This document shows positions 1 to 64,000 of a stretch of DNA of 64,000 bases, in pieces. Where the stretch lies: contig NZ_CP059732.1 of NCBI RefSeq assembly GCF_014117325.1, positions 6,089,001-6,153,000 on the forward strand, read 5' to 3'. The notes under the pieces were generated by a model, which had not been told where the DNA came from, made no database searches, and was given only the letters and a program-made list of their open reading frames with translations. Within the stretch, counting starts at the first letter, position 1. Every line of letters begins with the position of its first letter. The DNA comes from Spirosoma foliorum (GTDB lineage Bacteria; Bacteroidota; Bacteroidia; Cytophagales; Spirosomataceae). A program made the translations under genes and the position numbers.

Positions 1-357
1 GTGCACACTAAAATCGATAGCGTCGAATCTAGCCTCCGTCAGGAGATTACTGGCGTTAACGCTAAAGTAGATGAGGTGACCACTAAAATCGATAACGTTG
101 AATCTAATCTTCGTCAAGAGATTGCTGGCGTTAACGCAAAAATTGATAGCATTGAGTCTAACCTTCGTCAAGAGATTAGTGGCGTGAATACTAAAATAGA
201 TGGTGTTGAAGGTAGCCTACGCCAAGAAATATCTAAGGTTGAAAATTCTCTTCGCCGAGAGATTACTAGTGTTGATGGCAAGGTTGATAACCTACGATTA
301 GAAATGAATCAACGATTCGACCAACTCGTTACGCTTATTCAGGATCGATGGAGATAA
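1..357 (+). CDS. Coiled-coil protein, 5'-truncated by window edge
   Basis: The reading frame is open at the first base, so the true start probably lies upstream; 118 residues are visible. They are almost entirely amphipathic and charged, with five copies of a motif like ESNLRQEI at about residues 9, 34, 52, 70 and 81. The spacings of 25, 18, 18 and 11 residues fit heptads mixed with 11-residue (hendecad) steps, typical of a long coiled coil. No membrane segment or catalytic motif is visible. It resembles uncharacterised DUF1640/apolipoprotein-like coiled-coil proteins; the function is unknown. It ends just before a hairpin terminator. Confidence 0.7.
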   Translation: MHTKIDSVESSLRQEITGVNAKVDEVTTKIDNVESNLRQEIAGVNAKIDSIESNLRQEISGVNTKIDGVEGSLRQEISKVENSLRREITSVDGKVDNLRLEMNQRFDQLVTLIQDRWR

Positions 358-375
358 ACTCTTGTCAAAAAAACA

Positions 376-408
376 AACGGGCTGAATGGTTTTCCCATTC
401 AGCCCGTT
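376..408. terminator. Bidirectional hairpin terminator
   Basis: Perfect 14-bp arms at 376-389 and 395-408 around a 5-nt loop, with an A-run on the left. It sits between two convergent genes and can end transcription from both. Confidence 0.8.
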
Positions 409-412
409 ATGA

Positions 413-1474
413 TTACTGCACTGGCTGCCCATTCCTGAACGTGGCCGCTATTTTATCGCCATCTGCGAAATAGTACGTTCCTTTTCCGTTGGGAACATTG
501 TTCTTGAACCAGCCCGCATATCTATCCCCATTACGATAATAATATACGCCGTAGTCGGAGCGGAGGTTATCCCGGAAATTGCCCTTATATTTTACTTTAC
601 CATCAGGGTAATACTCAGTGCCTTCGCCGTGTTTATCACCTTCTTCAAATTCGCCGGCATAGCGTTCAAGCGTTGGGTAAACAAATACACCCGTTCCATC
701 CTGGCAATCACCTGAAACACAACCTATAGTTGCTCGAACGCTGGAGCGTTGAGCGGGTGCTTTGGGGGCAACAACGGGGCGGGCAGATGTAGTGGCCAGG
801 TTAGTATTGGTTGCCATGGGTTTCGGCGCCATAGCCGTTGGCGTTTTTACCGCCGTCCGACTTTTGGGATACATAGCTTCGGCTTCTAACCAACCCTTTC
901 GAATGGCCTCGATACGAGCAGGTTTAGCTGGGTGAGTCGATGTGGCATGCTCATTACCAAGTGCTTTTACTGCAACAGTCGCTTCTTCCAGTGATGCCCC
1001 TAACTGGTGCAATACAAAGCCCGAAAACTTATCGGCTTCAATCTCTTTGATCGGTTGCCCACCACGTCCGTCAATGGTGTGTCCCTGCAGATGATGCCCA
1101 ATCTCGTGCGCCATGATACTGATAGCCGACCAGTCGGTTTCAGTATCTTCTTCAATTTGCGTCATGAACGCACCATCATAAACAATAAAACGCTGACCTT
1201 TCAGAACAGTTGCAAAACAGTTATCTGTGTTGGAACACTCAATAACCTTAAAATTGCGCTGCAGGCCGATCGGCTTTAGAATCCGATCGACAACCTTTTC
1301 CGCATGACCATTGGATGCGGTTGTTTGTGCACAAATAACATCAGGGGCAACATTACCACCTGTGTAACTACAAATAAACGTGCCGGGACTACTGGGGATC
1401 TGGGCCAATAGTGGGCTAACAATGGCTGCAGATAAAGAAAGAATACATGAGGATAAAGCCGCTCTCACAGGCAT
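413..1474 (-). CDS. Secreted M48-like metallopeptidase with C-terminal MORN repeats
   Basis: 353 residues. An N-terminal signal peptide (about residues 1-24, ending LLAQ) predicts export. The zinc motif HEIGH is at 123-127, and a downstream EADKF (E146) fits the third zinc ligand of M48-like gluzincins. An HP pair near 181 precedes a conserved RIEAIRKG-like helix, also typical of the family. Residues 195-250 are a low-complexity Ala/Pro/Thr linker. From about 260 to the end there are four MORN-type repeats (YAGEFEEGDKHGEG, YAGWFKNNVPNGKG). Protease activity is inferred from the intact motif; the role of the MORN tail is unknown, perhaps scaffold or membrane contact. Confidence 0.8.
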   Translation of the reverse strand: MPVRAALSSCILSLSAAIVSPLLAQIPSSPGTFICSYTGGNVAPDVICAQTTASNGHAEKVVDRILKPIGLQRNFKVIECSNTDNCFATVLKGQRFIVYDGAFMTQIEEDTETDWSAISIMAHEIGHHLQGHTIDGRGGQPIKEIEADKFSGFVLHQLGASLEEATVAVKALGNEHATSTHPAKPARIEAIRKGWLEAEAMYPKSRTAVKTPTAMAPKPMATNTNLATTSARPVVAPKAPAQRSSVRATIGCVSGDCQDGTGVFVYPTLERYAGEFEEGDKHGEGTEYYPDGKVKYKGNFRDNLRSDYGVYYYRNGDRYAGWFKNNVPNGKGTYYFADGDKIAATFRNGQPVQ

Positions 1475-1559
1475 AACCGAATCGGGTTAATCGTTCAACA
1501 CGGCTGAATAACGAACAGAATTAAGTTGCTATTTTGGTCTATCGTAAAGTTTTTCCGCT

Positions 1560-2585
1560 TTATTTAAACTGCTGCACCGCTACCCTTCCTTTGGCCCCAA
1601 CAGCATAACAGGTGCCTTTGACACAACCCATTGAGTGAAAGCCCTCCGTATCGAGTTGCTGCCAGGTTTGTCCCTGATCGGCTGATAAGCTTGTACCCGA
1701 TGGACCGACGGTAAGCAGGCGATCACCAGGAAGCAGGGCAACAGCTTCTTTCAGGCCGGGAGGATTGGTTTGGGTCACAAGCTGCCAGCTTTGCCCACCA
1801 TCTCGCGTAATAGCCGCATTCGGTCCAGCCTGTTGTTCCTGTTTGTAATTACCACCGACAACCATCCCATTTTTATCGCTGAAAAAATGCATACCAAACA
1901 GGCCGGTTGCTTCTCCCGCTGGTAAGGGTGTGTTCGTTACATTCCAGGTCTTCCCACGATCGCTGGAACGGAATACACGACCATATCGTCCACCTCCAGA
2001 CGCAATCCAAACGTTTCGCTTTCCATGCACAACCAGACTAGTACCACTGGCAGCAAACGCGGCTTCGTTCGGTTCCATAAGAGGTAACGCAGCCGGAGGA
2101 ATCGGTTGCCAGGTTTTTCCGCCATCGTCGGTAGTCAGGATAACCCACTTATTGTCAATAGGATCACTGAATACGATTCCATGTTGGTCATCCCAAAAAT
2201 CGATTCCATCGAAAAATACGCCTTGTTGTTGCGTTTGATAGAGTAGCGTCCAGGTTTGGCCAGCATCGTTCGTTTTATAAATCCTGGCTTGCCCTTTTTC
2301 GGCTGGTCCGGCGCTCATCAGATAGGCGGTTTGCGCGTTCACAGCATGCACATCGCGGAAATCACAAGCCTGAGCGTCGGGTACAGTGCCTGTTTGCCAG
2401 GTTTTCCCCCCATCGGCCGTTCGCACAAATGTGCCTTTGGTACCGCCAATCCAGGCAACATCAGGACTGGCAACGCTCACCGCCCGGAAACTGGCATCGG
2501 TACCGACGTTTTGAAGTCGCCACTGAGCAAAACCGCTACGGGAGGTTAATATAGTTAGTATGAACAGGCAGACTAATCGATTCAT
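1560..2585 (-). CDS. Secreted BNR/YCF48-like repeat protein
   Basis: 341 residues with a signal peptide (cleavage probably after SGFAQ, about residue 21). The rest is a beta-propeller built of Asp-box/BNR repeats: the pattern DGGKTW, DAGQTW, DRGKTW, DGGQSW, DQGQTW recurs every 45-60 residues. Such proteins are often labelled sialidase-like, YCF48-like or oxidoreductase, but catalytic residues of a sialidase are not evident. Probably a periplasmic or surface propeller that binds a ligand or protein; the exact job is unknown. Confidence 0.75.
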   Translation of the reverse strand: MNRLVCLFILTILTSRSGFAQWRLQNVGTDASFRAVSVASPDVAWIGGTKGTFVRTADGGKTWQTGTVPDAQACDFRDVHAVNAQTAYLMSAGPAEKGQARIYKTNDAGQTWTLLYQTQQQGVFFDGIDFWDDQHGIVFSDPIDNKWVILTTDDGGKTWQPIPPAALPLMEPNEAAFAASGTSLVVHGKRNVWIASGGGRYGRVFRSSDRGKTWNVTNTPLPAGEATGLFGMHFFSDKNGMVVGGNYKQEQQAGPNAAITRDGGQSWQLVTQTNPPGLKEAVALLPGDRLLTVGPSGTSLSADQGQTWQQLDTEGFHSMGCVKGTCYAVGAKGRVAVQQFK

Positions 2586-2645
2586 AGATTTAGCTCTTTG
2601 TTAATCAGGATGATGAAGTTTGACTTTATGCAGCGGTACGGTTTA

Positions 2646-3452
2646 TTACTTTTTATAATACCGCTGAATACTTTCCGTTAGGACCTGATATACCTCAGAT
2701 ACACGCGGCTGATTGCTAAGATAGGCTAAATGGGCGTCAATCGTTGTCAGATCATTCCGTCGGGCCGGGCCGGTTTGCACATCGGCTGGATTTCGGGCCG
2801 CCAATCCTTTTCGGAATGTTTCGGCAATAATTGGCCGGAGTAAATCGAATTCTAACCCCTCCTGCGTTGTCAGGTCATGGGCTAGTGCTATCAGGTGATT
2901 GGTGAAATTACACGCTAGCACAGCGCCAATATGTAGGGTTCGCCGTTCTTCGGAGGTTATTAAATAGACGATATCACTAATCTCCTGCCCTAGCTGAACC
3001 AATATTTCTTCCGTTGTCGGATCAGAAGCTTCTATACACAGCGGAATTTCGTCAAAGGCTAAAAAGGGCTGACCCTTGGTGAAAGTTTGCAACGCATAGA
3101 AAACACCTGTTTGAACGGGCACATCGCTATAAATGCTCAGCCAATGTGCTAATGAATGAAGCGACTGCCCGCCAGACGTATGGACAACTATCGCATTTTC
3201 GGGAAGCACCAGACGTGAACAGACCTCTTCAAGTGCCTGATCGGACACTGCCAGAACAAACAGTCGGGAAGGACTGTCGGCAAAATTTAATTCAGAATGC
3301 GTACGAGCATCGTACAAATTACTGACTAATTGGCGGGAGTGTTGAAGCTGACGACTGTACACTTCATTAATGTGGTGCCCTGCATTCTCCAGCGCTGGCG
3401 CTAAGTGCCAGGCGAGATTTCCGGCACCGATAAACGAAATTTCCATAGCCAA
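2646..3452 (-). CDS. Rossmann-like/DUF2520 domain protein
   Basis: 268 residues. The N-terminus carries a dinucleotide-binding loop GAGNLA (residues 9-14), followed by a Rossmann half like that of ketopantoate reductase or pyrroline-5-carboxylate reductase. The C-terminal helical half (about 140-260) matches the DUF2520 pattern, with HIGAVLACNFTNHL near residue 174. This family is common in Bacteroidota; the substrate is not established. The Met at residue 3 is an equally good start. Confidence 0.85.
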   Translation of the reverse strand: MAMEISFIGAGNLAWHLAPALENAGHHINEVYSRQLQHSRQLVSNLYDARTHSELNFADSPSRLFVLAVSDQALEEVCSRLVLPENAIVVHTSGGQSLHSLAHWLSIYSDVPVQTGVFYALQTFTKGQPFLAFDEIPLCIEASDPTTEEILVQLGQEISDIVYLITSEERRTLHIGAVLACNFTNHLIALAHDLTTQEGLEFDLLRPIIAETFRKGLAARNPADVQTGPARRNDLTTIDAHLAYLSNQPRVSEVYQVLTESIQRYYKK

Positions 3453-3698
3453 GTATAAAACATTTTACTTGAATCGTTACCCATAAAATAAAGTATGACT
3501 TCTTATTTAGTGGCGACTCGTATTATCTAATTCGCTGAAAATATGGCCCGGTAATTGTAGAACGGCTTCCAGTAAGGTCGCTTGGCGTCCTATCTATAAG
3601 GAAATGAACTATTATTTATTCGTATGAAGATGATTTAATGTGTATTTTTATCCCCTACTTATACTAAAATGAAAGAAAAGAGCCTTATAAAAAATCTA

Positions 3699-3728
3699 TT
3701 GCTGTATTAGACGAATGGCCTAATTTTG
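3699..3728 (+). promoter_or_regulatory. Bacteroidota-type promoter for sprA
   Basis: A -33 TTG at 3699-3701 and a -7 TAATTTTG at 3721-3728, spaced 19 nt, match the Bacteroidota housekeeping consensus TTG-N(17-23)-TAnnTTTG. It lies 58 nt before the sprA start. The rest of the 334-bp spacer (3453-3786) shows no gene. Confidence 0.75.
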
Positions 3729-3786
3729 GCCGTTTGATAGAAGAAAGTATCCTCGCTCCTTAATTCTGAACCCGAAAGTACCCCCG

Positions 3787-6700
3787 ATGGTGAACCACTA
3801 CTTTGTTCACAGTTCTGTTGCCAGTCACGTTATTATTCCCGTTAGCAGACTTTTGTTCATTCCGAACGGGTGGCTCATAGTGGGATGTTGGCTGCTATTA
3901 GGGCTGGGTATCAGCTTCGGCCAGAACCAGCCAGCACCCGCCAAGAAAGGTGCTGCCGGACGACGTCAACAAGCTGCTGCCGATTCTGCACGAGCCAACG
4001 CACGTCGGCGAGCTATTATGCGAGCCGACTCGGCTAAACAGGCCATTCAAGATCGAAACGATAGTATTCGAGCGTTACGAAGTGCAAATCGGCGACCAAC
4101 CGTAAACTGGCCTGACCGACGAGCTACGCGTTTCTCGGAACGACCGTCAAAGTCGCCCTTTATTCTTCGCGATCCCAAAGGCGTTTCGACCGATTTCCGG
4201 CTGGACCCCGAGGGGCGTATTGGCGTTACCGAACGCGTTCGAACAGGCGTTTCCTTATCAGGCGCTCCTACGCCCAACTCAGTGCAGGGCCAAACGAGTG
4301 CGCCTACAGCGGGCACAAGTGCCCCCGCGGCTACGAGCCCGATATTGCCTCCCTCACAATTTGGCTTGCCCTACCGACCAGCCGAAACAATTCCGTATTC
4401 GACCTATAATCAGCTTCAGAATCAGCGTGTAGAACAAAGCGTTTGGCGCGAATATGGGGCTAAACGCGATGGGCAGAGTGCACTAAGTGGTCGTGGTTTG
4501 GTTCCAAAACTCGAATTACCCCCCGTTATTGACCGACTTTTTGGGGGTAGTCAGGTCGATTTTAAGCCTAATGGATTTGTAACGCTCGATTTTGGGTATC
4601 TCTATCAGTTTAATGACAACCCGGCTTATCCGATTCGGCAGCGTCGTAGCGGGAACTTTCTCTTCAACGAGCAGATCAGTATTAACTTCAATGGTAAAAT
4701 TGGGGAGAAACTAGGCGTACTCGCCAACTTCGATACCAAAGCCAGTTTTAATTTTGAGAATGCGCTGAAACTTAACTACAAGCCAGGTGGCGGATTACCT
4801 GCTTTTGGTACAGGCCAGGGGTTACCCGGCTTACCGAAAGCCCCCACGTTACCAGGAGCGCCTACGCTACCGGGTATGAGCGCACCCGGAGCACCGGCAT
4901 TCACTCCTCAGAACGAGAGTATTTTGCAGGGACTCGAAGTCGGTAATATTAGTTGGGCGGTCAACAGCCAGTTGATTCCGGGTGTACAGAATCTATTTGG
5001 GATTAAAACACAGCTGCGTTTCGGACGGTTGAACGCTACCTTGGTGGCTTCTCAGCAGCGATCCCGCAAGAGTGAAATTGTACTTCGTGGTGGTACATCG
5101 AACCGACCGTTTGAGATCCGGGCAGATAGTTACGACGAAAACCAGCACTTTTTCCTGTCGCAATTTTTCCGGGCTAACTACGAAGCCTCGCTGAAAACAA
5201 TGCCACAGGTAACGTCGGGCGTGAACATAACGCGGATTGAGGTGTACGTGACGAACCGAACCAATACCACCGAATCGCTTCGGAATATTGCCGGTTTTCA
5301 GGATTTGGGCGAAGGAAACCCCTATAATCTGGCGAATCCGAACTTGTCGCCTAATACAAAAAATAATCTGACGCCTACAGCCAATGCCTCTAACGGTCTT
5401 TTTAGCAAACTAACCGCGAATCCAACAAGTGGATTTCGGCAGGTAGATCAGACGAATGATCAGTTGACGACCTCTTTTCAATTGACGAAGGGGAGTGATT
5501 TTGACTTGCTTCGGGGTGCCAAACGCCTGACCGATCGGGAGTACCGGCTTCAGGCCGATCTGGGTTATATTTCGCTCGTAACTCCCCTGCGGAACGACGA
5601 AATTCTGGCCGTTGCCTACGAGTACACCTATCAGGGTCGTCGCTACAAAGTGGGCGAATTGACCGAAGATTACCAGGCTCGTAAAGGAGACGAGGTGATT
5701 GTGCTGAAGTTGTTGAAATCGTCCACGATACGCAACAACCTTCAGTTACCGATGTGGAACCTGATGATGAAGAACATCTACGGACTGAACTCATCGCAGA
5801 TCACCCGGCAGGGCTTCCAACTACGGGTCATTTATAAAGATGACCTGACGGGTATGGATAACCCTAACCTGCAGGAGGGACGCCGGACACAGAACCGCCC
5901 ACTGGTGCAATTGTTTGGCATGGACCGGCTTAATCAGCAGCTAGACGCCCAGCCCGATGGTAATTTCGATTACGTTGAGAGTTACACCATCGATAGCCGG
6001 TATGGAAAAATCATATTCCCGGTTCTGGAGCCTTTCGGGGCGTATCTGGAGAAACAATTCGATGCTGACGAAGACAATTTAAAGGCGAAATATGTCTTTG
6101 GTGAGCTATACCGGGGAACCCAGGCTGATGCAAAACAGATTGCTGCCAAAGATAAATTTTACCTGAAAGGCTCGTTCCAATCGGGCAACGGGGCCGAGGT
6201 GCAACTGCCATACGGCGTTAATGAACAGTCGGTTACGGTAACAGCGGGTGGTGTGCCACTGGTAGCTGGCTCGGATTACGTACTAGAGGCCCAGATTGGT
6301 AAGCTGCGCATCATCAACGAAAGTGTAACCAATTCGGGCCGTGAGATTCGGATTAGCTACGAACAACCCGATCTGTTCCAGAACCAGATTCGAACACTTA
6401 TTGGTACACACCTGGATTATGTTGTTAATAAGGACGTTAGCATTGGCTTAACCGCCATGCACATGAAAGAGACCCCCGCCGGTTTCCTGACTCGTGTAGC
6501 GCTGGGTAACGAACCTGTCAATAACACGATTCTGGGTATCAACGCCAATATTCGCAAAGATGCGCCTGGTCTTACGCGGTTACTAGACGCCTTGCCAGGC
6601 GTACAAACCAAAGAAATGTCGACGGTTCAGTTCAATGGTGAAGTCGCGCAACTCTTTCCAGGTACAAACCAGAAGGCCAGAAACGAAAGTTACCTGGATG

Positions 6701-9700
6701 ATTTTGAAGCGGCTCGAACAATTTTTGACCTGACGCGTCAACCCACACGCTGGCGGCTTGGCTCTACACCACAACAGTTTCCACAAGGGTCGTTTGCCGA
6801 TCCGCTACCGTTTGCTTATAACCGTGCCCGGGTTTCGGTCTATACGGTCGATCCCAGTATTTTTGGTTCAACGGGTTTGCTGGGTGTATCGTCGAACATT
6901 GATGTTGAGGATGCAAACAAGCACATGTATGAACGACCTTTCTTACCACAGGAATTATTTCCAGGGCGGTCGGCAAGGCCAGTGCAGTTGCCCGAAAACA
7001 TTCTGGACGTAGCGTATTTCCCGTCAGAACGGGGCATGTATAACTACAACCCAAATCTGGATGCAAATGGGCTCCTGCCAAACCCTACTCAGAACTTTGG
7101 TGCGGTAACTCGGGCTATTGCCTCAGACATTGATTTCGACAATGCCAACGTGGAGAACATCACATTCTGGCTGATGGACCCATTTGTGAAAGGAGATGCC
7201 GGGGATATTCGGTATGGACCCGGTGCCAATCAGGTTTTAAAAGGAGGCACTCGCAAAAGTGGGGGGAAATTAGTATTTAACCTGGGCGACGTTTCGGAAG
7301 ATGTAGTGAAGGATAGTCGTTACGAATTCGAAAATGGTTTCCCACTCGATTCTGCCATAAGCACGCGGAATCCTGGTACCGAAACAACAGCCTGGGGAAA
7401 GGCTCCAACCCGGCAATTCGTGACGAATGCTTTCCAGAGTGGTTCACGGGCGCAACAGGATATTGGTCTTGATGGTTTAAGTAGCCAGCCAAACATTCCG
7501 AGTGGCGTTACTGCTGAAAAGGATTTCTTCAAGAATTACCTAAATGCCATCCGCCCGAAAATTAGTGCCGATGCATATAACGAGATTGAAGGGGACCCTT
7601 CGGGCGATGACTTTAAATTCTATCTGGGCGATGATGCCGATCAGCAGAAGTACATTATTGCCCGGTATAAGAAATACATGGGCATGGAGAATAACTCGCC
7701 CGAAAATACCAGCGCGAATCAGTATCTGACACCTGCATCGACAACCTTGCCCGATATTGAAGATTTAAATATCGACAATACCATCAACGATAACGAAGCG
7801 TATTACGAGTACGAAATGGACTTGCAGCCTGATAAACTGGAAGTTGGTCAGACGAAATATATTGTCGATAAAGTAACCGTCAGTACACCAGGAGGGCCGG
7901 TAAACTGGTATCAATTCCGGATTCCGGTGCGGGAACCTCTACGAAAAGTAGGCGACATCAACGGGTATAAGTCGATCCGGTTTATGCGGATGTACCTAAC
8001 TGGTTTTGCAGATCCTGTTGTGCTTCGGTTTGCCGAGTTGCAAATGGAGGCCAACCAGTATCGTAAATACACGGGCGATCTGACGCAGCATGGCTTGCAG
8101 GAAGTGCCTGAACCTTACGATGCAAACTTTACGGTATCGACGGTTAACATTGAAGAAAACAGCAGCACCCAAACCACCACGGCGGGAGGAGACAAATATC
8201 AGTATACAGTGCCGCCGGGCTATGTTCGGGACCGCGACTATACCCAACCCAACATCGTTGAACTAAACGAGCAGTCGATGCGGTTGAGCGTAACGGGTTT
8301 ACGAGATGGTGATTCGCGGGGGGCATTTAAGAATACGAATTACAATCTGTTGTTCCGGGAGCGGCTCAAAATGTTTGTGCACATGCACAACAATGAAACG
8401 GAAAGTGGTAAAGTGTCTGCTTTTGTTCGGCTTGGTACCGATTATACAGACAACTATTACGAAATTGAAATTCCTGGCCTGATCGCCACGCCAGCTGGTA
8501 ATCAGGCGCCAGAGGTAGTCTGGCCCGACGGCAATGCGTTGGATATAGCGCTTAACGAACTGATTACTCTCAAGGCGAACCGGAACCGGGAATTTGGCCG
8601 CAAAACGTCGCTGCCGTTTACACAGCCATCGGCTGATAAACACTACCTGCTTACGGTGGTGGGTAACCCAGATTTGAGCTCAGTGCAGTCGATCATGATT
8701 GGGATGCGAAACCCTAAAATGCTTGGTGATGGAGAACAGCCTAAGACCTTTACCATCTGGGTCGATGAGTTGCGGGCAAGCGGTTATGACCAACATGCAG
8801 GGGTGGCTGCCGTTGGTGCATTGAACATGAAACTCGCCGATCTGGGTACACTTACGGCATCAGGCCGAATTACGACCTTTGGGTTCGGTGGCGTGCAGAC
8901 GCGTATTGGCGAACGAGCCCTCGAAACAACGACTGAGTTTGGCGTCTCGTCGGCACTCGCAATCGATAAATTTTTGCCAGCCAGTTGGGGCATGAAAATT
9001 CCGCTTTACGTCAATTACGACCATCGGAATGTTGACCCTCATTTCGACCCGCTCGACCCCGATACGCCACTCCAAACCTCGTTGTCGACCAAACCGGAGT
9101 CCGAGCGCGACAGTTATCGTCAGTTGGTCCAGGATAATACGACACGCCGAGGCTACAATTTCTCGAATGTGAGGAAGGTAAAAACCGCCCCAAATTCAAA
9201 ATCTCACTTCTGGGATTTCGAAAACTTTGCGTTTACCTATGCCTTCAATGATATGAAGCGCACGAACATTCTGACGCAGGAATACCTACAACGGCAGAAT
9301 CGGGGCGGTATTTCCTATACGTATAGCGCACAGCCCAAACCGTTTGAACCGTTCCGGAATGTGGCTTCGTTTGAGGCTCCGTATCTGCGCTGGCTCAAAG
9401 ATTTTAACCTGACGCTGTTGCCGTCGCTGGTCTCGATTCGAACCGATATGGACCGGAGTTTCATTAAAACCCAACTCCGATCATCTGACCTGACCACGAA
9501 CGGGATTCTGCCGCAATTCGAGAAATATTTCCTGTTCAATCGCTATTATGATCTGACCTGGAATCTGACGCGCAGCCTGATTTTGACCTATCACGCCCAG
9601 GCCAATGCAATTATCGACGAACCGGCAGGTGATATCAATACGCAAGCCAAACGCGACTCGATTATCAACAGCATCAAGCATTTGGGTCGGATGAAAAACT

Positions 9701-11391
9701 TCGTTCAGGACATTAAGGCCACCTATCGACTGCCGCTAGACAAGATTCCGCTACTCGACTGGATTGCCGCTGATGCCAGCTATGCAGTAGGCTATCAGTT
9801 CCAGGCCAACTCCTTCGGTATTGTCGATTCGCTTGGGGTACCGTTTGGTAACATCCTACGTAACAACCGCGAACGGGGTATTACAGGCCGGGTCGATTTA
9901 ATTCGATTGTACAATAAAATTCGCTACCTGCGCTTCGCCAATACACCCGCGCCAATACGGAAAAACTTTGCCCGTAACCCTGGTGATATTGAAGATATTG
10001 TGCGCGGAGAAAGTAAAATCCTGAAAAACTTTACACGCGCCTTATTGACCGTGCGCGGGATTAACTTTTCCTACAACTTGCAGGAATCTACGATTTTGCC
10101 CGGCTTCCTGCCAACTCCGAAATTTTTTGGCCTAAGTGCCGAAAACGCACCAGGTTTGGGCTTCGTGTTGGGAAGCCAGGACCATAGCATTGCCTATAAA
10201 GCTGCCCAGAAAGGCTGGTTATCGCCCAGTACGGTTCAGAATACAGCCTTCCAGCAAAATATTACCAAGAAGTTTACGGCTAGTACAACGCTGGAGCCAT
10301 TTAAAGACTTCCGAATGCAGATCAACTGGCGACTCGATCGAACCGACGCTTATCAGGAATACTATCGACCCGGCTCGCAGGGTGGCCCATTTGAAACCCA
10401 GACGCCCGTGCGAAGTGGCCAGTTTAGCATGTCTTTCTGGTCGTTCCGAACGGCGTTTAAAGGGTTGCGCTCCGACAATAGTTCGGTTTTATTTGATAGT
10501 CTTGAGCAATATCGATCCTATTTTGCTGGCGTATTGAATAAAAAAGCAGGCGAGGCAAATCGGGCGGGAACCTATGATGTCAATTCGCAAGACGTACTGA
10601 TTCCTTCATTCTTTGCCGCGTATAGTGGGCAGAAAAAAGAGAAAGCGAAGTTCTCGCCGTTCTATAATTTCCCATTACCGAACTGGCAGATCGCTTATAA
10701 CGGTATGTCGGGGCTAGGATTTATTCGAAAGAAATTCTCCTCATTTACGTTAAATCATAGTTATTCATCGACTTACAGCGTCGGTAACTTCATTTCGAAT
10801 CTGGATTATACAGCCGCTTACGTAAACCTGGCGGTACAGGACTTTGGTCCAAGGGTAGATCAGGTGACGAATCAGTTAGGGCAATTTGTGCCTATTGTGG
10901 CGATGAGTACCATTACGATGTCGGAGAAATTTGCGCCTTTAATTGGTGTCCAGTTCCAGACGAAGAATCGTATTAGTGGACAATTGGCCTTCAATCAGAG
11001 TCGGGATGTGGCGCTAAGTTTGTCGAATGCCCAGGTTGCTGAGCTAAGCAATAAGGACATAACGGCCTCTATGGGCTTTACGCGACAGAACTTCCGGATT
11101 CCATTCCGGATCAATGGAGCGTATAAGAAACTCAAAAACGACCTAACGTTCTCCTGTGCGTTGACATTCCGGGATACCCGAACTATTCAGCGAAAATTAG
11201 ATGCTGAGCAGATTGTGACCGCTGGTAATGTCAACTTCCAGTTGCGTCCGCAGATTAGCTATATTGTTAGCAAGCGTCTGAATTTCAACCTCTACTTCGA
11301 CCGCACGTTCAACGACCCACTCGTTTCGAACTCGTTCAAGCGAGCGACTACCGCTGGTGGTGTACAGGTGAAATTTAATCTGGCAGAGTAG
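3787..11391 (+). CDS. sprA: Cell surface protein SprA, type IX secretion translocon
   Basis: 2534 residues, slightly longer than the ~2400-residue Flavobacterium johnsoniae protein. A hydrophobic export segment lies at about residues 28-46 (WLIVGCWLLLGLGISFG), followed by a basic Ala/Arg-rich stretch. The body is rich in aromatic beta-strand sequence with SprA landmarks such as YLDDFEAART and the repeated long outer-membrane barrel segments. A Gly/Pro repeat (LPGLPKAPTLPGAPTLPG) occurs near residues 338-372. In F. johnsoniae SprA forms the very large outer-membrane barrel through which T9SS cargo and gliding adhesins leave the cell. It is monocistronic here, with its own promoter. Confidence 0.95.
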   Translation: MVNHYFVHSSVASHVIIPVSRLLFIPNGWLIVGCWLLLGLGISFGQNQPAPAKKGAAGRRQQAAADSARANARRRAIMRADSAKQAIQDRNDSIRALRSANRRPTVNWPDRRATRFSERPSKSPFILRDPKGVSTDFRLDPEGRIGVTERVRTGVSLSGAPTPNSVQGQTSAPTAGTSAPAATSPILPPSQFGLPYRPAETIPYSTYNQLQNQRVEQSVWREYGAKRDGQSALSGRGLVPKLELPPVIDRLFGGSQVDFKPNGFVTLDFGYLYQFNDNPAYPIRQRRSGNFLFNEQISINFNGKIGEKLGVLANFDTKASFNFENALKLNYKPGGGLPAFGTGQGLPGLPKAPTLPGAPTLPGMSAPGAPAFTPQNESILQGLEVGNISWAVNSQLIPGVQNLFGIKTQLRFGRLNATLVASQQRSRKSEIVLRGGTSNRPFEIRADSYDENQHFFLSQFFRANYEASLKTMPQVTSGVNITRIEVYVTNRTNTTESLRNIAGFQDLGEGNPYNLANPNLSPNTKNNLTPTANASNGLFSKLTANPTSGFRQVDQTNDQLTTSFQLTKGSDFDLLRGAKRLTDREYRLQADLGYISLVTPLRNDEILAVAYEYTYQGRRYKVGELTEDYQARKGDEVIVLKLLKSSTIRNNLQLPMWNLMMKNIYGLNSSQITRQGFQLRVIYKDDLTGMDNPNLQEGRRTQNRPLVQLFGMDRLNQQLDAQPDGNFDYVESYTIDSRYGKIIFPVLEPFGAYLEKQFDADEDNLKAKYVFGELYRGTQADAKQIAAKDKFYLKGSFQSGNGAEVQLPYGVNEQSVTVTAGGVPLVAGSDYVLEAQIGKLRIINESVTNSGREIRISYEQPDLFQNQIRTLIGTHLDYVVNKDVSIGLTAMHMKETPAGFLTRVALGNEPVNNTILGINANIRKDAPGLTRLLDALPGVQTKEMSTVQFNGEVAQLFPGTNQKARNESYLDDFEAARTIFDLTRQPTRWRLGSTPQQFPQGSFADPLPFAYNRARVSVYTVDPSIFGSTGLLGVSSNIDVEDANKHMYERPFLPQELFPGRSARPVQLPENILDVAYFPSERGMYNYNPNLDANGLLPNPTQNFGAVTRAIASDIDFDNANVENITFWLMDPFVKGDAGDIRYGPGANQVLKGGTRKSGGKLVFNLGDVSEDVVKDSRYEFENGFPLDSAISTRNPGTETTAWGKAPTRQFVTNAFQSGSRAQQDIGLDGLSSQPNIPSGVTAEKDFFKNYLNAIRPKISADAYNEIEGDPSGDDFKFYLGDDADQQKYIIARYKKYMGMENNSPENTSANQYLTPASTTLPDIEDLNIDNTINDNEAYYEYEMDLQPDKLEVGQTKYIVDKVTVSTPGGPVNWYQFRIPVREPLRKVGDINGYKSIRFMRMYLTGFADPVVLRFAELQMEANQYRKYTGDLTQHGLQEVPEPYDANFTVSTVNIEENSSTQTTTAGGDKYQYTVPPGYVRDRDYTQPNIVELNEQSMRLSVTGLRDGDSRGAFKNTNYNLLFRERLKMFVHMHNNETESGKVSAFVRLGTDYTDNYYEIEIPGLIATPAGNQAPEVVWPDGNALDIALNELITLKANRNREFGRKTSLPFTQPSADKHYLLTVVGNPDLSSVQSIMIGMRNPKMLGDGEQPKTFTIWVDELRASGYDQHAGVAAVGALNMKLADLGTLTASGRITTFGFGGVQTRIGERALETTTEFGVSSALAIDKFLPASWGMKIPLYVNYDHRNVDPHFDPLDPDTPLQTSLSTKPESERDSYRQLVQDNTTRRGYNFSNVRKVKTAPNSKSHFWDFENFAFTYAFNDMKRTNILTQEYLQRQNRGGISYTYSAQPKPFEPFRNVASFEAPYLRWLKDFNLTLLPSLVSIRTDMDRSFIKTQLRSSDLTTNGILPQFEKYFLFNRYYDLTWNLTRSLILTYHAQANAIIDEPAGDINTQAKRDSIINSIKHLGRMKNFVQDIKATYRLPLDKIPLLDWIAADASYAVGYQFQANSFGIVDSLGVPFGNILRNNRERGITGRVDLIRLYNKIRYLRFANTPAPIRKNFARNPGDIEDIVRGESKILKNFTRALLTVRGINFSYNLQESTILPGFLPTPKFFGLSAENAPGLGFVLGSQDHSIAYKAAQKGWLSPSTVQNTAFQQNITKKFTASTTLEPFKDFRMQINWRLDRTDAYQEYYRPGSQGGPFETQTPVRSGQFSMSFWSFRTAFKGLRSDNSSVLFDSLEQYRSYFAGVLNKKAGEANRAGTYDVNSQDVLIPSFFAAYSGQKKEKAKFSPFYNFPLPNWQIAYNGMSGLGFIRKKFSSFTLNHSYSSTYSVGNFISNLDYTAAYVNLAVQDFGPRVDQVTNQLGQFVPIVAMSTITMSEKFAPLIGVQFQTKNRISGQLAFNQSRDVALSLSNAQVAELSNKDITASMGFTRQNFRIPFRINGAYKKLKNDLTFSCALTFRDTRTIQRKLDAEQIVTAGNVNFQLRPQISYIVSKRLNFNLYFDRTFNDPLVSNSFKRATTAGGVQVKFNLAE

Positions 11392-11438
11392 AAGGCTCGT
11401 CAGAACGAGGGTTTACAGAACTCAAGTCAGTTCGTTAA

Positions 11439-11469
11439 TTGTTTATACTTCTGAGAATCGCTACGTTTG
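11439..11469 (+). promoter_or_regulatory. Bacteroidota-type promoter
   Basis: TTG at 11439-11441 and TACGTTTG at 11462-11469, spaced 20 nt, match the phylum's promoter consensus and lie 20 nt before the next gene. Confidence 0.7.
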
Positions 11470-11489
11470 TATACTAAATAGTAAAAACC

Positions 11490-11699
11490 ATGGAAAAGCA
11501 GAAAGAAGTTAAAGCTATCCGAGCGGAGGATTTAACGCCCGAACAACGGGAAAAATGGCTGGCTTTTTATCGGAAGGCAATGCAGCGCAAACGCGAAACA
11601 CAAGCCGAAATGCGCGAGTATGCAAAGACGGAAGAATACAAAGAATCGATGAAACGATTAAAAGAAAGAAATGCAGAACGAGGAACACCGTTCATATGA
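11490..11699 (+). CDS. Small charged helical protein
   Basis: 69 residues, nearly all helix-forming and highly charged (EDLTPEQREKWLAFYRKAMQRK), with no Cys, membrane segment or recognised domain. A good promoter stands just upstream, which supports expression. Its end overlaps the start of the DUF6169 frame by 29 nt, suggesting the two are cotranscribed. The function is unknown. Confidence 0.6.
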   Translation: MEKQKEVKAIRAEDLTPEQREKWLAFYRKAMQRKRETQAEMREYAKTEEYKESMKRLKERNAERGTPFI

Positions 11700-12172
11700 T
11701 TTTGATTTTGCCGGAGGATTTGATAACCGATACAATTTTAAAACCGTTAATGAGATTTCTTATAGCGTTCGATTTAAACCTGGAGCGGACTATGTATTAC
11801 CCGGAGAATACTGGCGGGATAACTTTTATGAGCTAGTTGTTGAAGTTGCATCTGCTCCTGACCCTACTCATATTCCTGCAGATCGTGCCATTTTTCCAAC
11901 GATTGTAGCCCATCATTTCTGATTTTTTCACCGTTCACGAACGGGTTATTCTGTATATCTGCGATGACTCTGACTCTCGCGAATTAGCTCGCAAGCGTAA
12001 ATTTGATAACTGGTTTAACCGAAGCAGGAATCATCCGTTTGAGAAATATGACCTTCCGTCAGTAATTAGTGGGCCTGAGCAATACTTTGCGTCAATATTT
12101 TTTCGATACGACAACCCCTTCCGTCACGCTATCATTGCCGCTTTTGAGGACTTAGCAAACGGCGAGAAATAA
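11671..12172 (+). pseudogene. DUF6169 family gene, broken by a +1 frameshift
   Basis: The first part (11671-11922, 83 residues) reads through YDFDF and RAIFPTIVA and then meets a stop. The second part (11912-12172) continues in the next frame as ISDFFTVHERVILYIC, then ARKRKFDNWF, and ends DLANGEK. Joined, they give one protein of about 165 residues with the usual layout of DUF6169, a Bacteroidota family of unknown function. Deleting one C from the CCC at 11909-11911 would restore a single frame. It may be a real mutation or a sequencing error; a programmed +1 shift is less likely because no slippery site is evident. Confidence 0.7.
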
Positions 12173-12191
12173 TTCCTTTTCTGACAATCAA

Positions 12192-12536
12192 TCAATCAGG
12201 AAACAGGCCAATCTTTTTGCGTAAATACGCTCTGACCTGTTCAATTTCTGCAGCGGCTTCGTCTATTTTCTGGAGTTGGGCTTCCAGAATGGCTCGTTTT
12301 TCTAAGTTCGTCAGTTTGCCCGCTCGCCAGTCGACGAACTTTTCCTGTATATCCTTGAGTGTGAAGCCCATTGCTTTAATAAACTTAATTTGCAGCAATC
12401 CCGCTACGTGCGATTCGTCGTATTGGCGATGTCCCCGTCGGCTATGGCGATTGCCTTGTAGTAAATTCAACTTCTCGTAAAATCGGATGGTGTCGGGCGT
12501 TACCCCTGTTCGATTGGCTAGTTCACCGATGTGCAT
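12192..12536 (-). CDS. MerR family transcriptional regulator
   Basis: With the start at 12536 the protein has 114 residues. The N-terminus MHIGELANRTGVTPDTIRFYEK is a classic MerR winged-helix domain. A dimerisation coiled coil follows (about residues 75-105, LEKRAILEAQLQKIDEAAAEIEQ). There is no C-terminal Cys metal site. A longer frame reaches 12581 but would put the operator palindrome inside the gene, so the inner Met is preferred. It diverges from an SDR gene across 63-81 bp that hold a MerR-type operator, so it probably controls that gene and itself. The inducer is unknown. Confidence 0.85.
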   Translation of the reverse strand: MHIGELANRTGVTPDTIRFYEKLNLLQGNRHSRRGHRQYDESHVAGLLQIKFIKAMGFTLKDIQEKFVDWRAGKLTNLEKRAILEAQLQKIDEAAAEIEQVRAYLRKKIGLFPD

Positions 12537-12554
12537 TTCGTAAAAAAATGAGCG

Positions 12555-12585
12555 TTGTGGGAATTCTGGAGTTAACTCCAATTTG
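12555..12585 (+). promoter_or_regulatory. MerR-type operator between promoter elements
   Basis: A perfect 14-bp palindrome TGGAGTTAACTCCA (12567-12580) lies between a -33 TTG (12555-12557) and a -7-like CCAATTTG (12578-12585), spaced 20 nt. MerR proteins bind such palindromes inside an over-long spacer and untwist it. The facing merR gene makes it the obvious ligand. Confidence 0.65.
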
Positions 12586-12617
12586 TTCGCTATACGAATA
12601 TGAAACCATTCTCAACA

Positions 12618-13430
12618 ATGACAAAAACAATTTTCATCACTGGTGCGTCCAGTGGTCTTGGCAAAGCTGCTGCGATTCTGTTTGCGAACAAGGGCTGGAA
12701 CGTGATTGCCACGATGCGCAATCCCGAAAATGAAACGGAACTTACCCAAATCTCTGCCATTAAGCTCCTGCCGCTCGACGTCACAAACCTCGAACAGATA
12801 CAATCTACTGTGCAGCAAGTGATTGACTCAAGTGAGGTAGATGTAGTATTCAACAATGCTGGCTACGGTTTGGTTGGCCCTTTAGAAGGCACAACCGACG
12901 TGCAGATTGTGAAACAGCTGGAAACAAATCTGCTGGGTGTCATTCGGGTTACGCAGGCATTTATCCCACATTTCAGAGCAAAACAAGCCGGTTTGTTTAT
13001 TAGCACTACGTCAATTGGCGGTTTAGTGGCCTTCCCATTCAACTCGGTATATCATGCTACCAAATGGGCCTTGGAAGGATGGAGTGAAAGCATGTCGTTC
13101 GAGCTATCCAAGTTTGGTATTGGTATCAAAACAGTTTCTCCGGGCGGTATCACAACTGATTTTTCAGGTCGTTCCATTGTGCGAACATCGCACGAGGCTT
13201 ACACGGATCAACTAAATAAAGTAGTTGCCGCCTTTAGTGATCCGGCTCGCCGTGCCAATTACTCAACTGCCGAAAAAATAGCTGAAGTTGTGTATGAAGC
13301 GGCTACGGATGGCAAAAATCAATTGCGGTACGTGGCTGGTGCAGATGCCAAAGCATTATATGCGCAACGCTTACAAGTGGGCGACGAAGTATTCAGGAAA
13401 GCCGTTGATGATCGGTTTTTTAATGAGTAA
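12618..13430 (+). CDS. SDR family oxidoreductase
   Basis: 270 residues from the Met at 12618 (an alternative start lies at 12600). The cofactor loop is TGASSGLGKAA, the structural motif is NNAG, and the active site is Ser (STTSIGG) with YHATK. These are the marks of a classical NAD(P)-dependent short-chain dehydrogenase/reductase. The later start leaves a more normal leader after the promoter. Divergence from the MerR gene suggests induction by a small molecule or redox cue. The substrate is not predictable. Confidence 0.85.
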   Translation: MTKTIFITGASSGLGKAAAILFANKGWNVIATMRNPENETELTQISAIKLLPLDVTNLEQIQSTVQQVIDSSEVDVVFNNAGYGLVGPLEGTTDVQIVKQLETNLLGVIRVTQAFIPHFRAKQAGLFISTTSIGGLVAFPFNSVYHATKWALEGWSESMSFELSKFGIGIKTVSPGGITTDFSGRSIVRTSHEAYTDQLNKVVAAFSDPARRANYSTAEKIAEVVYEAATDGKNQLRYVAGADAKALYAQRLQVGDEVFRKAVDDRFFNE

Positions 13431-13554
13431 AGCCGTACAGGCTACTGCCTTATCTATTCGTTGCATCACAATTTAGTAACCTTGATACCGGGCGTCTCGA
13501 TCAACAATCGGCCTAGTATCCCGGTTGACTTAACAAACCCCAATAAACGAACGT

Positions 13555-14613
13555 ATGAAATACAACCATCTCGGAAATACCGGCGTATTAGTTTCCGAAA
13601 TCTGCCTGGGTACCATGACCTTCGGAGGGAATGGCTATTGGAAAGCAATGGGCGAGCTTCAGCAGAATGCCGTCAACGATATTGTAAAAGCCGCACTGGA
13701 TAGTGGCATTAATTTCATTGATACCGCCAACGTTTACTCCTTCGGCGAATCGGAACGATTGCTGGGGCAGTCGTTGAAAACGCTTGGGGTGTCGCGCGAT
13801 GAACTGGTGATTGCCACGAAAGTTCGTGGACGTATGGGCGAAGGCAAGAACCAAGTTGGCCTAGGTCGTCTGCAAATCATGCAGCAGATTGAAGGTAGTC
13901 TGAAACGCCTTCAGGTTGATCATGTCGACCTGTATCAGATTCACGGATTTGACCCAATAACACCGCTTGAAGAAACCATGCGGGGACTGGAAGATGTGGT
14001 CAGAAGTGGTAAAGTGCGCTACATTGGCTGCTCAAATCTGGCCGCCTGGCAAGTGATGAAAGCCAATGGCATTGCGGAGAAAAACGGTTGGACAAAGTTT
14101 GTGTCGACCCAGAATTATTATTCCATCGCTGGTCGTGATCTCGAAAATGAAATCGTGCCAATGGTACAGGATCAGCAGATGGCTATTTTACCCTGGAGTC
14201 CATTGGCGGGTGGTTTCTTATCTGGAAAATATACCCGTGAAAACAAACCCGAAGGCGATTCGCGTCGATTGGCGTTCGACTTTCCCCCTGTCAATCAGGA
14301 GCGTGCTTACGACATTATTGAGGTAATGCAAACCATTGCTGAAGCACACGGCGTTTCGGTCGCCCGGATTGCGTTGGCTTGGGTATTGGCCAAACCTGGT
14401 GTGACAAGCGTTATTATTGGCGCCAAAAACACCGACCAGCTTGCCGATAATATTAAAGCAGTAGAAGTAAGCCTGACCAGCGAGCAACTTGAGCAGCTCG
14501 ATCAGGTCAGTTCAACCACGAAGCCCTATCCACAATGGATGATTCAACGACAGAGTAGTGATCGGCTTGGGGCTTATAATTTCTCACCCAATCAATCGAC
14601 AGTGGCAAAGTAA
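13555..14613 (+). CDS. Aldo/keto reductase
   Basis: 352 residues. The catalytic tetrad is visible: Asp and Tyr in FIDTANVYSFGESE, Lys in ATKVRG and His in YQIHGFD. The C-terminal cofactor site IIGAKNTDQLADN is typical of NADPH-dependent reductases of the YajO/Tas-like branch. It lies 124 bp after the SDR gene on the same strand; no terminator separates them, so they may share control. The natural substrate is unknown. Confidence 0.88.
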   Translation: MKYNHLGNTGVLVSEICLGTMTFGGNGYWKAMGELQQNAVNDIVKAALDSGINFIDTANVYSFGESERLLGQSLKTLGVSRDELVIATKVRGRMGEGKNQVGLGRLQIMQQIEGSLKRLQVDHVDLYQIHGFDPITPLEETMRGLEDVVRSGKVRYIGCSNLAAWQVMKANGIAEKNGWTKFVSTQNYYSIAGRDLENEIVPMVQDQQMAILPWSPLAGGFLSGKYTRENKPEGDSRRLAFDFPPVNQERAYDIIEVMQTIAEAHGVSVARIALAWVLAKPGVTSVIIGAKNTDQLADNIKAVEVSLTSEQLEQLDQVSSTTKPYPQWMIQRQSSDRLGAYNFSPNQSTVAK

Positions 14614-14620
14614 TGCAGTC

Positions 14621-14653
14621 GGGAAGCCGTTTATAACTAAAGTGCGGCTTCCC
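14621..14653 (+). terminator. Hairpin after aldo/keto reductase
   Basis: Nine-bp arms at 14621-14629 and 14645-14653 directly follow the stop codon; no strong U-run follows, so termination may be weak. Confidence 0.4.
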
Positions 14654-14669
14654 AACCGTATTACCGTTT

Positions 14670-14699
14670 GCAAATACGGCATCATCTGCCGTATTTTGC
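14670..14699. repeat. Hairpin before gcvH
   Basis: Imperfect inverted repeat, arms 14670-14681 and 14687-14699, in the short leader before gcvH. It could be a second terminator for the upstream gene or leader structure. Confidence 0.4.
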
Positions 14700-14724
14700 G
14701 GGTATAAATTAAGACTCCTTTACA

Positions 14725-15108
14725 ATGAATTTTCCCGCAGAGCTAAGTTATACGGAGGATCACGAGTGGATTCGAATCGAAGATGATGGTACCGCCGTAA
14801 TTGGCATTACTGAATTCGCACAAAATGAATTGGGCGATATTATTTTCATTGACGTTAATACGGTCGGTCAATCACTCGGAAAAGGGGATGTTTTTGGTGC
14901 TGTTGAAGCTGTAAAAACGGTATCGGACCTATTTTTACCAGTCGAAGGCGAAGTTCTCGAACTGAATCCTGCCATTGAAAAAAGCCCCGAACTGTTGAAT
15001 AGTGATCCATATGGTGAAGGGTGGATTATTCGCCTGAAACCTGTCGATGCCGGAGCAAAAGATGGTTTACTATCTGCCGATGCCTACCGGGAGTTGATAG
15101 GTGCCTAA
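14725..15108 (+). CDS. gcvH: Glycine cleavage system H protein
   Basis: 127 residues, the normal length. GcvH carries a lipoyl arm that moves the aminomethyl group between the P, T and L proteins of glycine cleavage. The lipoylation site is Lys64 in GAVEAVKTVSDLF, and the N-terminal YTEDHEWIR is also characteristic. gcvP and gcvT are not in the window. A U-tailed hairpin follows. Confidence 0.97.
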   Translation: MNFPAELSYTEDHEWIRIEDDGTAVIGITEFAQNELGDIIFIDVNTVGQSLGKGDVFGAVEAVKTVSDLFLPVEGEVLELNPAIEKSPELLNSDPYGEGWIIRLKPVDAGAKDGLLSADAYRELIGA

Positions 15109-15129
15109 TTCGCTGAATAGATTAATTGG

Positions 15130-15153
15130 AGGCTCCGAAAGGGGCCTTTTTTT
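15130..15153 (+). terminator. gcvH terminator
   Basis: Seven-bp GC-rich stem (15130-15136 and 15141-15147, one G-U pair) with a GAAA loop and a run of seven T. Confidence 0.8.
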
Positions 15154-15207
15154 CGATAATTACTTCATATGCAGCCCTCTTCTAAAAACGGGAGAGGGGA
15201 ATTTTCT

Positions 15208-16530
15208 ATGCAATTTCTAATCCGTTCTGCCCGTGTTGTTGATGCTGCTTCATCGTTGAATGGGCAGGTAGTTGATATCTTGGTTGACAACGGCCTGATT
15301 CGTCAAGTTGGCGAAAATTTGTCTGCCGATGCCAGCAGCATGGTCATCGAGTCGGATAATTTGCATGTGTCACCCGGCTGGGTCGATATGCGGGTCTTAG
15401 CGCAGGACCCTGGCTACGAGCACAAGGAAGATCTGAACAGTGTTTGTAAGGCTGCCGCTGTTGGTGGTTTTACCGACATTGCGGTGCTACCAAACACACA
15501 GCCGGTTATCGACGACAAAGGAACGCTTGGTTATGTCCGACGCATGGCCGAAGGGCAGCCCGTAAATGTCCACGTTATTGCTGCTATAACGAAAAAAGCA
15601 GCTGGCGTTGATTTTACGGAAATGCTTGACCTGCATCATGCAGGCGCTGTTGCGTTTTCTGATGGTACCCATCCGCTTCAGAACCCTGATCTATTGCTCA
15701 AAACGTTACAATATCTGCAACCGGTTAATGGACTACTCATGAATCGGCCAGAAGAGCAATTGCTGACTCAGTTCGGTCAAATGCATGAGGGCATTCAAAG
15801 CACCTTACTCGGTCTGAAAGGCATGCCAGCCCTCGCCGAAGAACTCATCGTAGAGCGCGATTTGCGGTTGCTGGATTATGTTTTAGAGCAAGGGGCAGAG
15901 GGGAAAAGGCAAAGGACTGATGCTGTATCGAGTCAACAACAAACAGTCCTCCACTTTTCAACGATTTCGACCGCCCGTTCGGTGGAGTTGATTCGGCAGG
16001 CGAAGGCGCAGGGATTACCTGTTAGTTGCGATGTCGCAGTTCATCAACTTGTTTTCAATGATACAGCCTTATCGGGTTTTGATACAAATCTGAAAGTGAA
16101 TCCACCATTCCGTTCAGAAACGGATGTGGCTGCTCTCTGGGCGGGTCTGGCCGATGGCACGATTGACGCCATTGTATCAGATCACGCTCCTCAGGATGCT
16201 GAAAGTAAAAACCTGGAGTTCGATCAGGCGGAATTTGGCATAATTGGTCTGGAAACAGTTTTCCCCATTTTGGCCAGTCATAATCAGGGGAGATTGTCCT
16301 GGGCACAACTCATTGAAAAACTCACCACACGCCCTCGTCAAATTCTGCGACTTCCTGCGTTGAGCATTGCCGAAGGACAGTCGTCCTGTTTAACGCTTTT
16401 TGATCCGACTAGCACGTGGCACTATGAACGCACGTTCTCCAAGTCGAAAAATTCTCCATTTCTAGGTCAGTCGTTCACCGGACGCGTAGTCGGTATTGTA
16501 CATCACGGCCAATTTAAGCCAGCTAAATGA
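15208..16530 (+). CDS. Dihydroorotase homologue lacking metal ligands
   Basis: 440 residues from the Met at 15208; an earlier Met at 15169 adds residues unlike the family. The amidohydrolase fold is recognisable (LIRSARVVDAASSLNG, VLPNTQPVIDDKGTL, SDHAPQDAESKN). However, the strand-1 motif of active dihydroorotases (DxHxHxREPG) reads DMRVLAQDPG at 60-69, so both zinc His and the substrate Arg are gone, and a later HHL reads HQL. It is probably a non-catalytic PyrC-like protein, perhaps a partner of aspartate transcarbamoylase, while a true PyrC lies elsewhere. It overlaps the next gene by 4 bp. Confidence 0.8.
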   Translation: MQFLIRSARVVDAASSLNGQVVDILVDNGLIRQVGENLSADASSMVIESDNLHVSPGWVDMRVLAQDPGYEHKEDLNSVCKAAAVGGFTDIAVLPNTQPVIDDKGTLGYVRRMAEGQPVNVHVIAAITKKAAGVDFTEMLDLHHAGAVAFSDGTHPLQNPDLLLKTLQYLQPVNGLLMNRPEEQLLTQFGQMHEGIQSTLLGLKGMPALAEELIVERDLRLLDYVLEQGAEGKRQRTDAVSSQQQTVLHFSTISTARSVELIRQAKAQGLPVSCDVAVHQLVFNDTALSGFDTNLKVNPPFRSETDVAALWAGLADGTIDAIVSDHAPQDAESKNLEFDQAEFGIIGLETVFPILASHNQGRLSWAQLIEKLTTRPRQILRLPALSIAEGQSSCLTLFDPTSTWHYERTFSKSKNSPFLGQSFTGRVVGIVHHGQFKPAK

Positions 16531-17078
16531 AAAGTATTCTGAATTACTTTAATCACCCGTTGCTAAAAATCCCGCTTCTGGCTGGATTGCTAACGGGTGT
16601 TTTGTGTTTCCTGTATTTCCTGGCGCTGTATGCCATTGGTGTTCCCCCGTTAGGAAACATTCGAGTGCTGGATTTCGGCATTCATATTATTGTGATGGCC
16701 GCTACAGTCTGGTATTACCGAAAATATATTGGCCATGGTCGGCTGCATTTGTGGGAAGGGTTAACCATTGGTTACGTCTTGAACACAGTTGCGGCCTTAG
16801 TGACCGGCTGGCTGATTTATCTGTTTATTACTCAAATTGATCCGGGCGTGTTTGCTGAATATGTAGTTAATTCTAAAAAGCTCTTATTAGATGGCAAAAA
16901 GCAACTCACCGATCAGTTTGGCCCGGAAACCTTTGCCGAACAGTGGAGTAAAGTTGTCAATATGCAGCCTTCGGTGCTGCTTCCCGATGAGTTGACGAAA
17001 AAAACAGCGTTAGCAGTACTGCCCGTACTCATTATTTCGCTTATTTTCCGAAAGCAGGACTATAGTGTTTTGCGATAA
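16527..17078 (+). CDS. DUF4199 membrane protein
   Basis: 183 residues. It overlaps the upstream stop by ATGA, so the genes are translationally coupled. Four hydrophobic segments are seen at about 15-38, 48-62, 82-102 and 160-174, with a polar loop of some 55 residues before the last. The pattern fits DUF4199, a Bacteroidota inner-membrane family of unknown function. Confidence 0.75.
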   Translation: MKSILNYFNHPLLKIPLLAGLLTGVLCFLYFLALYAIGVPPLGNIRVLDFGIHIIVMAATVWYYRKYIGHGRLHLWEGLTIGYVLNTVAALVTGWLIYLFITQIDPGVFAEYVVNSKKLLLDGKKQLTDQFGPETFAEQWSKVVNMQPSVLLPDELTKKTALAVLPVLIISLIFRKQDYSVLR

Positions 17079-17104
17079 TCCGATCTAATTATTAGCCCAA
17101 GATT

Positions 17105-17626
17105 ATGAATAATCAGACCTCCACCGCCCGTGTTGCCCTGAAATGGGGACTGATAACTGGCATAACCTTAGTGGTCTATTCAATCATTCTGTACACACTC
17201 GATCAAACGACGAATCGTTCGCTTAGCCTCGTTATTTACCTGATTCTGATTGTGGGTTTAGTGTTAAGTATGCGTGACTACCGTACTGCCAACGAGGGTT
17301 ACATGAGTTACGGTGAGGGCATGAGTACAGGAACTTTGGTATCAGCTATTGCGGGCTTTCTGTCGTCGCTGTTTACGGTTTTCTATACCCAGATCATTGA
17401 TCCAGGTTTTCAGGAGCGTATCACCGAGCAGGTGCGCACGCAGATGGAAGATCAGGGGACTATGTCTGATGAACAGATCGATCAGGGTATCGAAATGATG
17501 CAGAAATTTCAGAGTCCGGGAATAACATTCGCCGTGGGTATCTTTATGACCATACTCATTGGTGTCATTTTCTCGCTGATTATAGCCGCTTTCATACGCA
17601 GGAACAAAGACAATCCGTTTGAATAA
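17105..17626 (+). CDS. DUF4199 membrane protein (second copy)
   Basis: 173 residues, four predicted membrane segments (about 13-30, 38-53, 75-98, 140-163) and a glutamine/glutamate-rich loop between the third and fourth. The motif GYMSYGEGMSTG before segment three is typical of DUF4199. It follows another DUF4199 gene by 26 bp, so they form a tandem paralogous pair in the operon. Function unknown. Confidence 0.75.
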   Translation: MNNQTSTARVALKWGLITGITLVVYSIILYTLDQTTNRSLSLVIYLILIVGLVLSMRDYRTANEGYMSYGEGMSTGTLVSAIAGFLSSLFTVFYTQIIDPGFQERITEQVRTQMEDQGTMSDEQIDQGIEMMQKFQSPGITFAVGIFMTILIGVIFSLIIAAFIRRNKDNPFE

Positions 17627-17629
17627 CGA

Positions 17630-17712
17630 GTTTATAGTTTGTGCGGGAGATGCCCGGCGGTTCGACGTCTGTAGTTAGCTACCAGGGGAACTATAAACTT
17701 CAAACTATAAAC
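17630..17712. repeat. Inverted repeat with 12-bp arms
   Basis: GTTTATAGTTTG at 17630-17641 is inverted at 17701-17712, with a further partial copy at 17689-17698. It fills the gap between DUF4199 and gldF and looks like a dispersed intergenic palindrome. Confidence 0.55.
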
Positions 17713-17728
17713 TACAAACCCCTTCATC

Positions 17729-18454
17729 GTGCTGGCTATTTTCCGTAAAGAAATCAATCAATTCTTCTCCTCGCCCATCGCCTATATTATCATGGGCGTA
17801 TTCCTGACGGCAATGGGCTTGCTGCTCTGGGTATTTCCAGACACGAGCCTACTCGAAAATGGCTACGCCGATATGGGCACCTTTTTTAATCTAACGCCCT
17901 ATTTATTGTTATTTCTGGTGCCGGCCATTACCATGCGTTCGCTGGCCGATGAAGTACGTTCGGGTACCCTCGAATGGCTACTGACTAAGCCTGTTAGTAA
18001 ATGGGGCATTATCAGTGGGAAATTCCTGGCCAGTTGGCTACTGGTTATTATAACCCTGCTGCCCACATTGATCTATTATTTTACACTTTACAAACTCGGT
18101 TCGCCGGTTGGGAATATCGATTCGGCGGGGGTATTTGGTTCTTACCTTGGCCTGATCTTATTAGCCGGTGTGTTTGTGGCTATTGGTTTGTGGGCGTCGT
18201 CATTTAATGACAATCAGGTGGTTGCCTTCGTACTGGGTGCTTTTTTTTGTTTTTTACTCTATGTGGGTCTTAGCGCGCTGGCTGGCTTATCAGCGTTGGG
18301 TGGCTTATCGTATTACCTATCTTCATTGGCGCTGGATGAGCAATACCGAGCGCTGGGCCGGGGTGTAATTGATAGCCGAAATGTAATTTATCTGCTTAGC
18401 TTACTTATCCTCTTCCTGCTTTTGACAACCAATCGCTTGAAATCAACTCTATGA
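17729..18454 (+). CDS. gldF: Gliding motility ABC transporter permease GldF
   Basis: 241 residues, the same length as F. johnsoniae GldF, starting at a GTG. The N-terminus LAIFRKEINQFFSSPIAY and six hydrophobic segments match this ABC-2 permease. In gliding Bacteroidota GldF works with GldG and the ATPase GldA. Neither gldG nor gldA follows; instead a VanZ gene overlaps the stop by 4 bp. Secretion-linked rather than purely motility use is possible. Confidence 0.88.
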   Translation: MLAIFRKEINQFFSSPIAYIIMGVFLTAMGLLLWVFPDTSLLENGYADMGTFFNLTPYLLLFLVPAITMRSLADEVRSGTLEWLLTKPVSKWGIISGKFLASWLLVIITLLPTLIYYFTLYKLGSPVGNIDSAGVFGSYLGLILLAGVFVAIGLWASSFNDNQVVAFVLGAFFCFLLYVGLSALAGLSALGGLSYYLSSLALDEQYRALGRGVIDSRNVIYLLSLLILFLLLTTNRLKSTL

Positions 18455-18807
18455 AAATTAATCCGACCGTATTTCGTTGGTTAGCCATTGCCTGGACCAT
18501 TGTTATGTTGATCGGGTGCCTCACTCCCCATGAGGAATTGCCTGGTGAATTAGTGGAGCTTAACGATAAAATGCTACATGCAGCCATTTTTGCTCCATTC
18601 TCCATCTTGTGGATATTGGCTGGGGTTCGCATGAGTCATACGTTGATCGCGGGCATTCTGCTCGGAGGGCTCATTGAAGTTCTACAATACATATTACCGA
18701 TTAATCGTAGTGCCGACTGGATTGACTTTGCCGCTGATGGATTGGGTGTCCTTCTTGGGATAGGCTTAGCCTGGGCTGTCCAAAAAACAGGGGTCGTAGC
18801 CGGATAA
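18451..18807 (+). CDS. VanZ family protein
   Basis: 118 residues with three to four membrane segments. The family signature is visible: CLTPHEELP, NDKMLHAAIFAPFS and the final SADWIDFAADGLGVLLG. VanZ is named after a teicoplanin-resistance accessory protein, but chromosomal copies in Bacteroidota have no proven role. Its start overlaps the gldF stop by 4 bp. Confidence 0.85.
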   Translation: MKINPTVFRWLAIAWTIVMLIGCLTPHEELPGELVELNDKMLHAAIFAPFSILWILAGVRMSHTLIAGILLGGLIEVLQYILPINRSADWIDFAADGLGVLLGIGLAWAVQKTGVVAG

Positions 18808-18980
18808 AATCATAACGCATCTCTTCTGCTTATATTTATTGAGTGCCTTCAGCAATAGCCAGTTGATAGGAAATAATACGCCGGGGGAAATTTAAAATAG
18901 GATTAATTGAATTCTAACGGAGCGGAAAAAGAAGAGTAAGGGAAAAATCACCAACTTGACCGCTTAAATCATCAACTGTT

Positions 18981-19877
18981 ATGCATATTGGATTCATAGG
19001 ATTAGGCAAGATGGGGTTCAACCTCGTTACTAACTTGGTAAGGCATGAACACACTGTTGTCGGCTTCGATATTAACCCAGAGTTGGTTGAAGGGATTAAG
19101 AAGGTAGGCGCCCAGGGTGCTAACACGTTAGCCGACCTTTATAATGCGCTGCCCGAGAAACGCGTTTTGTGGCTGATGATTCCGGCAGGGGATCTGGTTG
19201 ATAAGGTAATTGAGCAATTGCTGGCGGTTATGCAATCGGGCGACGTCGTTATCGACGGGGGAAACTCGCACTATAAGGATTCGCTCCGGCGGCATGAATA
19301 CTTGAAAGAGAAAGGCATTGGTTTCCTCGATTGCGGAACTAGTGGCGGTATTAGCGGTGCCCTGAATGGCGCTTGTACTATGGTAGGGGGCGATCCTGAC
19401 GTAATTGAACCACTTCATGGTGTTTTTAAGGACATTTCCGTTGAAGACGGCTATCTATACACAGGCCCTGCAGGAAGTGGCCACTTCACCAAAATGGTCC
19501 ATAACGGCATTGAGTATGGCATGATGCAGTCCATTGCCGAGGGCTTTGAAGTATTAGAGAAAAGCCAATTCCCGTTCGATTTTGAAGCCGTTGCCAAAAT
19601 GTGGAGTCATGGCTCAGTGATTCGTGGCTGGCTCATGGAACTGACGGAAGACGCGTTCCGGAAAGATCCTAAACTGGATGCGATTAAAGGGAAGATGTTC
19701 TCATCAGGCGAAGGTCGCTGGACGCTCGACGCGGCCCTTGATCTGGGGGTTCCAACACCCGTAATCGCGATGTCCTTACTAACCCGTTATCGCTCCTTAC
19801 AGGATGATACCTTCACCGGGAAAGTAGTAGCAGCTTTGCGAAATGAGTTCGGCGGCCACGCCGTCGAGAAAAAATAA
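18981..19877 (+). CDS. gnd: 6-phosphogluconate dehydrogenase, decarboxylating (short form)
   Basis: 298 residues, the short GntZ/YqeC-like class rather than the ~470-residue E. coli type. It oxidises and decarboxylates 6-phosphogluconate to ribulose 5-phosphate. The cofactor loop is IGFIGLGKMG (3-12), the substrate motif GNSHYKDS and the catalytic stretch HFTKMVHNGIEYG are present. Short forms often prefer NAD+. It stands alone and is followed by a strong terminator. Confidence 0.93.
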   Translation: MHIGFIGLGKMGFNLVTNLVRHEHTVVGFDINPELVEGIKKVGAQGANTLADLYNALPEKRVLWLMIPAGDLVDKVIEQLLAVMQSGDVVIDGGNSHYKDSLRRHEYLKEKGIGFLDCGTSGGISGALNGACTMVGGDPDVIEPLHGVFKDISVEDGYLYTGPAGSGHFTKMVHNGIEYGMMQSIAEGFEVLEKSQFPFDFEAVAKMWSHGSVIRGWLMELTEDAFRKDPKLDAIKGKMFSSGEGRWTLDAALDLGVPTPVIAMSLLTRYRSLQDDTFTGKVVAALRNEFGGHAVEKK

Positions 19878-19940
19878 AAAGGTCCCAACGATAAATAGTT
19901 AAATAAAGTTCTGTTTTTTTTCGTTAGTATTACACAAAGG

Positions 19941-19993
19941 TTCGGGTCGTTTCAATTTCGCTATGAACGATAATTGAAACGACCCGAATTTTT
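19941..19993 (+). terminator. Strong intrinsic terminator after gnd
   Basis: Perfect 16-bp arms 19941-19956 and 19973-19988 followed by a T-run. Confidence 0.85.
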
Positions 19994-20029
19994 GTATCCT
20001 ATTATCCCTTAAACCGCCGTACCTGTTGC

Positions 20030-21115
20030 ATGAAATTATTGAGCACTATCCACGACCCTACGTTCAAAGGTGGCAATTACAATAGGCTGGATCGTTTTTT
20101 CCTCCAGTTTATTAAAGACGAACGAGACCTACCCTTTATTTATCTTACTCTTCGCATTTGTCTGACGCTGGTTCCCTTAAGCGTTTTGCTGTTTATGCCC
20201 TTTGTGACAGGTTGGGCCTGGTGGACGGTCGCTGTTCTTCATTTATTTTTTAGCAATCTGGGCGTCAAAGGTCCCTTTGGTTTGATGCTTCACTGTACAA
20301 GCCACCGTCAGTTTTTTAAGACCGAGTATGACTGGATGAATAAATTTCTGCCCTGGATACTGGCGCCTTTCTTTGGTCATACCCCCGAAACTTATTATAG
20401 CCATCATATTGGCATGCACCATCCTGAGAATAATCTCGAAGAGGATGATAGTAGTACCATGACCTTCCAACGCGATAGCTTCCGAAGCTTCCTGGCTTAT
20501 TTCGGGCGTTTTTTTGTGGTTGGTGTACGTAATTTGCTGGACTACCTCCGGCAGAAAAATCGCCCTAAACTAGCGACGCGTGCGTTAACAGGTGAAATCG
20601 TGTTTGCAGTTGTTTGTATTGGGCTATGCTTTGTAAACTGGCGTGCTACGGTCCTGGTATTTTTGCTGCCACTTGTTATCTATCGATTTATTGCGATGTT
20701 AGGTAACTGGACTCAACATTGTTTTGTTGATTTTGATGATCCAGGTAATGCTTACAAAAACAGTATAACCTGCATCAATGTGCGCTATAACAAAAAATGC
20801 TGGAATGACGGTTATCACATTAGCCACCACGTTCGGCCAGCCATGCACTGGACTGAGCATCCCACATTTTTCATGAAAACCATTGACAAATACGCACAGA
20901 ATCAGGCTGTTGTTTTCGATGGAATTGATTTCGGACAAGTATTTTTCCTGCTCATGTTTAAGCGCTATGATGTGCTGGCCCGAAACATGGTCAATATTAA
21001 CGGGGCTTTTGCTGATGATGAGGAAGCCATCGCACTGTTACGACGACGCACAAAGCGAATTCCGTTGAAGACTGTAGTCACAGACATGCCTCAGGTGTCG
21101 GCGGTGGCTGCATAA
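20030..21115 (+). CDS. Membrane fatty acid desaturase
   Basis: 361 residues with hydrophobic segments at about 37-58, 63-80 and 195-220. The di-iron histidine boxes are present: HCTSH (88-92), HHIGMHH (125-131) and HISHH (263-267). This is the membrane-bound desaturase/hydroxylase superfamily, which introduces double bonds or hydroxyls into acyl chains. Position specificity cannot be read from the sequence. Confidence 0.85.
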   Translation: MKLLSTIHDPTFKGGNYNRLDRFFLQFIKDERDLPFIYLTLRICLTLVPLSVLLFMPFVTGWAWWTVAVLHLFFSNLGVKGPFGLMLHCTSHRQFFKTEYDWMNKFLPWILAPFFGHTPETYYSHHIGMHHPENNLEEDDSSTMTFQRDSFRSFLAYFGRFFVVGVRNLLDYLRQKNRPKLATRALTGEIVFAVVCIGLCFVNWRATVLVFLLPLVIYRFIAMLGNWTQHCFVDFDDPGNAYKNSITCINVRYNKKCWNDGYHISHHVRPAMHWTEHPTFFMKTIDKYAQNQAVVFDGIDFGQVFFLLMFKRYDVLARNMVNINGAFADDEEAIALLRRRTKRIPLKTVVTDMPQVSAVAA

Positions 21116-21130
21116 ATCAATGATATAACC

Positions 21131-21189
21131 ACAGAAGCACAAAGGGCGCAGAGTAGTCAATAAATACTCTGCGCCCTTTGTGCTTCTGT
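21131..21189. repeat. Perfect 25-bp palindrome, terminator-like
   Basis: Arms 21131-21155 and 21165-21189 are exact inverse complements around a 9-nt loop. It separates convergent genes. The wording (ACAGAAGCACAAAGGGCGCA) is like the CACAGAGG-type intergenic palindromes scattered through Bacteroidota genomes. Confidence 0.75.
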
Positions 21190-21196
21190 ATTAACT

Positions 21197-22084
21197 CTAA
21201 CTATTGCCGCCATCGATTTGCTTTTCAATAACCTGCTGAACGTCGGCAGGTACATTCGATAAGAAGTCGTAGCCCGTTAGTTTTTCCAGCTCATCGACAC
21301 TGGTTAGGTAAGCTCGCCAGGGCTTGTCGGCAGCGGTCTGATTATTAGGTATATTGACGGCAATAATGCGCGTATTGGAAGTAAGCTGAAATCCATTATC
21401 ACTACCACTAGGCACAACAACGAGTATTTTCCAGAGCGTAGCTGGAACGGTCAGTTTACCATTAGCAATTGTGGTTGCGTAGCCGTTTTGCCCAGTCCCT
21501 CCGGTACCACTTACACCAGCAATAATATAGACATCATTACCGTTGCTCATCAGTTGGCGTTCGTAATCTTCTAAACTTTTCCAGACCTCCCGATTGTGTC
21601 GTGGCGCTTGTGGCACGATGTTGGATAGGATGAATGTGGCGGCATTATCTTCGGGGCTTGAATCCCGATCGTCGGATGGACAGAGGTGCCCTCGGTCAAA
21701 GCCCGTATTCGTATAATCGTTTGGTCGAGCAGCATACCAGCCCGTTGGTAACGTTTGATCAGGCTTGAACTCGGTTGTTCGTTTGGCATCGCCTTTCCAG
21801 GAAGGACTTAGGTGCCAGCTCACCCAGTTGGCAATGCCTCGGCTACGATTGTAAGACAGTGTATACTGAGGACGCGTAATGGGGTAATTATCCGGATCAC
21901 TGATCGATGCGCCACTCGGGTTGCCGAGCGCAAGATTATCAGCGCGATTAAGACTCTGTGAAGGAAATGTTGTTGCTGGAGCAGTCGGTCGTACAGTAGC
22001 GCACCCGTTCAGAAGGACGCTCAGACTGACCGCCAAAATAATAGTTTTGAACGGATGATGAAGTTGAATTGATTTTGCTGACAT
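21197..22084 (-). CDS. DNA/RNA non-specific endonuclease, lipoprotein
   Basis: 295 residues. The signal peptide ends in the lipobox LNGC (Cys28), so it is probably lipidated in the envelope. The beta-beta-alpha-metal nuclease motif DRGHLCPS is at 130-137, with the general base His133, and the Asn-containing NREVWKSLE follows. This matches the NUC1/Serratia nuclease family, which cuts DNA and RNA. A scavenging or competition role is likely. Confidence 0.9.
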
Positions 22085-22194
22085 TCTTACGGAACTTTAC
22101 GATCAATCCATAAATGTAGTGATTCTCGACGTAGCCCTTTAGTAAATCTAACGAGAGAATTTAAGTGACCTAAAATAGACGAGCATCTGCTGTT

Positions 22195-24357
22195 ATGGCT
22201 AAAAAAAAGCAACCTTCTGGCTACGAGAATCCTCGCTCCGTAGCGCCTAAACCTACACCAACTCCGACCCAGGGTGCTGCGCGTACCAATGCAACCCGAC
22301 CCGTTGAAACCGCACAACGCCCGCCTGTTCGATCAACCCCGGCAAAACCAGTTGTTACGGATGATTTACCTATCGAACGACGACCTATTGAATGGTGGCC
22401 ACCGGTTGTATTAGCGCTACTAGGGTTTGCACTGTACATCAACACATTTGGGCACCAGTATGCGCTCGACGATATTGCCGCTGTTGGGCAGAATCTATTC
22501 GTGAAAAAGGGGCTTGCCGGTATTCCCGACTTACTCCGTACCGAATTCTGGCATTTCAGTAATATTTCATTAGGCTACTATCGTCCGCTATCGCTCATTA
22601 CGTTTGCGATGGAACAGGAGTATTTTAAAGATAATCCAAACATCAGCCACATGATTAACGCTGGTCTCTACGGAGTAACCGGTTTGGTTGTTGGCGTGTT
22701 ATTACAAAAATGGCTGTCTAAGCAAACCATTACCGCCTTTTTGATTGGCTTAGTCTTTATCGCCCATCCGCTTCATACCGAGATTGTTGCTAACATAAAA
22801 GGTCGTGATGAAATTCTGAGTTTCCTCTTTATTGCACTCATGCTGCTTTCGTATTGGAAGCATTTAGAGGCTGACTCACCTTATTGGTTCAAGGGGCCAG
22901 TTTCCGACTGGCCATTGGGCGGTATACTAGGCCTCTTCTCGATTGTTGGTGGCTGGGTTATTGGAAGCAGCTTAATGGTCAACACACTCGGCAGTACGGC
23001 TGGAGGTGTATTGGGTGTCTTGATTATGGGAGCCTTATCAGGAAGTTGGATGGGTCTTGCCTGCGCATCACTCTATTTTGCCTTTCTGTCGAAAGAGTCT
23101 TCTATTGTAAGTCTGGCTCTCATTCCGGCTATGCAATATTGGTTCGCCCGTCGTAATGTCTGGCAATCGCTCATTAGTTTGTGGCCATTCCTGATTGTTA
23201 CGGCGCTGTTTTTCTACCAAAAACAGAAAATGATTGGTACACTTAGTGGTACTCCTCCGGTCGACTGGGCTAACTATCCGTACGCGATTGAGAAGACCCA
23301 AAAGTCGACTATGTTTAAGTTTCTGGAGTATTACCTGCGACTAATCTTTTTACCTCATCCGCTGGTGTATGATTACTCATACAATGTCATTCCATCGGGC
23401 GGTAAAGGCGATATCCTGACATGGGCTGGTTTCTTTACGTTCCTGGGTTTGATCTGGTTAGCCTGGAAAGGATTCATGAAGCGTACCCTCTGGGGATTTG
23501 GCATATTCTGGTTCTTCGTAACGATGGCTCCAGGTCTGGGCTTCATCTGGCTTCGGGGTGGTATTTTCGCCGAACGTTTTTCATATGCCGCTGTGATGGG
23601 CTTTGGCTTTGTATTAATCTGGGCCTTGCAGAAATTATTGGTTCGTCAATCGGAAGACTCACCCAAACCCGTACTGGTTCGATACGCTCCTTTGCTTGGT
23701 TTAATGGCGGTTGTAGCGGGCTTATACTCCTTCAAAACGGTTGAGCGCAACCGCGATTGGGAGAATAATTTCATCCTCTTTAACTCGGCCTTACCCTATG
23801 CGCCCAATAGCTGTCAGGTACAACGGCACGTGGCAAATGAGTGGATTGAGAAAGGTCTGAAAGATCGGGCTAAAGCTGATTCGATTGCGAACGCTACAAA
23901 CGCGATTAAGCCCAAGCCGTCTCTCGAGCAGGTTAAGAAAGCACAGATATTGATCGACACGAATATTGCCCATGCCAACAAACACGGCCGATGGGCGCTG
24001 GATCACTTGCAGGAGTCAACCCGAATTTATCCTAATTTCGGTGAAGCTTACTTCTCGATGGCCTACGTGTTTCAGAAAATTACGCCTAACGTCGATTCAG
24101 CCAAGTATTACTACAAGCAAACGATCCGGGCGGCCAATGCCTATGCTCCGGCTTATAACAATCTTGGGGTGATTTATCAAGGCGAAGGTCAGACGCAAAA
24201 CAACCGGCAGAAGCTGGAGCTGGCCTCCTATTACTACAACCGGTCGATGGTAGTAAACCCAGCGTATGTAGACGGACAGAACAACCGGGCTAATCTGCTT
24301 AAAGCCTTTGGTATTGACGTAAAAATGCTGCCTGATTCGATTGTTAATAAGTATTAA
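22195..24357 (+). CDS. Polytopic membrane protein with C-terminal TPR repeats
   Basis: 720 residues. A Pro/Thr-rich N-terminus (1-65) precedes about ten membrane segments (70-520). A luminal loop with YALDDIAAVGQN and then FWHFS resembles the GT-C glycosyltransferases of the TMTC/PMT type; Asp residues follow the first segment as in those enzymes. Residues 540-720 hold at least three TPR units (NFGEAYFSMAYVFQK, AYAPAYNNLGVIYQ, AYVDGQNNRANLLKA). Protein O-glycosylation is a plausible but unproven role. Confidence 0.75.
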   Translation: MAKKKQPSGYENPRSVAPKPTPTPTQGAARTNATRPVETAQRPPVRSTPAKPVVTDDLPIERRPIEWWPPVVLALLGFALYINTFGHQYALDDIAAVGQNLFVKKGLAGIPDLLRTEFWHFSNISLGYYRPLSLITFAMEQEYFKDNPNISHMINAGLYGVTGLVVGVLLQKWLSKQTITAFLIGLVFIAHPLHTEIVANIKGRDEILSFLFIALMLLSYWKHLEADSPYWFKGPVSDWPLGGILGLFSIVGGWVIGSSLMVNTLGSTAGGVLGVLIMGALSGSWMGLACASLYFAFLSKESSIVSLALIPAMQYWFARRNVWQSLISLWPFLIVTALFFYQKQKMIGTLSGTPPVDWANYPYAIEKTQKSTMFKFLEYYLRLIFLPHPLVYDYSYNVIPSGGKGDILTWAGFFTFLGLIWLAWKGFMKRTLWGFGIFWFFVTMAPGLGFIWLRGGIFAERFSYAAVMGFGFVLIWALQKLLVRQSEDSPKPVLVRYAPLLGLMAVVAGLYSFKTVERNRDWENNFILFNSALPYAPNSCQVQRHVANEWIEKGLKDRAKADSIANATNAIKPKPSLEQVKKAQILIDTNIAHANKHGRWALDHLQESTRIYPNFGEAYFSMAYVFQKITPNVDSAKYYYKQTIRAANAYAPAYNNLGVIYQGEGQTQNNRQKLELASYYYNRSMVVNPAYVDGQNNRANLLKAFGIDVKMLPDSIVNKY

Positions 24358-24380
24358 GCAAGAATCCCACAAAGGCGATA

Positions 24381-24433
24381 TCGTTACACAAAAATGTCGC
24401 TCCGAATTTCGGAGCGACATTTTTGTGTAACGA
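24381..24433. terminator. Convergent-gene terminator, perfect 25-bp palindrome
   Basis: Arms 24381-24405 and 24409-24433 with a 3-nt loop; internal A- and T-runs let it terminate both facing genes. Confidence 0.85.
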
Positions 24434-24464
24434 TGATTATCCGCCAGTAATTAATAGTCTAAAT

Positions 24465-26135
24465 TCATTGTCCAATATTCCCCTTCCCAAACTTCGTTCC
24501 GAAAAAGTCGCCTTTATTCCAGGTTGGGCGTTGGTTATCCTGTGCGGTCAGGTAACCGACCAGGAATTGCAATTGGGCGTGTTTAGCTGCAGAATTGAAA
24601 TCAAAAGGCTGATTCATGTCGTCCTGTGGCGTGTGGTAAATGGTTGCCCGCCACTCGAGATTCAGTTTAGTACCATCCAGATTGGGATTGCCCGTCTGCG
24701 AACCACTTTTGATGAACAAGGCCGGAATCCCCTGCCGCACAAAACTGAAATGATCACTTCGCATAAACACCGTCTGTTCAGGAATTGGGTCAGGACTAAT
24801 CGCGACGCCTAGAAAGTCAGCGGCCTGTTTGACCTCTTTAGTCAAACTCGAATGCTCAGCGCCATACGGCACAATATCGAGTAGTGGATGAAAAAAGAAC
24901 GGCATGTCTAACGTCAAATTCGCCACAATTTTGTCTTTCGGTACAGTCGGGTTATTGGCAAAATAATCAGACCCTAACAGTCCCATTTCTTCGCCCGTTA
25001 CACCCACAAACAAAATCGACCGTCGGGGCGCTTTGGGTAAGGACGCATACAATCGCGCGGTTTCGAGCATAATGGCTACACCCGAGGCATTATCGTGGGC
25101 ACCGTTGAAGATCGAATCACCCTTTACAGGTTTGCCAACACCCAGGTGATCGAGGTGAGCCACTTGTACAATGTATTCATTTTTCAGTGCGGGGTCTGAA
25201 CCGGGCAATACAGCAACCACGTTAAATCCGGCAATATCTTCGACAACGTCGGTCTGCGTTTTTATGTGCACCGACATATTGAGCGGGAATGCCTGTGGTT
25301 TGTTTTTCATAGCCTGTCCCATTGCTTCGCTAAAGGACGTTGGCGCATTGGCAAACAATAGCCGGGCCAGCGAATCGCTAACGGAGGCAGCACCTTTCAA
25401 CGCCGGAAACGTATTTTTAGGTTTTCCATCTTTACCCACCCAGCGCGTTATTCCCTGGCGAGCGCGGGGTGCTGCGGTTTCGATACGACTGCGTAAATCG
25501 GCAGGTAAGCTGAAAGCGATTGTCCCGATGGCCCCATGTGCTACGGCATTTTCGGCCTTGGACGATGAGTTATAGGCTCGTTGATTTGACGGGAATGTAG
25601 CGGGTGCTCCATTCAGAAACGCCACAATCTTTCCCTTTACATCAATGCCTGTGTAGTCATCGTAACCGAGTTCAGGCGCAGTCACGCCATAGCCAACAAA
25701 GACCACCGGAGCAGTTATATCGCCAATGGGATTATCGGGACTCGGGTTCAGAATAAACTGTTTTCCATAAACGAGGGGTACTTCCTTGCCATTCGGCAGT
25801 AAGGCTAGTAAGCTGTTTTTTTCGTTTACCTGCCACCGACGCAGGGGTACATTCTGCCGAAACGTGTTGTTCTCCCCGGCTGGTTGCAGCCCCAATGCCT
25901 TGAATTGCCCAACCACATAATCGGCCGCCATAGCAAACCCTCTTGTACCCGGTTTTCGGCCTTTTAATGAATCGTTGGCCAGGACGCTCATATGTCTTCG
26001 AATAGCGTCGGGGCGAACGGTTTTTGTAACTTGTTGAGCGTCGGCTGGAATGGCATTGGATTGGGCTACTACCCGATTTACACCAGACAGGGAGATCAAT
26101 AAACTAAAGGCAATAGTTGTTGTAAAGTGTCTCAT
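24465..26135 (-). CDS. Secreted M28 family aminopeptidase with PA domain
   Basis: 556 residues with a signal peptide (to about residue 25). Metal-binding motifs are AHLDHLGVG (near 324), NGAHDNASG (near 342) and the catalytic GEEMGLLGSDYF (near 380), all standard for M28 dizinc peptidases. A protease-associated domain is inserted at about 120-270 (VVFVGYGVTAPELGYDDY). It probably trims peptides in the periplasm or outside the cell. Confidence 0.9.
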   Translation of the reverse strand: MRHFTTTIAFSLLISLSGVNRVVAQSNAIPADAQQVTKTVRPDAIRRHMSVLANDSLKGRKPGTRGFAMAADYVVGQFKALGLQPAGENNTFRQNVPLRRWQVNEKNSLLALLPNGKEVPLVYGKQFILNPSPDNPIGDITAPVVFVGYGVTAPELGYDDYTGIDVKGKIVAFLNGAPATFPSNQRAYNSSSKAENAVAHGAIGTIAFSLPADLRSRIETAAPRARQGITRWVGKDGKPKNTFPALKGAASVSDSLARLLFANAPTSFSEAMGQAMKNKPQAFPLNMSVHIKTQTDVVEDIAGFNVVAVLPGSDPALKNEYIVQVAHLDHLGVGKPVKGDSIFNGAHDNASGVAIMLETARLYASLPKAPRRSILFVGVTGEEMGLLGSDYFANNPTVPKDKIVANLTLDMPFFFHPLLDIVPYGAEHSSLTKEVKQAADFLGVAISPDPIPEQTVFMRSDHFSFVRQGIPALFIKSGSQTGNPNLDGTKLNLEWRATIYHTPQDDMNQPFDFNSAAKHAQLQFLVGYLTAQDNQRPTWNKGDFFGTKFGKGNIGQ

Positions 26136-26326
26136 CGAAGAAGAGTAAAGCAGAAACGATTAGCTAATATAGATCACAGTTTCAGGAGAACAAATTGACC
26201 ATTACGCAACTTTAGGTCCTATCTCTATACACTTGCATAATTGGTCGTATATTGGGCGCCCCAATTAGACCACGAATCGGCTATGATTTTTACAGGTAGT
26301 TGGGCAACTAAGACGATCAACAGACA

Positions 26327-27265
26327 ATGAAGAAATTACCCATACTTATCGACTGCGACCCCGGCCACGACGATGCCGTTATGCTCATGCTGGCCATCGG
26401 TAGCGGCTTATTTGATATTAAAGCAATTACAACTTCGGCGGGCAATCAGACACAACAAAAAACACTAACCAATGCGCTAAAGCTCAAGGAATTGCTTGGC
26501 GTTGACATACCTATCTACAAAGGTTGCGATAAACCGCTTTTTCGCAATCTTATCATTGCCGACCACGTACATGGTGAATTAGGTATGGATGGGCCAATTC
26601 TGCCTGAACCGACGCTAAAACCGGAGTCTATACCAGCTGTAGAGGCCATAGCAGCTATTCTGACTAATAGTGACGAACCCATAACCCTCGTTCCAACCGG
26701 GCCACTAACCAACATCGCTACTTTTCTGCTGGCATACCCACACCTAAAATCGAAGATTGCCCGAATCTCGCTGATGGGTGGTGGTGGTTTTCGGGGTAAT
26801 ATGACGCCCACCGCCGAATTCAATATTTACGTTGACCCCGAAGCAGCTTCGGTCGTGTTTAACTCGGGCGTTCCGATTACGATGTGTGGTCTGGATGTTA
26901 CCCACAAAGCACTCGTTTTTCAGGAAGACATTGAACGATTCCGTTCGATCGGCAATCAATCGGGTAAAGTGGTTGCCGAACTGATGGATTTCTTCTCCAT
27001 CTATTATCGAAGCGAACGCCCGGAGCTGGAAGGAGGAGCGGCCCTGCATGATCCCTGCGCCATCGCCTGGCTTATTGACCCAACGATGTTTACGTCAAAA
27101 TCCTGTTATGTGGATGTTGAAGTTACGGGTAAACTGACGCTGGGCACTACTGTCGTCGACTTCTTCAATGTGTTGAAACACACCCCGAATACCGAGTTTG
27201 TGTATGACATTGATCGGGAGAAATACATCAACTTGATTTACAAAGCCGTTCAAAAACTGCCTTAA
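26327..27265 (+). CDS. Nucleoside hydrolase
   Basis: 312 residues, the usual size. The Ca2+-binding Asp cluster is DCDPGHDDAVM at residues 9-19, and LVPTGPLTNIA and the C-terminal HDPCAIAWL complete the inosine-uridine-preferring hydrolase signature. It hydrolyses the N-glycosidic bond of ribonucleosides for salvage. Purine or pyrimidine preference is uncertain. Confidence 0.92.
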   Translation: MKKLPILIDCDPGHDDAVMLMLAIGSGLFDIKAITTSAGNQTQQKTLTNALKLKELLGVDIPIYKGCDKPLFRNLIIADHVHGELGMDGPILPEPTLKPESIPAVEAIAAILTNSDEPITLVPTGPLTNIATFLLAYPHLKSKIARISLMGGGGFRGNMTPTAEFNIYVDPEAASVVFNSGVPITMCGLDVTHKALVFQEDIERFRSIGNQSGKVVAELMDFFSIYYRSERPELEGGAALHDPCAIAWLIDPTMFTSKSCYVDVEVTGKLTLGTTVVDFFNVLKHTPNTEFVYDIDREKYINLIYKAVQKLP

Positions 27266-27286
27266 GGTTATAGAACCGCACCGGCG

Positions 27287-27468
27287 GATGACGCTGATTT
27301 TTCTGATCTGTAAGTGGTGTCAGATACTTATATCTGACACAGGGAGGTTTCTCAAAACCTATCCGTGCAAACAGTAGGTTTTGAGAAACCTAAAATGTCG
27401 GTTATTAGTAACCGACATCACGGCAAGAATGATAAAAATCTATTTAAATCTGTAAGATCAGCGTCATC
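27287..27468. repeat. Outer inverted repeat enclosing repeat family A copy 1
   Basis: GATGACGCTGAT at 27287-27298 is inverted at 27457-27468. The triple-hairpin element at 27314-27422 lies inside, so one intergenic repeat is nested in another. Confidence 0.6.
27314..27422. repeat. Repeat family A, copy 1 (three-hairpin element)
   Basis: Ends GTGGTGTC and GACATCAC are near-perfect terminal inverted repeats. Inside are three palindromes: GTGTCAGATA/TATCTGACAC, a central AGGTTTCTCAAAACCT with its inverse AGGTTTTGAGAAACCT, and TGTCGGTT/AACCGACA. Three more copies occur in the window. Confidence 0.85.
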
Positions 27469-27480
27469 AGCGTGCCATAT

Positions 27481-28089
27481 TTAAAACCACGGCCGCCTAA
27501 CTTTAAACGATCGTTTCAGGCCACTAATCATTAGGAAAGCGCCCAGGATGCCGAAAATGATGGCTAGTATCGTGATGTGCAGAATGGCGAACACAACGGC
27601 CACCAGAATAATCAAAACGGATGCTTTCAACTTCCAGCTAATTCGCTGCCACCAGTTCAGTTCGGGACGTAATCGCATGCCCAGACTCTGCCGGATTTGA
27701 TTCCCTAGTTTGAGTTTTTTCTTGGGTCGGGGATCGGGTTGTTTATCGGTCGATTCAGTTGACGTAGCCAGCATCGATTGAACCCGATGCATACGATGCT
27801 CAATACGATTGTTGGTTGTCTGAACAGGTTGATGACTTCGATTGGCCACAACAGGGTCAGCTATCAGCGGCAAAGCTGTAATCGGCAGGTTGCCTTCTGC
27901 CACTGAATCCAGAGCTGGCTCTACGGTATAACGCTCTTCCACACGTTCGCTCGTTCGCTCTTTAAACTTATCAACGGCTAATCGGGCTGCTGCCGGATGC
28001 GAGGAGCGCTGAAAATACGCAACGGGGCGATGGCAGGATGAAAGAAAAAGGCATAACGCAGTAACAAAAAGGGCAATGGCATTTTTCAT
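27481..28089 (-). CDS. Hypothetical lipoprotein with C-terminal membrane hairpin
   Basis: 202 residues. The N-terminus MKNAIALFVTALCLFLSSC is a lipoprotein signal (lipobox LSSC, Cys19). A long polar, basic middle region follows, then two hydrophobic segments at about 154-172 and 174-192, and a basic tail. No family is recognised. A lipobox together with two membrane segments is unusual; the first segment may simply be a membrane anchor. Confidence 0.6.
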   Translation of the reverse strand: MKNAIALFVTALCLFLSSCHRPVAYFQRSSHPAAARLAVDKFKERTSERVEERYTVEPALDSVAEGNLPITALPLIADPVVANRSHQPVQTTNNRIEHRMHRVQSMLATSTESTDKQPDPRPKKKLKLGNQIRQSLGMRLRPELNWWQRISWKLKASVLIILVAVVFAILHITILAIIFGILGAFLMISGLKRSFKVRRPWF

Positions 28090-28163
28090 CAGGTCGTGAG
28101 TTGGACGAACGGAAATTGCGGAGACAAAATCCCATCTACAACGAATCGGAAGGGCCGGTTAAT

Positions 28164-28790
28164 ATGATTCATCCGAAAAAGCCTTCAATTAGTCCACAGG
28201 CTGTGCCTACCTTTGCCGCTATGAATCCAGACAAAGATCCCCAGCCCTGGCAGGTCGAAACCTCAGAATACATTCATCAGTTGCCGTGGTTTACGGTTCG
28301 TAAAGACGCCATTCGGATGAAAAATGGTGGTTCAATTCCCAACTATTTCGTTTTCGAATATCCGGATTGGATCAATGTAGTTGCTGTTACAAAAGACAAG
28401 CAACTCGTACTCATTCGGCAATATAGACACGGCATTGCGGGTGTTCACTACGAGCTTTGTGCGGGCGTTATTGATCCCGGCGAAGAGCCAATTGTAGCCG
28501 CTCAGCGCGAGTTACTCGAAGAAACCGGGTTTGGTGGTGGTCAATGGCACCACTTGATGACGCTCTCTGCTAACCCTGGTACTCATGCCAACTTGACTCA
28601 TGCGTTTCTGGCAATAGACGTTGAGATAAAGCAGGCACAACACCTCGAAAACACCGAAGAGATTACGGTGCACGTTGTTTCGCGGGAACGGGCGATGGAG
28701 ATTATCAATAACGGCGAGATGATGCAGGCCCTGCATTTGGCCCCGTTGCTGAAATATCTGAACCGGGATTTGTTTGATTTAACTGACTGA
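28164..28790 (+). CDS. Nudix hydrolase (ADP-ribose pyrophosphatase-like)
   Basis: A perfect Nudix box Gx5Ex7REUxEExGU lies at about residues 101-123 (GVIDPGEEP, then RELLEETGF). The preceding IRQYRHG is typical of ADP-sugar pyrophosphatases. The start is uncertain: a TTG at 28101 extends the frame and an ATG at 28221 shortens it; 28164 is a compromise. The last residues and stop are written by a repeat-family B copy. Confidence 0.88.
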   Translation: MIHPKKPSISPQAVPTFAAMNPDKDPQPWQVETSEYIHQLPWFTVRKDAIRMKNGGSIPNYFVFEYPDWINVVAVTKDKQLVLIRQYRHGIAGVHYELCAGVIDPGEEPIVAAQRELLEETGFGGGQWHHLMTLSANPGTHANLTHAFLAIDVEIKQAQHLENTEEITVHVVSRERAMEIINNGEMMQALHLAPLLKYLNRDLFDLTD

Positions 28791-28800
28791 CTATGATTTT
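28758..28800 (+). repeat. Repeat family B, copy 1
   Basis: Begins CTGAACCGGGATTT and ends GACTGACTATGATTTT. It encodes the C-terminus and stop of the Nudix gene. It is inverted relative to copy 2. Confidence 0.75.
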
Positions 28801-28822
28801 ATAGGATTACTCCAACGATAAG

Positions 28823-28830
28823 TATCTTTG
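28823..28830 (+). promoter_or_regulatory. Putative -7 element TATCTTTG
   Basis: A perfect TAnnTTTG match 83 nt before the aminotransferase start; no TTG is seen at the right distance upstream. Confidence 0.4.
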
Positions 28831-28867
28831 CTGATTGATTGTACTATCAACTTGGTAGCTTTTACAC

Positions 28868-28908
28868 AATCATAGTCAGTCAAATCAATCATAAAAATCC
28901 CGGTTCAG
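28868..28908 (-). repeat. Repeat family B, copy 2 (inverted)
   Basis: The reverse complement reads CTGAACCGGGATTT then GACTGACTATGATT, pairing with copy 1 across a 67-bp spacer. Confidence 0.75.
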
Positions 28909-28912
28909 AAAA

Positions 28913-30100
28913 GTGATTATCCCTCTTGCTCTCCGCGCTGATCAAACGCAGGAGTATTATTTTTCAGTGAAGTTGGCCGAAGTCCGTCGGATACAGGCGA
29001 CTGGTCATGATGTGATTAACCTTGGCATTGGCAATCCTGATATGATGCCTTCGGCCAATACAATCGATGCGCTTATTCAGTCGGCACAACAGCCTACTTC
29101 GCACGGCTATCAAAACTATAAAGGTACGCCCGCCCTACGACAGGCTATTGCCCAATTCTATAGTCATACATACGGTGTTGCCCTTGACCCCGAAACGGAA
29201 ATTTTACCGTTAATCGGTTCTAAAGAAGGCATCACACATATTTCCCTCACCTACCTGAATGAAGGCGATGGCGTACTGGTTCCAGAGCTGGGTTATCCGG
29301 CCTATCGGGCCGTCAGTCAGATGGTTGGGGCCAAGGTTCATGAATATCCACTGCTGGAACATGCTGGCTGGCAACCCGATTGGGAAGCCATGACCGATTT
29401 ATTAGCCGCATTGCCTGCTTCCGAAAAAACTAAAATCATTTGGCTCAATTACCCGCACATGCCCACGGGTGCTCCCGCTACTCACGCGTTGTTTGAGCGT
29501 GCGGTACGGTTTGCGCATGACAACCGAGTATTGTTATGCCACGACAACCCCTATAGCCTGATTCTGAATAAAAAACCACCGATTAGCCTATTGTCGGTCG
29601 ATGGAGCGAAAGAGGTGGCTGTGGAGTTGAACTCATTGAGCAAATCGCACAACATGGCAGGCTGGCGTATTGGCTGGATGGCGGGAGCCAAAGCGTATGT
29701 CGATGCTGTGTTAACGATAAAAAGTAATGTTGACTCGGGCCAGTTTAAGCCGCTCATGGACGCTGCGACCGAAGCATTGGGCAACTCTGACGACTGGCAC
29801 TGGGAGCGTAACGCTGTCTATCAGGGTCGCCTGGATGCCGTTCATGCCCTTCTGGATGCGCTTGATTGTAGCTATTCTACCGATCAGGAAGGTCTATTTA
29901 TCTGGGCCAAACTACCCGATTCGGTTGAATCAGCCGAAACCCTAGTCAACGATCTGCTGACAAAAAAGCACGTTTTCATTGCGCCCGGCTTCATTTTTGG
30001 GCCTAAAGGAAATCGATACGTGCGAGTATCGTTATGCGTGCCCGAAGACCGTATCCGAACCGCAACTGAACGGATTTTGAACCGGAATTTTTTTGATTGA
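28913..30100 (+). CDS. Class I/II aminotransferase
   Basis: 395 residues from a GTG start. Fold-type I PLP enzyme: NLGIGNPD near the N-terminus, the substrate-side NYPHMPTGA, and the Schiff-base Lys244 in SLSKSHNMAGWRIGW. It resembles the LL-diaminopimelate/aspartate aminotransferase branch. Position just before tyrA suggests aromatic amino acid synthesis (transamination of prephenate or 4-hydroxyphenylpyruvate), but this is inference. Its last residues lie in repeat B copy 3. Confidence 0.85.
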   Translation: MIIPLALRADQTQEYYFSVKLAEVRRIQATGHDVINLGIGNPDMMPSANTIDALIQSAQQPTSHGYQNYKGTPALRQAIAQFYSHTYGVALDPETEILPLIGSKEGITHISLTYLNEGDGVLVPELGYPAYRAVSQMVGAKVHEYPLLEHAGWQPDWEAMTDLLAALPASEKTKIIWLNYPHMPTGAPATHALFERAVRFAHDNRVLLCHDNPYSLILNKKPPISLLSVDGAKEVAVELNSLSKSHNMAGWRIGWMAGAKAYVDAVLTIKSNVDSGQFKPLMDAATEALGNSDDWHWERNAVYQGRLDAVHALLDALDCSYSTDQEGLFIWAKLPDSVESAETLVNDLLTKKHVFIAPGFIFGPKGNRYVRVSLCVPEDRIRTATERILNRNFFD

Positions 30101-30119
30101 ACTGATTGGCTATGATTTT
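30077..30119 (+). repeat. Repeat family B, copy 3
   Basis: Reads TTGAACCGGAATTT, then GATTGGCTATGATTTT, a diverged copy of copy 1. It covers the aminotransferase 3' end and is the left arm flanking the GxxExxY gene. Confidence 0.7.
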
Positions 30120-30144
30120 CAGCAGAGACCATAAAAGGTTAGTA

Positions 30145-30537
30145 TCAAGGCCTGAATTTTTTATTTAAAAGTCGTTTAAACTGTAGACTTGAACAGCCAA
30201 AATTAATGAGCATACCTACCTCAAGATTATAAGCTTCCAAATAGTTAATAGCCTGAGCCAAATGATCGTCATTGAGAGTAGTAATTGCTTTTAATTCAAC
30301 AGAGACCACGTTTTCAATCAGAAAATCAACCCTACGAGAGCCGATATGCCTTCCTTTGAAGAAAATCGGCATATCGTATTCACGAGCGAAACCAATACTA
30401 CATTCCTCTAATTCTATTGCTAATGCTCGTTGATAAATAACTTCTTGAAATCCGCTCCCCAGTATCTTATGTACTTCAAATGCACACCCAATTACTTTAC
30501 TCGTCAACTCTGAGTATTTGTATTCTGCTTTAATCAT
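30145..30537 (-). CDS. GxxExxY protein (PD-(D/E)XK-like)
   Basis: 130 residues from the Met at 30537; a start at 30588 would add 17 unrelated residues. The name-giving motif is GFQEVIY, and RVDFLIENVVSVELKA matches the nuclease-like core (D, E-x-K) of this superfamily. Its biochemical role is not established, though the fold hints at nuclease ancestry. It is opposite to its neighbours and bracketed by inverted copies of repeat B, which suggests insertion. Confidence 0.88.
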   Translation of the reverse strand: MIKAEYKYSELTSKVIGCAFEVHKILGSGFQEVIYQRALAIELEECSIGFAREYDMPIFFKGRHIGSRRVDFLIENVVSVELKAITTLNDDHLAQAINYLEAYNLEVGMLINFGCSSLQFKRLLNKKFRP

Positions 30538-30602
30538 ACTTCTGATGGTAGTCACTTGGCAAGATAATAATTGCAAATCACTAGCCATCAGTATAATTAA
30601 CG

Positions 30603-30643
30603 AATCAAAGTCAGTCAGTTAAATCATAAAAATCCCGGTTCAG
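30603..30643 (-). repeat. Repeat family B, copy 4 (inverted)
   Basis: The reverse complement reads CTGAACCGGGATTT and ends GACTGACTTTGATT. Its last base touches the tyrA ATG, so the tyrA 5' leader is made of this repeat. Confidence 0.75.
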
Positions 30644-31501
30644 ATGACTGTTTCCATTATTGGCATAGGTTTATTAGGTGGCTCATTCGCCCTGGCGATA
30701 CGTGAGAAATACCCAAAAATGCATTTTATTGGCGTCGACGCGTCGCCCGTAAATGGTCAGTTGGCGTTGGCAAAAGGTATTGTCGACGAAGTTCTGCCGC
30801 TGGCCGAAGCGGTAGCCCAAAGCACACTCGTTGTGATGGCCACGCCCGTTAACACGATCATCGATCTGTTGCCGACAGTGCTCGATCATCTGCCAACGGG
30901 TGCTACCATCATCGACTTAGGTTCTACCAAAGAGTTAATTTGTACCATAGCCGACGCCCACGAAAAACGAGCACAGTTTGTGGCCGTACACCCTATGGCC
31001 GGTACCGAAAACTCAGGACCAGGCGCTGCGTTCAAGGAACTGCTCCCCGGCAAAAACCTTATCATCTGCGACCGGGAGAAAAGTAACGCCGACAGCCTGA
31101 CGCTTGTTGAGAGTCTATTCCGGGATATAGGCATGAAATTGTTTTATATGACGCCAAAGGAGCACGATCTGCACCTGGCTTATGTCTCACACCTAAGCCA
31201 TATCAGCGCCTTTGCACTTGGCCTAACTGTGCTGGAAAAAGAGAAAGACGAACAAGCCATTTTCGACATGGCCAGTACGGGTTTCAGCTCGACAGTTCGT
31301 TTAGCGAAAAGTTCACCACAGATGTGGGCCCCCATCTTCGACCAGAATCGCACGAACGTATCGGATGCACTAGCCGCTTACATCGATTTTTTACAGCAGT
31401 TTAAGACCGTAATCGACACCCAGGACCTTCAAACGTCACTGGACTTCATGCAGCGGGCCAACGTCATCCGACGGGTACTAGACGGAATTGAGAAACGGTA
31501 A
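30644..31501 (+). CDS. tyrA: Prephenate dehydrogenase
   Basis: 285 residues. TyrA oxidatively decarboxylates prephenate to 4-hydroxyphenylpyruvate for tyrosine. The NAD loop is IIGIGLLGGS (5-14); AVHPMAGTENSGPGAA and the later YVSHLSHISAFAL are prephenate dehydrogenase signatures. There is no ACT domain, so tyrosine feedback may be weak. The last 60 bp recur 560 bp downstream beyond a toxin-antitoxin pair. Confidence 0.93.
   Translation: MTVSIIGIGLLGGSFALAIREKYPKMHFIGVDASPVNGQLALAKGIVDEVLPLAEAVAQSTLVVMATPVNTIIDLLPTVLDHLPTGATIIDLGSTKELICTIADAHEKRAQFVAVHPMAGTENSGPGAAFKELLPGKNLIICDREKSNADSLTLVESLFRDIGMKLFYMTPKEHDLHLAYVSHLSHISAFALGLTVLEKEKDEQAIFDMASTGFSSTVRLAKSSPQMWAPIFDQNRTNVSDALAAYIDFLQQFKTVIDTQDLQTSLDFMQRANVIRRVLDGIEKR
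31442..31501 (+). repeat. Direct repeat: tyrA 3' end, copy 1
   Basis: The 60 bp ending at the tyrA stop match 32002-32061 at 58 of 60 positions. Both differences are third-codon and synonymous. Confidence 0.95.
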
Positions 31502-31528
31502 ATGAGTATATTTGGTAAAAAAAATACC

Positions 31529-31708
31529 ATGACAAAGACAATTGTTCAGGAGTCATTAGAGAAAATGCCGGACGAATTTCCGGTAGAAGAATTGATCGAA
31601 CGTCTGTTATTCGTTCAAAACGTACAGGAAGGGTTGCTACAATCTGAACGTGGGGAAACTGTACCTCTTGACGAAGTACGTCAACGTTTGAGAAAATGGT
31701 CAACATAA
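31529..31708 (+). CDS. Antitoxin of a RelE/ParE-type pair
   Basis: 59 residues from the Met at 31529 (an in-frame Met at 31502 directly follows the tyrA stop). It is acidic and helical (SLEKMPDEFPVEELIERLLF), with the short C-terminal DEVRQRLRKW usual in such antitoxins. It overlaps the toxin by 13 bp, the classic antitoxin-toxin arrangement. It lies wholly within the segment bounded by tyrA 3'-end repeats. Confidence 0.75.
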   Translation: MTKTIVQESLEKMPDEFPVEELIERLLFVQNVQEGLLQSERGETVPLDEVRQRLRKWST

Positions 31709-32001
31709 CCTTTACGAATCGAGCAGTTGCTGATCTTGATGCCATTGGCGAATACCATGCTCATTATTCGCCTGGCTATGCCAGTCATTTGCAGGATGCG
31801 ATCATCGACAAAACAGGACTACTTCGCCAGCAGCCAGAAATGGGGCGTAAAGTCCCTGAATTTGATCTTCCTTACCTGCGTGAATTGATTCATAAATCCT
31901 ATCGGATCGTTTATAAAATTGTCAGTCCAAATCAGATTGACATTATTACAATTCAGCATAGCTCACGTAATCTATCGGAACGTTTTTTTGATGCCGAATA
32001 A
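31696..32001 (+). CDS. RelE/ParE family toxin
   Basis: 101 residues, normal size. The pattern VNITFTNRAVADLDAIGEYHA at the start, LRQQPEMGRKV in the middle and the final YKIVSPNQIDIITIQHSSRN fit the RelE/ParE superfamily. Members are mRNA interferases or gyrase poisons; which applies is not clear. The stop lies immediately before the second tyrA 3'-end copy. Confidence 0.88.
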   Translation: MVNITFTNRAVADLDAIGEYHAHYSPGYASHLQDAIIDKTGLLRQQPEMGRKVPEFDLPYLRELIHKSYRIVYKIVSPNQIDIITIQHSSRNLSERFFDAE

Positions 32002-32061
32002 GACTTCATGCAGCGGGCCAACGTTATCCGACGGGTACTAGACGGAATTGAGAAGCGGTAA
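32002..32061 (+). repeat. Direct repeat: tyrA 3' end, copy 2
   Basis: A stranded copy of the last 60 bp of tyrA including the stop codon. It has no start and is not a gene itself. Only positions equivalent to one Val and one Lys third base differ. Confidence 0.95.
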
Positions 32062-32169
32062 ACTCTAAAACTTTTTACACTTGCCGACACAAAACGGATT
32101 TCTATTGGTTTATAGCCTACAGGACACCACGAACTGGTACGTCCCGGAACCTGAATCAAGTAAATACCT

Positions 32170-33048
32170 ATGCAAGCAAGTGAACAATCAGCCGGGTCAA
32201 ACGTGGCCGCACAGGCTGGTACAATTACCATCGGGAACGATTTAACAGTTAACCGTATGGCTTACGGAGCCATGCGTATTACGGGAAATGGAATTTGGGG
32301 GCCACCCAAAGATCATGACGAAGCCATTCGCGTTTTAAAACGGTGCCTGGATCTAGGCATTAATTTTATCGATACGGCTGATAGCTACGGGCCTTATGTT
32401 TCGGAAGAACTTATTGCCGAAGCGCTCCACCCCTACCCCGACGGCTTAGTGATTGCCACCAAAGGGGGATTACTGCGTACAGGCCCCAATCAATGGCCAG
32501 TAGACGGAAGCCGAAAACACCTTCAGGAAGCCCTGGAAGGAAGCTTAAAACGTCTAAAAGTCGATCGAATCGATTTGTATCAATTGCACCGCTTCGATTC
32601 CAAAGTACCCTCCGACGAGTTTTTGAGTTTTTTGCAGGAAGCCCAGGAACAAGGTAAGATCAAACACATTGGTTTATCGGAAGTGAGTATCGACCAGATT
32701 GAAGAAGCGAAAAAATACTTCGAAGTCGTATCGGTACAAAACATGTACAACTTTGGCGAACAACGCTGGAATGATGTGCTGAAATACAGCGAACAGAACA
32801 ATATCGCCTTTATTCCGTGGTTTCCCCTCAACGCAGGGAACGTAGCCGCCGACAACGCCATCAAGAAAGTAGCCGCTCGCCACGGTGCAACCGATTATCA
32901 GATTGCCCTAGCCTGGTTATTAGCCGCTTCGCCTGCCATGCTTCCGATTGCCGGAACATCTTCTGTTAAGCACTTGGAAGAAAACATACAGGCGGCTACC
33001 ATCAAACTTACCGACGAAGATTTGCAGGATATGCCATTACCTAACTAA
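32170..33048 (+). CDS. Aldo/keto reductase
   Basis: 292 residues. Active-site tetrad: Asp/Tyr in FIDTADSYGPYV, Lys in ATKGG, His in YQLHRFD. The C-terminal AGTSSVKHLEENI is the cofactor pocket. It belongs to the NADPH-dependent oxidoreductase branch often called YdbC-like. It is unrelated to the preceding toxin-antitoxin pair and has its own terminator. Confidence 0.88.
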   Translation: MQASEQSAGSNVAAQAGTITIGNDLTVNRMAYGAMRITGNGIWGPPKDHDEAIRVLKRCLDLGINFIDTADSYGPYVSEELIAEALHPYPDGLVIATKGGLLRTGPNQWPVDGSRKHLQEALEGSLKRLKVDRIDLYQLHRFDSKVPSDEFLSFLQEAQEQGKIKHIGLSEVSIDQIEEAKKYFEVVSVQNMYNFGEQRWNDVLKYSEQNNIAFIPWFPLNAGNVAADNAIKKVAARHGATDYQIALAWLLAASPAMLPIAGTSSVKHLEENIQAATIKLTDEDLQDMPLPN

Positions 33049-33105
33049 GGTTTACGGTATTCAGTTTATGGTTCTAGGATGCTGTAATCCATAAATCGTA
33101 ATCTC

Positions 33106-33144
33106 AACAAAAAAGGGATGATCTGAGATCATCCCTTTTTTGTT
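33106..33144. terminator. Convergent-gene terminator
   Basis: 19-bp arms (33106-33124 and 33126-33144) with A- and T-runs at the base, between convergent genes. Confidence 0.85.
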
Positions 33145-33161
33145 GCACCGCTACTAACTAA

Positions 33162-33617
33162 CTAGGACACTTTTTCCAGTGAACTAATTTTATCATGCGC
33201 GATCTGCAGTTCGCTTAGCTGCTTTTGCAGGTCTTCTTTAATATAGGCTGGGATATGATCTTTGTCGATCGCGTCCTGATACGCTTCAATGGCCGCATTT
33301 TCGCCAAACTCAACCGAGCTCAACACGCTTTCGCGATCTTTACCTGTCAATGCGGTTTTAATATCAATCCACGCGCGGTGAATTTTGCTGGTTACATCGG
33401 TTGAGGTTGCATCCGATACAGCCGATCCATCAATCCGTACAATATGATCAGCTAGTTGGCTACGGAAGTTTTGGCTCTGAATAACATAATGCCGAAACAA
33501 ATCGTCCAGTTGGGCGTCTTCATTGTCTTCAATCGCCTTTTCATACCCTTGAATGCGATCGTTGTTGATTTTAACCAGCTCGTTGAGATCGTCAACAATT
33601 TCCTTATTCGTAATCAT
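33162..33617 (-). CDS. PA2169 family four-helix-bundle protein (DUF2383)
   Basis: 151 residues, all helical. LNELVKINNDRIQGYEKAIED at the start and FGENAAIEAYQDAID in helix four carry the Glu/His pattern of ferritin-like DUF2383 proteins. These are often stress-linked; whether it binds metal is not established. Confidence 0.85.
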   Translation of the reverse strand: MITNKEIVDDLNELVKINNDRIQGYEKAIEDNEDAQLDDLFRHYVIQSQNFRSQLADHIVRIDGSAVSDATSTDVTSKIHRAWIDIKTALTGKDRESVLSSVEFGENAAIEAYQDAIDKDHIPAYIKEDLQKQLSELQIAHDKISSLEKVS

Positions 33618-33822
33618 AACAGTTGAATTATATGAGTTGTAAACTCAAATTACAACCGAGTGTGCGCGCTATTGTTCACAAATAAGTAAAACTATGGGGT
33701 TCGATGAGGTAAAGGCACCTACCTATTTTAGTTTCTATAGATTCTAAATGTTCTTGTTGACTCTATAGGTACAATAAAATCAAAAGAAACTATAGAATCC
33801 AGAAAATCTATTTAACCAAGTA

Positions 33823-35253
33823 CTAATTGGTCGATGTAACACTACGTAATCGCAAATTCGACCCAGTTTCAAATTGGAGCTGATCTGGGGGGCTTGTCAG
33901 GCCTATCTGGGTGATAGCGCCATCCCAACCCGACAACTGGCTCGTATTAATTTCATAGGTACGAAACTGACCATCACCAATAATTGGGAAATCAGCATAT
34001 CGGCCAGGCATATCCATAAAATCATTTTCGTCGGGCTTTCGCCACACAAGTCGGGCTCTCGTTGCTTTGGTCTGAAAAGCTGCTTGTATATAAAGTTTCG
34101 GAACATTTGCCGCTTGCCAGAATGACATTGGACTCATAACCCGAAAGCTGGGGACGGCCGGATCATCCCGGTACCATCGAACGTTCAATTCATTCTGAAT
34201 TGGGTAGCCCTTGTCGCGAGTGCGCTTAAAGTACCAGCCTTGCCGGTCATTCACAAATTTATAGGTAGGCCCCCCAGGTGGTCGAGGCTGGGCATATGCA
34301 AACTGCCGGATATCATCTAAGTTACCAACCACCAAGGTGTACTCAAATTCATATTGCCCATTATGATCAATAACCAAATGGGGCTGGCTGTTTATATAAC
34401 CAGCAGGTACATCATATTCTCCGCCCACTCTAGTTACACCAAAGCCAGCCGACGCAAAGCGTACATCGTTGTACTTGTATATACCAACGCCCCGCCCTTC
34501 GGCGTTCAACAGCGCAATCCAGTTTTCGCTACCAAATCGATTCGTCATCTCCTGAGTCGTAAATTCAGAGACAGCATCATTTGTAAAAGGCTTCATCCCA
34601 CCATAGGTAATCATTCGGTAGTAAGGCCCGTTGAGGTATACGCAAGGCGCTTCCTGGGTTCGGGCTTCGTACTGAGTGGTATCGGCCCGATTAACAACAA
34701 GCCGGCACCGCACATGAATTGTATTGTCTTTAAGTTCAATCCAGTGTTCGTAATAACAATCGGCTGGTTCATTTAGCAAGGGCCATATCAGCGGGATTGT
34801 CTTGACATACAGCGTATTTTGCCCTTGTTGATAGCTAACTACCTGAGCGGGATTGTTATAATAATCACCCGTCTGCACAGGATTCCAACCAAGATTTCGC
34901 CATTGATAAACCGGGTCTTTTCCATTTACGCTATACGGATAAGGTCCAGCATACATTGACGTCTGTATCTGCCGACCCAGGTCATTATTGTTGACCATGT
35001 TAACGCTACTACCAGCTTCCGATAAATACGTAATGGCCCCTCCCGCATTAAGGTCAATACCTAACCGGATCTTATCGTTATCCAGATATAGCCGTTTTTG
35101 AGGAGACGTTTGTGTTTGACCCGGTAATCCGCCCGATGGTGGGTTCTGTACAACGGGCGCTTTGTTAGGATCTGCAGATGGATAATCACGAACGCAGGTG
35201 ACAGCCAAACTACTCAGCAGAACACAGATAAGCAGTAGATAAGGACGAACCAT
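33823..35253 (-). CDS. Uncharacterised lipoprotein, beta-sandwich-like
   Basis: 476 residues. The N-terminal signal ends with a lipobox-like LAVTC (Cys20). A Pro/Gly-rich linker (25-50) leads to about 420 residues of aromatic, strand-rich sequence (YYEHWIELKDNTIHVRCRL, WRNLGWNPVQTGDYY). The style is reminiscent of mutarotase- or carbohydrate-active enzyme folds, but no catalytic motif is identified. It is divergent from carB. Confidence 0.6.
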   Translation of the reverse strand: MVRPYLLLICVLLSSLAVTCVRDYPSADPNKAPVVQNPPSGGLPGQTQTSPQKRLYLDNDKIRLGIDLNAGGAITYLSEAGSSVNMVNNNDLGRQIQTSMYAGPYPYSVNGKDPVYQWRNLGWNPVQTGDYYNNPAQVVSYQQGQNTLYVKTIPLIWPLLNEPADCYYEHWIELKDNTIHVRCRLVVNRADTTQYEARTQEAPCVYLNGPYYRMITYGGMKPFTNDAVSEFTTQEMTNRFGSENWIALLNAEGRGVGIYKYNDVRFASAGFGVTRVGGEYDVPAGYINSQPHLVIDHNGQYEFEYTLVVGNLDDIRQFAYAQPRPPGGPTYKFVNDRQGWYFKRTRDKGYPIQNELNVRWYRDDPAVPSFRVMSPMSFWQAANVPKLYIQAAFQTKATRARLVWRKPDENDFMDMPGRYADFPIIGDGQFRTYEINTSQLSGWDGAITQIGLTSPPDQLQFETGSNLRLRSVTSTN

Positions 35254-35283
35254 AAACGTAGAGTATTAATATATCAAATTAAC

Positions 35284-35291
35284 CAAAAATA
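35284..35291 (-). promoter_or_regulatory. Putative -7 element for the lipoprotein gene
   Basis: On the minus strand this reads TATTTTTG, a full TAnnTTTG match 31 nt before the start; no clear -33 TTG. Confidence 0.4.
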
Positions 35292-35505
35292 GTATACATC
35301 CGGTAACATCTATTAAAGATTGCTTCTGTTACCGACCGGTCTTACTTAAAGTTAGATTAGAAAATAAACTTAAAAATGGCACTAATTTTCGCCAAAACAC
35401 GAATTATTCGATAAGTCTATCGTAAAAAAGTGGCCTGTCAGGAGCCTAAAAGTCACTATTATAGTATATTCTAAAATTCTCCTTTTCCATTCCCCTTTAA
35501 AGCCC

Positions 35506-35513
35506 TAATTTTG
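35506..35513 (+). promoter_or_regulatory. Putative -7 element for carB
   Basis: TAATTTTG, a full TAnnTTTG match, 105 nt before carB; the -33 element is not convincing. The 364-bp divergent spacer (35254-35617) shows no gene. Confidence 0.45.
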
Positions 35514-35617
35514 CAGGATTTTTGACCAGACCCTGAATCGCCTGGTAATCGTCAGGCATCTAGCTCAACTTACTAAATCAATTCAGGTCCGTTCATGCGG
35601 TCATTGTCCTGCTGAAA

Positions 35618-38494
35618 ATGCCAAAAAATTCCAACATTCGCTCGGTTCTTATTATTGGCTCAGGCCCCATCGTTATTGGCCAGGCATGTGAGTTCGATTA
35701 TGCTGGCTCACAGGCCGCTCGTTCTATTCGGGATGAAGGGATAGAAGTGTCGTTGATTAATTCCAATCCGGCCACGATCATGACCGACCCAATCAACGCC
35801 GATCATGTCTATCTTTTGCCGTTAGAGAAAAAGTCGATCGTCGAAATCCTGAAAAAGCATCAGGAAATGGGACGTCCTATCGACGCTGTCCTGCCAACAA
35901 TGGGCGGGCAAACTGCCTTAAATCTGGCTATTGACTGTGATAAAGCAGGCATCTGGCAGAAATATGACGTTAAAATTATCGGGGTCGATATTAAAGCTAT
36001 CGAGACAACCGAAGATCGGGAGAAATTCCGGTTGCTCATGCTCCAACTTGGCGCGGGAGTCTGCAAAGGGCGTACAGCCCGCTCGTTTCTGGAAGGCAAA
36101 GAAATTGCCCAGGAAATTGGCTTTCCGCTGGTTATTCGACCCTCCTTTACGCTCGGTGGTACGGGCGGTGGTTTCGTTAATAAACCCGAAGATTTCGACA
36201 AGGCGCTCACCGCTGGCTTGCACGCATCACCTGTTCATGAGGTGTTGGTTGAACAAAGCGTAATGGGTTGGAAAGAGTATGAATTGGAGCTGCTGCGAGA
36301 TAACAACGGTAACTTCATCATTATCTGCTCCATCGAAAACTTTGACCCGATGGGTATTCATACCGGCGACAGCATCACGGTTGCCCCGGCCATGACCCTA
36401 CCCGATACACTCTACCAAAAAATGCGCGATCTATCCATCCGGGTAATGAGTGGCATCGGGCAGTTTGCCGGAGGGTGTAATATCCAGTTTTCGGTTAACC
36501 CACAAACCGACGACATCATTGTTATTGAAGTTAACCCTCGGGTAAGCCGGTCGTCTGCGCTGGCGTCAAAAGCAACGGGCTACCCGATTGCCAAGATTGC
36601 GGCTAAAATGGCTGTTGGCTATAACCTCGATGAGTTGATCAACCCTATCACGGGCACGACCTCGGCCTTTTTCGAACCAGCCATCGATTACGTTATCGTA
36701 AAAGTACCTCGCTGGAATTTCGACAAATTCCCAGGCGCCGACCGCTCGTTAGGTCTGCAAATGAAATCGGTGGGCGAAGCGATGGGTATTGGACGGAACT
36801 TCCAGGAAGCCTTGCAAAAAGCCTGTCAATCGCTCGAAATTCGTCGAAACGGGCTTGGCGCCGATGGTCGCGAACTCACCGATCGTGCAGCCTTGACGGA
36901 GAGCTTGCAACACCCAAGCTGGAATCGACTGTTCCATATTTACGATGCCTTTAAAGCTGGGATGTCGTTCCGTACGATTCAGCAATTGACGAAAATTGAT
37001 CCCTGGTTCCTGCATCAGATTGAAGAACTAATTGAACTGGAGCGTGAAATTCAACAATACGATCTGGACGATCTGCCACCTGAATTGCTCCGTACAGCAA
37101 AACAAAAAGGGTACGCCGACCGTCAGTTAGCGCATCTATTGCAGGTTCGGGAAAGTAAGATTTACGATTACCGTCAGACCCATAATATCCGCCGGGTATT
37201 TAAGTGTGTTGACACCTGCGCGGCTGAGTTTGAGGCTAAAACGCCTTACTATTACTCAACATTTAATAACCAGTTGCCTATCACTACCGACCGACCAGAG
37301 CCTGTTTCGGACCTGCCGGGTAACGAGTCGATTCGAAGCAACCGGAAGAAAATAGTGGTACTGGGTTCAGGACCAAACCGGATTGGTCAGGGCATCGAAT
37401 TCGATTATTCCTGCGTACACGGTGTGTTGGCCGCTAAAGAAGCGGGTTACGAAACGATCATGATCAACTGTAACCCTGAAACCGTTTCGACTGATCCGGA
37501 TATTGCTGACAAACTCTATTTCGAGCCTGTTTTCTGGGAGCACGTCCACGCTATCATTATGCACGAACAGCCCGAAGGTGTCATTGTGCAGCTGGGTGGG
37601 CAAACGGCGCTGAAAATGGCCGAAAAACTGACCCGTTACGGTATCAAAATCATCGGTACGAGCTGGGAGGCACTTGACCTGGCTGAAGATCGTGGCCACT
37701 TCTCAGAGATGCTCCAAAAGCTGGATATTCCATATCCAAAATTCGGAACGGTACGGGAATCAGAAGCTGCACTGGAATTATCGCGTAGTTTGGGCTTCCC
37801 GCTTCTGGTACGACCAAGTTATGTACTAGGCGGTCAAAGCATGAAAATCGTTATCAACGAAAGTGAACTGGAGCAGCATGTCATGAAAATTATGCAGGAC
37901 ATTCCAGACAATAACATCCTGTTGGATCACTTCCTCGAACATGCGATTGAAGCCGAAGCGGATGCTATTTGCGATGGCGAAGATGTGTATATCATTGGGA
38001 TCATGGAACACATCGAACCAGCTGGTATTCACTCAGGCGATTCGTATGCTGTGCTTCCCACGTTCGATTTAAGCGAGAACGTGCTTCGGCAAATTGAGGA
38101 ACACACGAAGAAAATCGCGGTGGCCCTTAAGACCGTTGGCCTGATCAATATTCAGTTCGCCATTAAGGATGAGGTGGTGTATATTATTGAAGCCAACCCT
38201 CGCGCCAGCCGCACGGTGCCTTTCATTTGTAAAGCCTACCAGGAACCTTATGTTAACTACGCCACTAAGGTGATGCTGGGCGACAAAAAGGTGAAAGATT
38301 TCGACTTCAAGCCGGTTAAAAAAGGGTACGCCATCAAAATTCCGGTGTTCTCGTTCAGCAAATTCCCGAACGTGAACAAGGAGCTCGGCCCCGAAATGAA
38401 ATCTACCGGAGAGGGAATCTATTTCATCGATGACCTCACGGACGATTACTTCCAGAAGGTTTATTCGGAACGAAATCTGTATCTCAGCCGGTAG
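35618..38494 (+). CDS. carB: Carbamoyl-phosphate synthase large subunit, short form
   Basis: 958 residues against about 1073 in E. coli. It makes carbamoyl phosphate from glutamine-derived ammonia, bicarbonate and two ATP for arginine and pyrimidines. Both ATP-grasp halves are present, each opening with a nucleotide-binding GSGP motif (GSGPIVIGQACEFDY and GSGPNRIGQGIEFDY). The C-terminal MGS-like allosteric domain is missing: the chain stops soon after the second ATP-grasp with SERNLYLSR. Control by UMP, IMP or ornithine as in enterobacteria is therefore not expected. carA is not in the window. Confidence 0.95.
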   Translation: MPKNSNIRSVLIIGSGPIVIGQACEFDYAGSQAARSIRDEGIEVSLINSNPATIMTDPINADHVYLLPLEKKSIVEILKKHQEMGRPIDAVLPTMGGQTALNLAIDCDKAGIWQKYDVKIIGVDIKAIETTEDREKFRLLMLQLGAGVCKGRTARSFLEGKEIAQEIGFPLVIRPSFTLGGTGGGFVNKPEDFDKALTAGLHASPVHEVLVEQSVMGWKEYELELLRDNNGNFIIICSIENFDPMGIHTGDSITVAPAMTLPDTLYQKMRDLSIRVMSGIGQFAGGCNIQFSVNPQTDDIIVIEVNPRVSRSSALASKATGYPIAKIAAKMAVGYNLDELINPITGTTSAFFEPAIDYVIVKVPRWNFDKFPGADRSLGLQMKSVGEAMGIGRNFQEALQKACQSLEIRRNGLGADGRELTDRAALTESLQHPSWNRLFHIYDAFKAGMSFRTIQQLTKIDPWFLHQIEELIELEREIQQYDLDDLPPELLRTAKQKGYADRQLAHLLQVRESKIYDYRQTHNIRRVFKCVDTCAAEFEAKTPYYYSTFNNQLPITTDRPEPVSDLPGNESIRSNRKKIVVLGSGPNRIGQGIEFDYSCVHGVLAAKEAGYETIMINCNPETVSTDPDIADKLYFEPVFWEHVHAIIMHEQPEGVIVQLGGQTALKMAEKLTRYGIKIIGTSWEALDLAEDRGHFSEMLQKLDIPYPKFGTVRESEAALELSRSLGFPLLVRPSYVLGGQSMKIVINESELEQHVMKIMQDIPDNNILLDHFLEHAIEAEADAICDGEDVYIIGIMEHIEPAGIHSGDSYAVLPTFDLSENVLRQIEEHTKKIAVALKTVGLINIQFAIKDEVVYIIEANPRASRTVPFICKAYQEPYVNYATKVMLGDKKVKDFDFKPVKKGYAIKIPVFSFSKFPNVNKELGPEMKSTGEGIYFIDDLTDDYFQKVYSERNLYLSR

Positions 38495-38519
38495 TTACGG
38501 AATATTGCTTTCATTGTTT

Positions 38520-38558
38520 GTTGTGCCACCCCTATCTAGAGGTGGCACAACTGTTTTG
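38520..38558 (+). terminator. carB terminator
   Basis: 11-bp stem GTTGTGCCACC/GGTGGCACAAC (38520-38530, 38541-38551) followed by TGTTTTGTT. Confidence 0.75.
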
Positions 38559-38614
38559 TTGCGATTTGCGTTTATAAAACAGATATTTACGTTGTACCTA
38601 AAAGCAATAAAGCT

Positions 38615-38830
38615 ATGACAATTGTAGCTGTTGAGTTAGAAGATAAAGTACTTCGGGATTTAGAAGAAGCATCTGAAACAGTTAATCTGCCTTCAGGCCA
38701 GATGATTAGTCGAATCGTGAAAAACTACTTGCACATTGAGAAAATGAATAAGATTCGTCGGGAACTAAAAGGAACGGCAGAAGCGGCTGGATTCTTTTCG
38801 GAAGAAGATATCTATAGGGAAATCTCCTAG
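38615..38830 (+). CDS. Putative antitoxin for PIN toxin
   Basis: 71 residues. The N-terminus TIVAVELEDKVLRDLEEASE followed by SGQMISRIVKNYL looks like a ribbon-helix-helix DNA-binding fold; the acidic tail would cap a toxin. It lies 87 bp before the PIN gene. Autoregulation is likely but no operator was identified. Confidence 0.65.
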   Translation: MTIVAVELEDKVLRDLEEASETVNLPSGQMISRIVKNYLHIEKMNKIRRELKGTAEAAGFFSEEDIYREIS

Positions 38831-38864
38831 CGTCGATCTTCACTTTTATACTTTTTCCAAAAAG

Positions 38865-38894
38865 TTGGTCACAAGCGTCAGACATGTAGTTTTG
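38865..38894 (+). promoter_or_regulatory. Bacteroidota-type promoter for the PIN toxin
   Basis: TTG at 38865-38867 and TAGTTTTG at 38887-38894, 19 nt apart, 23 nt before the PIN start. It gives the toxin a promoter separate from its antitoxin. Confidence 0.7.
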
Positions 38895-38917
38895 TACATT
38901 ATCTGATTCAGGAGTAT

Positions 38918-39343
38918 ATGACTGACAATCTCACACCCTCTATTCGAATAGTCTTTGATACGAATGTTCTTATTTCGGCACTAGTATTTTCAGGCTTTGC
39001 CGAAGACGTTTATGACCACTGTGCCCTGCACTTTGAACTTTATACATCCGAGTGGATATTGAGTGAGTTTGACGAAAAAATGGAGCGAAAATTTGGCTAC
39101 TCCCCAGAACGAAGAAAACGAATCATTGAAACTGTTCGTGAAAGGCACATTGTCATAACGCCCACCAATGACATGCCAGTCAACTCTAGCGACCCCAATG
39201 ACAACAATGTGCTTCGGGCAGCCTTATTTATTGAAGCCCATTTTCTAATAACAGGCGACGCGAAACATCTTCAAATCTTGAAGCGAGTTGGAAATACCGA
39301 AATTATTAGTCCACGTATGTTTTCTGACCGATACATAGCTTAA
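38918..39343 (+). CDS. PIN domain toxin (COG1569-type)
   Basis: 141 residues. The metal-binding acids are in VFDTNVLISAL (first Asp), the mid-chain Glu of EWILSEFDEK, and DPNDNNVLRAA and TGDAKHL (last Asps). PIN toxins are Mg2+-dependent RNases. The paired small gene upstream is the presumed antitoxin. The stop codon lies in the terminator stem. Confidence 0.9.
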   Translation: MTDNLTPSIRIVFDTNVLISALVFSGFAEDVYDHCALHFELYTSEWILSEFDEKMERKFGYSPERRKRIIETVRERHIVITPTNDMPVNSSDPNDNNVLRAALFIEAHFLITGDAKHLQILKRVGNTEIISPRMFSDRYIA

Positions 39344-39392
39344 AGCATAACGGCCTGCCCTGTTCATGAACAAGGCAGGCCGTTATGCTTTA
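39341..39392. terminator. Convergent-gene terminator
   Basis: Perfect 19-bp arms 39341-39359 and 39374-39392 between the PIN gene and the converging DUF4394 gene. Confidence 0.85.
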
Positions 39393-39404
39393 AAAACAAG
39401 TAAA

Positions 39405-40970
39405 CTAAAATCCTAAACCAACGGTAAACCCGCGAACGGTTGGATTTCCGGGTAGCGTAGCCCCAGCCGTGGCGGCACCAGTTGTCAGATTAATGGTGTA
39501 TAGTTTTGTGGTACCACTAGCCCGTAATAAGGCGTAGGCTGTACCCGTTGCACCACCAATATCGAAACCATTGGCGCTTTCGACCTCAACACCCAATGAG
39601 CCAACAGAAACTAACACGCCGTTATTAGGTGGGTTCTGTGTAAATAAAACAGCACTTCCCGGACGAACATCGATATCATACAACGTAGTAGTAGTTGCTC
39701 CCGCGAAGTTGTTCGTGTAAGCAGCCGCTGATACGCTCGGTGTTCCTGGCGAGGGTGCGAAAGTCAGTGCCAGATCAGTAGCAGCTAAGGCTCCATTATC
39801 GGGATTTAGGCGTAAGTTTTGACCCGTGTTACTGACAACCCGAATTCGGTCGACGGTTGGGTTAAAGTCGAACCCAAAATCCGTGCCCGACAAGGTAAAG
39901 GCACCTGCGCTTCCCACCTGCACTGCACTCCAGCTAGCGGTGTTCGTAACCGCAATCGAATACAAGCGGCTTGAACTACCCAAGGCAAATAATTGACCAT
40001 TTACTGGACGAGTATCGATACCCAGAATTGATTCGCCGGATTGTAAGCCTACAATCGTTTTAATAGTCGTCGTTGTTAGGTTCGTTGGGTTGAAAATGAG
40101 CAGATTATTAGAACCATCGACAGCATACGCAACCGGGTTCGTTGGGATAGCCAGACCAATGATCGTACCGGGGAGGCCACCTAATTTCTGCAAACGTCCC
40201 GTCGCCAGGTTAATTTGGTCCAACTCCGACGATCCATTAAATTGAACAGCAACCAGGCCTTGGGTATTATCGTTCGGCGAAATGTCGAAACCCGCAGACC
40301 CTGATATGTCTAAACCAAGTGGTCCAACGTCCGTCAATGTTCCGTTGTTGGGTGGATTTTGAATATAGAGCCGATCTGTAGCGGGATCAATATCATATAG
40401 CGTCGTCGTCGTTACCCCTGCGTTGTTATTCGTGTAAGCCACTTCCGAAATCATAGCTCCCATTACGCCATTAATTGCCCCATCGGTAGCAACCACAAGG
40501 CCTGTTTCGGGATGCAGACGTAAATCCTGACCGGTGTTGGTAACCAGTCGAATTCGGTCGACGGTTGGGTTAAAATCGATTCCAACTACAGAGCCAGAAA
40601 CAGCGGGACTAAATGGAGCAGTTGTCAACGGACGAGCCACGGCCGTTGTTGGATTAATGACAAACACACGACTTTGATTACTAACTCCGTAGAGCTGTCC
40701 GGTAGCCGGCCGAAAATCAATCGACATGATGCGTTCCCCACCGGCAAAATTCACGCCGGTAATCACCAATGTCGACAGTGGTGCGCTTGAATTCTGGACA
40801 TTCAACCGCAACAGTTGATTGGCGTCATTTAACGCATAAATAGTAGCATCAGGCAGAGTATTTGGACTGGGTGGCAGCCGGTGATCCTGGCAGGCAGCTA
40901 AAGTCAATAAAGAACCGATTGCCAGCATGCCAACAGCACGGCTGAAGGATTTCGCGTAAAGCATAGTCAT
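39405..40970 (-). CDS. DUF4394 lipoprotein with duplicated domain
   Basis: 521 residues. A signal peptide ending LAAC (about residue 26) marks a lipoprotein. Two tandem copies of DUF4394 follow (about 40-280 and 285-520); each has FNPTVDRIR and a TLYDIDPATDRL- or TLYDIDVRPGSAV-like strand, and a second matching pair near PPNNGTL/PPNNGVL. DUF4394 is a propeller-like extracellular domain of unknown function. Confidence 0.88.
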   Translation of the reverse strand: MTMLYAKSFSRAVGMLAIGSLLTLAACQDHRLPPSPNTLPDATIYALNDANQLLRLNVQNSSAPLSTLVITGVNFAGGERIMSIDFRPATGQLYGVSNQSRVFVINPTTAVARPLTTAPFSPAVSGSVVGIDFNPTVDRIRLVTNTGQDLRLHPETGLVVATDGAINGVMGAMISEVAYTNNNAGVTTTTLYDIDPATDRLYIQNPPNNGTLTDVGPLGLDISGSAGFDISPNDNTQGLVAVQFNGSSELDQINLATGRLQKLGGLPGTIIGLAIPTNPVAYAVDGSNNLLIFNPTNLTTTTIKTIVGLQSGESILGIDTRPVNGQLFALGSSSRLYSIAVTNTASWSAVQVGSAGAFTLSGTDFGFDFNPTVDRIRVVSNTGQNLRLNPDNGALAATDLALTFAPSPGTPSVSAAAYTNNFAGATTTTLYDIDVRPGSAVLFTQNPPNNGVLVSVGSLGVEVESANGFDIGGATGTAYALLRASGTTKLYTINLTTGAATAGATLPGNPTVRGFTVGLGF

Positions 40971-41106
40971 AGAAAAGTCGTTCAGAGTAAATCAGAAAAG
41001 TAACAACACTTGACTATACGGCAATACGCACCAAACGGATTTATAGATATTAAAAAGAGATTAAAATATTTTTTAATGGCCAATGAAAATTTCATTAATC
41101 ACTTAA

Positions 41107-42609
41107 CTACCAGCTCTTTTTCAAACTCAAATAACTCCCAAACGAATTGGGCATCAACTCGCCCTGATCGAGTGAAAGTGTGGTTGTTAGCATCAGACCC
41201 GACCATTTACGGATAGGCCACTGAGCCGTTGCTAATGTGGATAACTGATGAAATGCTTGTGGATAAGGCTGTTTATACGACCCAAAATTTCGACTATACG
41301 ATATACGTGTGGTTAGAGTTGGCCCACGCCGAAACGTACTTATGGTTCCCAGATACCACGCCACTACCCGATTATTTGGATAAAAGCCATTGCCGCCATA
41401 CTCATTGCCGACCGATGGCGCTAAGTCTCCTCTGGGCATAATAAACGGAGTGCCCAGAGTGCGCCCCCGGTACGACCATCCCTGAATGTACTGACTATGA
41501 TTAAAGTAGTTGTCAGCCCCCTGATAGCGAGCAGTCGGATCGAAGGTTGGGCCACTTTGATCGGTCGTCGTTAACCACTCGAGCACAATTCGTTGAAATC
41601 GAAAGCGTGTATTTTGTTGCGAATGATTCAGGAAACGTAAGCCCGTTAACCCATCTGGCACATTTTGTAAAGCAAGCCCCGATGCATCGTCGTACATGTG
41701 CTGGTGGTAGAGCAGCCAGTTAGCCCTGTCTCCTTTCCATTCAAAAGCTACATCGTAACTACCGACATGATTACCTAACCGATTTGTACCATCAAAGCCC
41801 GTAAATCGGTCATTTTCCAGCGCATCGGGGTAGCGCCCAATCACTAATGACAAATAATCCTGAAACGATGTTGACAAGTGCCCATCTACGGCTAATGGAG
41901 TTCCAATCAGATAATCTGCATGCCCTCCCCATTGCACCTGATGGTTCAGGCCGCCATAAAATTGGAAGCGCCAGTTTGGCTTACCAATCCTGCCATATAG
42001 GTATTTCTGATGCAGATAACTTCCCTGAATATATGAGTCGACAAACCACCCGTGCGCATATCCACCTCGAAATGACAGCAGTTTTTTCGTAAAGCCGAGC
42101 GGTACAAAATCGGGGGTGTGTAATTGAATTTTCGGGAACGGCATCGCATTACCCGACCAGGCAACAAAACCAGAGGTCAACAACGTATCCCCTAACCCAG
42201 CGACTTCGCGTCGGTTGCCCCCGTAAAGCTCCAGTACCCCAAAGCGGATTTTCACATACGCATCAGGCAATAGAACAGCCGGATTATCGGTCGTTGGCGT
42301 AGGGCCGATATTGGCAACGGCATATATACCAAAGCCCCAGTCGAAACGAGACTTACGCTTTACCGTTGAATCGGGTCGTGGTTTGTAATCGCGTTGTATG
42401 CCCAACCGAGCCGTTCCGAACGACCCTCGCAGCGGAACCGTGTTATACTGATTAGCCCGCAACCAGAATGGATTTTGTGTGTCCGATGTTGCCATTCCGC
42501 CTAATTCCATCGAATAGCGAATCGCGCCAGGGGTAGGAACCGATTGAGCGCGTCCTGCCAGAATAGTCAATAAAATCAGATTCGTAATCAGGTAAAGTAG
42601 TCGCATCAT
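41107..42609 (-). CDS. Capsule assembly Wzi family protein
   Basis: 500 residues with a signal peptide (to about residue 22). The mature chain starts with RYSMELGGMATSDTQNPFWL and continues as aromatic-rich strands with YGGNRREVAGLGD. This is the outer-membrane barrel family of Wzi, a lectin that holds capsular polysaccharide on the surface. No other capsule genes adjoin it. Confidence 0.85.
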   Translation of the reverse strand: MMRLLYLITNLILLTILAGRAQSVPTPGAIRYSMELGGMATSDTQNPFWLRANQYNTVPLRGSFGTARLGIQRDYKPRPDSTVKRKSRFDWGFGIYAVANIGPTPTTDNPAVLLPDAYVKIRFGVLELYGGNRREVAGLGDTLLTSGFVAWSGNAMPFPKIQLHTPDFVPLGFTKKLLSFRGGYAHGWFVDSYIQGSYLHQKYLYGRIGKPNWRFQFYGGLNHQVQWGGHADYLIGTPLAVDGHLSTSFQDYLSLVIGRYPDALENDRFTGFDGTNRLGNHVGSYDVAFEWKGDRANWLLYHQHMYDDASGLALQNVPDGLTGLRFLNHSQQNTRFRFQRIVLEWLTTTDQSGPTFDPTARYQGADNYFNHSQYIQGWSYRGRTLGTPFIMPRGDLAPSVGNEYGGNGFYPNNRVVAWYLGTISTFRRGPTLTTRISYSRNFGSYKQPYPQAFHQLSTLATAQWPIRKWSGLMLTTTLSLDQGELMPNSFGSYLSLKKSW

Positions 42610-42747
42610 TCGATAAACCCAGTAAGAAACCTATCTGCCCGTAAACATACAGCAGAACAACCAACCCAGCCTCACGCACTTTGTTGTTAGTATTTTAAAA
42701 CATCTTGCTCCGATTTTGATTTACTATATGAAACTTGTCTTTACCGA

Positions 42748-43566
42748 ATGACTATACCCTCTACCACACTTAATAATGGTATCGAAATGCCTTTACTAGG
42801 ACTTGGTGTTTATGCGCCAAGTCAGGCTAATGAAGTACAGCAGGCTATTGAATGGGCACTGGAAGCAGGTTGCCGCCTAATCGATACCGCATCTGCCTAT
42901 GGAAACGAGCGCGAAGTAGCCAATGCCATCCGGGCTAGTGGAATTCCTCGAAGTGATATTTTCATTACGACCAAAGTCTGGAACGAAGACCAGGGTTATA
43001 CAAAAACATTACGAGCGTTTAACCGAAGCCTGGAACGGCTCGGGCTCGATGTGGTTGATTTATACCTGATCCACTGGCCTATAAAACAATATCGACACGA
43101 AACCTGGCGAGCCCTCGAAAAAATCTATTCCGACGGTCGCGCCCGTGCCATTGGCGTCTCAAATCATTACCCTGCTCATCTGGACGAACTCCTGACCGAA
43201 GCTCGCATTATACCGGCTGTAAATCAATTTGAGCTAAGCCCCTATAGCTACTTGCCCGACGTATTGAATTACTGCCGGGAGAAGAATATTCAAGTCGAAG
43301 GCTACGCTCCTTTAGTCCGTGGTGAGAAAAGTAACGATCCTAAACTGCTTGCCCTGGCTGAAAAATATGGCAAGAGCACTTATCAATTATTAATCCGATG
43401 GTCGTTGCAACATAATGTCGTTACCATTCCCAAATCAGTAAAGCGCAACCGGATTCAGGAGAATTTCGATGTTTGGAATTTCGTTATTTCAGATGAGGAC
43501 ATGGCTTTGATGGATACGTTTTACGACAATACACGCATCGCCGACGATCCGAGAGAAATTGTTTAA
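42748..43566 (+). CDS. Aldo/keto reductase (AKR5-like)
   Basis: 272 residues. Catalytic Asp and Tyr in LIDTASAYGNE, Lys in TTKVWNED, His in LIHWPI. NQFELSPYS and the C-terminal VTIPKSVKRNRIQEN are typical of the 2,5-diketogluconate/prostaglandin F synthase-like group that reduces small carbonyls with NADPH. Third aldo/keto reductase in the window, from a different branch than the other two. Confidence 0.9.
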   Translation: MTIPSTTLNNGIEMPLLGLGVYAPSQANEVQQAIEWALEAGCRLIDTASAYGNEREVANAIRASGIPRSDIFITTKVWNEDQGYTKTLRAFNRSLERLGLDVVDLYLIHWPIKQYRHETWRALEKIYSDGRARAIGVSNHYPAHLDELLTEARIIPAVNQFELSPYSYLPDVLNYCREKNIQVEGYAPLVRGEKSNDPKLLALAEKYGKSTYQLLIRWSLQHNVVTIPKSVKRNRIQENFDVWNFVISDEDMALMDTFYDNTRIADDPREIV

Positions 43567-43582
43567 TAGCTTAATGACTTGC

Positions 43583-44362
43583 TTATAACTTACTGACTAT
43601 CGTCGGCTCGTGAACGATACAGTCAACACCATACCGTTCGTGCAATAAATCGGCTAGCGCCTGTAGACCCCAGACCTCGCTCCGGCGATGCCCTACAGCA
43701 ATGAAAGCACTCCCTGTTGCATCGATAGCCTGTTGGCCCGGTTTGCGATACGTTCCGGTTATGTAGAGATTAGCCCCTTTGCTGGCGGCTTCCCGCACGA
43801 GCGCGTCGGTCATAGCGCCTACTACCGCAATTCGATAACTCGTGGACTGCCAGGCCCCCGGCCCGTGACCAGCTTCAGCGCGATCATAGCCCCCGAATAT
43901 AGTTTTGATGCTTGCCAGAAACTGGTCAAACTCTTGCGGAGCGATCTCCATGAGCATTCCGATTGGTCGTTGTGGCAAAGGCTTACCGGGTTCACGCATA
44001 TCCTGTTTATAGCCAAGCGGCTCCAATTCACCAATGGCTCCCAACGCCTTTGCCAACTGAGGATTATAGCCCATCGTCAGGGTTTCATCAAATGGCAAAT
44101 GGTGCGTCATAATCCCGATATCAGCGGGCAAATTCTCCAGATTGATCTGCCAGGGACGATGCAGCCATAAGGTATCGATTTGCTTTTCGCTGACCCAGTC
44201 TGCCAGCTTAGGAAAAGGATCTAAAGCCAGGCCAATTCGTTTGATTAGCCGGTTAGACGGGTAATAAATACCACCCCGCTCGGCATCGGCATAGCGTTCA
44301 GCAGCTAATTCGGTATGCAGAAAATCAGCCAGATCGTTGAGAGAGAATGGTGCCGTGTGCAT
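43583..44362 (-). CDS. Nif3-like dinuclear metal centre protein
   Basis: 259 residues. The chain has WLHRPWQI early, MTHHLPFDE with a His pair, and the C-terminal GHRRSEVWGL that matches the GHxxSE metal-binding motif of Nif3/YbgI proteins. These hexameric proteins bind two metals; their reaction is unsettled. It is more divergent than typical members. Confidence 0.75.
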   Translation of the reverse strand: MHTAPFSLNDLADFLHTELAAERYADAERGGIYYPSNRLIKRIGLALDPFPKLADWVSEKQIDTLWLHRPWQINLENLPADIGIMTHHLPFDETLTMGYNPQLAKALGAIGELEPLGYKQDMREPGKPLPQRPIGMLMEIAPQEFDQFLASIKTIFGGYDRAEAGHGPGAWQSTSYRIAVVGAMTDALVREAASKGANLYITGTYRKPGQQAIDATGSAFIAVGHRRSEVWGLQALADLLHERYGVDCIVHEPTIVSKL

Positions 44363-44437
44363 ACTTCTTTAACTGTGTGCACACTGTATAGTTTTGGGGA
44401 TTTTAACAATTGCTATTTCTCCGGTACACCCGTTATT

Positions 44438-44545
44438 GTGGTGTCGGTTACTAATAACCGACATAGCGAGGTTTCTCAAAACCTAGCGGTACAAAAAAGT
44501 AGGTTTTGAGAAACCTCATTTGTCAGGTTTAGAACCTGACATCAC
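44438..44545. repeat. Repeat family A, copy 2
   Basis: 108 bp with ends GTGGTGTC and GACATCAC. The three palindromes are conserved: GTCGGTTACT/ATAACCGAC, the AGGTTTCTCAAAACCT pair with its inverse, and GTCAGGTT/AACCTGAC. The outer stem words differ from copy 1, but pairing is kept. Confidence 0.85.
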
Positions 44546-44583
44546 ATTCCAAAACACAAAGAATAATCACACAATCAATCAAA

Positions 44584-44616
44584 TTTGGTTTTTCGAAGAA
44601 GAAAATTGTACATTTG
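44584..44616 (+). promoter_or_regulatory. Bacteroidota-type promoter for the MATE gene
   Basis: TTG at 44585-44587 and TACATTTG at 44609-44616, spaced 21 nt. Transcription would start near 44623 and leave a leader of about 180 nt. Confidence 0.65.
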
Positions 44617-44656
44617 CAGCCTTAACTGCAACCGAAACGTCGGTTTGTCAACGCCC

Positions 44657-44692
44657 ATGAAGTTCCTCGCTTAAAAACCTACGCGGTTTTTT
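44657..44692 (+). promoter_or_regulatory. Possible leader peptide and attenuator
   Basis: A five-codon frame MKFLA (44657-44674) ends at the foot of a small hairpin (AAAAACC 44673-44679, GGTTTTT 44685-44691) with a T-tail. This resembles translation-coupled attenuators in front of drug-resistance genes. Structure and context are seen; regulation is inference. Confidence 0.4.
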
Positions 44693-44801
44693 ATTCTTCT
44701 TCCGATTACCGCCACCGCTTTTGTCTAAGTGGCCATTCTCATTTACAGATCATTCATACGCTGACAGTAGCCAATAGGCTCCGGCATATTTCTTTGTTCC
44801 A

Positions 44802-46187
44802 ATGACCAAATTTTTTCGGTTATTCCTGGCCGCATTGCGTGGTACAGAAACCAATTTTACTTCTGGTAGTATTAACCGGGCTATTTTTCTGCTGTCGGTT
44901 CCGATGATTCTGGAGATGGTGATGGAATCGCTGTTCGCGGTTGTCGACGTATTTTTCGTGGCCAAGATCGGCACCGAAGCTATTGCTACCGTCGGGCTCA
45001 CCGAGTCGGTATTAACCATTGTGTATTCCATTGCCATTGGGTTGAGCACAGCCGCTACGGCCCTGGTATCGCGTCGGGTTGGTGAAGATAATCACCGTGG
45101 TGCAGCCAATGCCGTCGGACAGGTAATCCTGGTATCTGTGGGATTGGGCCTGTTGATGGGCGTAGCTGGTTTTGTCTTTGCCGAAGATATTCTTCGTGCG
45201 ATGGGTGGCGATGAAAAACTGATCGCGAATGGGGCTGGTTTCACGCGAATGATTTTTGCCAGTTCCCCGGCCATCATGTTGCTGTACACACTAAGCGGCA
45301 GTTTACGTGGCTCAGGCGATGCATCCGTTGCGATGCGCTCGTTGTGGCTGGCTAATGGGGTTAATATCATCTTGTGTCCGGTATTTATTTTCGGATTTGG
45401 CCCTATTCCGGCGCTGGGTGTGATGGGGTCGGCAGTAGCCACAACCATTGGCCGGTCGATGGGCGTGTTATACCAGCTTTATGCGCTGACACGAGTAAAA
45501 GGCGTCATACAAGTACTTCGGTCTGACGTGTCGCCTGATGCGGGAATTATTCGCAATCTGCTCAGTTTAGCCATTGGCGGCACCAGCCAGTTTCTGGTCG
45601 GTTCGGCCAGTTGGATCTTCCTGACACGGATTCTGTCCACCTTTGGCAGCGATGTTGTAGCGGGTTATACCATTGCCATCCGCATAATTGTGTTCACCAT
45701 TCTGCCTTCGTGGGGTATGGCCAATGCAGCCGCCACCTTGGTTGGGCAGAATTTAGGGGCCGGTCAACCCGAACGGGCCGAAACGTCTGCCTGGCGAGCG
45801 GCTTTCTGCAACATGCTCTTTTTAGCCGCCGTTGGTATAGGTTTCTTTCTGGGAGCCGCGCCAATCGTCTCGTTGTTCGATGATAAAGCCCGTGTCGTCG
45901 AAATTGCGGTCGAATGTCTTCGTATTTTTTGCCTGGGCTATCTGTTTATGGCCTATGGAATGGTGCTTAGTCAGGCACTCAATGGAGCAGGCGATACCAA
46001 AACGCCGACGCTCATTAACATTGTCTGTTTTTGGGTAGTTGAGATACCACTGGCGTATACGCTGGCTCATCTACTCAACTGGGGACCTCCGGGCGTATTC
46101 TGGTCGGTGGCAATCAGCGAAACGCTACTGGCCGGAATTGCTATCTGGATCTTCCGGCGAGGGCGCTGGAAAACCGTTCAGGTATAG
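44802..46187 (+). CDS. MATE family efflux transporter
   Basis: 461 residues with twelve membrane segments. PMILEMVMESLFAVVDVFFV in the first helices and the symmetric second half starting near residue 245 are the MATE pattern. Such carriers export cationic drugs or metabolites using H+ or Na+. No regulator gene adjoins, but the leader holds a possible attenuator. Confidence 0.93.
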   Translation: MTKFFRLFLAALRGTETNFTSGSINRAIFLLSVPMILEMVMESLFAVVDVFFVAKIGTEAIATVGLTESVLTIVYSIAIGLSTAATALVSRRVGEDNHRGAANAVGQVILVSVGLGLLMGVAGFVFAEDILRAMGGDEKLIANGAGFTRMIFASSPAIMLLYTLSGSLRGSGDASVAMRSLWLANGVNIILCPVFIFGFGPIPALGVMGSAVATTIGRSMGVLYQLYALTRVKGVIQVLRSDVSPDAGIIRNLLSLAIGGTSQFLVGSASWIFLTRILSTFGSDVVAGYTIAIRIIVFTILPSWGMANAAATLVGQNLGAGQPERAETSAWRAAFCNMLFLAAVGIGFFLGAAPIVSLFDDKARVVEIAVECLRIFCLGYLFMAYGMVLSQALNGAGDTKTPTLINIVCFWVVEIPLAYTLAHLLNWGPPGVFWSVAISETLLAGIAIWIFRRGRWKTVQV

Positions 46188-46195
46188 TTTTTTTT

Positions 46196-46266
46196 GACAG
46201 GATTTATAGGACGAACAGGATTTTTTAGCCCGGAGATGAAATCCTGTTCATCCTGTAAATCCTGTC
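46196..46266. repeat. Imperfect palindrome with 28-bp arms
   Basis: Arms 46196-46223 and 46239-46266 differ at two positions; words ACAGGATTTATAGG and ATCCTGTTCATCCTG. It follows the MATE stop and could serve as terminator; the wording is common in Bacteroidota intergenic repeats. No gene is seen in 46188-46422. Confidence 0.7.
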
Positions 46267-46422
46267 GAAAAATAAACCTGTCTTGTATCCGTTTCAGCTT
46301 ATTCACTGCCGAAACTTTTACCGTATAGGACCCGTTATAATTTACAGGCTTATAGCTTATTACACGTAGTTTTAGTACTTCGTCATATGCTATAACAACC
46401 TAATTACCACTAGAAATCTTAC

Positions 46423-47697
46423 ATGATCGACAACACAAAACCACCCGAAACCGCTGTGTTGGTCGCGCTGATTACGCAAAAGCAAACTGCCGACCAAACC
46501 AAAGAATATCTTGATGAATTAGCGTTTCTGGCCGAAACGTCGGGTGTAACCACGATTAAATCGTTCACGCAGAAACTCGAACACCCAGACAATCGCACCT
46601 TTGTTGGTAAAGGGAAACTGGAAGAAATTAAAACGTTTATTCTCGATAACCCAGTCGATTCTGTCATTTTCGACGACGATCTGACGCCATCACAGGTTCG
46701 AAATCTGGAAGCTGAATTTAAGGATATTAAGGTGCTTGACCGCAGCTTGCTCATCCTGAATATTTTCTCCATGCGCGCACAAACCGCCCAATCGCGGGTA
46801 CAGGTTGAGCTGGCGCAATACCAGTATATGTATCCTCGACTGACCCGTATGTGGAGCCACTTAACGAGTCAGAAAGGGGGCGTTGGTATGCGTGGACCGG
46901 GGGAGAAAGAGCTTGAGACCGACCGTCGGATCGTGAAAGACCGAATTTCGTTTCTCAAAGAGAAACTCGCTAAGATTGACAAACAGAGCCAGACACGCCG
47001 GAAAGAGCGCGACCGATTAGTGCGAGTAGCTTTAGTAGGTTACACCAACGTGGGCAAATCGACGCTGATGCGGACGATGGCCAAAACTGACGTATTCGCC
47101 GAAAACAAGCTATTCGCAACCGTAGATTCGACTGTGCGAAAGGTGACCCTTGGCAATATTCCGTTCCTGTTGACCGACACGGTCGGGTTTATCCGGAAAC
47201 TGCCAACGATGCTCATCGAGTCGTTTAAATCGACGCTCGACGAAGTACGAGAAGCCGATATTCTGGTCCATGTAGTGGATGTATCGCACCCGAATTTTGA
47301 GGAGCAGATTGAAGTCGTTAACACTACATTGGCGGAGATCAAAGCGGCCGATAAACCGATGGTGCTCGTTTTTAACAAAATGGACCGTTTTGTTCCCAAA
47401 GACGAATGGACAGAATCGTTAAATACCGATGACGATGAATTTAGCGACTCCCATGAGGAAGTTATTATTCCGGTTAGCGTCCGTCGGAAAACGGCCTTAG
47501 AGTACCTTAAGAAAACCTATCTGACGCAGAAAGCCGACTACGTTGCTTTCATTTCGGCAGAAACTGGCGAGAATGTAGGCGAGCTCCGCGAATTGCTTTA
47601 CGATCTGGTGAAGGAACGGCATTACCAGATTTATCCAAACTGGCTCCACGTACCCCTCACTGAATCAGCCGAATATGGCGATGGTTTGGCAGGCTGA
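46423..47697 (+). CDS. hflX: GTPase HflX
   Basis: 424 residues. HflX is a ribosome-associated GTPase that splits stalled ribosomes under stress. The N-terminal HflX domain has FVGKGKLEEI and LTPSQVRNLE, a coiled linker with GMRGPGEKELETDRR, and the G domain with GYTNVGKST (206-214), DTVGF and NKMD. All G motifs are intact. Confidence 0.96.
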   Translation: MIDNTKPPETAVLVALITQKQTADQTKEYLDELAFLAETSGVTTIKSFTQKLEHPDNRTFVGKGKLEEIKTFILDNPVDSVIFDDDLTPSQVRNLEAEFKDIKVLDRSLLILNIFSMRAQTAQSRVQVELAQYQYMYPRLTRMWSHLTSQKGGVGMRGPGEKELETDRRIVKDRISFLKEKLAKIDKQSQTRRKERDRLVRVALVGYTNVGKSTLMRTMAKTDVFAENKLFATVDSTVRKVTLGNIPFLLTDTVGFIRKLPTMLIESFKSTLDEVREADILVHVVDVSHPNFEEQIEVVNTTLAEIKAADKPMVLVFNKMDRFVPKDEWTESLNTDDDEFSDSHEEVIIPVSVRRKTALEYLKKTYLTQKADYVAFISAETGENVGELRELLYDLVKERHYQIYPNWLHVPLTESAEYGDGLAG

Positions 47698-47724
47698 TAG
47701 ATTTTTGACAACTTTGCACGTAAC

Positions 47725-47764
47725 AAACCTATAAGGTCTCTATGACTTTATAGGTTTAATTTTT
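47725..47764 (+). terminator. hflX terminator
   Basis: AAACCTATAA (47725-47734) pairs with TTATAGGTTT (47748-47757), followed by AATTTTT, just before the tRNA. Confidence 0.65.
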
Positions 47765-47836
47765 GGCCTTGTAGTTCAACGGATAGAATAAGCGTTTCCT
47801 AAACGCTTGATACGGGTTCGATTCCCGTCGAGGCTA
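47765..47836 (+). tRNA. tRNA-Arg (anticodon CCT)
   Basis: The cloverleaf folds by hand: acceptor GGCCTTG with CGAGGCT, D stem GTTC/GAAT, anticodon stem AGCGT/ACGCT with loop TTCCTAA, T stem ACGGG/CCCGT with TTCGATT. CCA is not encoded. It reads AGG codons. Confidence 0.93.
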
Positions 47837-47838
47837 CG

Positions 47839-47872
47839 AAAATGCCGTTTCTACTGCAGAAACGGCATTTTT
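47839..47872 (+). terminator. tRNA terminator
   Basis: Perfect 14-bp arms 47839-47852 and 47858-47871 with a T-run, right after the tRNA. Confidence 0.85.
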
Positions 47873-47910
47873 CATTTAGTAGGGTCAAACTAGTCTTACG
47901 AGGTAGTTAT

Positions 47911-48309
47911 CTAAAACATCATAGCCCCTAGTGTCACTTTAGCAGCGGGTGTCAAGGAGATATAGCGACTAACTCCATTGTCGACTACCTGCCCCAGGGG
48001 TTTACCTTTTATCGTCAGATTAGTGGTCGTTCGATCAACGCTGACCACCAGAACATTAGCAAGGGAATAAGCAATTTTCGTTTTACCTACCGTACCATTA
48101 ATCGTAATAAGTACGTGTTGATTATCCTGCTGACTAGCATTTAACGTGCCATTTGGAATCAGGTCAACGACCGTTGGTGACTGATAGTCAACCAGTTGAT
48201 AAGCCCCTACAACTAAATCCGTTACATCTGGTCCAACATCTTGGGCGCAGGAAACCAGTAAACCGCCTAAGATGATAAGTAGACCAGCTTTCTTCATAAA
48301 GAAATCCAT
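47911..48309 (-). CDS. Hypothetical lipoprotein
   Basis: 132 residues. Signal with lipobox LVSC (Cys21; the start may be the Met at residue 5). The mature part is about 110 residues of strand-rich sequence (HVLITINGTVGKTKIAYSLA). No domain is recognised; small secreted lipoproteins of this kind are common in the phylum. Confidence 0.65.
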   Translation of the reverse strand: MDFFMKKAGLLIILGGLLVSCAQDVGPDVTDLVVGAYQLVDYQSPTVVDLIPNGTLNASQQDNQHVLITINGTVGKTKIAYSLANVLVVSVDRTTTNLTIKGKPLGQVVDNGVSRYISLTPAAKVTLGAMMF

Positions 48310-48509
48310 TCAGGTTGATTGATAATGTTTATATAAGCCTTATTGCCCTAAGTTACCATTTTCAGTATTGGTAACAAAAAAAACGCCGACCTTAAAAAGA
48401 ACAGCGCTTTAATATCCCACCTAAAAGACCATAAATAACTTTCCAACTAGCACTATATATGGCTGAACTTGTTCAGTAGCTATCTCTCTATCTACCATGT
48501 TGCGGTACA

Positions 48510-49751
48510 CTACCCGTTTGAAACTGGCTTTTTCACCGCCACCAATGTTATCAGTGCCGACAGCAACAGTGAGCCAGCCATGAAAATGTACGAAGCGCCG
48601 AAGCCGCCAGTTGCCCCATTCAAATAGCCAACAATGTAGGAGCCAATAAATGAACCCAGCGCTCCTAGGCTGTTAATGAGCGCCATAGCCCCACCCGCTA
48701 CGTTTTTGGGAAGTATTTCTGGAATGATGGCGAAGAACGGGCCATAGGGTGCATACATAGCCCCGCCAGCAACGATAAGCAATGTAAATGACAGCCAGAA
48801 ATGGTCGGCTCCCAGCAGGTATGACCCGTAGAAAGCCAGGGCACCAATTAATAGGAAAGGCCAGACAAACGCTTTTCGATTCTGGGTTTTATCCGAAAAA
48901 TAGGAGGCACTCAACATACCTATAATAGCCAGTACATAGGGCACCGAAGACAGCCAACCCGTTTTAACAATCGTCATGTTAGGGGCCGCATTCAGGATAG
49001 ACGGCAGCCACATCACAAACCCGTATACGCCAATACTCCACAAGGCATACTGCAAACTCAGCAAAATAACCACCTTCGATTTGAAGGCTTCGGCATAGTT
49101 TTTTACGGGTTTAATGCCCTGTTGTTCTAGTTGTAACTGAGCAGCCAGTTCTTGCTTTTCGGGTTCAGTTAGCCAGTTGGCATCCTGCGGCTTATCGTTA
49201 ACGAGTCTCCACCAGAAAAAAGCCCAGATAATGGCCGGAAGCCCTTCCAGAATAAACATCCACCGCCAGCCAACCGATTGAATTAAATAACCGGACAGCA
49301 CCGACATCCAGAGAATAGTGGCCGGATTACCCAGAATTAAAAACGTATTGGCCTGCGACCGTTCGGCTTTGGTGAACCAGCGACTCAGGAAAAGCAGCAT
49401 GGAGGGCATCACCGCACTCTCTACTACACCCAGCATAAAGCGAATGGCAATCAACGCATTCAAATTGCTGATGATACCCGTTGCCATAGCCAGCCCACCC
49501 CACAGAATCAACGACCAGAAAATCAACTTTTTGGCGCTCCTATTTTCGGCGTAAACCGCCCCCGGAACCTGGAAGAAAAAGTAACCCAGAAAGAACAGGG
49601 AGCCTAACAACGACGACATGGAAGGCGTAATGTGCAGATCGGCAGCCATGCCGCTAGCGGCTCCAAATCCAAAATTAGCCCGGTCTAAATAGGCCAAACT
49701 GTAGGTAATAAAGGCAATCGGCAAGAGTCGGTACCACCGAGATTTAGCCAT
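48510..49751 (-). CDS. MFS transporter, anion:cation symporter type
   Basis: 413 residues with twelve membrane segments. SLAYLDRANFGFGAA in helix one and the loop SRWFTKAERSQANTF are hallmarks of the ACS family (glucarate, galactonate, tartrate permeases). A sugar-acid or related carboxylate is the likely substrate. No catabolic genes flank it, so the substrate remains open. Confidence 0.88.
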   Translation of the reverse strand: MAKSRWYRLLPIAFITYSLAYLDRANFGFGAASGMAADLHITPSMSSLLGSLFFLGYFFFQVPGAVYAENRSAKKLIFWSLILWGGLAMATGIISNLNALIAIRFMLGVVESAVMPSMLLFLSRWFTKAERSQANTFLILGNPATILWMSVLSGYLIQSVGWRWMFILEGLPAIIWAFFWWRLVNDKPQDANWLTEPEKQELAAQLQLEQQGIKPVKNYAEAFKSKVVILLSLQYALWSIGVYGFVMWLPSILNAAPNMTIVKTGWLSSVPYVLAIIGMLSASYFSDKTQNRKAFVWPFLLIGALAFYGSYLLGADHFWLSFTLLIVAGGAMYAPYGPFFAIIPEILPKNVAGGAMALINSLGALGSFIGSYIVGYLNGATGGFGASYIFMAGSLLLSALITLVAVKKPVSNG

Positions 49752-49898
49752 TCTTTTGTTGAGTTATGCGACCGTTAGGGCCGTCTGGTTTTAGGAAATG
49801 AGGTATTTACCAACCGAAAAGATCCATGCTGGGATTACTCTACTGAATAGTGATGTTTTTGCCTTATTTATACCCAAACCAATCGCAAAAAGTATCAA

Positions 49899-49972
49899 GC
49901 CTTTCGCAGAAAGCCTTGCCACGGTTTATCTGGTGTTAAGAAATAACCGTGGCACGGCTTTCTGCGAAAGGC
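49899..49972. terminator. Long imperfect palindrome, pirin gene terminator
   Basis: 28-bp arms 49899-49926 and 49945-49972 with one mismatch, just after the pirin stop on the minus strand. The length exceeds a simple terminator. Confidence 0.65.
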
Positions 49973-49988
49973 CTGAGTACGTTTCTTT

Positions 49989-50903
49989 TCAGGAAAGTGG
50001 CTGGGGTGGTGGGGTTCCGGCTGGCTTTGATTTGTCGTTGGGTAAAGGAACAAATTCGGCATTGTCATTTGGAGGCAGGGTAATACGACCCGCCAGCCAG
50101 TCGGCTTTAGCCTGCTCAATCCGCTCAGGGCGCGACGAAACAAAGTTCCACCAGATAAAACGCTGCCCCAAAGGTTCGCCACCGAGTAGCATGAGTGTAC
50201 AGGTTTCGCGGGCAATCAATACCGGATCATTACCCGGTGTAAATGCCAATAGTTGCCCGACTCCATACGTGCGTCCACCTACCTCTACGCTTCCTTTAGC
50301 CACATAAACACCCCGTTCGCTATAGCCCTGTGGCAACCCAAACCGAGCGCCAGACTGCAGAACTACGTGTGCATAAAACAAAGGCGAATGCACTTTTACA
50401 TTATTCCGAAGACCAAACACATCTCCGGCAATTAACCGTAACCAGACTCCTGTGTCGGTAAAAATGGGGAGTTCGGCCGATGCGTAATTCTCGAAAGTTG
50501 GCGCCTGTTCTTCATCGGCTTCCGGTAAGGCTACCCAGGTCTGAATCATTTCCAGTGAACCACCGACCAAGGTAGCCGGGTCCTCAAATCGCTCGGAGTG
50601 GGCGATGCCTTTCCCGGCGGTCATCCAGTTAACTTCACCCGGTTTTATGATCTGCTGCACACCCAGACTATCCCGATGTGTCACCTGCCCATCGAACAGA
50701 TAACTGACCGTAGACAAACCAATGTGTGGATGAGGCAACACATCCATGTTAGGTACCTGGTCGGCGGTAAAACTGACTGGGCCTGCATGATCCATAAAAA
50801 TGAATGGCCCAAGCATACGCCGAAGTCGGTACGGCAAGATGCGCCGAACAGCAAATCCATTGCCCAGGGACGCCTGACGTGCGTCAATGATTTGATCGAG
50901 CAT
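49989..50903 (-). CDS. Pirin family protein
   Basis: 304 residues. The N-terminal cupin holds the pirin metal motif (FIFMDHAGP and DVLPHPHIGLSTVSYL), then VNWMTAGKGIAHSER. The second cupin and a C-terminal Pirin_C domain follow. Pirins bind Fe and some act as quercetinases; in vivo role unknown. Confidence 0.93.
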   Translation of the reverse strand: MLDQIIDARQASLGNGFAVRRILPYRLRRMLGPFIFMDHAGPVSFTADQVPNMDVLPHPHIGLSTVSYLFDGQVTHRDSLGVQQIIKPGEVNWMTAGKGIAHSERFEDPATLVGGSLEMIQTWVALPEADEEQAPTFENYASAELPIFTDTGVWLRLIAGDVFGLRNNVKVHSPLFYAHVVLQSGARFGLPQGYSERGVYVAKGSVEVGGRTYGVGQLLAFTPGNDPVLIARETCTLMLLGGEPLGQRFIWWNFVSSRPERIEQAKADWLAGRITLPPNDNAEFVPLPNDKSKPAGTPPPQPLS

Positions 50904-50987
50904 AAAGTAGTGAGAGGAGTATGGAAATTTGATTTCCCAGTAGCTAAGTTAGAGGATAACTGTATGCATTGGTGCGATTGTAGAGAT

Positions 50988-51095
50988 GTGGTGTCAGCTA
51001 CTTATAGCTGACACGAGAGGTTTCTTAAAACCTACTCGTAGCGCAAATAGGTTTTGAGAAACCTATCACTGTCGGTTAGAAGTAACCGACACCAC
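50988..51095. repeat. Repeat family A, copy 3
   Basis: 108 bp with perfect 8-bp ends GTGGTGTC and GACACCAC. Stem words are GTCAGCTA/TAGCTGAC, AGGTTTCTTAAAACCT with AGGTTTTGAGAAACCT, and GTCGGTTA/TAACCGAC. Confidence 0.88.
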
Positions 51096-51187
51096 ATCGC
51101 AACTGCTTCCTCGTATTGGCTTTTTGAGTATCTTTCACATCAGTTCAGTATTGCCCCGAAAACCGCTAAACCAGCATTAAAAATCCC

Positions 51188-52090
51188 ATGAATCGTCGAC
51201 GTTTCGTTCAACACACTGCGCTGACCTTAGGCAGTGTATCGTTGTTTCATCAGGCCTTGTTTGCCAATCGATTAGCCGATGATCCGTTCAAAATGAAGAT
51301 GGTTCGTGACAATGTGGGCGTCTTCACCGAAAAAGGCGGCACGATTGCCTACCTCCGAACCAAAGAAGGCTGGGTAGTTGTCGATTCAGAATTTCCTGAA
51401 CAGGCGCAACATTTGATTGACGCCCTCAAAAAAACGGACGATAAAGCATTCCCGTTACTGATCAATACGCACCATCACGGCGATCATACGTCCGGAAATA
51501 TTGCCTTTAAAGACATGGTTGGTCATGTGGTTGCTCACGAGAATTCATTGAAAAATCAGAAAGCTGTTGCCGAAAAAGCAAAAACGGAAGATAAGCAGCT
51601 CTATCCCGATACCACGTTCAAAGATGGCTGGAAAACCAAAGTGGGCAGCGAGCGCATTCGGGCGTATTATTTCGGGCCGGGCCATACAGATGGCGATGGG
51701 CTAATTCACTTCGAAAATGCCAACGTCCTGCACATGGGCGATCTGATGTCGAATCGTCGGTATCCGTTTATTGATAAAAGTGCCGGGGCCAGCATCAAAA
51801 ACTGGATTACCATCCTCGACAAAACCTTGACGACTTTCGATAATCAGACCATCTTCGTATTTGGCCACGCCTTCGATCCCGAAAAAATTACGGGGAACAA
51901 AGAAGACATTAAGGCGTTCAAAGACTATCTCGAAAAGCTACTGGTATTTGTAGGCAGCGAAGTGAAATCAGGCAAACCCAAAGAGGAAATTCTGAAAGCA
52001 ACCGTTATTCCGGGCGTAACCGAATGGCAGGGCGACGGCATCATCAGAAGTCTACAAGCCGCCTATGATGAGATAACGACGGGTAAGTAA
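51188..52090 (+). CDS. Exported MBL-fold metallo-hydrolase
   Basis: 300 residues. MNRRRFVQHTALTLGSVSLF looks like a Tat signal (RRRF), so export in folded form is likely. The zinc motif is THHHGDH (94-100), followed by GPGHTDGD and a last His in VFGHAFDP. The substrate of this beta-lactamase-fold enzyme is not predictable; a true beta-lactamase is less likely. Confidence 0.88.
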   Translation: MNRRRFVQHTALTLGSVSLFHQALFANRLADDPFKMKMVRDNVGVFTEKGGTIAYLRTKEGWVVVDSEFPEQAQHLIDALKKTDDKAFPLLINTHHHGDHTSGNIAFKDMVGHVVAHENSLKNQKAVAEKAKTEDKQLYPDTTFKDGWKTKVGSERIRAYYFGPGHTDGDGLIHFENANVLHMGDLMSNRRYPFIDKSAGASIKNWITILDKTLTTFDNQTIFVFGHAFDPEKITGNKEDIKAFKDYLEKLLVFVGSEVKSGKPKEEILKATVIPGVTEWQGDGIIRSLQAAYDEITTGK

Positions 52091-52161
52091 CCGACATTAC
52101 GACAATAATCAGCACGAACGTAACAGGCCATAGACGTTCGCGCTATCACACCCACCTAATC

Positions 52162-52824
52162 ATGAAAGGATATAAGCTGGATTTGTGCCTGAGCAAAGGG
52201 TATTTCCGAATGCAGCAGGACATTTTTACCTGCCGATTTGTGTTGTTCGATGATTCGCTTTGCGCGGTACACTGGCTACGCATTGTACTGGCCGACGTTA
52301 CCTATGGAACTAAACAACTCCGGCTTTTACGCAGTAATGAGAAATTCTCCGTTGCCGTTAAGCCGTTTGTCCTTTCGGATGAACTGGAAGATCTGTATGC
52401 ATTGTATAGGGCTTCTATCAATTTCGACGCTCCCGAATCGGTTGAATCCTGCCTGCTAAACGGAGTAATCGATAGCGTGTTTGATACCTATGTCATTGAA
52501 GTGCGAGACGGCACCAAGTTGATCGCAGCCGGGGTTTTCGACAATGGCATCCACAGCATTGCGGGCATTATGAATTTTTACCATCCGGATTATCGCAAAC
52601 ACAGTCTGGGAAAATTTCTTATACTCCAGAAAATGAAGCACGCCCAATTGCACCAAAAAGCCTATTATTACCCCGGTTATCTGGTCAGCAATTACCCCAA
52701 GTTCGATTACAAATTATTTGCCTGCGAACCAGCCACCGAGGTCTTCGATAGCATTCGGGATCGTTGGCTGCCTTTTTCGTGGGAAACAGTTGGCGCACTG
52801 GCAGATTTATACAGAAATAGTTAG
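52162..52824 (+). CDS. Arginyl/leucyl-tRNA-protein transferase-like protein
   Basis: 220 residues. The C-terminal half resembles the ATE/Bpt acyl-transfer fold: GIMNFYHPDYRKHSLGKFLIL, then AYYYPGYLVSNYPKFDYKLF. The N-terminus has the LxxGYFRMQQDIF-like start of these enzymes, but the usual CxxC pair is reduced to single Cys. It may tag protein N-termini for turnover or be a degenerate relative. Confidence 0.65.
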   Translation: MKGYKLDLCLSKGYFRMQQDIFTCRFVLFDDSLCAVHWLRIVLADVTYGTKQLRLLRSNEKFSVAVKPFVLSDELEDLYALYRASINFDAPESVESCLLNGVIDSVFDTYVIEVRDGTKLIAAGVFDNGIHSIAGIMNFYHPDYRKHSLGKFLILQKMKHAQLHQKAYYYPGYLVSNYPKFDYKLFACEPATEVFDSIRDRWLPFSWETVGALADLYRNS

Positions 52825-52877
52825 TCTCGCCAACAAACGCCTGGTTTCTCCGGTTGGCTCTACCGTAGCTTGCATTG

Positions 52878-53957
52878 ATGGAACAGCCTACTATCCGAAA
52901 AATTATTCACGTTGACATGGACGCTTTCTACGCGTCGGTTGAACAGCGTGATAACCCCGATCTTCGGGGCAAGCCCCTGGCTGTGGGTGGTTCCCGACAA
53001 AGGGGCGTGGTTGCGGCTGCCAGTTACGAAGCCCGTCAGTTTGGCGTTCGTTCGGCGATGGCTTCCTCAATCGCCATTCGCAAATGCCCGGAGCTGATTT
53101 TTGTAAAACCCCGCTTCGATGTGTACAAATCGGTTTCCAGCCAGATACGTGGCATTTTTGCCCGATTTACACACCTCATTGAGCCGCTTTCGTTGGATGA
53201 AGCCTATCTGGATGTGACCGATAGTCTAACCAACTCAACGACAGCCACACAAGTGGCCAAAACCATAAAAGAACAGATCAAAGAGGAAACCGGCCTGACA
53301 GCGTCAGCGGGCGTTTCGTACAATAAATTTCTGGCAAAACTGGCCTCCGATTATCGAAAACCCGATGGTTTATTTGTCATTAAACCACATCAGGGATTAG
53401 CCTTTGTAGAGAAATTGAGGGTAGGACAATTTCATGGAATTGGGCGTGTAACAGCCGAGAAAATGAACCAGTTGGGCATCTTCACGGGTCTGGATTTGCG
53501 CCAGAAATCGGAAGCGTTTCTACTGGAACACTTTGGCAAAGTGGGGCACCACTATTACAACATTGCCCAAGCTATCGACAACCGCCCAGTAACGCCGGAC
53601 CGGGAACGAAAATCGGTTGGATCAGAAACTACCTTCGAACAGGACCTAACTGAGAACGCCGAACTGGAGGCCGAATTAACGCCATTGATTGCCAGCGTCT
53701 GGAAGTATTGCGAACGAACCGGCGTGTTAGGTCGAACAGTTACCCTAAAGGTGAAGTATGCCGATTTCCAGCAGATTACCCGCAGTCGGACCGCCTTTAG
53801 TAGTATCGCCGATCAGGCAACATTCACCAAAATCAGTATCGACTTACTGGCTTCTCTATTTCCGGTGACTAAAGGCGTTCGGCTACTAGGTGTCTCGTTA
53901 TCAAGCTTACAAACGATAGCTAGCGTGCCCAATGGACAGTTGAGTCTAGATCTATAG
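52878..53957 (+). CDS. dinB: DNA polymerase IV
   Basis: 359 residues from the ATG at 52878 (a TTG one codon earlier is unlikely). Y-family polymerase for error-prone lesion bypass. The catalytic acids are in HVDMDAFYASVEQ (Asp13) and LSLDEAYLD (Asp107, Glu108); the thumb and little-finger regions follow. The C-terminus GQLSLDL resembles a clamp-binding peptide (QLSLDL). The spacing to the arginyltransferase-like gene is short. Confidence 0.95.
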   Translation: MEQPTIRKIIHVDMDAFYASVEQRDNPDLRGKPLAVGGSRQRGVVAAASYEARQFGVRSAMASSIAIRKCPELIFVKPRFDVYKSVSSQIRGIFARFTHLIEPLSLDEAYLDVTDSLTNSTTATQVAKTIKEQIKEETGLTASAGVSYNKFLAKLASDYRKPDGLFVIKPHQGLAFVEKLRVGQFHGIGRVTAEKMNQLGIFTGLDLRQKSEAFLLEHFGKVGHHYYNIAQAIDNRPVTPDRERKSVGSETTFEQDLTENAELEAELTPLIASVWKYCERTGVLGRTVTLKVKYADFQQITRSRTAFSSIADQATFTKISIDLLASLFPVTKGVRLLGVSLSSLQTIASVPNGQLSLDL

Positions 53958-54012
53958 TTTCCCGTAGTTTCCTTACCCTTCCTATACATATCTCCAAGAT
54001 ATGGCATATCTC

Positions 54013-54038
54013 AGCCCCTCACCAATCAGATAGGGGCT
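54013..54038 (+). terminator. Hairpin after dinB
   Basis: AGCCCCT (54013-54019) pairs with AGGGGCT (54032-54038); no T-run follows. The 356-bp stretch 53958-54313 shows no other gene. Confidence 0.4.
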
Positions 54039-54313
54039 ACCAATTTGTAGTAAACCCTTGTGGCAACTGGCTTATCGAAATCCTTTTCAATAGCTAAAAA
54101 GCTCTACGTGTACCAAACTACCATTTCGTCACCCAAATAATCCGTTAAGGTACTTATCAGATTATATTTACTATTCCTGCTTCAAACACTTTAAGGCCTA
54201 TACACTATCAGCACTTCAATCATTTAGCGGTAGAGATAGAGTAGGCCTCTTATCAAACAACTACCATTTTACGTTAACTACCATCATTCATAAAACTATT
54301 TCCTTAGTAACTT

Positions 54314-54448
54314 ATGGAAAACTCACAAGCATCAGTAAAAAAAACGAAACGACCCTATAAAACGCCCCAATTAAAAGCACTTGGGACGGTACAACAATTA
54401 ACATTAAAATCCGGGTCGAATATAGATGGGTTCGGCGGTCAGTTTTAA
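54314..54448 (+). CDS. Lasso-type RiPP precursor peptide, orphan
   Basis: 44 codons. The leader holds YKTPQLKALGTVQQLT (15-30), an exact fit to the lasso leader motif YxxPxLxxxGxxxxLT that the RRE protein binds, with Thr expected at the penultimate leader position. The core would be KSGSNIDGFGGQF, with Asp at core position 7 as the possible ring acceptor; a Lys first residue and seven-residue ring are atypical. No lasso cyclase (Asn-synthetase-like), protease or RRE gene lies in the window. It may be processed by enzymes elsewhere or belong to another RiPP class. Confidence 0.7.
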   Translation: MENSQASVKKTKRPYKTPQLKALGTVQQLTLKSGSNIDGFGGQF

Positions 54449-54465
54449 AAAAGGGGAATAAGTTT

Positions 54466-54519
54466 AATACACCGCCTGGTAACGCCGAGCCGCGCGAACA
54501 ATTGAACTTAGATTTATAG
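54466..54519 (+). pseudogene. Possible remnant of a dinB 3' end
   Basis: In one frame this reads NTPPGNAEPREQLNLDL and stops. The final QLNLDL-stop parallels the dinB end QLSLDL-stop 560 bp upstream; 16 of the last 21 bases match. No start or upstream homology is seen. It may be a displaced tail of a Pol IV gene or chance. Confidence 0.35.
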
Positions 54520-54717
54520 CCTGTTTCCTATCCAGTCGTATACTGTATCTCATCAAGCATGCACATTAAGGAAGGTTTGTGCACAAGGCAATTTATTTAC
54601 CTTATCCAGTCAACTCTGGGCTTTGATCCAGTACCATGCCAGTATAACTTAAAAAATCTATTATTACAGTAGGAATTATAGTTTATTCTGCCGACCTTTA
54701 TCCTAAATTCAAATAAA

Positions 54718-54909
54718 ATGCAAACAGGAACTGTAAAATTTTTTAATGAGACCAAAGGATTTGGGTTCATTAACCCCGATGACGGCGGTGAAGACATCTT
54801 TGTCCATGCTTCAGGTCTGACTGATCAAATCCGGGAGAACGACAAAGTGAAATTCAATGTCGAGAGTGGAAAGAAAGGCTTAAACGCCGTAAACGTAGAA
54901 ATTGCTTAA
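54718..54909 (+). CDS. Cold-shock protein, CspA family
   Basis: 63 residues, one cold-shock domain. Both RNA-binding motifs are present: KGFGFI (RNP1) and DIFVHAS (RNP2). It is an RNA chaperone; cold induction is not shown by the sequence, though the leader has room for structure. Confidence 0.95.
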   Translation: MQTGTVKFFNETKGFGFINPDDGGEDIFVHASGLTDQIRENDKVKFNVESGKKGLNAVNVEIA

Positions 54910-54937
54910 TCGAAAGATATATCAATATATACACTGT

Positions 54938-54970
54938 AAAAAACATGCTCCCAAGGCATGTTTTTTTTTT
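54938..54970 (+). terminator. csp terminator
   Basis: AAAAAACATGC (54938-54948) pairs with GCATGTTTTTT (54956-54966), followed by a long T-run. Confidence 0.85.
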
Positions 54971-55121
54971 GCCCTAATGCGCAATTCCCTATTCACATAC
55001 GCCTATAAATAAGGGATAGTAGTCCGCACTAACAGAATTATAAAAATAATTTCTTGGTCGCATGGGGTATGCCAGTCCAATTTTGTCATAAGGTTGTACT
55101 ATAACACAGACCTTGTAGCTG

Positions 55122-55778
55122 ATGGAAAACTTATCCCCGTTTTCTGACGCTCCCAAAGCGTTTCCGTTTGCTATGCCAGAAGAAGCGAACTCCGTGCCGC
55201 TATCGACAGACGACCCGGAACTGCTTATTCGGCGTGGTTTTGAGCAAGACCCGAAACTGGGCTGCGAATTGCTCTATCATCGCTACTATCAGAATTTGTG
55301 TAGCTATGCCGTTCGATTTGTGCTATCGAAAGAGGTAGCGGAAGACCTCGTGTCCGACGTATTTTTAACCTTTTGGAAAAACGCTACCTACCAGCAAATT
55401 ACGGTTTGCTACAGTGCTTACTTCTACCGGGCGGTACGTAATAAATCCTACAACTACCTCCGTCAGGAATTGAATCGTACCCAAACATTCGATCCGGACA
55501 CCGACGAAGACCTGATCGATAGCGATACGCCCGAAGCTATCATTCATTTTCAGGAATTGACCCATCGACTCGATGCTGAAATTCAGGCACTTCCACCCCA
55601 ATGCCGTCGGGCATTTATGCTCAATCGATACGAAGGGAAACGCTATATCGATATAGCTACCGAGCTGCATATTAGCCAGAAAGCGGTTGAACATCTTATC
55701 AGCCGGGCACTGACCCGCCTGCGTACTCACCTAACTAGCGAATGGCTCATTCTACTCAGCCTCATTTCTTTTCTTTAA
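55122..55778 (+). CDS. ECF RNA polymerase sigma factor (FecI-like)
   Basis: 218 residues. Region 2 is at about 45-110 (YHRYYQNLCSYAVRFVLSKEVAEDLVSDVFLTFW) and region 4 at about 145-205 (LPPQCRRAFMLNRYEGKRYIDIA). It heads a FecR, SusC, SusD run, the usual arrangement in which sugar binding at SusC releases the sigma factor. It likely drives this locus. Confidence 0.93.
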   Translation: MENLSPFSDAPKAFPFAMPEEANSVPLSTDDPELLIRRGFEQDPKLGCELLYHRYYQNLCSYAVRFVLSKEVAEDLVSDVFLTFWKNATYQQITVCYSAYFYRAVRNKSYNYLRQELNRTQTFDPDTDEDLIDSDTPEAIIHFQELTHRLDAEIQALPPQCRRAFMLNRYEGKRYIDIATELHISQKAVEHLISRALTRLRTHLTSEWLILLSLISFL

Positions 55779-55827
55779 TCCCGATATGGGGTCAACCTGT
55801 TCGAATCTGTCGTACTGAAAATGACCG

Positions 55828-56847
55828 TTGAAAGCCATGCCAGAATCACCACCCAAACAACTTCTTTTTGACTTCTTTGCCGGAAAAAGTACAGCCCCAC
55901 AAAAGCAGTGGATTGCCGACTGGCTAAAGGAGTCCGACAACAGGGCACTGTATTACCAGTACCTCAATGAGTGGGAAAGTCAGCATCCACAATACCATGT
56001 CGATGTGCAGCCTGCCTTAGATCGATTTCGGGCCGCTATGCAGCAAATTGAGACCGCACCAGAACCGAGCCCATTTGTTGCTGTATCAAGCGGTGAATCC
56101 TGGAACAGCCGGACGGTCTGGTTCTGGGCAGCCTCGATCCTGTTAGCCCTGTCGATTGGCGGGTATTTGAGCCGGAATTTGATTCGATACGAAACCTATC
56201 GCACCGCTTATGGCGAAACGAAATCGTTCCAATTGAGTGATGGAACTCGCGTGGCCCTCAATGCCAATTCTACGCTGCGGGTACCACGCTGGGGTTTTGG
56301 TCAGCGTGGCCGGGAGGTGAAACTCGATGGTGAGGCCGAGTTTAAGGTAACGCACCTGGCCAATCATCAGCGGTTTGTTGTCAGAACCAGCAGCGACTTT
56401 GCGGTAGAAGTACTGGGCACTGAATTTGTCCTTTACGCCCGCGACCAGCGCCGAAAAGTGGTTCTTAGTCAAGGGAAGGTAAAAGTGACCTATCAGGCAG
56501 GAAAACAGGTACTTATGAAGCCCGGAGACTGGGTATCTCTCGGCGAATCGGGTCAGCTACAACGCAAAAAAACGGAGCAACCCGCTACGTTTTCCAGTTG
56601 GAAACAACACAGTTTTACCTTCGACCAAACAAGCTTATCTGAAATTAGCCAGCTTCTTTACGACAACTTTGGTTTAACTGTTCATATTACCGATTCTACC
56701 CTGGCTCAGCGCCAAATCTCCGGCGTGTTTGCGGCTGAAAAGCCAAATGAACTGATCGAAGACCTCGCCGATTTCTTACACCTAAAAGTTACCCAAACTC
56801 CAGAAGGCCTTGCCATTCAGCCCTATACCAATCAATCCGATAACTAA
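55828..56847 (+). CDS. FecR family anti-sigma factor
   Basis: 339 residues (the Met at codon 4 is also possible). Cytoplasmic N-terminal part, one membrane helix at about 94-112 (WFWAASILLALSIGGYL), a periplasmic FecR domain (about 120-230, TAYGETKSFQLSDGTRVALN) and a C-terminal DUF4974 domain (about 255-330). It should hold the neighbouring sigma factor until SusC signals. Confidence 0.93.
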   Translation: MKAMPESPPKQLLFDFFAGKSTAPQKQWIADWLKESDNRALYYQYLNEWESQHPQYHVDVQPALDRFRAAMQQIETAPEPSPFVAVSSGESWNSRTVWFWAASILLALSIGGYLSRNLIRYETYRTAYGETKSFQLSDGTRVALNANSTLRVPRWGFGQRGREVKLDGEAEFKVTHLANHQRFVVRTSSDFAVEVLGTEFVLYARDQRRKVVLSQGKVKVTYQAGKQVLMKPGDWVSLGESGQLQRKKTEQPATFSSWKQHSFTFDQTSLSEISQLLYDNFGLTVHITDSTLAQRQISGVFAAEKPNELIEDLADFLHLKVTQTPEGLAIQPYTNQSDN

Positions 56848-56878
56848 CTAATTGTAATTCCTAAACCCTCTTACTCAC

Positions 56879-59800
56879 ATGATGCGACCATTACTCAGCT
56901 ACTTCCCCGTAGTTGTACTGGTACTCCTATTGACCAGCGGTGGCTTACCAATCCAGGCCCAGTACCTGGCATCGGCCCGTTCACTAAACCAGCAACCCAC
57001 GCGTCCGGCTACGGCAGTTCGTGTTCTTAAAGACGTCCTGAACGAATGGGGGCTTGCCTTCGGCGTCAATATCCTCTATGAAGAATCGACGATTGAAGGA
57101 CTAACGGTATCAATGGATGCCGTTCGCCAAAATGGGAAACTGGAGCAACGGCTTGATAATCTGTTAAGACCCTTTCGGTTAACGTACCGCAAACGGGGCA
57201 AATCGTATCTGATTACGCCTGTCAAAAACCTGGATAATGCGCGTTCAGAAAACACGAGCTTACCCAGCAGCCCCTCTGCCGAATCGGTAGCTTTACAGCC
57301 AGTCAATGATATTACCCAGATCCGTTCTGTGGTACCTGTATCCACAACCATGCCCGCCCTACGCCCGATTACAGGACGCATCACGAGCGAAACCGGCGAT
57401 GGGCTTCCCGGTGTAAGCGTTGTTGTAAAAGGGACTACCATTGGTACAGCAACTGACGGCAATGGGATGTATAAACTGAATGTACCCGACGCTCAGGCCA
57501 AAGGCACGCTGGTTTTCTCGTTTATCGGCTACGAAACCCAGGAAGTAACGCTTGGTAACCAGACAGCCATCAGCCTTCAGTTACAACCCACAGCCAACTC
57601 CATCAACGAAGTGGTGGTAGTTGGTTACGGCACTCAAAAACGAGAAAATATTACGGGAGCGGTATCGACTATCGAAGCCAAAGTCCTTGAAAATCGGCCT
57701 GTTACCAACGCCGTTTCAGCCTTACAGGGAACCGCTCCCGGTCTGATTATTACTCGTACCAGCGGTCAACCCGGTCAGGAAGGTTGGGCAGCTCAAATAC
57801 GCGGGGCTACCTCCATCAATGGTGATGCGGGTAACAGTCCGCTGGTAATTGTGGATGGTGTAGAGGGCGATCTTTCATTAATCAACCCTAATGATATTGC
57901 CAATATATCGGTTTTGAAAGATGCCGCTGCGGCTGCTATTTACGGCGCTAAAGCGGGCGGTGGTGTTATTCTGGTCACGACTAAAAAAGGATCAGCCCAG
58001 AAAATGCGGATCGACTATACAGGTCTGTTTACGTTCAATAAGCCTTATAATCAGCCAAAACTGTTGCACTCCTGGGAGCAGGCTCAGTTGAATAACGTGG
58101 CCCAGTTCAACACGAACGGCAGCTACGCCTATTCGGACCAGCAGATTCGCTGGCTAATGGACCCGGACACCAACGTTGTCAAGAATTCGTCGGGGGGTTA
58201 CGACTATTATTTCGACACCAACCAGCTCGACATTCTGACTCGTAAAGTAAGCCCGGTTCAGAACCATAACGTCAGCATAAGCGGGGGAAACGATAAAACG
58301 CAATACCTGTTTTCGCTGGGTTATTTTGATCAGAAAGGTGTTTTTAACGTTGGCCCCGATGCTGCCCAACGCTACAATGCCCGTTTAAATCTGAATACCA
58401 AACTGAGTAATAAATTAAGTATTGATTCGCGGGTTGCCTATACGCAGGCCAGGGTTCAGGCCCCTTCCATTAATGCTGCTGGCGATGGTGGACTGATGTA
58501 CAATCTGTACCAGGTCCGTGCCTCCAGAAACCCTATTTTTCTACCCGGTAGCGACGATACCAAATATGCGTACGTAGGAACAACTTCTGCTGCTTATCCT
58601 GTCCTGAAAGATGGGGGTTATAATAAATCAATGCAGCATACCATTGAAGGTGTTTTTACACTACGAGCCGATAATCTGGCCAAAGGGCTTGGCCTGCGCT
58701 TAGTGTATAGTCCTCGTGTTCAGCAGTTAAACTCGGATCTTTTTCTTCGAACAGTGCCCCGTTATGTCCTGACCTCACCAGATCCAGTGTCGGGTGGCAG
58801 TATCAATACAACCAACTCGTTGCAAAAAACTCGGGCTACCACTGTTGCACAAAATGTACAGGCATTGGGCGATTATGATTGGAAAATCGGCGATAAGCAC
58901 AACTTCCATCTGCTCGGTGGTTTTGAATTCAAGAGCTATAATTACAACTATATATTGGCTAAGCAAACCGCGTTGCTATCCAATGACTTACCAACCTTAA
59001 ACTATTCCACGCTGGCTACGGCATCGCCCGCTAATGTAAGCGATAATATCCAAGTCAACACCTGGGTTTCGTATTTCGGACGGCTGACCTATAACTATGC
59101 CGGTAAGTATTTTCTGGAAGCCAACCTGCGGAATGATGCCAGTTCTCGTCTGGCTCCCGGCTACCAGAGTGCGTTGTTCCCATCGGCATCGGCGGCCTGG
59201 CGTTTGAGTACCGAGTCATGGTTTACGAATTCCCTCCCCATTTTCACCGAATTCAAACTACGGGGTTCCTGGGGCCAATTAGGGGGCGCTCAATCCACCA
59301 ACCCAAATCTGTATAACTATGATTATCAAGCTATTTTACTAAGCGGAAATAATTATCCATTCAACAATGCCAATACGCCTTACCTCTATCAGTCAACCTT
59401 ACCATCGCTCGGTAAAGGCTGGGAGATCATCGAAACCACCGACATTGGTCTGGATTTCGGCCTATTCAAAAATCGCCTGACTGGTAGCTTCGATTACTAC
59501 GTCCGTAACAACAACAACGTATTTATCCGACTGAATTTGCCCGCTACACTGGGCGTAACTCCAAGCTCGACCAATGCGGCAGCGCTTCAGGTGAAAGGCT
59601 GGGATGCATCGCTGGGCTGGCGGGACACCTTCAAAAATGGCAACTATGCTATCAACCTGAACGTCAGCGACAATACCAACAAGGTAACACGCTACGACGG
59701 GCCCTTCGCCTATCTGGAAGGCCTAAATCCCTACCTACCAGGCTTACCACTTAACACCATTTATGGCTACAAAGACCAGGGTTATTTTACCAGTAATGAA

Positions 59801-60424
59801 GATCTACAATCGCACGCGTTTCAGAATACCAAAACGGGCGTTGGCGACATTAAACTCCAGGATGTTAATGGCGATGGGAAAGTCAATGCCGGTTTAGGTC
59901 GGGCCGACGATCATGGTGATCTGATCAATCTGGGCAACACGAGTCCCCGCTATATTTTCGGAGCCAATTTCAGCGCCACCTGGAAAGGCTTCGATGTATC
60001 GGCCTTGTTTCAGGGTGTTGGGGAGCGCAAGATGCTCCTGTTTGCCAAAGCCCTGATTCCCTTTACGGATAGCTGGCGGATGCCCTGGGCCATTCATGAA
60101 GATTACTGGACGCCCGACAACCCGAACGCCCGCTTCCCACGCCCCTACGTTGGTGCCACCTGGAATACGAACGTATCGGATCATTGGGTGCAGAATGCGG
60201 CCTATATACGCCTGAAAAACCTACAGATAGGCTATACGATTCCAGCGCAACTAACTCAGAAAGTGAACATTGCGAAGGCCCGTATTTTTTTCTCTGGACA
60301 GGACATCTGGGAGAAGAACAAGATGTGGTATAAGTATTACGATGCCGAAAACCCCTCGAATGCCAGCTTTCAGTACCCGCTGTTCCGCTCGTACTCATTT
60401 GGCCTTAACATAACATTCCAATAA
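56879..60424 (+). CDS. SusC/RagA TonB-linked outer-membrane protein with STN domain
   Basis: 1181 residues. Signal peptide, then an STN signalling domain (about 45-110), a carboxypeptidase regulatory-like beta-sandwich (from 163, ITGRITSETGDGLPGVSVVV), the plug start EVVVVGYGTQKRENITGAV (243 on) and a 22-strand barrel to the C-terminus. The STN domain is the part that talks to FecR. It imports glycan oligomers together with SusD. Confidence 0.95.
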   Translation: MMRPLLSYFPVVVLVLLLTSGGLPIQAQYLASARSLNQQPTRPATAVRVLKDVLNEWGLAFGVNILYEESTIEGLTVSMDAVRQNGKLEQRLDNLLRPFRLTYRKRGKSYLITPVKNLDNARSENTSLPSSPSAESVALQPVNDITQIRSVVPVSTTMPALRPITGRITSETGDGLPGVSVVVKGTTIGTATDGNGMYKLNVPDAQAKGTLVFSFIGYETQEVTLGNQTAISLQLQPTANSINEVVVVGYGTQKRENITGAVSTIEAKVLENRPVTNAVSALQGTAPGLIITRTSGQPGQEGWAAQIRGATSINGDAGNSPLVIVDGVEGDLSLINPNDIANISVLKDAAAAAIYGAKAGGGVILVTTKKGSAQKMRIDYTGLFTFNKPYNQPKLLHSWEQAQLNNVAQFNTNGSYAYSDQQIRWLMDPDTNVVKNSSGGYDYYFDTNQLDILTRKVSPVQNHNVSISGGNDKTQYLFSLGYFDQKGVFNVGPDAAQRYNARLNLNTKLSNKLSIDSRVAYTQARVQAPSINAAGDGGLMYNLYQVRASRNPIFLPGSDDTKYAYVGTTSAAYPVLKDGGYNKSMQHTIEGVFTLRADNLAKGLGLRLVYSPRVQQLNSDLFLRTVPRYVLTSPDPVSGGSINTTNSLQKTRATTVAQNVQALGDYDWKIGDKHNFHLLGGFEFKSYNYNYILAKQTALLSNDLPTLNYSTLATASPANVSDNIQVNTWVSYFGRLTYNYAGKYFLEANLRNDASSRLAPGYQSALFPSASAAWRLSTESWFTNSLPIFTEFKLRGSWGQLGGAQSTNPNLYNYDYQAILLSGNNYPFNNANTPYLYQSTLPSLGKGWEIIETTDIGLDFGLFKNRLTGSFDYYVRNNNNVFIRLNLPATLGVTPSSTNAAALQVKGWDASLGWRDTFKNGNYAINLNVSDNTNKVTRYDGPFAYLEGLNPYLPGLPLNTIYGYKDQGYFTSNEDLQSHAFQNTKTGVGDIKLQDVNGDGKVNAGLGRADDHGDLINLGNTSPRYIFGANFSATWKGFDVSALFQGVGERKMLLFAKALIPFTDSWRMPWAIHEDYWTPDNPNARFPRPYVGATWNTNVSDHWVQNAAYIRLKNLQIGYTIPAQLTQKVNIAKARIFFSGQDIWEKNKMWYKYYDAENPSNASFQYPLFRSYSFGLNITFQ

Positions 60425-60446
60425 AATTCCTTAACTGACCTTTACC

Positions 60447-62177
60447 ATGATTCGCCGTAAAAAAAATTCGGTTTTGTTGGGAATATTCCTGCTATCGGTA
60501 AGCATTTGGGGTTGCAAGAACGAACTTGATCAGATTGCCCAAACTTCCGTTACCGATCAAAATTTCTGGAAAACCCCGAATGACCTTGCCCTCGGCTGTA
60601 ACTATCTATACACCTTTTTGCCTGCGCTGGCTGCGGTTACAGATGCAGCGGCATCGGGAGCAACCCCCATTCCACCTTATCCTGTTCAGGATGTTTATTC
60701 TGATATTGGCTCGGTTGCATCGGGCACTCTGAACGAAATCAGTGATGGGTCCCGGTCGACGGCTCCAGCCATGTCGACGGAATGGACTTATTATTACCGA
60801 TTGATCCGGGCGGCCAATAACATTATCGAGAAGGCAGCGGGCGTTACCGGCGATGCTTCTGCGATTAACCGGTATCGGGGAGAGGCTCGTTTCTTCCGGG
60901 CGTTTGCTTACTTCGAGTTAACGAAACGGTTTGGTGATGTGCCGCTCCTCGTAAAAACGTTAACCACCGATGATCCTCAGTTATTCGGCACGCGTACAGC
61001 GCGGGAAACCATAATTGACAGTGTGTATGCCGATTTGGACTTCTCGGCAAAATACTGTCCGCAGCCCGATTTGCTCACAACAACCAGTGGCAATGAGTAT
61101 GGGCGTATTACCCGAAGTGCTGCGCTGGCCTTCAAATCGAGGGTTGGCTTATTTGAGGGCACTCGCCAGAAGTATACCAATATGGGTACGCCTGCAAAGC
61201 ACCTTCAGATAGCACTGGATGCCAGCAATACCGTGATTACCGAGGGCAAACATTCGCTGTTTTCGTATGCTCCTCGAAAAGACAGTAGTTTCTTCTATCT
61301 GTTCCAGTACGCTGGGGAGACCTACACAGCCAATAAAGAGGTAATATTAGCCCGATTATATGGGCAGAATATCACCAATAGCATTTCACCTCACTCCTAC
61401 GGCCGGGGTGTAATCGAGCAAGGTGCGCTTGTAGCTACCCGTGCTTATATGGATATGGTGTTGTTTAAGGATGGGCTTCCCGCCGGAAAATCAGCGTTCG
61501 ATTCGACCGCCATCCAGACTAGTACGTTAACCGAATACCGTAACCGCGATCCTCGTCTGGGTATGACAATCTTCCGGAAAGGCGATTATTATGGATCTTC
61601 GTTTACACCTTATTTTATCCCGACGACAGCCTATCGGATCAAGAAATATTACATCGCAGCCGATTGGGTAGCCGGCAATAGTTATGTCGATTTTATGGTA
61701 CTCCGGTATGGTGAAGTCTTATTGAACTACGCCGAAGCCACGTTTGAGCTAAACGGCAGTATCAGTGATGCTGATTTGAATAAAACGGTCAACGCACTCC
61801 GGAACCGGGCGACCAACAACCAGTCCACGTTGCTACCGCCTTTAACCAATGCATTTGCCAGCGCTAATGGGCTGGACATGAAGACGGAACTTCGCCGGGA
61901 ACGTACCGTAGAACTTGCCTACGAAGGTTTCCGTTATTGGGATTTGATCCGGTGGAAGACCGCCGAAACAGCATTACCCCAAGCTCTGATTGGACCGAAG
62001 TATTTTCCGAAAGAATACGCAACAGGCACAGCGGCTCCAGCTCTTCAGGATGGCTATGTACTGTACGAAGCAGCCGCCAAACGCACCTTTAACATAAGTC
62101 GGGATTATTTGTGGCCGCTGCCCGTAAACGAGCTTGGCCTCAACCCGAATCTCGGCAAGAATAATCCAGGTTGGTAG
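60447..62177 (+). CDS. RagB/SusD family glycan-binding lipoprotein
   Basis: 576 residues. Lipobox IWGC (Cys23). The family marks are FRAFAYFELTKRFGDVPLL, RYGEVLLNYAEA and the C-terminal RRERTVELAYEGFRYWDLIRW and WPLPVNELGLNPNLGKNNPGW. It lies 22 bp after SusC, its obligatory partner as a surface lid. The ligand is probably an acidic or glycosaminoglycan-like chain given the lyase-like gene downstream. Confidence 0.95.
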   Translation: MIRRKKNSVLLGIFLLSVSIWGCKNELDQIAQTSVTDQNFWKTPNDLALGCNYLYTFLPALAAVTDAAASGATPIPPYPVQDVYSDIGSVASGTLNEISDGSRSTAPAMSTEWTYYYRLIRAANNIIEKAAGVTGDASAINRYRGEARFFRAFAYFELTKRFGDVPLLVKTLTTDDPQLFGTRTARETIIDSVYADLDFSAKYCPQPDLLTTTSGNEYGRITRSAALAFKSRVGLFEGTRQKYTNMGTPAKHLQIALDASNTVITEGKHSLFSYAPRKDSSFFYLFQYAGETYTANKEVILARLYGQNITNSISPHSYGRGVIEQGALVATRAYMDMVLFKDGLPAGKSAFDSTAIQTSTLTEYRNRDPRLGMTIFRKGDYYGSSFTPYFIPTTAYRIKKYYIAADWVAGNSYVDFMVLRYGEVLLNYAEATFELNGSISDADLNKTVNALRNRATNNQSTLLPPLTNAFASANGLDMKTELRRERTVELAYEGFRYWDLIRWKTAETALPQALIGPKYFPKEYATGTAAPALQDGYVLYEAAAKRTFNISRDYLWPLPVNELGLNPNLGKNNPGW

Positions 62178-62246
62178 TCAGATAATGGGTAGGGTAATTG
62201 AAAGACTCTACCCATTTCTATGTTGGTCTGGACTGGTCGGCCAGAC

Positions 62247-62368
62247 GTGTTGTCGGTTACTTATAACCGACACGTGAGGTTTCTGGAACGCCAGCCCGGT
62301 CAAAACCTCGTGAGCACCTATAGGTTTTAAGAAACCTCAGAGTGTCAGCTATAAGTAGCTGACACCAC
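62247..62368. repeat. Repeat family A, copy 4
   Basis: Ends GTGTTGTC and GACACCAC. The same three palindromes are present, but the left arm of the central one is split by about 16 extra bases (after AGGTTTCT), giving 122 bp. It lies between susD and the lyase gene. Confidence 0.8.
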
Positions 62369-62385
62369 CAAACTCCATTAACTCA

Positions 62386-64000
62386 ATGATAAGCTCCCGC
62401 ATACATATCATTCTGATACTCCTTTTCGCTTCATCCATCACTCACGCCCAGCGGAAAGAACGCCATATTCTCAGTCGTTTTTCGGAAGCGGATGTAGCCA
62501 GTTCGTTGATTCCTCGGGCAGACTGGAAGCCGTTTCCACAGACAGCGGCTGAGTGGCAGACCCGCTTACCGGACTCACTTCGGCAACAGCTTATTAAGAA
62601 AGGTGAAAACTGGTTGGGGAAAGACTGGCCCGCAATTTCGGCCTCACTCCTGCTCACCTCCACGCGTACCGGCGACCGTACGGAGTACTCTAATTTTCAG
62701 GCTAAACGGCGGGCACATTTAATGAGTCTGGTATGGGCTGAAGCCATTGAGGGAAAAGGGCGTTTTGCTGAAGACATCATGAATGGCGTCTGGTCAACCT
62801 GCGAAGAAACTTATTGGGGTATTCCGGTGCATCTGTATTTGCAGAAAGCCAGGTTAGGATTGCCCGACGTCGAAGAACCCACCGTCGATCTGGTTTCAGC
62901 GGAAACGGCCGTTATGCTATCGCTGACCGATTATCTGGTTGGCCCTGTGCTTGAGAGTAAGTCCAAATTGTTGCGTCCCCGAATCCAGTATGAACTGAAT
63001 CGCCGGGTGCTGAAGCCTATGGAAACCGCCCGATATGGCTACCTGGGCAATGTGGATGATAAGCCCGTTAACAACTGGAATCCCTGGATCATCTCGAACT
63101 GGCAGTTGACCAATCTGCTGATGGAGAAAGATGAAGCACGTCGGGTCAAAAACTTGCACTATTCCATGCTGTTGCTCGATAACTACCTCAACAGCCTGGG
63201 CGATGATGGTGGTTGCGACGAAGGCCCATCTTACTGGTTTGTGGCGGGTGGAAGCACATTCGATGCGTTGGAAGTCCTGAATCAGGCTACAAAAGGCAAA
63301 GTAAATGTGTATCAGGAACCGCTGATCAGAAATATGGCGGCCTACATTTACAAGACGCACATCGCGGGTAACTACTTCATCAACACCGCCGACGCCAGTC
63401 CCACCATCCAGGTCGACGCCCCTTTTTTATATCGGATTGGAAAAGCGGTCAATGACCCGCAACTGGTGCAACTGGCAACCTGGTTCTATTCACGTTCCAG
63501 CCAACCGATTTCGGGCGAAACCAATACCAAACAACGGGCGCTGTTTGACTGGTTGAGTCTGCCCGAAATGGCAAAAGTTGTTACATCCTCCAGCAATCTG
63601 AAAGCACCTGATCTGTCTAGCGTCTGGTTTGCTGATATTCAGCTGATGGGTGCCCGCACCAGCAACGACCGTTTGTATGTAGCCTCGCACGGGGGACATA
63701 ACAACGAAAGCCACAACCATAACGATGTTGGCGATTTCATTATCTACGCGAATAGTACACCCGTCATTATTGATGCGGGTTCTGGAACGTACACGGCCAA
63801 AACGTTCTCGGCCGAGCGCTACAATTCCTGGTACAACACCTCGCCTTACCACAATCTGCCAACCATCAACGGTATTCCACAGTCAGCCGGGCGGAAGTTT
63901 GAAGCTACGAACGTGGTCTATACGCATCCGGCCAACACAACCGATTTACGGATGGATATCGAAACCGCCTACCCGCCAACGACAACTCTCAAAAAATGGA
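62386..64000 (+). CDS. Heparinase II/III family lyase, 3'-truncated by window edge
   Basis: 538 residues visible. Signal peptide ending THAQ (about residue 22). The N-terminal alpha/alpha toroid (about 60-360) includes NNWNPWIISNW and DDGGCDEGPSYW, with the catalytic-site Asn/His/Tyr region of this family. The beta-sandwich begins near 425 with ASHGGHNNESHNHNDVGDF. These enzymes cleave uronic-acid polysaccharides by beta-elimination. It is the only degradative enzyme of the locus in view. Confidence 0.88.
   Translation, partial: MISSRIHIILILLFASSITHAQRKERHILSRFSEADVASSLIPRADWKPFPQTAAEWQTRLPDSLRQQLIKKGENWLGKDWPAISASLLLTSTRTGDRTEYSNFQAKRRAHLMSLVWAEAIEGKGRFAEDIMNGVWSTCEETYWGIPVHLYLQKARLGLPDVEEPTVDLVSAETAVMLSLTDYLVGPVLESKSKLLRPRIQYELNRRVLKPMETARYGYLGNVDDKPVNNWNPWIISNWQLTNLLMEKDEARRVKNLHYSMLLLDNYLNSLGDDGGCDEGPSYWFVAGGSTFDALEVLNQATKGKVNVYQEPLIRNMAAYIYKTHIAGNYFINTADASPTIQVDAPFLYRIGKAVNDPQLVQLATWFYSRSSQPISGETNTKQRALFDWLSLPEMAKVVTSSSNLKAPDLSSVWFADIQLMGARTSNDRLYVASHGGHNNESHNHNDVGDFIIYANSTPVIIDAGSGTYTAKTFSAERYNSWYNTSPYHNLPTINGIPQSAGRKFEATNVVYTHPANTTDLRMDIETAYPPTTTLKKW

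Follow-up and report, generated by a model that had tools for sequence, protein, structure and literature searches.

In the 64 000 bp window of the Spirosoma foliorum genome (G000) analysed here, the prephenate dehydrogenase gene tyrA (Pfam PF02153 and PF20463) lies on the forward strand at 30644–31501, and its 3' end is present twice. The final 60 bp of tyrA, including the stop codon (31442–31501, forward strand; copy 1, c1), recur as a direct repeat at 32002–32061 (copy 2, c2), a second tyrA 3' end that again includes the stop. The segments 31442–31502 and 32002–32062, spaced 560 bp apart, are identical at 59 of 61 positions (58/60 up to the tyrA stop), and the two differences, GTC/GTT and AAA/AAG, are both synonymous. 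Between c1 and c2 are only an antitoxin-like ORF of 59 aa (31529–31708, from the ORF list and without a Pfam family) and the gene for a 101 aa ParE/RelE-type toxin (31696–32001; PF05016, 2.4e-17), both on the forward strand, and the TAA stop codon of the toxin gene, which ends at 32001, directly adjoins c2. A TATATTTG box 6 bp 3' of the tyrA stop (31507–31514, forward strand) resembles TAnnTTTG, which we take to be the Bacteroidota -7 promoter box consensus. Downstream of c2 on the same strand, the ORF at 32170–33048, which we take from its sequence to encode an aldo/keto reductase, is the native downstream neighbour according to the ORF list and synteny. An earlier note on this DNA had described both the 60 bp duplication, with 58 identities and synonymous differences only, and a 560 bp integrase-free unit holding nothing other than a RelE/ParE-type toxin-antitoxin (TA) pair; the repeat and codon comparison confirmed the first description, and the ORFs and the PF05016 match the second.

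The toxin matches PF05016 at 63.7 bits (cut-off 23) and falls slightly under the cut-off for TIGR02385 (26.0 versus 27.9 bits). For the antitoxin-like ORF the best start is at 31529; an alternative ATG at 31502, upstream of the TATATTTG box, would give 68 aa. The two ORFs are co-directional and overlap by 13 bp at the toxin start. The antitoxin-like product has no Pfam match, and its match to the RelB-like NF048017 is sub-threshold (16.1 bits against a cut-off of 50). From the toxin family match and the overlapping small ORF, the tyrA pair is a predicted type II TA system of the ParE/RelE superfamily. It shares with known systems of this type the Pfam ParE_toxin domain and a small overlapping upstream ORF, but differs in that its antitoxin is below every curated Pfam and NCBIfam cut-off.

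The tyrA TA unit is single-copy in the 8.85 Mb G000 genome. When 464 kb of G000 (the window plus 20 evenly spaced 20 kb stretches) was scanned for direct repeats 250–3000 bp apart with a score of at least 19, the tyrA tail was, by reading of the repeat list, the sole repeat that copies a gene 3' end together with its stop. As no other such repeat was returned, we conclude that the tyrA repeat is not due to chance. Two perfect direct repeats were found near gene ends in the same genome, one of 33 bp spaced 722 bp (L248, 9552–9584) and one of 32 bp spaced 2122 bp (L243, 10634–10665). No inverted repeats bound the tyrA unit, as none of the five pairs of at least 14 nt found in 29500–34000 lies at its edges, and no integrase or recombinase gene is present between the repeats. 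The hallmarks of an insertion sequence or MITE, namely terminal inverted repeats and a short target duplication, were likewise absent, the repeat being 60 bp.

The tyrA gene was found in 35 of 36 Spirosoma genomes, one per species, such that all comparisons are between species. Its 3' end is visible in 34; G028, where it is missing, and G026, which has no tyrA, were left out of the tail counts. A TA pair lies behind tyrA in 8 of the 34, and the pair-bearing genomes include a Spirosoma MAG, S. spitsbergense, S. fluviale, S. sordidisoli, S. lacussanchae and S. telluris. Scanning 1300 bp downstream for tail copies end-anchored at the tyrA stop returned copies ending at a stop in seven of the eight pair-bearing loci (15, 21, 21, 26, 27, 40 and 60 bp; scores 15–55) and in none of the 26 pair-free loci, where the best chance score was 11. 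The eighth pair-bearer, S. telluris (G032), has a broken pair, no tail copy and no reductase in view. A TAnnTTTG box follows the tyrA stop at 6–16 bp in seven of the eight Spirosoma pairs; G032 carries TATATCTG in its place.

The empty sites with a single 3' end that the earlier note had proposed looking for do exist, and they hold no tail remnant. Conversely, a duplicated tail in relatives that lack the pair was not found (0/26), and the pair is not fixed at this locus (8/34). Of the 26 pair-free genomes, 18 have the reductase gene immediately after tyrA, and the other 8 have something else there. At these 18 empty sites tyrA and the reductase gene are 105–110 bp apart in 12, 47–49 bp in 2 and 90, 137, 145 or 202 bp in the remaining 4. 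The distances from the c2 stop to the reductase gene in the seven tail-bearing genomes (108, 105, 109, 102, 108, 48 and 48 bp) resemble this spacing, and the left edge of the unit is at the stop in all seven. In G025 and G012 (L064 and L065), approximately 3.1 kb of other sequence, which begins directly at the tyrA stop, separates tyrA from the reductase gene, and no tail copy was found in the 1300 bp 3' of tyrA.

Among the seven bracketed loci, c2 is closest to the tyrA of its own genome in four and tied for closest in three (G008, G020 and G021, the last with only 15 nt). When tails were permuted over genomes using 21 nt from five lineages, the true pairing gave 5 mismatches against a mean of 14.2 and was the best of 120; with 15 nt from six lineages, 6 of the 720 permutations were equally good, the true pairing among them. 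This likeness of c2 to its own tyrA, the patchy presence of the pair and the lineage-varying tail lengths would fit a minimal mobile addiction cassette that reached tyrA recently and repeatedly, independently in each lineage. We consider such a history distinctly improbable, as it is at odds with the divergence of the pair itself. In related species the DNA identities of the TA genes and tyrA are 0.95 and 0.95 (G008/G020), 0.82 and 0.82 (G007/G015) and 0.78 and 0.81 (G000/G032); between distant species TA identity is mostly 0.63–0.72 against 0.75–0.80 for tyrA. At fourfold sites, in a comparison where some TA pieces carried a few extra codons and from which G032 (broken genes) and the G021 TA genes were left out, the least saturated values were 0.13 for TA versus 0.15 for tyrA in G008/G020 and 0.52 versus 0.49 in G007/G015, while five other species pairs gave 0.62–0.69 for TA and 0.47–0.50 for tyrA. 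Higher TA divergence in distant species would be expected from faster evolution or from exchange.

The phylogenies also argue against repeated arrivals. With G032 omitted and corrected pieces used, the best of 945 topologies for the seven TA pairs matched the tree that four genes give for these genomes; nine topologies were not rejected, and one TA tree was built from the toxin only. In the other direction, the 35-genome species topology is rejected for the TA genes in an AU test (p 0.0005), as the pair joins G000 to G021 and three species trees place G000 nearer to G007/G015 (support 62–93%). At least one transfer of the tyrA pair between lineages may have occurred. G000 and G032 carry sister pairs, and G003, the sister of G000, and G022 are pair-free; G007 and G015 also carry sister pairs, and G027 and G009 are pair-free at tyrA. 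The simplest explanation for these four pair-free genomes among the sister pairs is that exact loss occurred at least twice. Outside the genus, a Rudanella MAG has a related pair behind tyrA, without a tail copy and with a different neighbour gene; its placement in the TA tree has support values of 0.096 and 64. The left edge and the promoter-like box are common to Rudanella, which further counts against separate arrivals in each lineage. As the closest species show about equal divergence for the TA genes and for tyrA, and as a related pair lies behind tyrA in Rudanella, the tyrA pair looks like a mostly old resident that has been lost many times. Recent arrival of a mobile cassette, the main reading offered in the earlier note, was rejected as the principal story at tyrA on the same grounds.

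When the DNA around 86 of the 87 PF05016 entries in the genus was compared, a gene-end bracket was found at 11. Seven are the tyrA loci, and the same architecture, which the earlier note had suggested searching for beside other genes with duplicated 3' ends, occurs behind four other Spirosoma genes: sufS in G009 (43/43 bp), mutS in G024 (107 bp), a gene for a 184 aa protein in G006 (38/38 bp) and a gene at G024 C187 (41 bp). A sub-threshold histidine-kinase match of the 184 aa gene was disregarded. All 11 repeats derive from the gene upstream, which is co-directional with the pair, and the right edge lies 0–32 bp past the toxin stop. In 10 of the 11 the left edge coincides with the stop of that gene or is no more than about 7 bp from it; the exception is G024 C187, where the repeat stops about 23 codons inside the gene. 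A different cargo is bracketed in G001 and G021, where a two-gene PDC-M63A-like cassette, a candidate anti-phage system judging from its sequence, lies behind mutS between 39 bp tails (L193 and L197, about 2757–3426). There, c2 and the sequence downstream of it resemble the empty site in G014. Repeats at L256 and L265 were rejected as gene-end brackets because they are non-coding, and those at L335, L341 and L349, which look dispersed or integron-like, and a tandem-TA repeat at G030 C157 were not counted.

Replacement 3' ends are typical of integrative elements that carry an integrase, and the tyrA unit could on that account be the scar of a larger element that formerly included one, as the earlier note had also suggested; the intervening stretch of about 3.1 kb that separates tyrA from the reductase gene in G025 and G012 could be cited in its favour. 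This origin is extremely improbable. The tail-bracketed ParE units hold only the TA genes and the 0–32 bp after the toxin stop, the other bracketed cargo is also of two genes, and G025 and G012 are without a tail copy within the 1300 bp scanned. The apparent long residence of the pair and the absence of a recombinase gene from the unit also speak against it.

The genes with brackets elsewhere in the genus are standing slots for pairs. A pair is present between sufS and sufE in 19 of the 30 loci read, and 18 of these 19 have no tail copy; in the junctions viewed, the toxin stop is a few bases 5' of sufE. By coordinates, pairs are also found behind mutS in five genomes and behind the 184 aa gene in six. 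The corresponding sufS-sufE gap in G000 (L163) is 417 bp, and its contents have no toxin match. Alleles are swapped in this slot, since the sufS toxins of G008 and G020, two sister species, are clearly different. Five genomes from other genera also have the sufS slot occupied, and ParE-type pairs were seen in it in Larkinella (L344 and L347). In G359, from another genus of the family (L277), a G009-like pair lies between sufS and sufE; there are two tandem ParE-type pairs at this position, the second of which has a toxin that is 77–97% identical to that of G009 and split over two frames. This similarity, together with the identity of the G009 tails to that of the pair-free sister G027, makes it likely that the G009 sufS pair is a recent gain from the same slot elsewhere. 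Donors with a module already behind the same gene are thus present both for the sufS slot, in other genera, and for the tyrA slot, in Rudanella.

The two tail copies give differing signs of their origin at different loci. In G009, c1 and c2 of the sufS bracket both equal the tail of the pair-free sister G027, in the G024 mutS bracket both copies are lineage-specific, and in G006 and G001/G021 c1 seems to end in bases from the cassette side rather than from the target. The main rival to entry guided by homology is insertion with a long target duplication, in which an unknown reaction at a staggered break would duplicate 15–110 bp and selection would spare the insertions that leave the host gene intact. 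Taken alone, G009 fits such a duplication equally well, and long, variable duplications of about 100 bp have been described for restriction-modification systems, according to the part of PMC3874152 available. We nevertheless regard a target duplication as unlikely overall. Random events should be spread to either side of the stop and among different genes, whereas all seven tyrA loci have their left edge at the stop, and this slot holds the same toxin clade even in a second genus. The cassette-side ends of c1 in G006 and G001/G021 are also against it, as are the differences between c1 and c2, which are synonymous like those of gene ends from different genomes.

These differences were examined in trimmed, well-matching repeats only, with G288, from outside the genus, not included. 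Across the seven tyrA loci, G024 mutS and G021 mutS (shared with G001 and counted together), 20 of 21 are synonymous, where about 32% would be expected (P ~1.5e-9), and with G024 C187 added the count for Spirosoma is 22 of 23. The G009 and G006 repeats have no differences. Just beyond the 38 bp repeat in G006 there is a nonsynonymous change, GAC TTG versus GAG GTA, in codons that also vary among relatives. The synonymous bias on which the earlier note had remarked at tyrA therefore holds beyond that locus, and pure neutral decay of c2 was rejected in Spirosoma on the 22/23 count. The two copies at G024 mutS show 10 differences over 105 nt, all of them synonymous, where far more would be expected of a neutral c2 of equal age; of 29 relatives, 27 are nearer to c2 than to c1. 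As this bias exists though no reading frame connects c2 to tyrA, it suggests that c2 was a working gene end for most of its past or is repeatedly replaced by one. Retention of c2 as a cis-acting element for the downstream reductase gene, such as a promoter, an RNA or a coupling signal, would account for its ending at the stop in all seven tyrA loci with the native spacing to the reductase gene kept. We consider this very unlikely, since the differences track codon synonymy and the retained length ranges from 15 to 60 bp.

Our preferred explanation, which we hold to be moderately probable, is that an integrase-free ParE pair occupies slots that are each specific to a gene, with homology to the gene end as its entry route and the repeat as its precise exit. 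Entry guided by homology is favoured because of the slot specificity and the cassette-side bases that end c1 in G006 and G001/G021. DNA carrying a gene end and the pair might circularise and integrate by one crossover, or might be joined through one homologous and one illegitimate end. Entry at the gene end would leave the host gene intact and place a second tail beside an untouched downstream gene, and the element would not need a recombinase of its own. The pair would be removed exactly if the tails recombined with each other or with pair-free alleles in the population, and the same exchanges could keep replacing tail copies with working gene ends, sparing c2 from decay. The putative addictive effect of the pair would oppose its loss. 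The route of entry, the toxicity and the recombination steps are all inferred. Repeats of 15–60 bp are short for efficient RecA-dependent exchange, which counts against recombination between the tails, and most slot-resident pairs are without a tail copy, as at sufS, which counts against the homology model. What had been observed at tyrA is correct and more general than that single locus, and the interpretation first placed on it is half right: the empty sites, the brackets at other genes and the synonymous bias stand, and recent arrival and the scar of a larger element are not supported.

Several known systems share parts of this arrangement. Restriction-modification systems inserted with a long target duplication (Nobusato 2000 and Furuta 2010, as cited in the part of PMC3874152 available) have in common with the tyrA-type units a small addiction module, no transposase, a long and variable target repeat and an empty site with one copy. 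On the same partial account, the units described here differ in that their cargo is a type II TA pair rather than a restriction-modification system, their repeats are the 3' end of a host gene up to or near the stop with its own toxin clade for each gene, and their copies stay alike under coding constraint. In E. coli crosses, circular molecules integrated by a single crossover gave homologous gene-end duplications of 109–950 bp in 14 sequenced clones, and homology-facilitated illegitimate recombination has been proposed for Vibrio effector-immunity modules (PMC3240628 and PMC5361080, each from the part available). In both, one homologous gene end guides entry, and in the former a gene end is partially duplicated beside the insert. 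These precedents are, as far as the available parts of the papers go, laboratory crosses or a proposal for an effector locus, whereas the Spirosoma loci hold natural TA pairs between repeats of 15–107 bp, and those at tyrA (15–60 bp) are shorter than in the E. coli clones (PMC3240628). A ParE/ParD-like pair between 152 bp direct repeats also lies behind the Microcystis orthocaspase gene MaOC1; like the Spirosoma pairs it is ParE-type, behind a gene and flanked by direct repeats, but in the available part of that report (PMC7935541) the first repeat begins 14 bp past the stop and contains an inverted repeat, and is not a copy of a coding end. Among the literature matches listed, in which subscription papers are mostly not represented, no title or abstract opening mentions a TA pair enclosed by two copies of a gene 3' end. 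The closest precedents are insertion with long target duplication and single-crossover integration of circular DNA.

For the question of how solitary chromosomal TA pairs without mobility genes spread, persist and are lost, the tyrA locus offers a concrete route, in and out via a copy of the neighbour's own end with both neighbours intact, and the same bracket around a candidate anti-phage cassette suggests a wider use. More tentatively, gene-end bracketed cassettes could form a general class of recombinase-free mobile addiction and defence units, each tied to one host gene, with the copied 3' end as attachment sequence, alternating through host recombination between an integrated and an excised or absent state, and with TA or anti-phage cargo interchangeable; we see this as possible rather than probable. 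When 341 genomes of the order were searched, 1 of 22 relatives of the tyrA toxin outside the genus was bracketed by a gene end. This is in G288, a genome from a different family, where a ParE pair follows an epimerase gene whose end is duplicated over about 165 bp, an arrangement seen only in G288 among the 30 congeneric loci read. Its c2 has a 34 bp loss, and 3 of 10 changed codons are nonsynonymous.

A further repeat lies close to tyrA in the window. Imperfect 51 bp copies (84%) at 28868–28918 and 30603–30653, which contain AAATCCCGGTTCAGA, precede an aminotransferase gene and tyrA, respectively. Between the aminotransferase gene and tyrA is a GxxExxY gene (TIGR04256, PDDEXK_3) at 30145–30588 on the minus strand. 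Motifs like AATCCTGGTTCAG flank the GxxExxY gene in G024 (L062), and the repeat there was rejected as a second tail duplication as it reads as a dispersed motif. Given these motifs, the 51 bp repeat appears to be of a dispersed kind associated with GxxExxY genes, and a GxxExxY-gene match is present beside tyrA, in either orientation, in 16 of the 35 loci in the genus.
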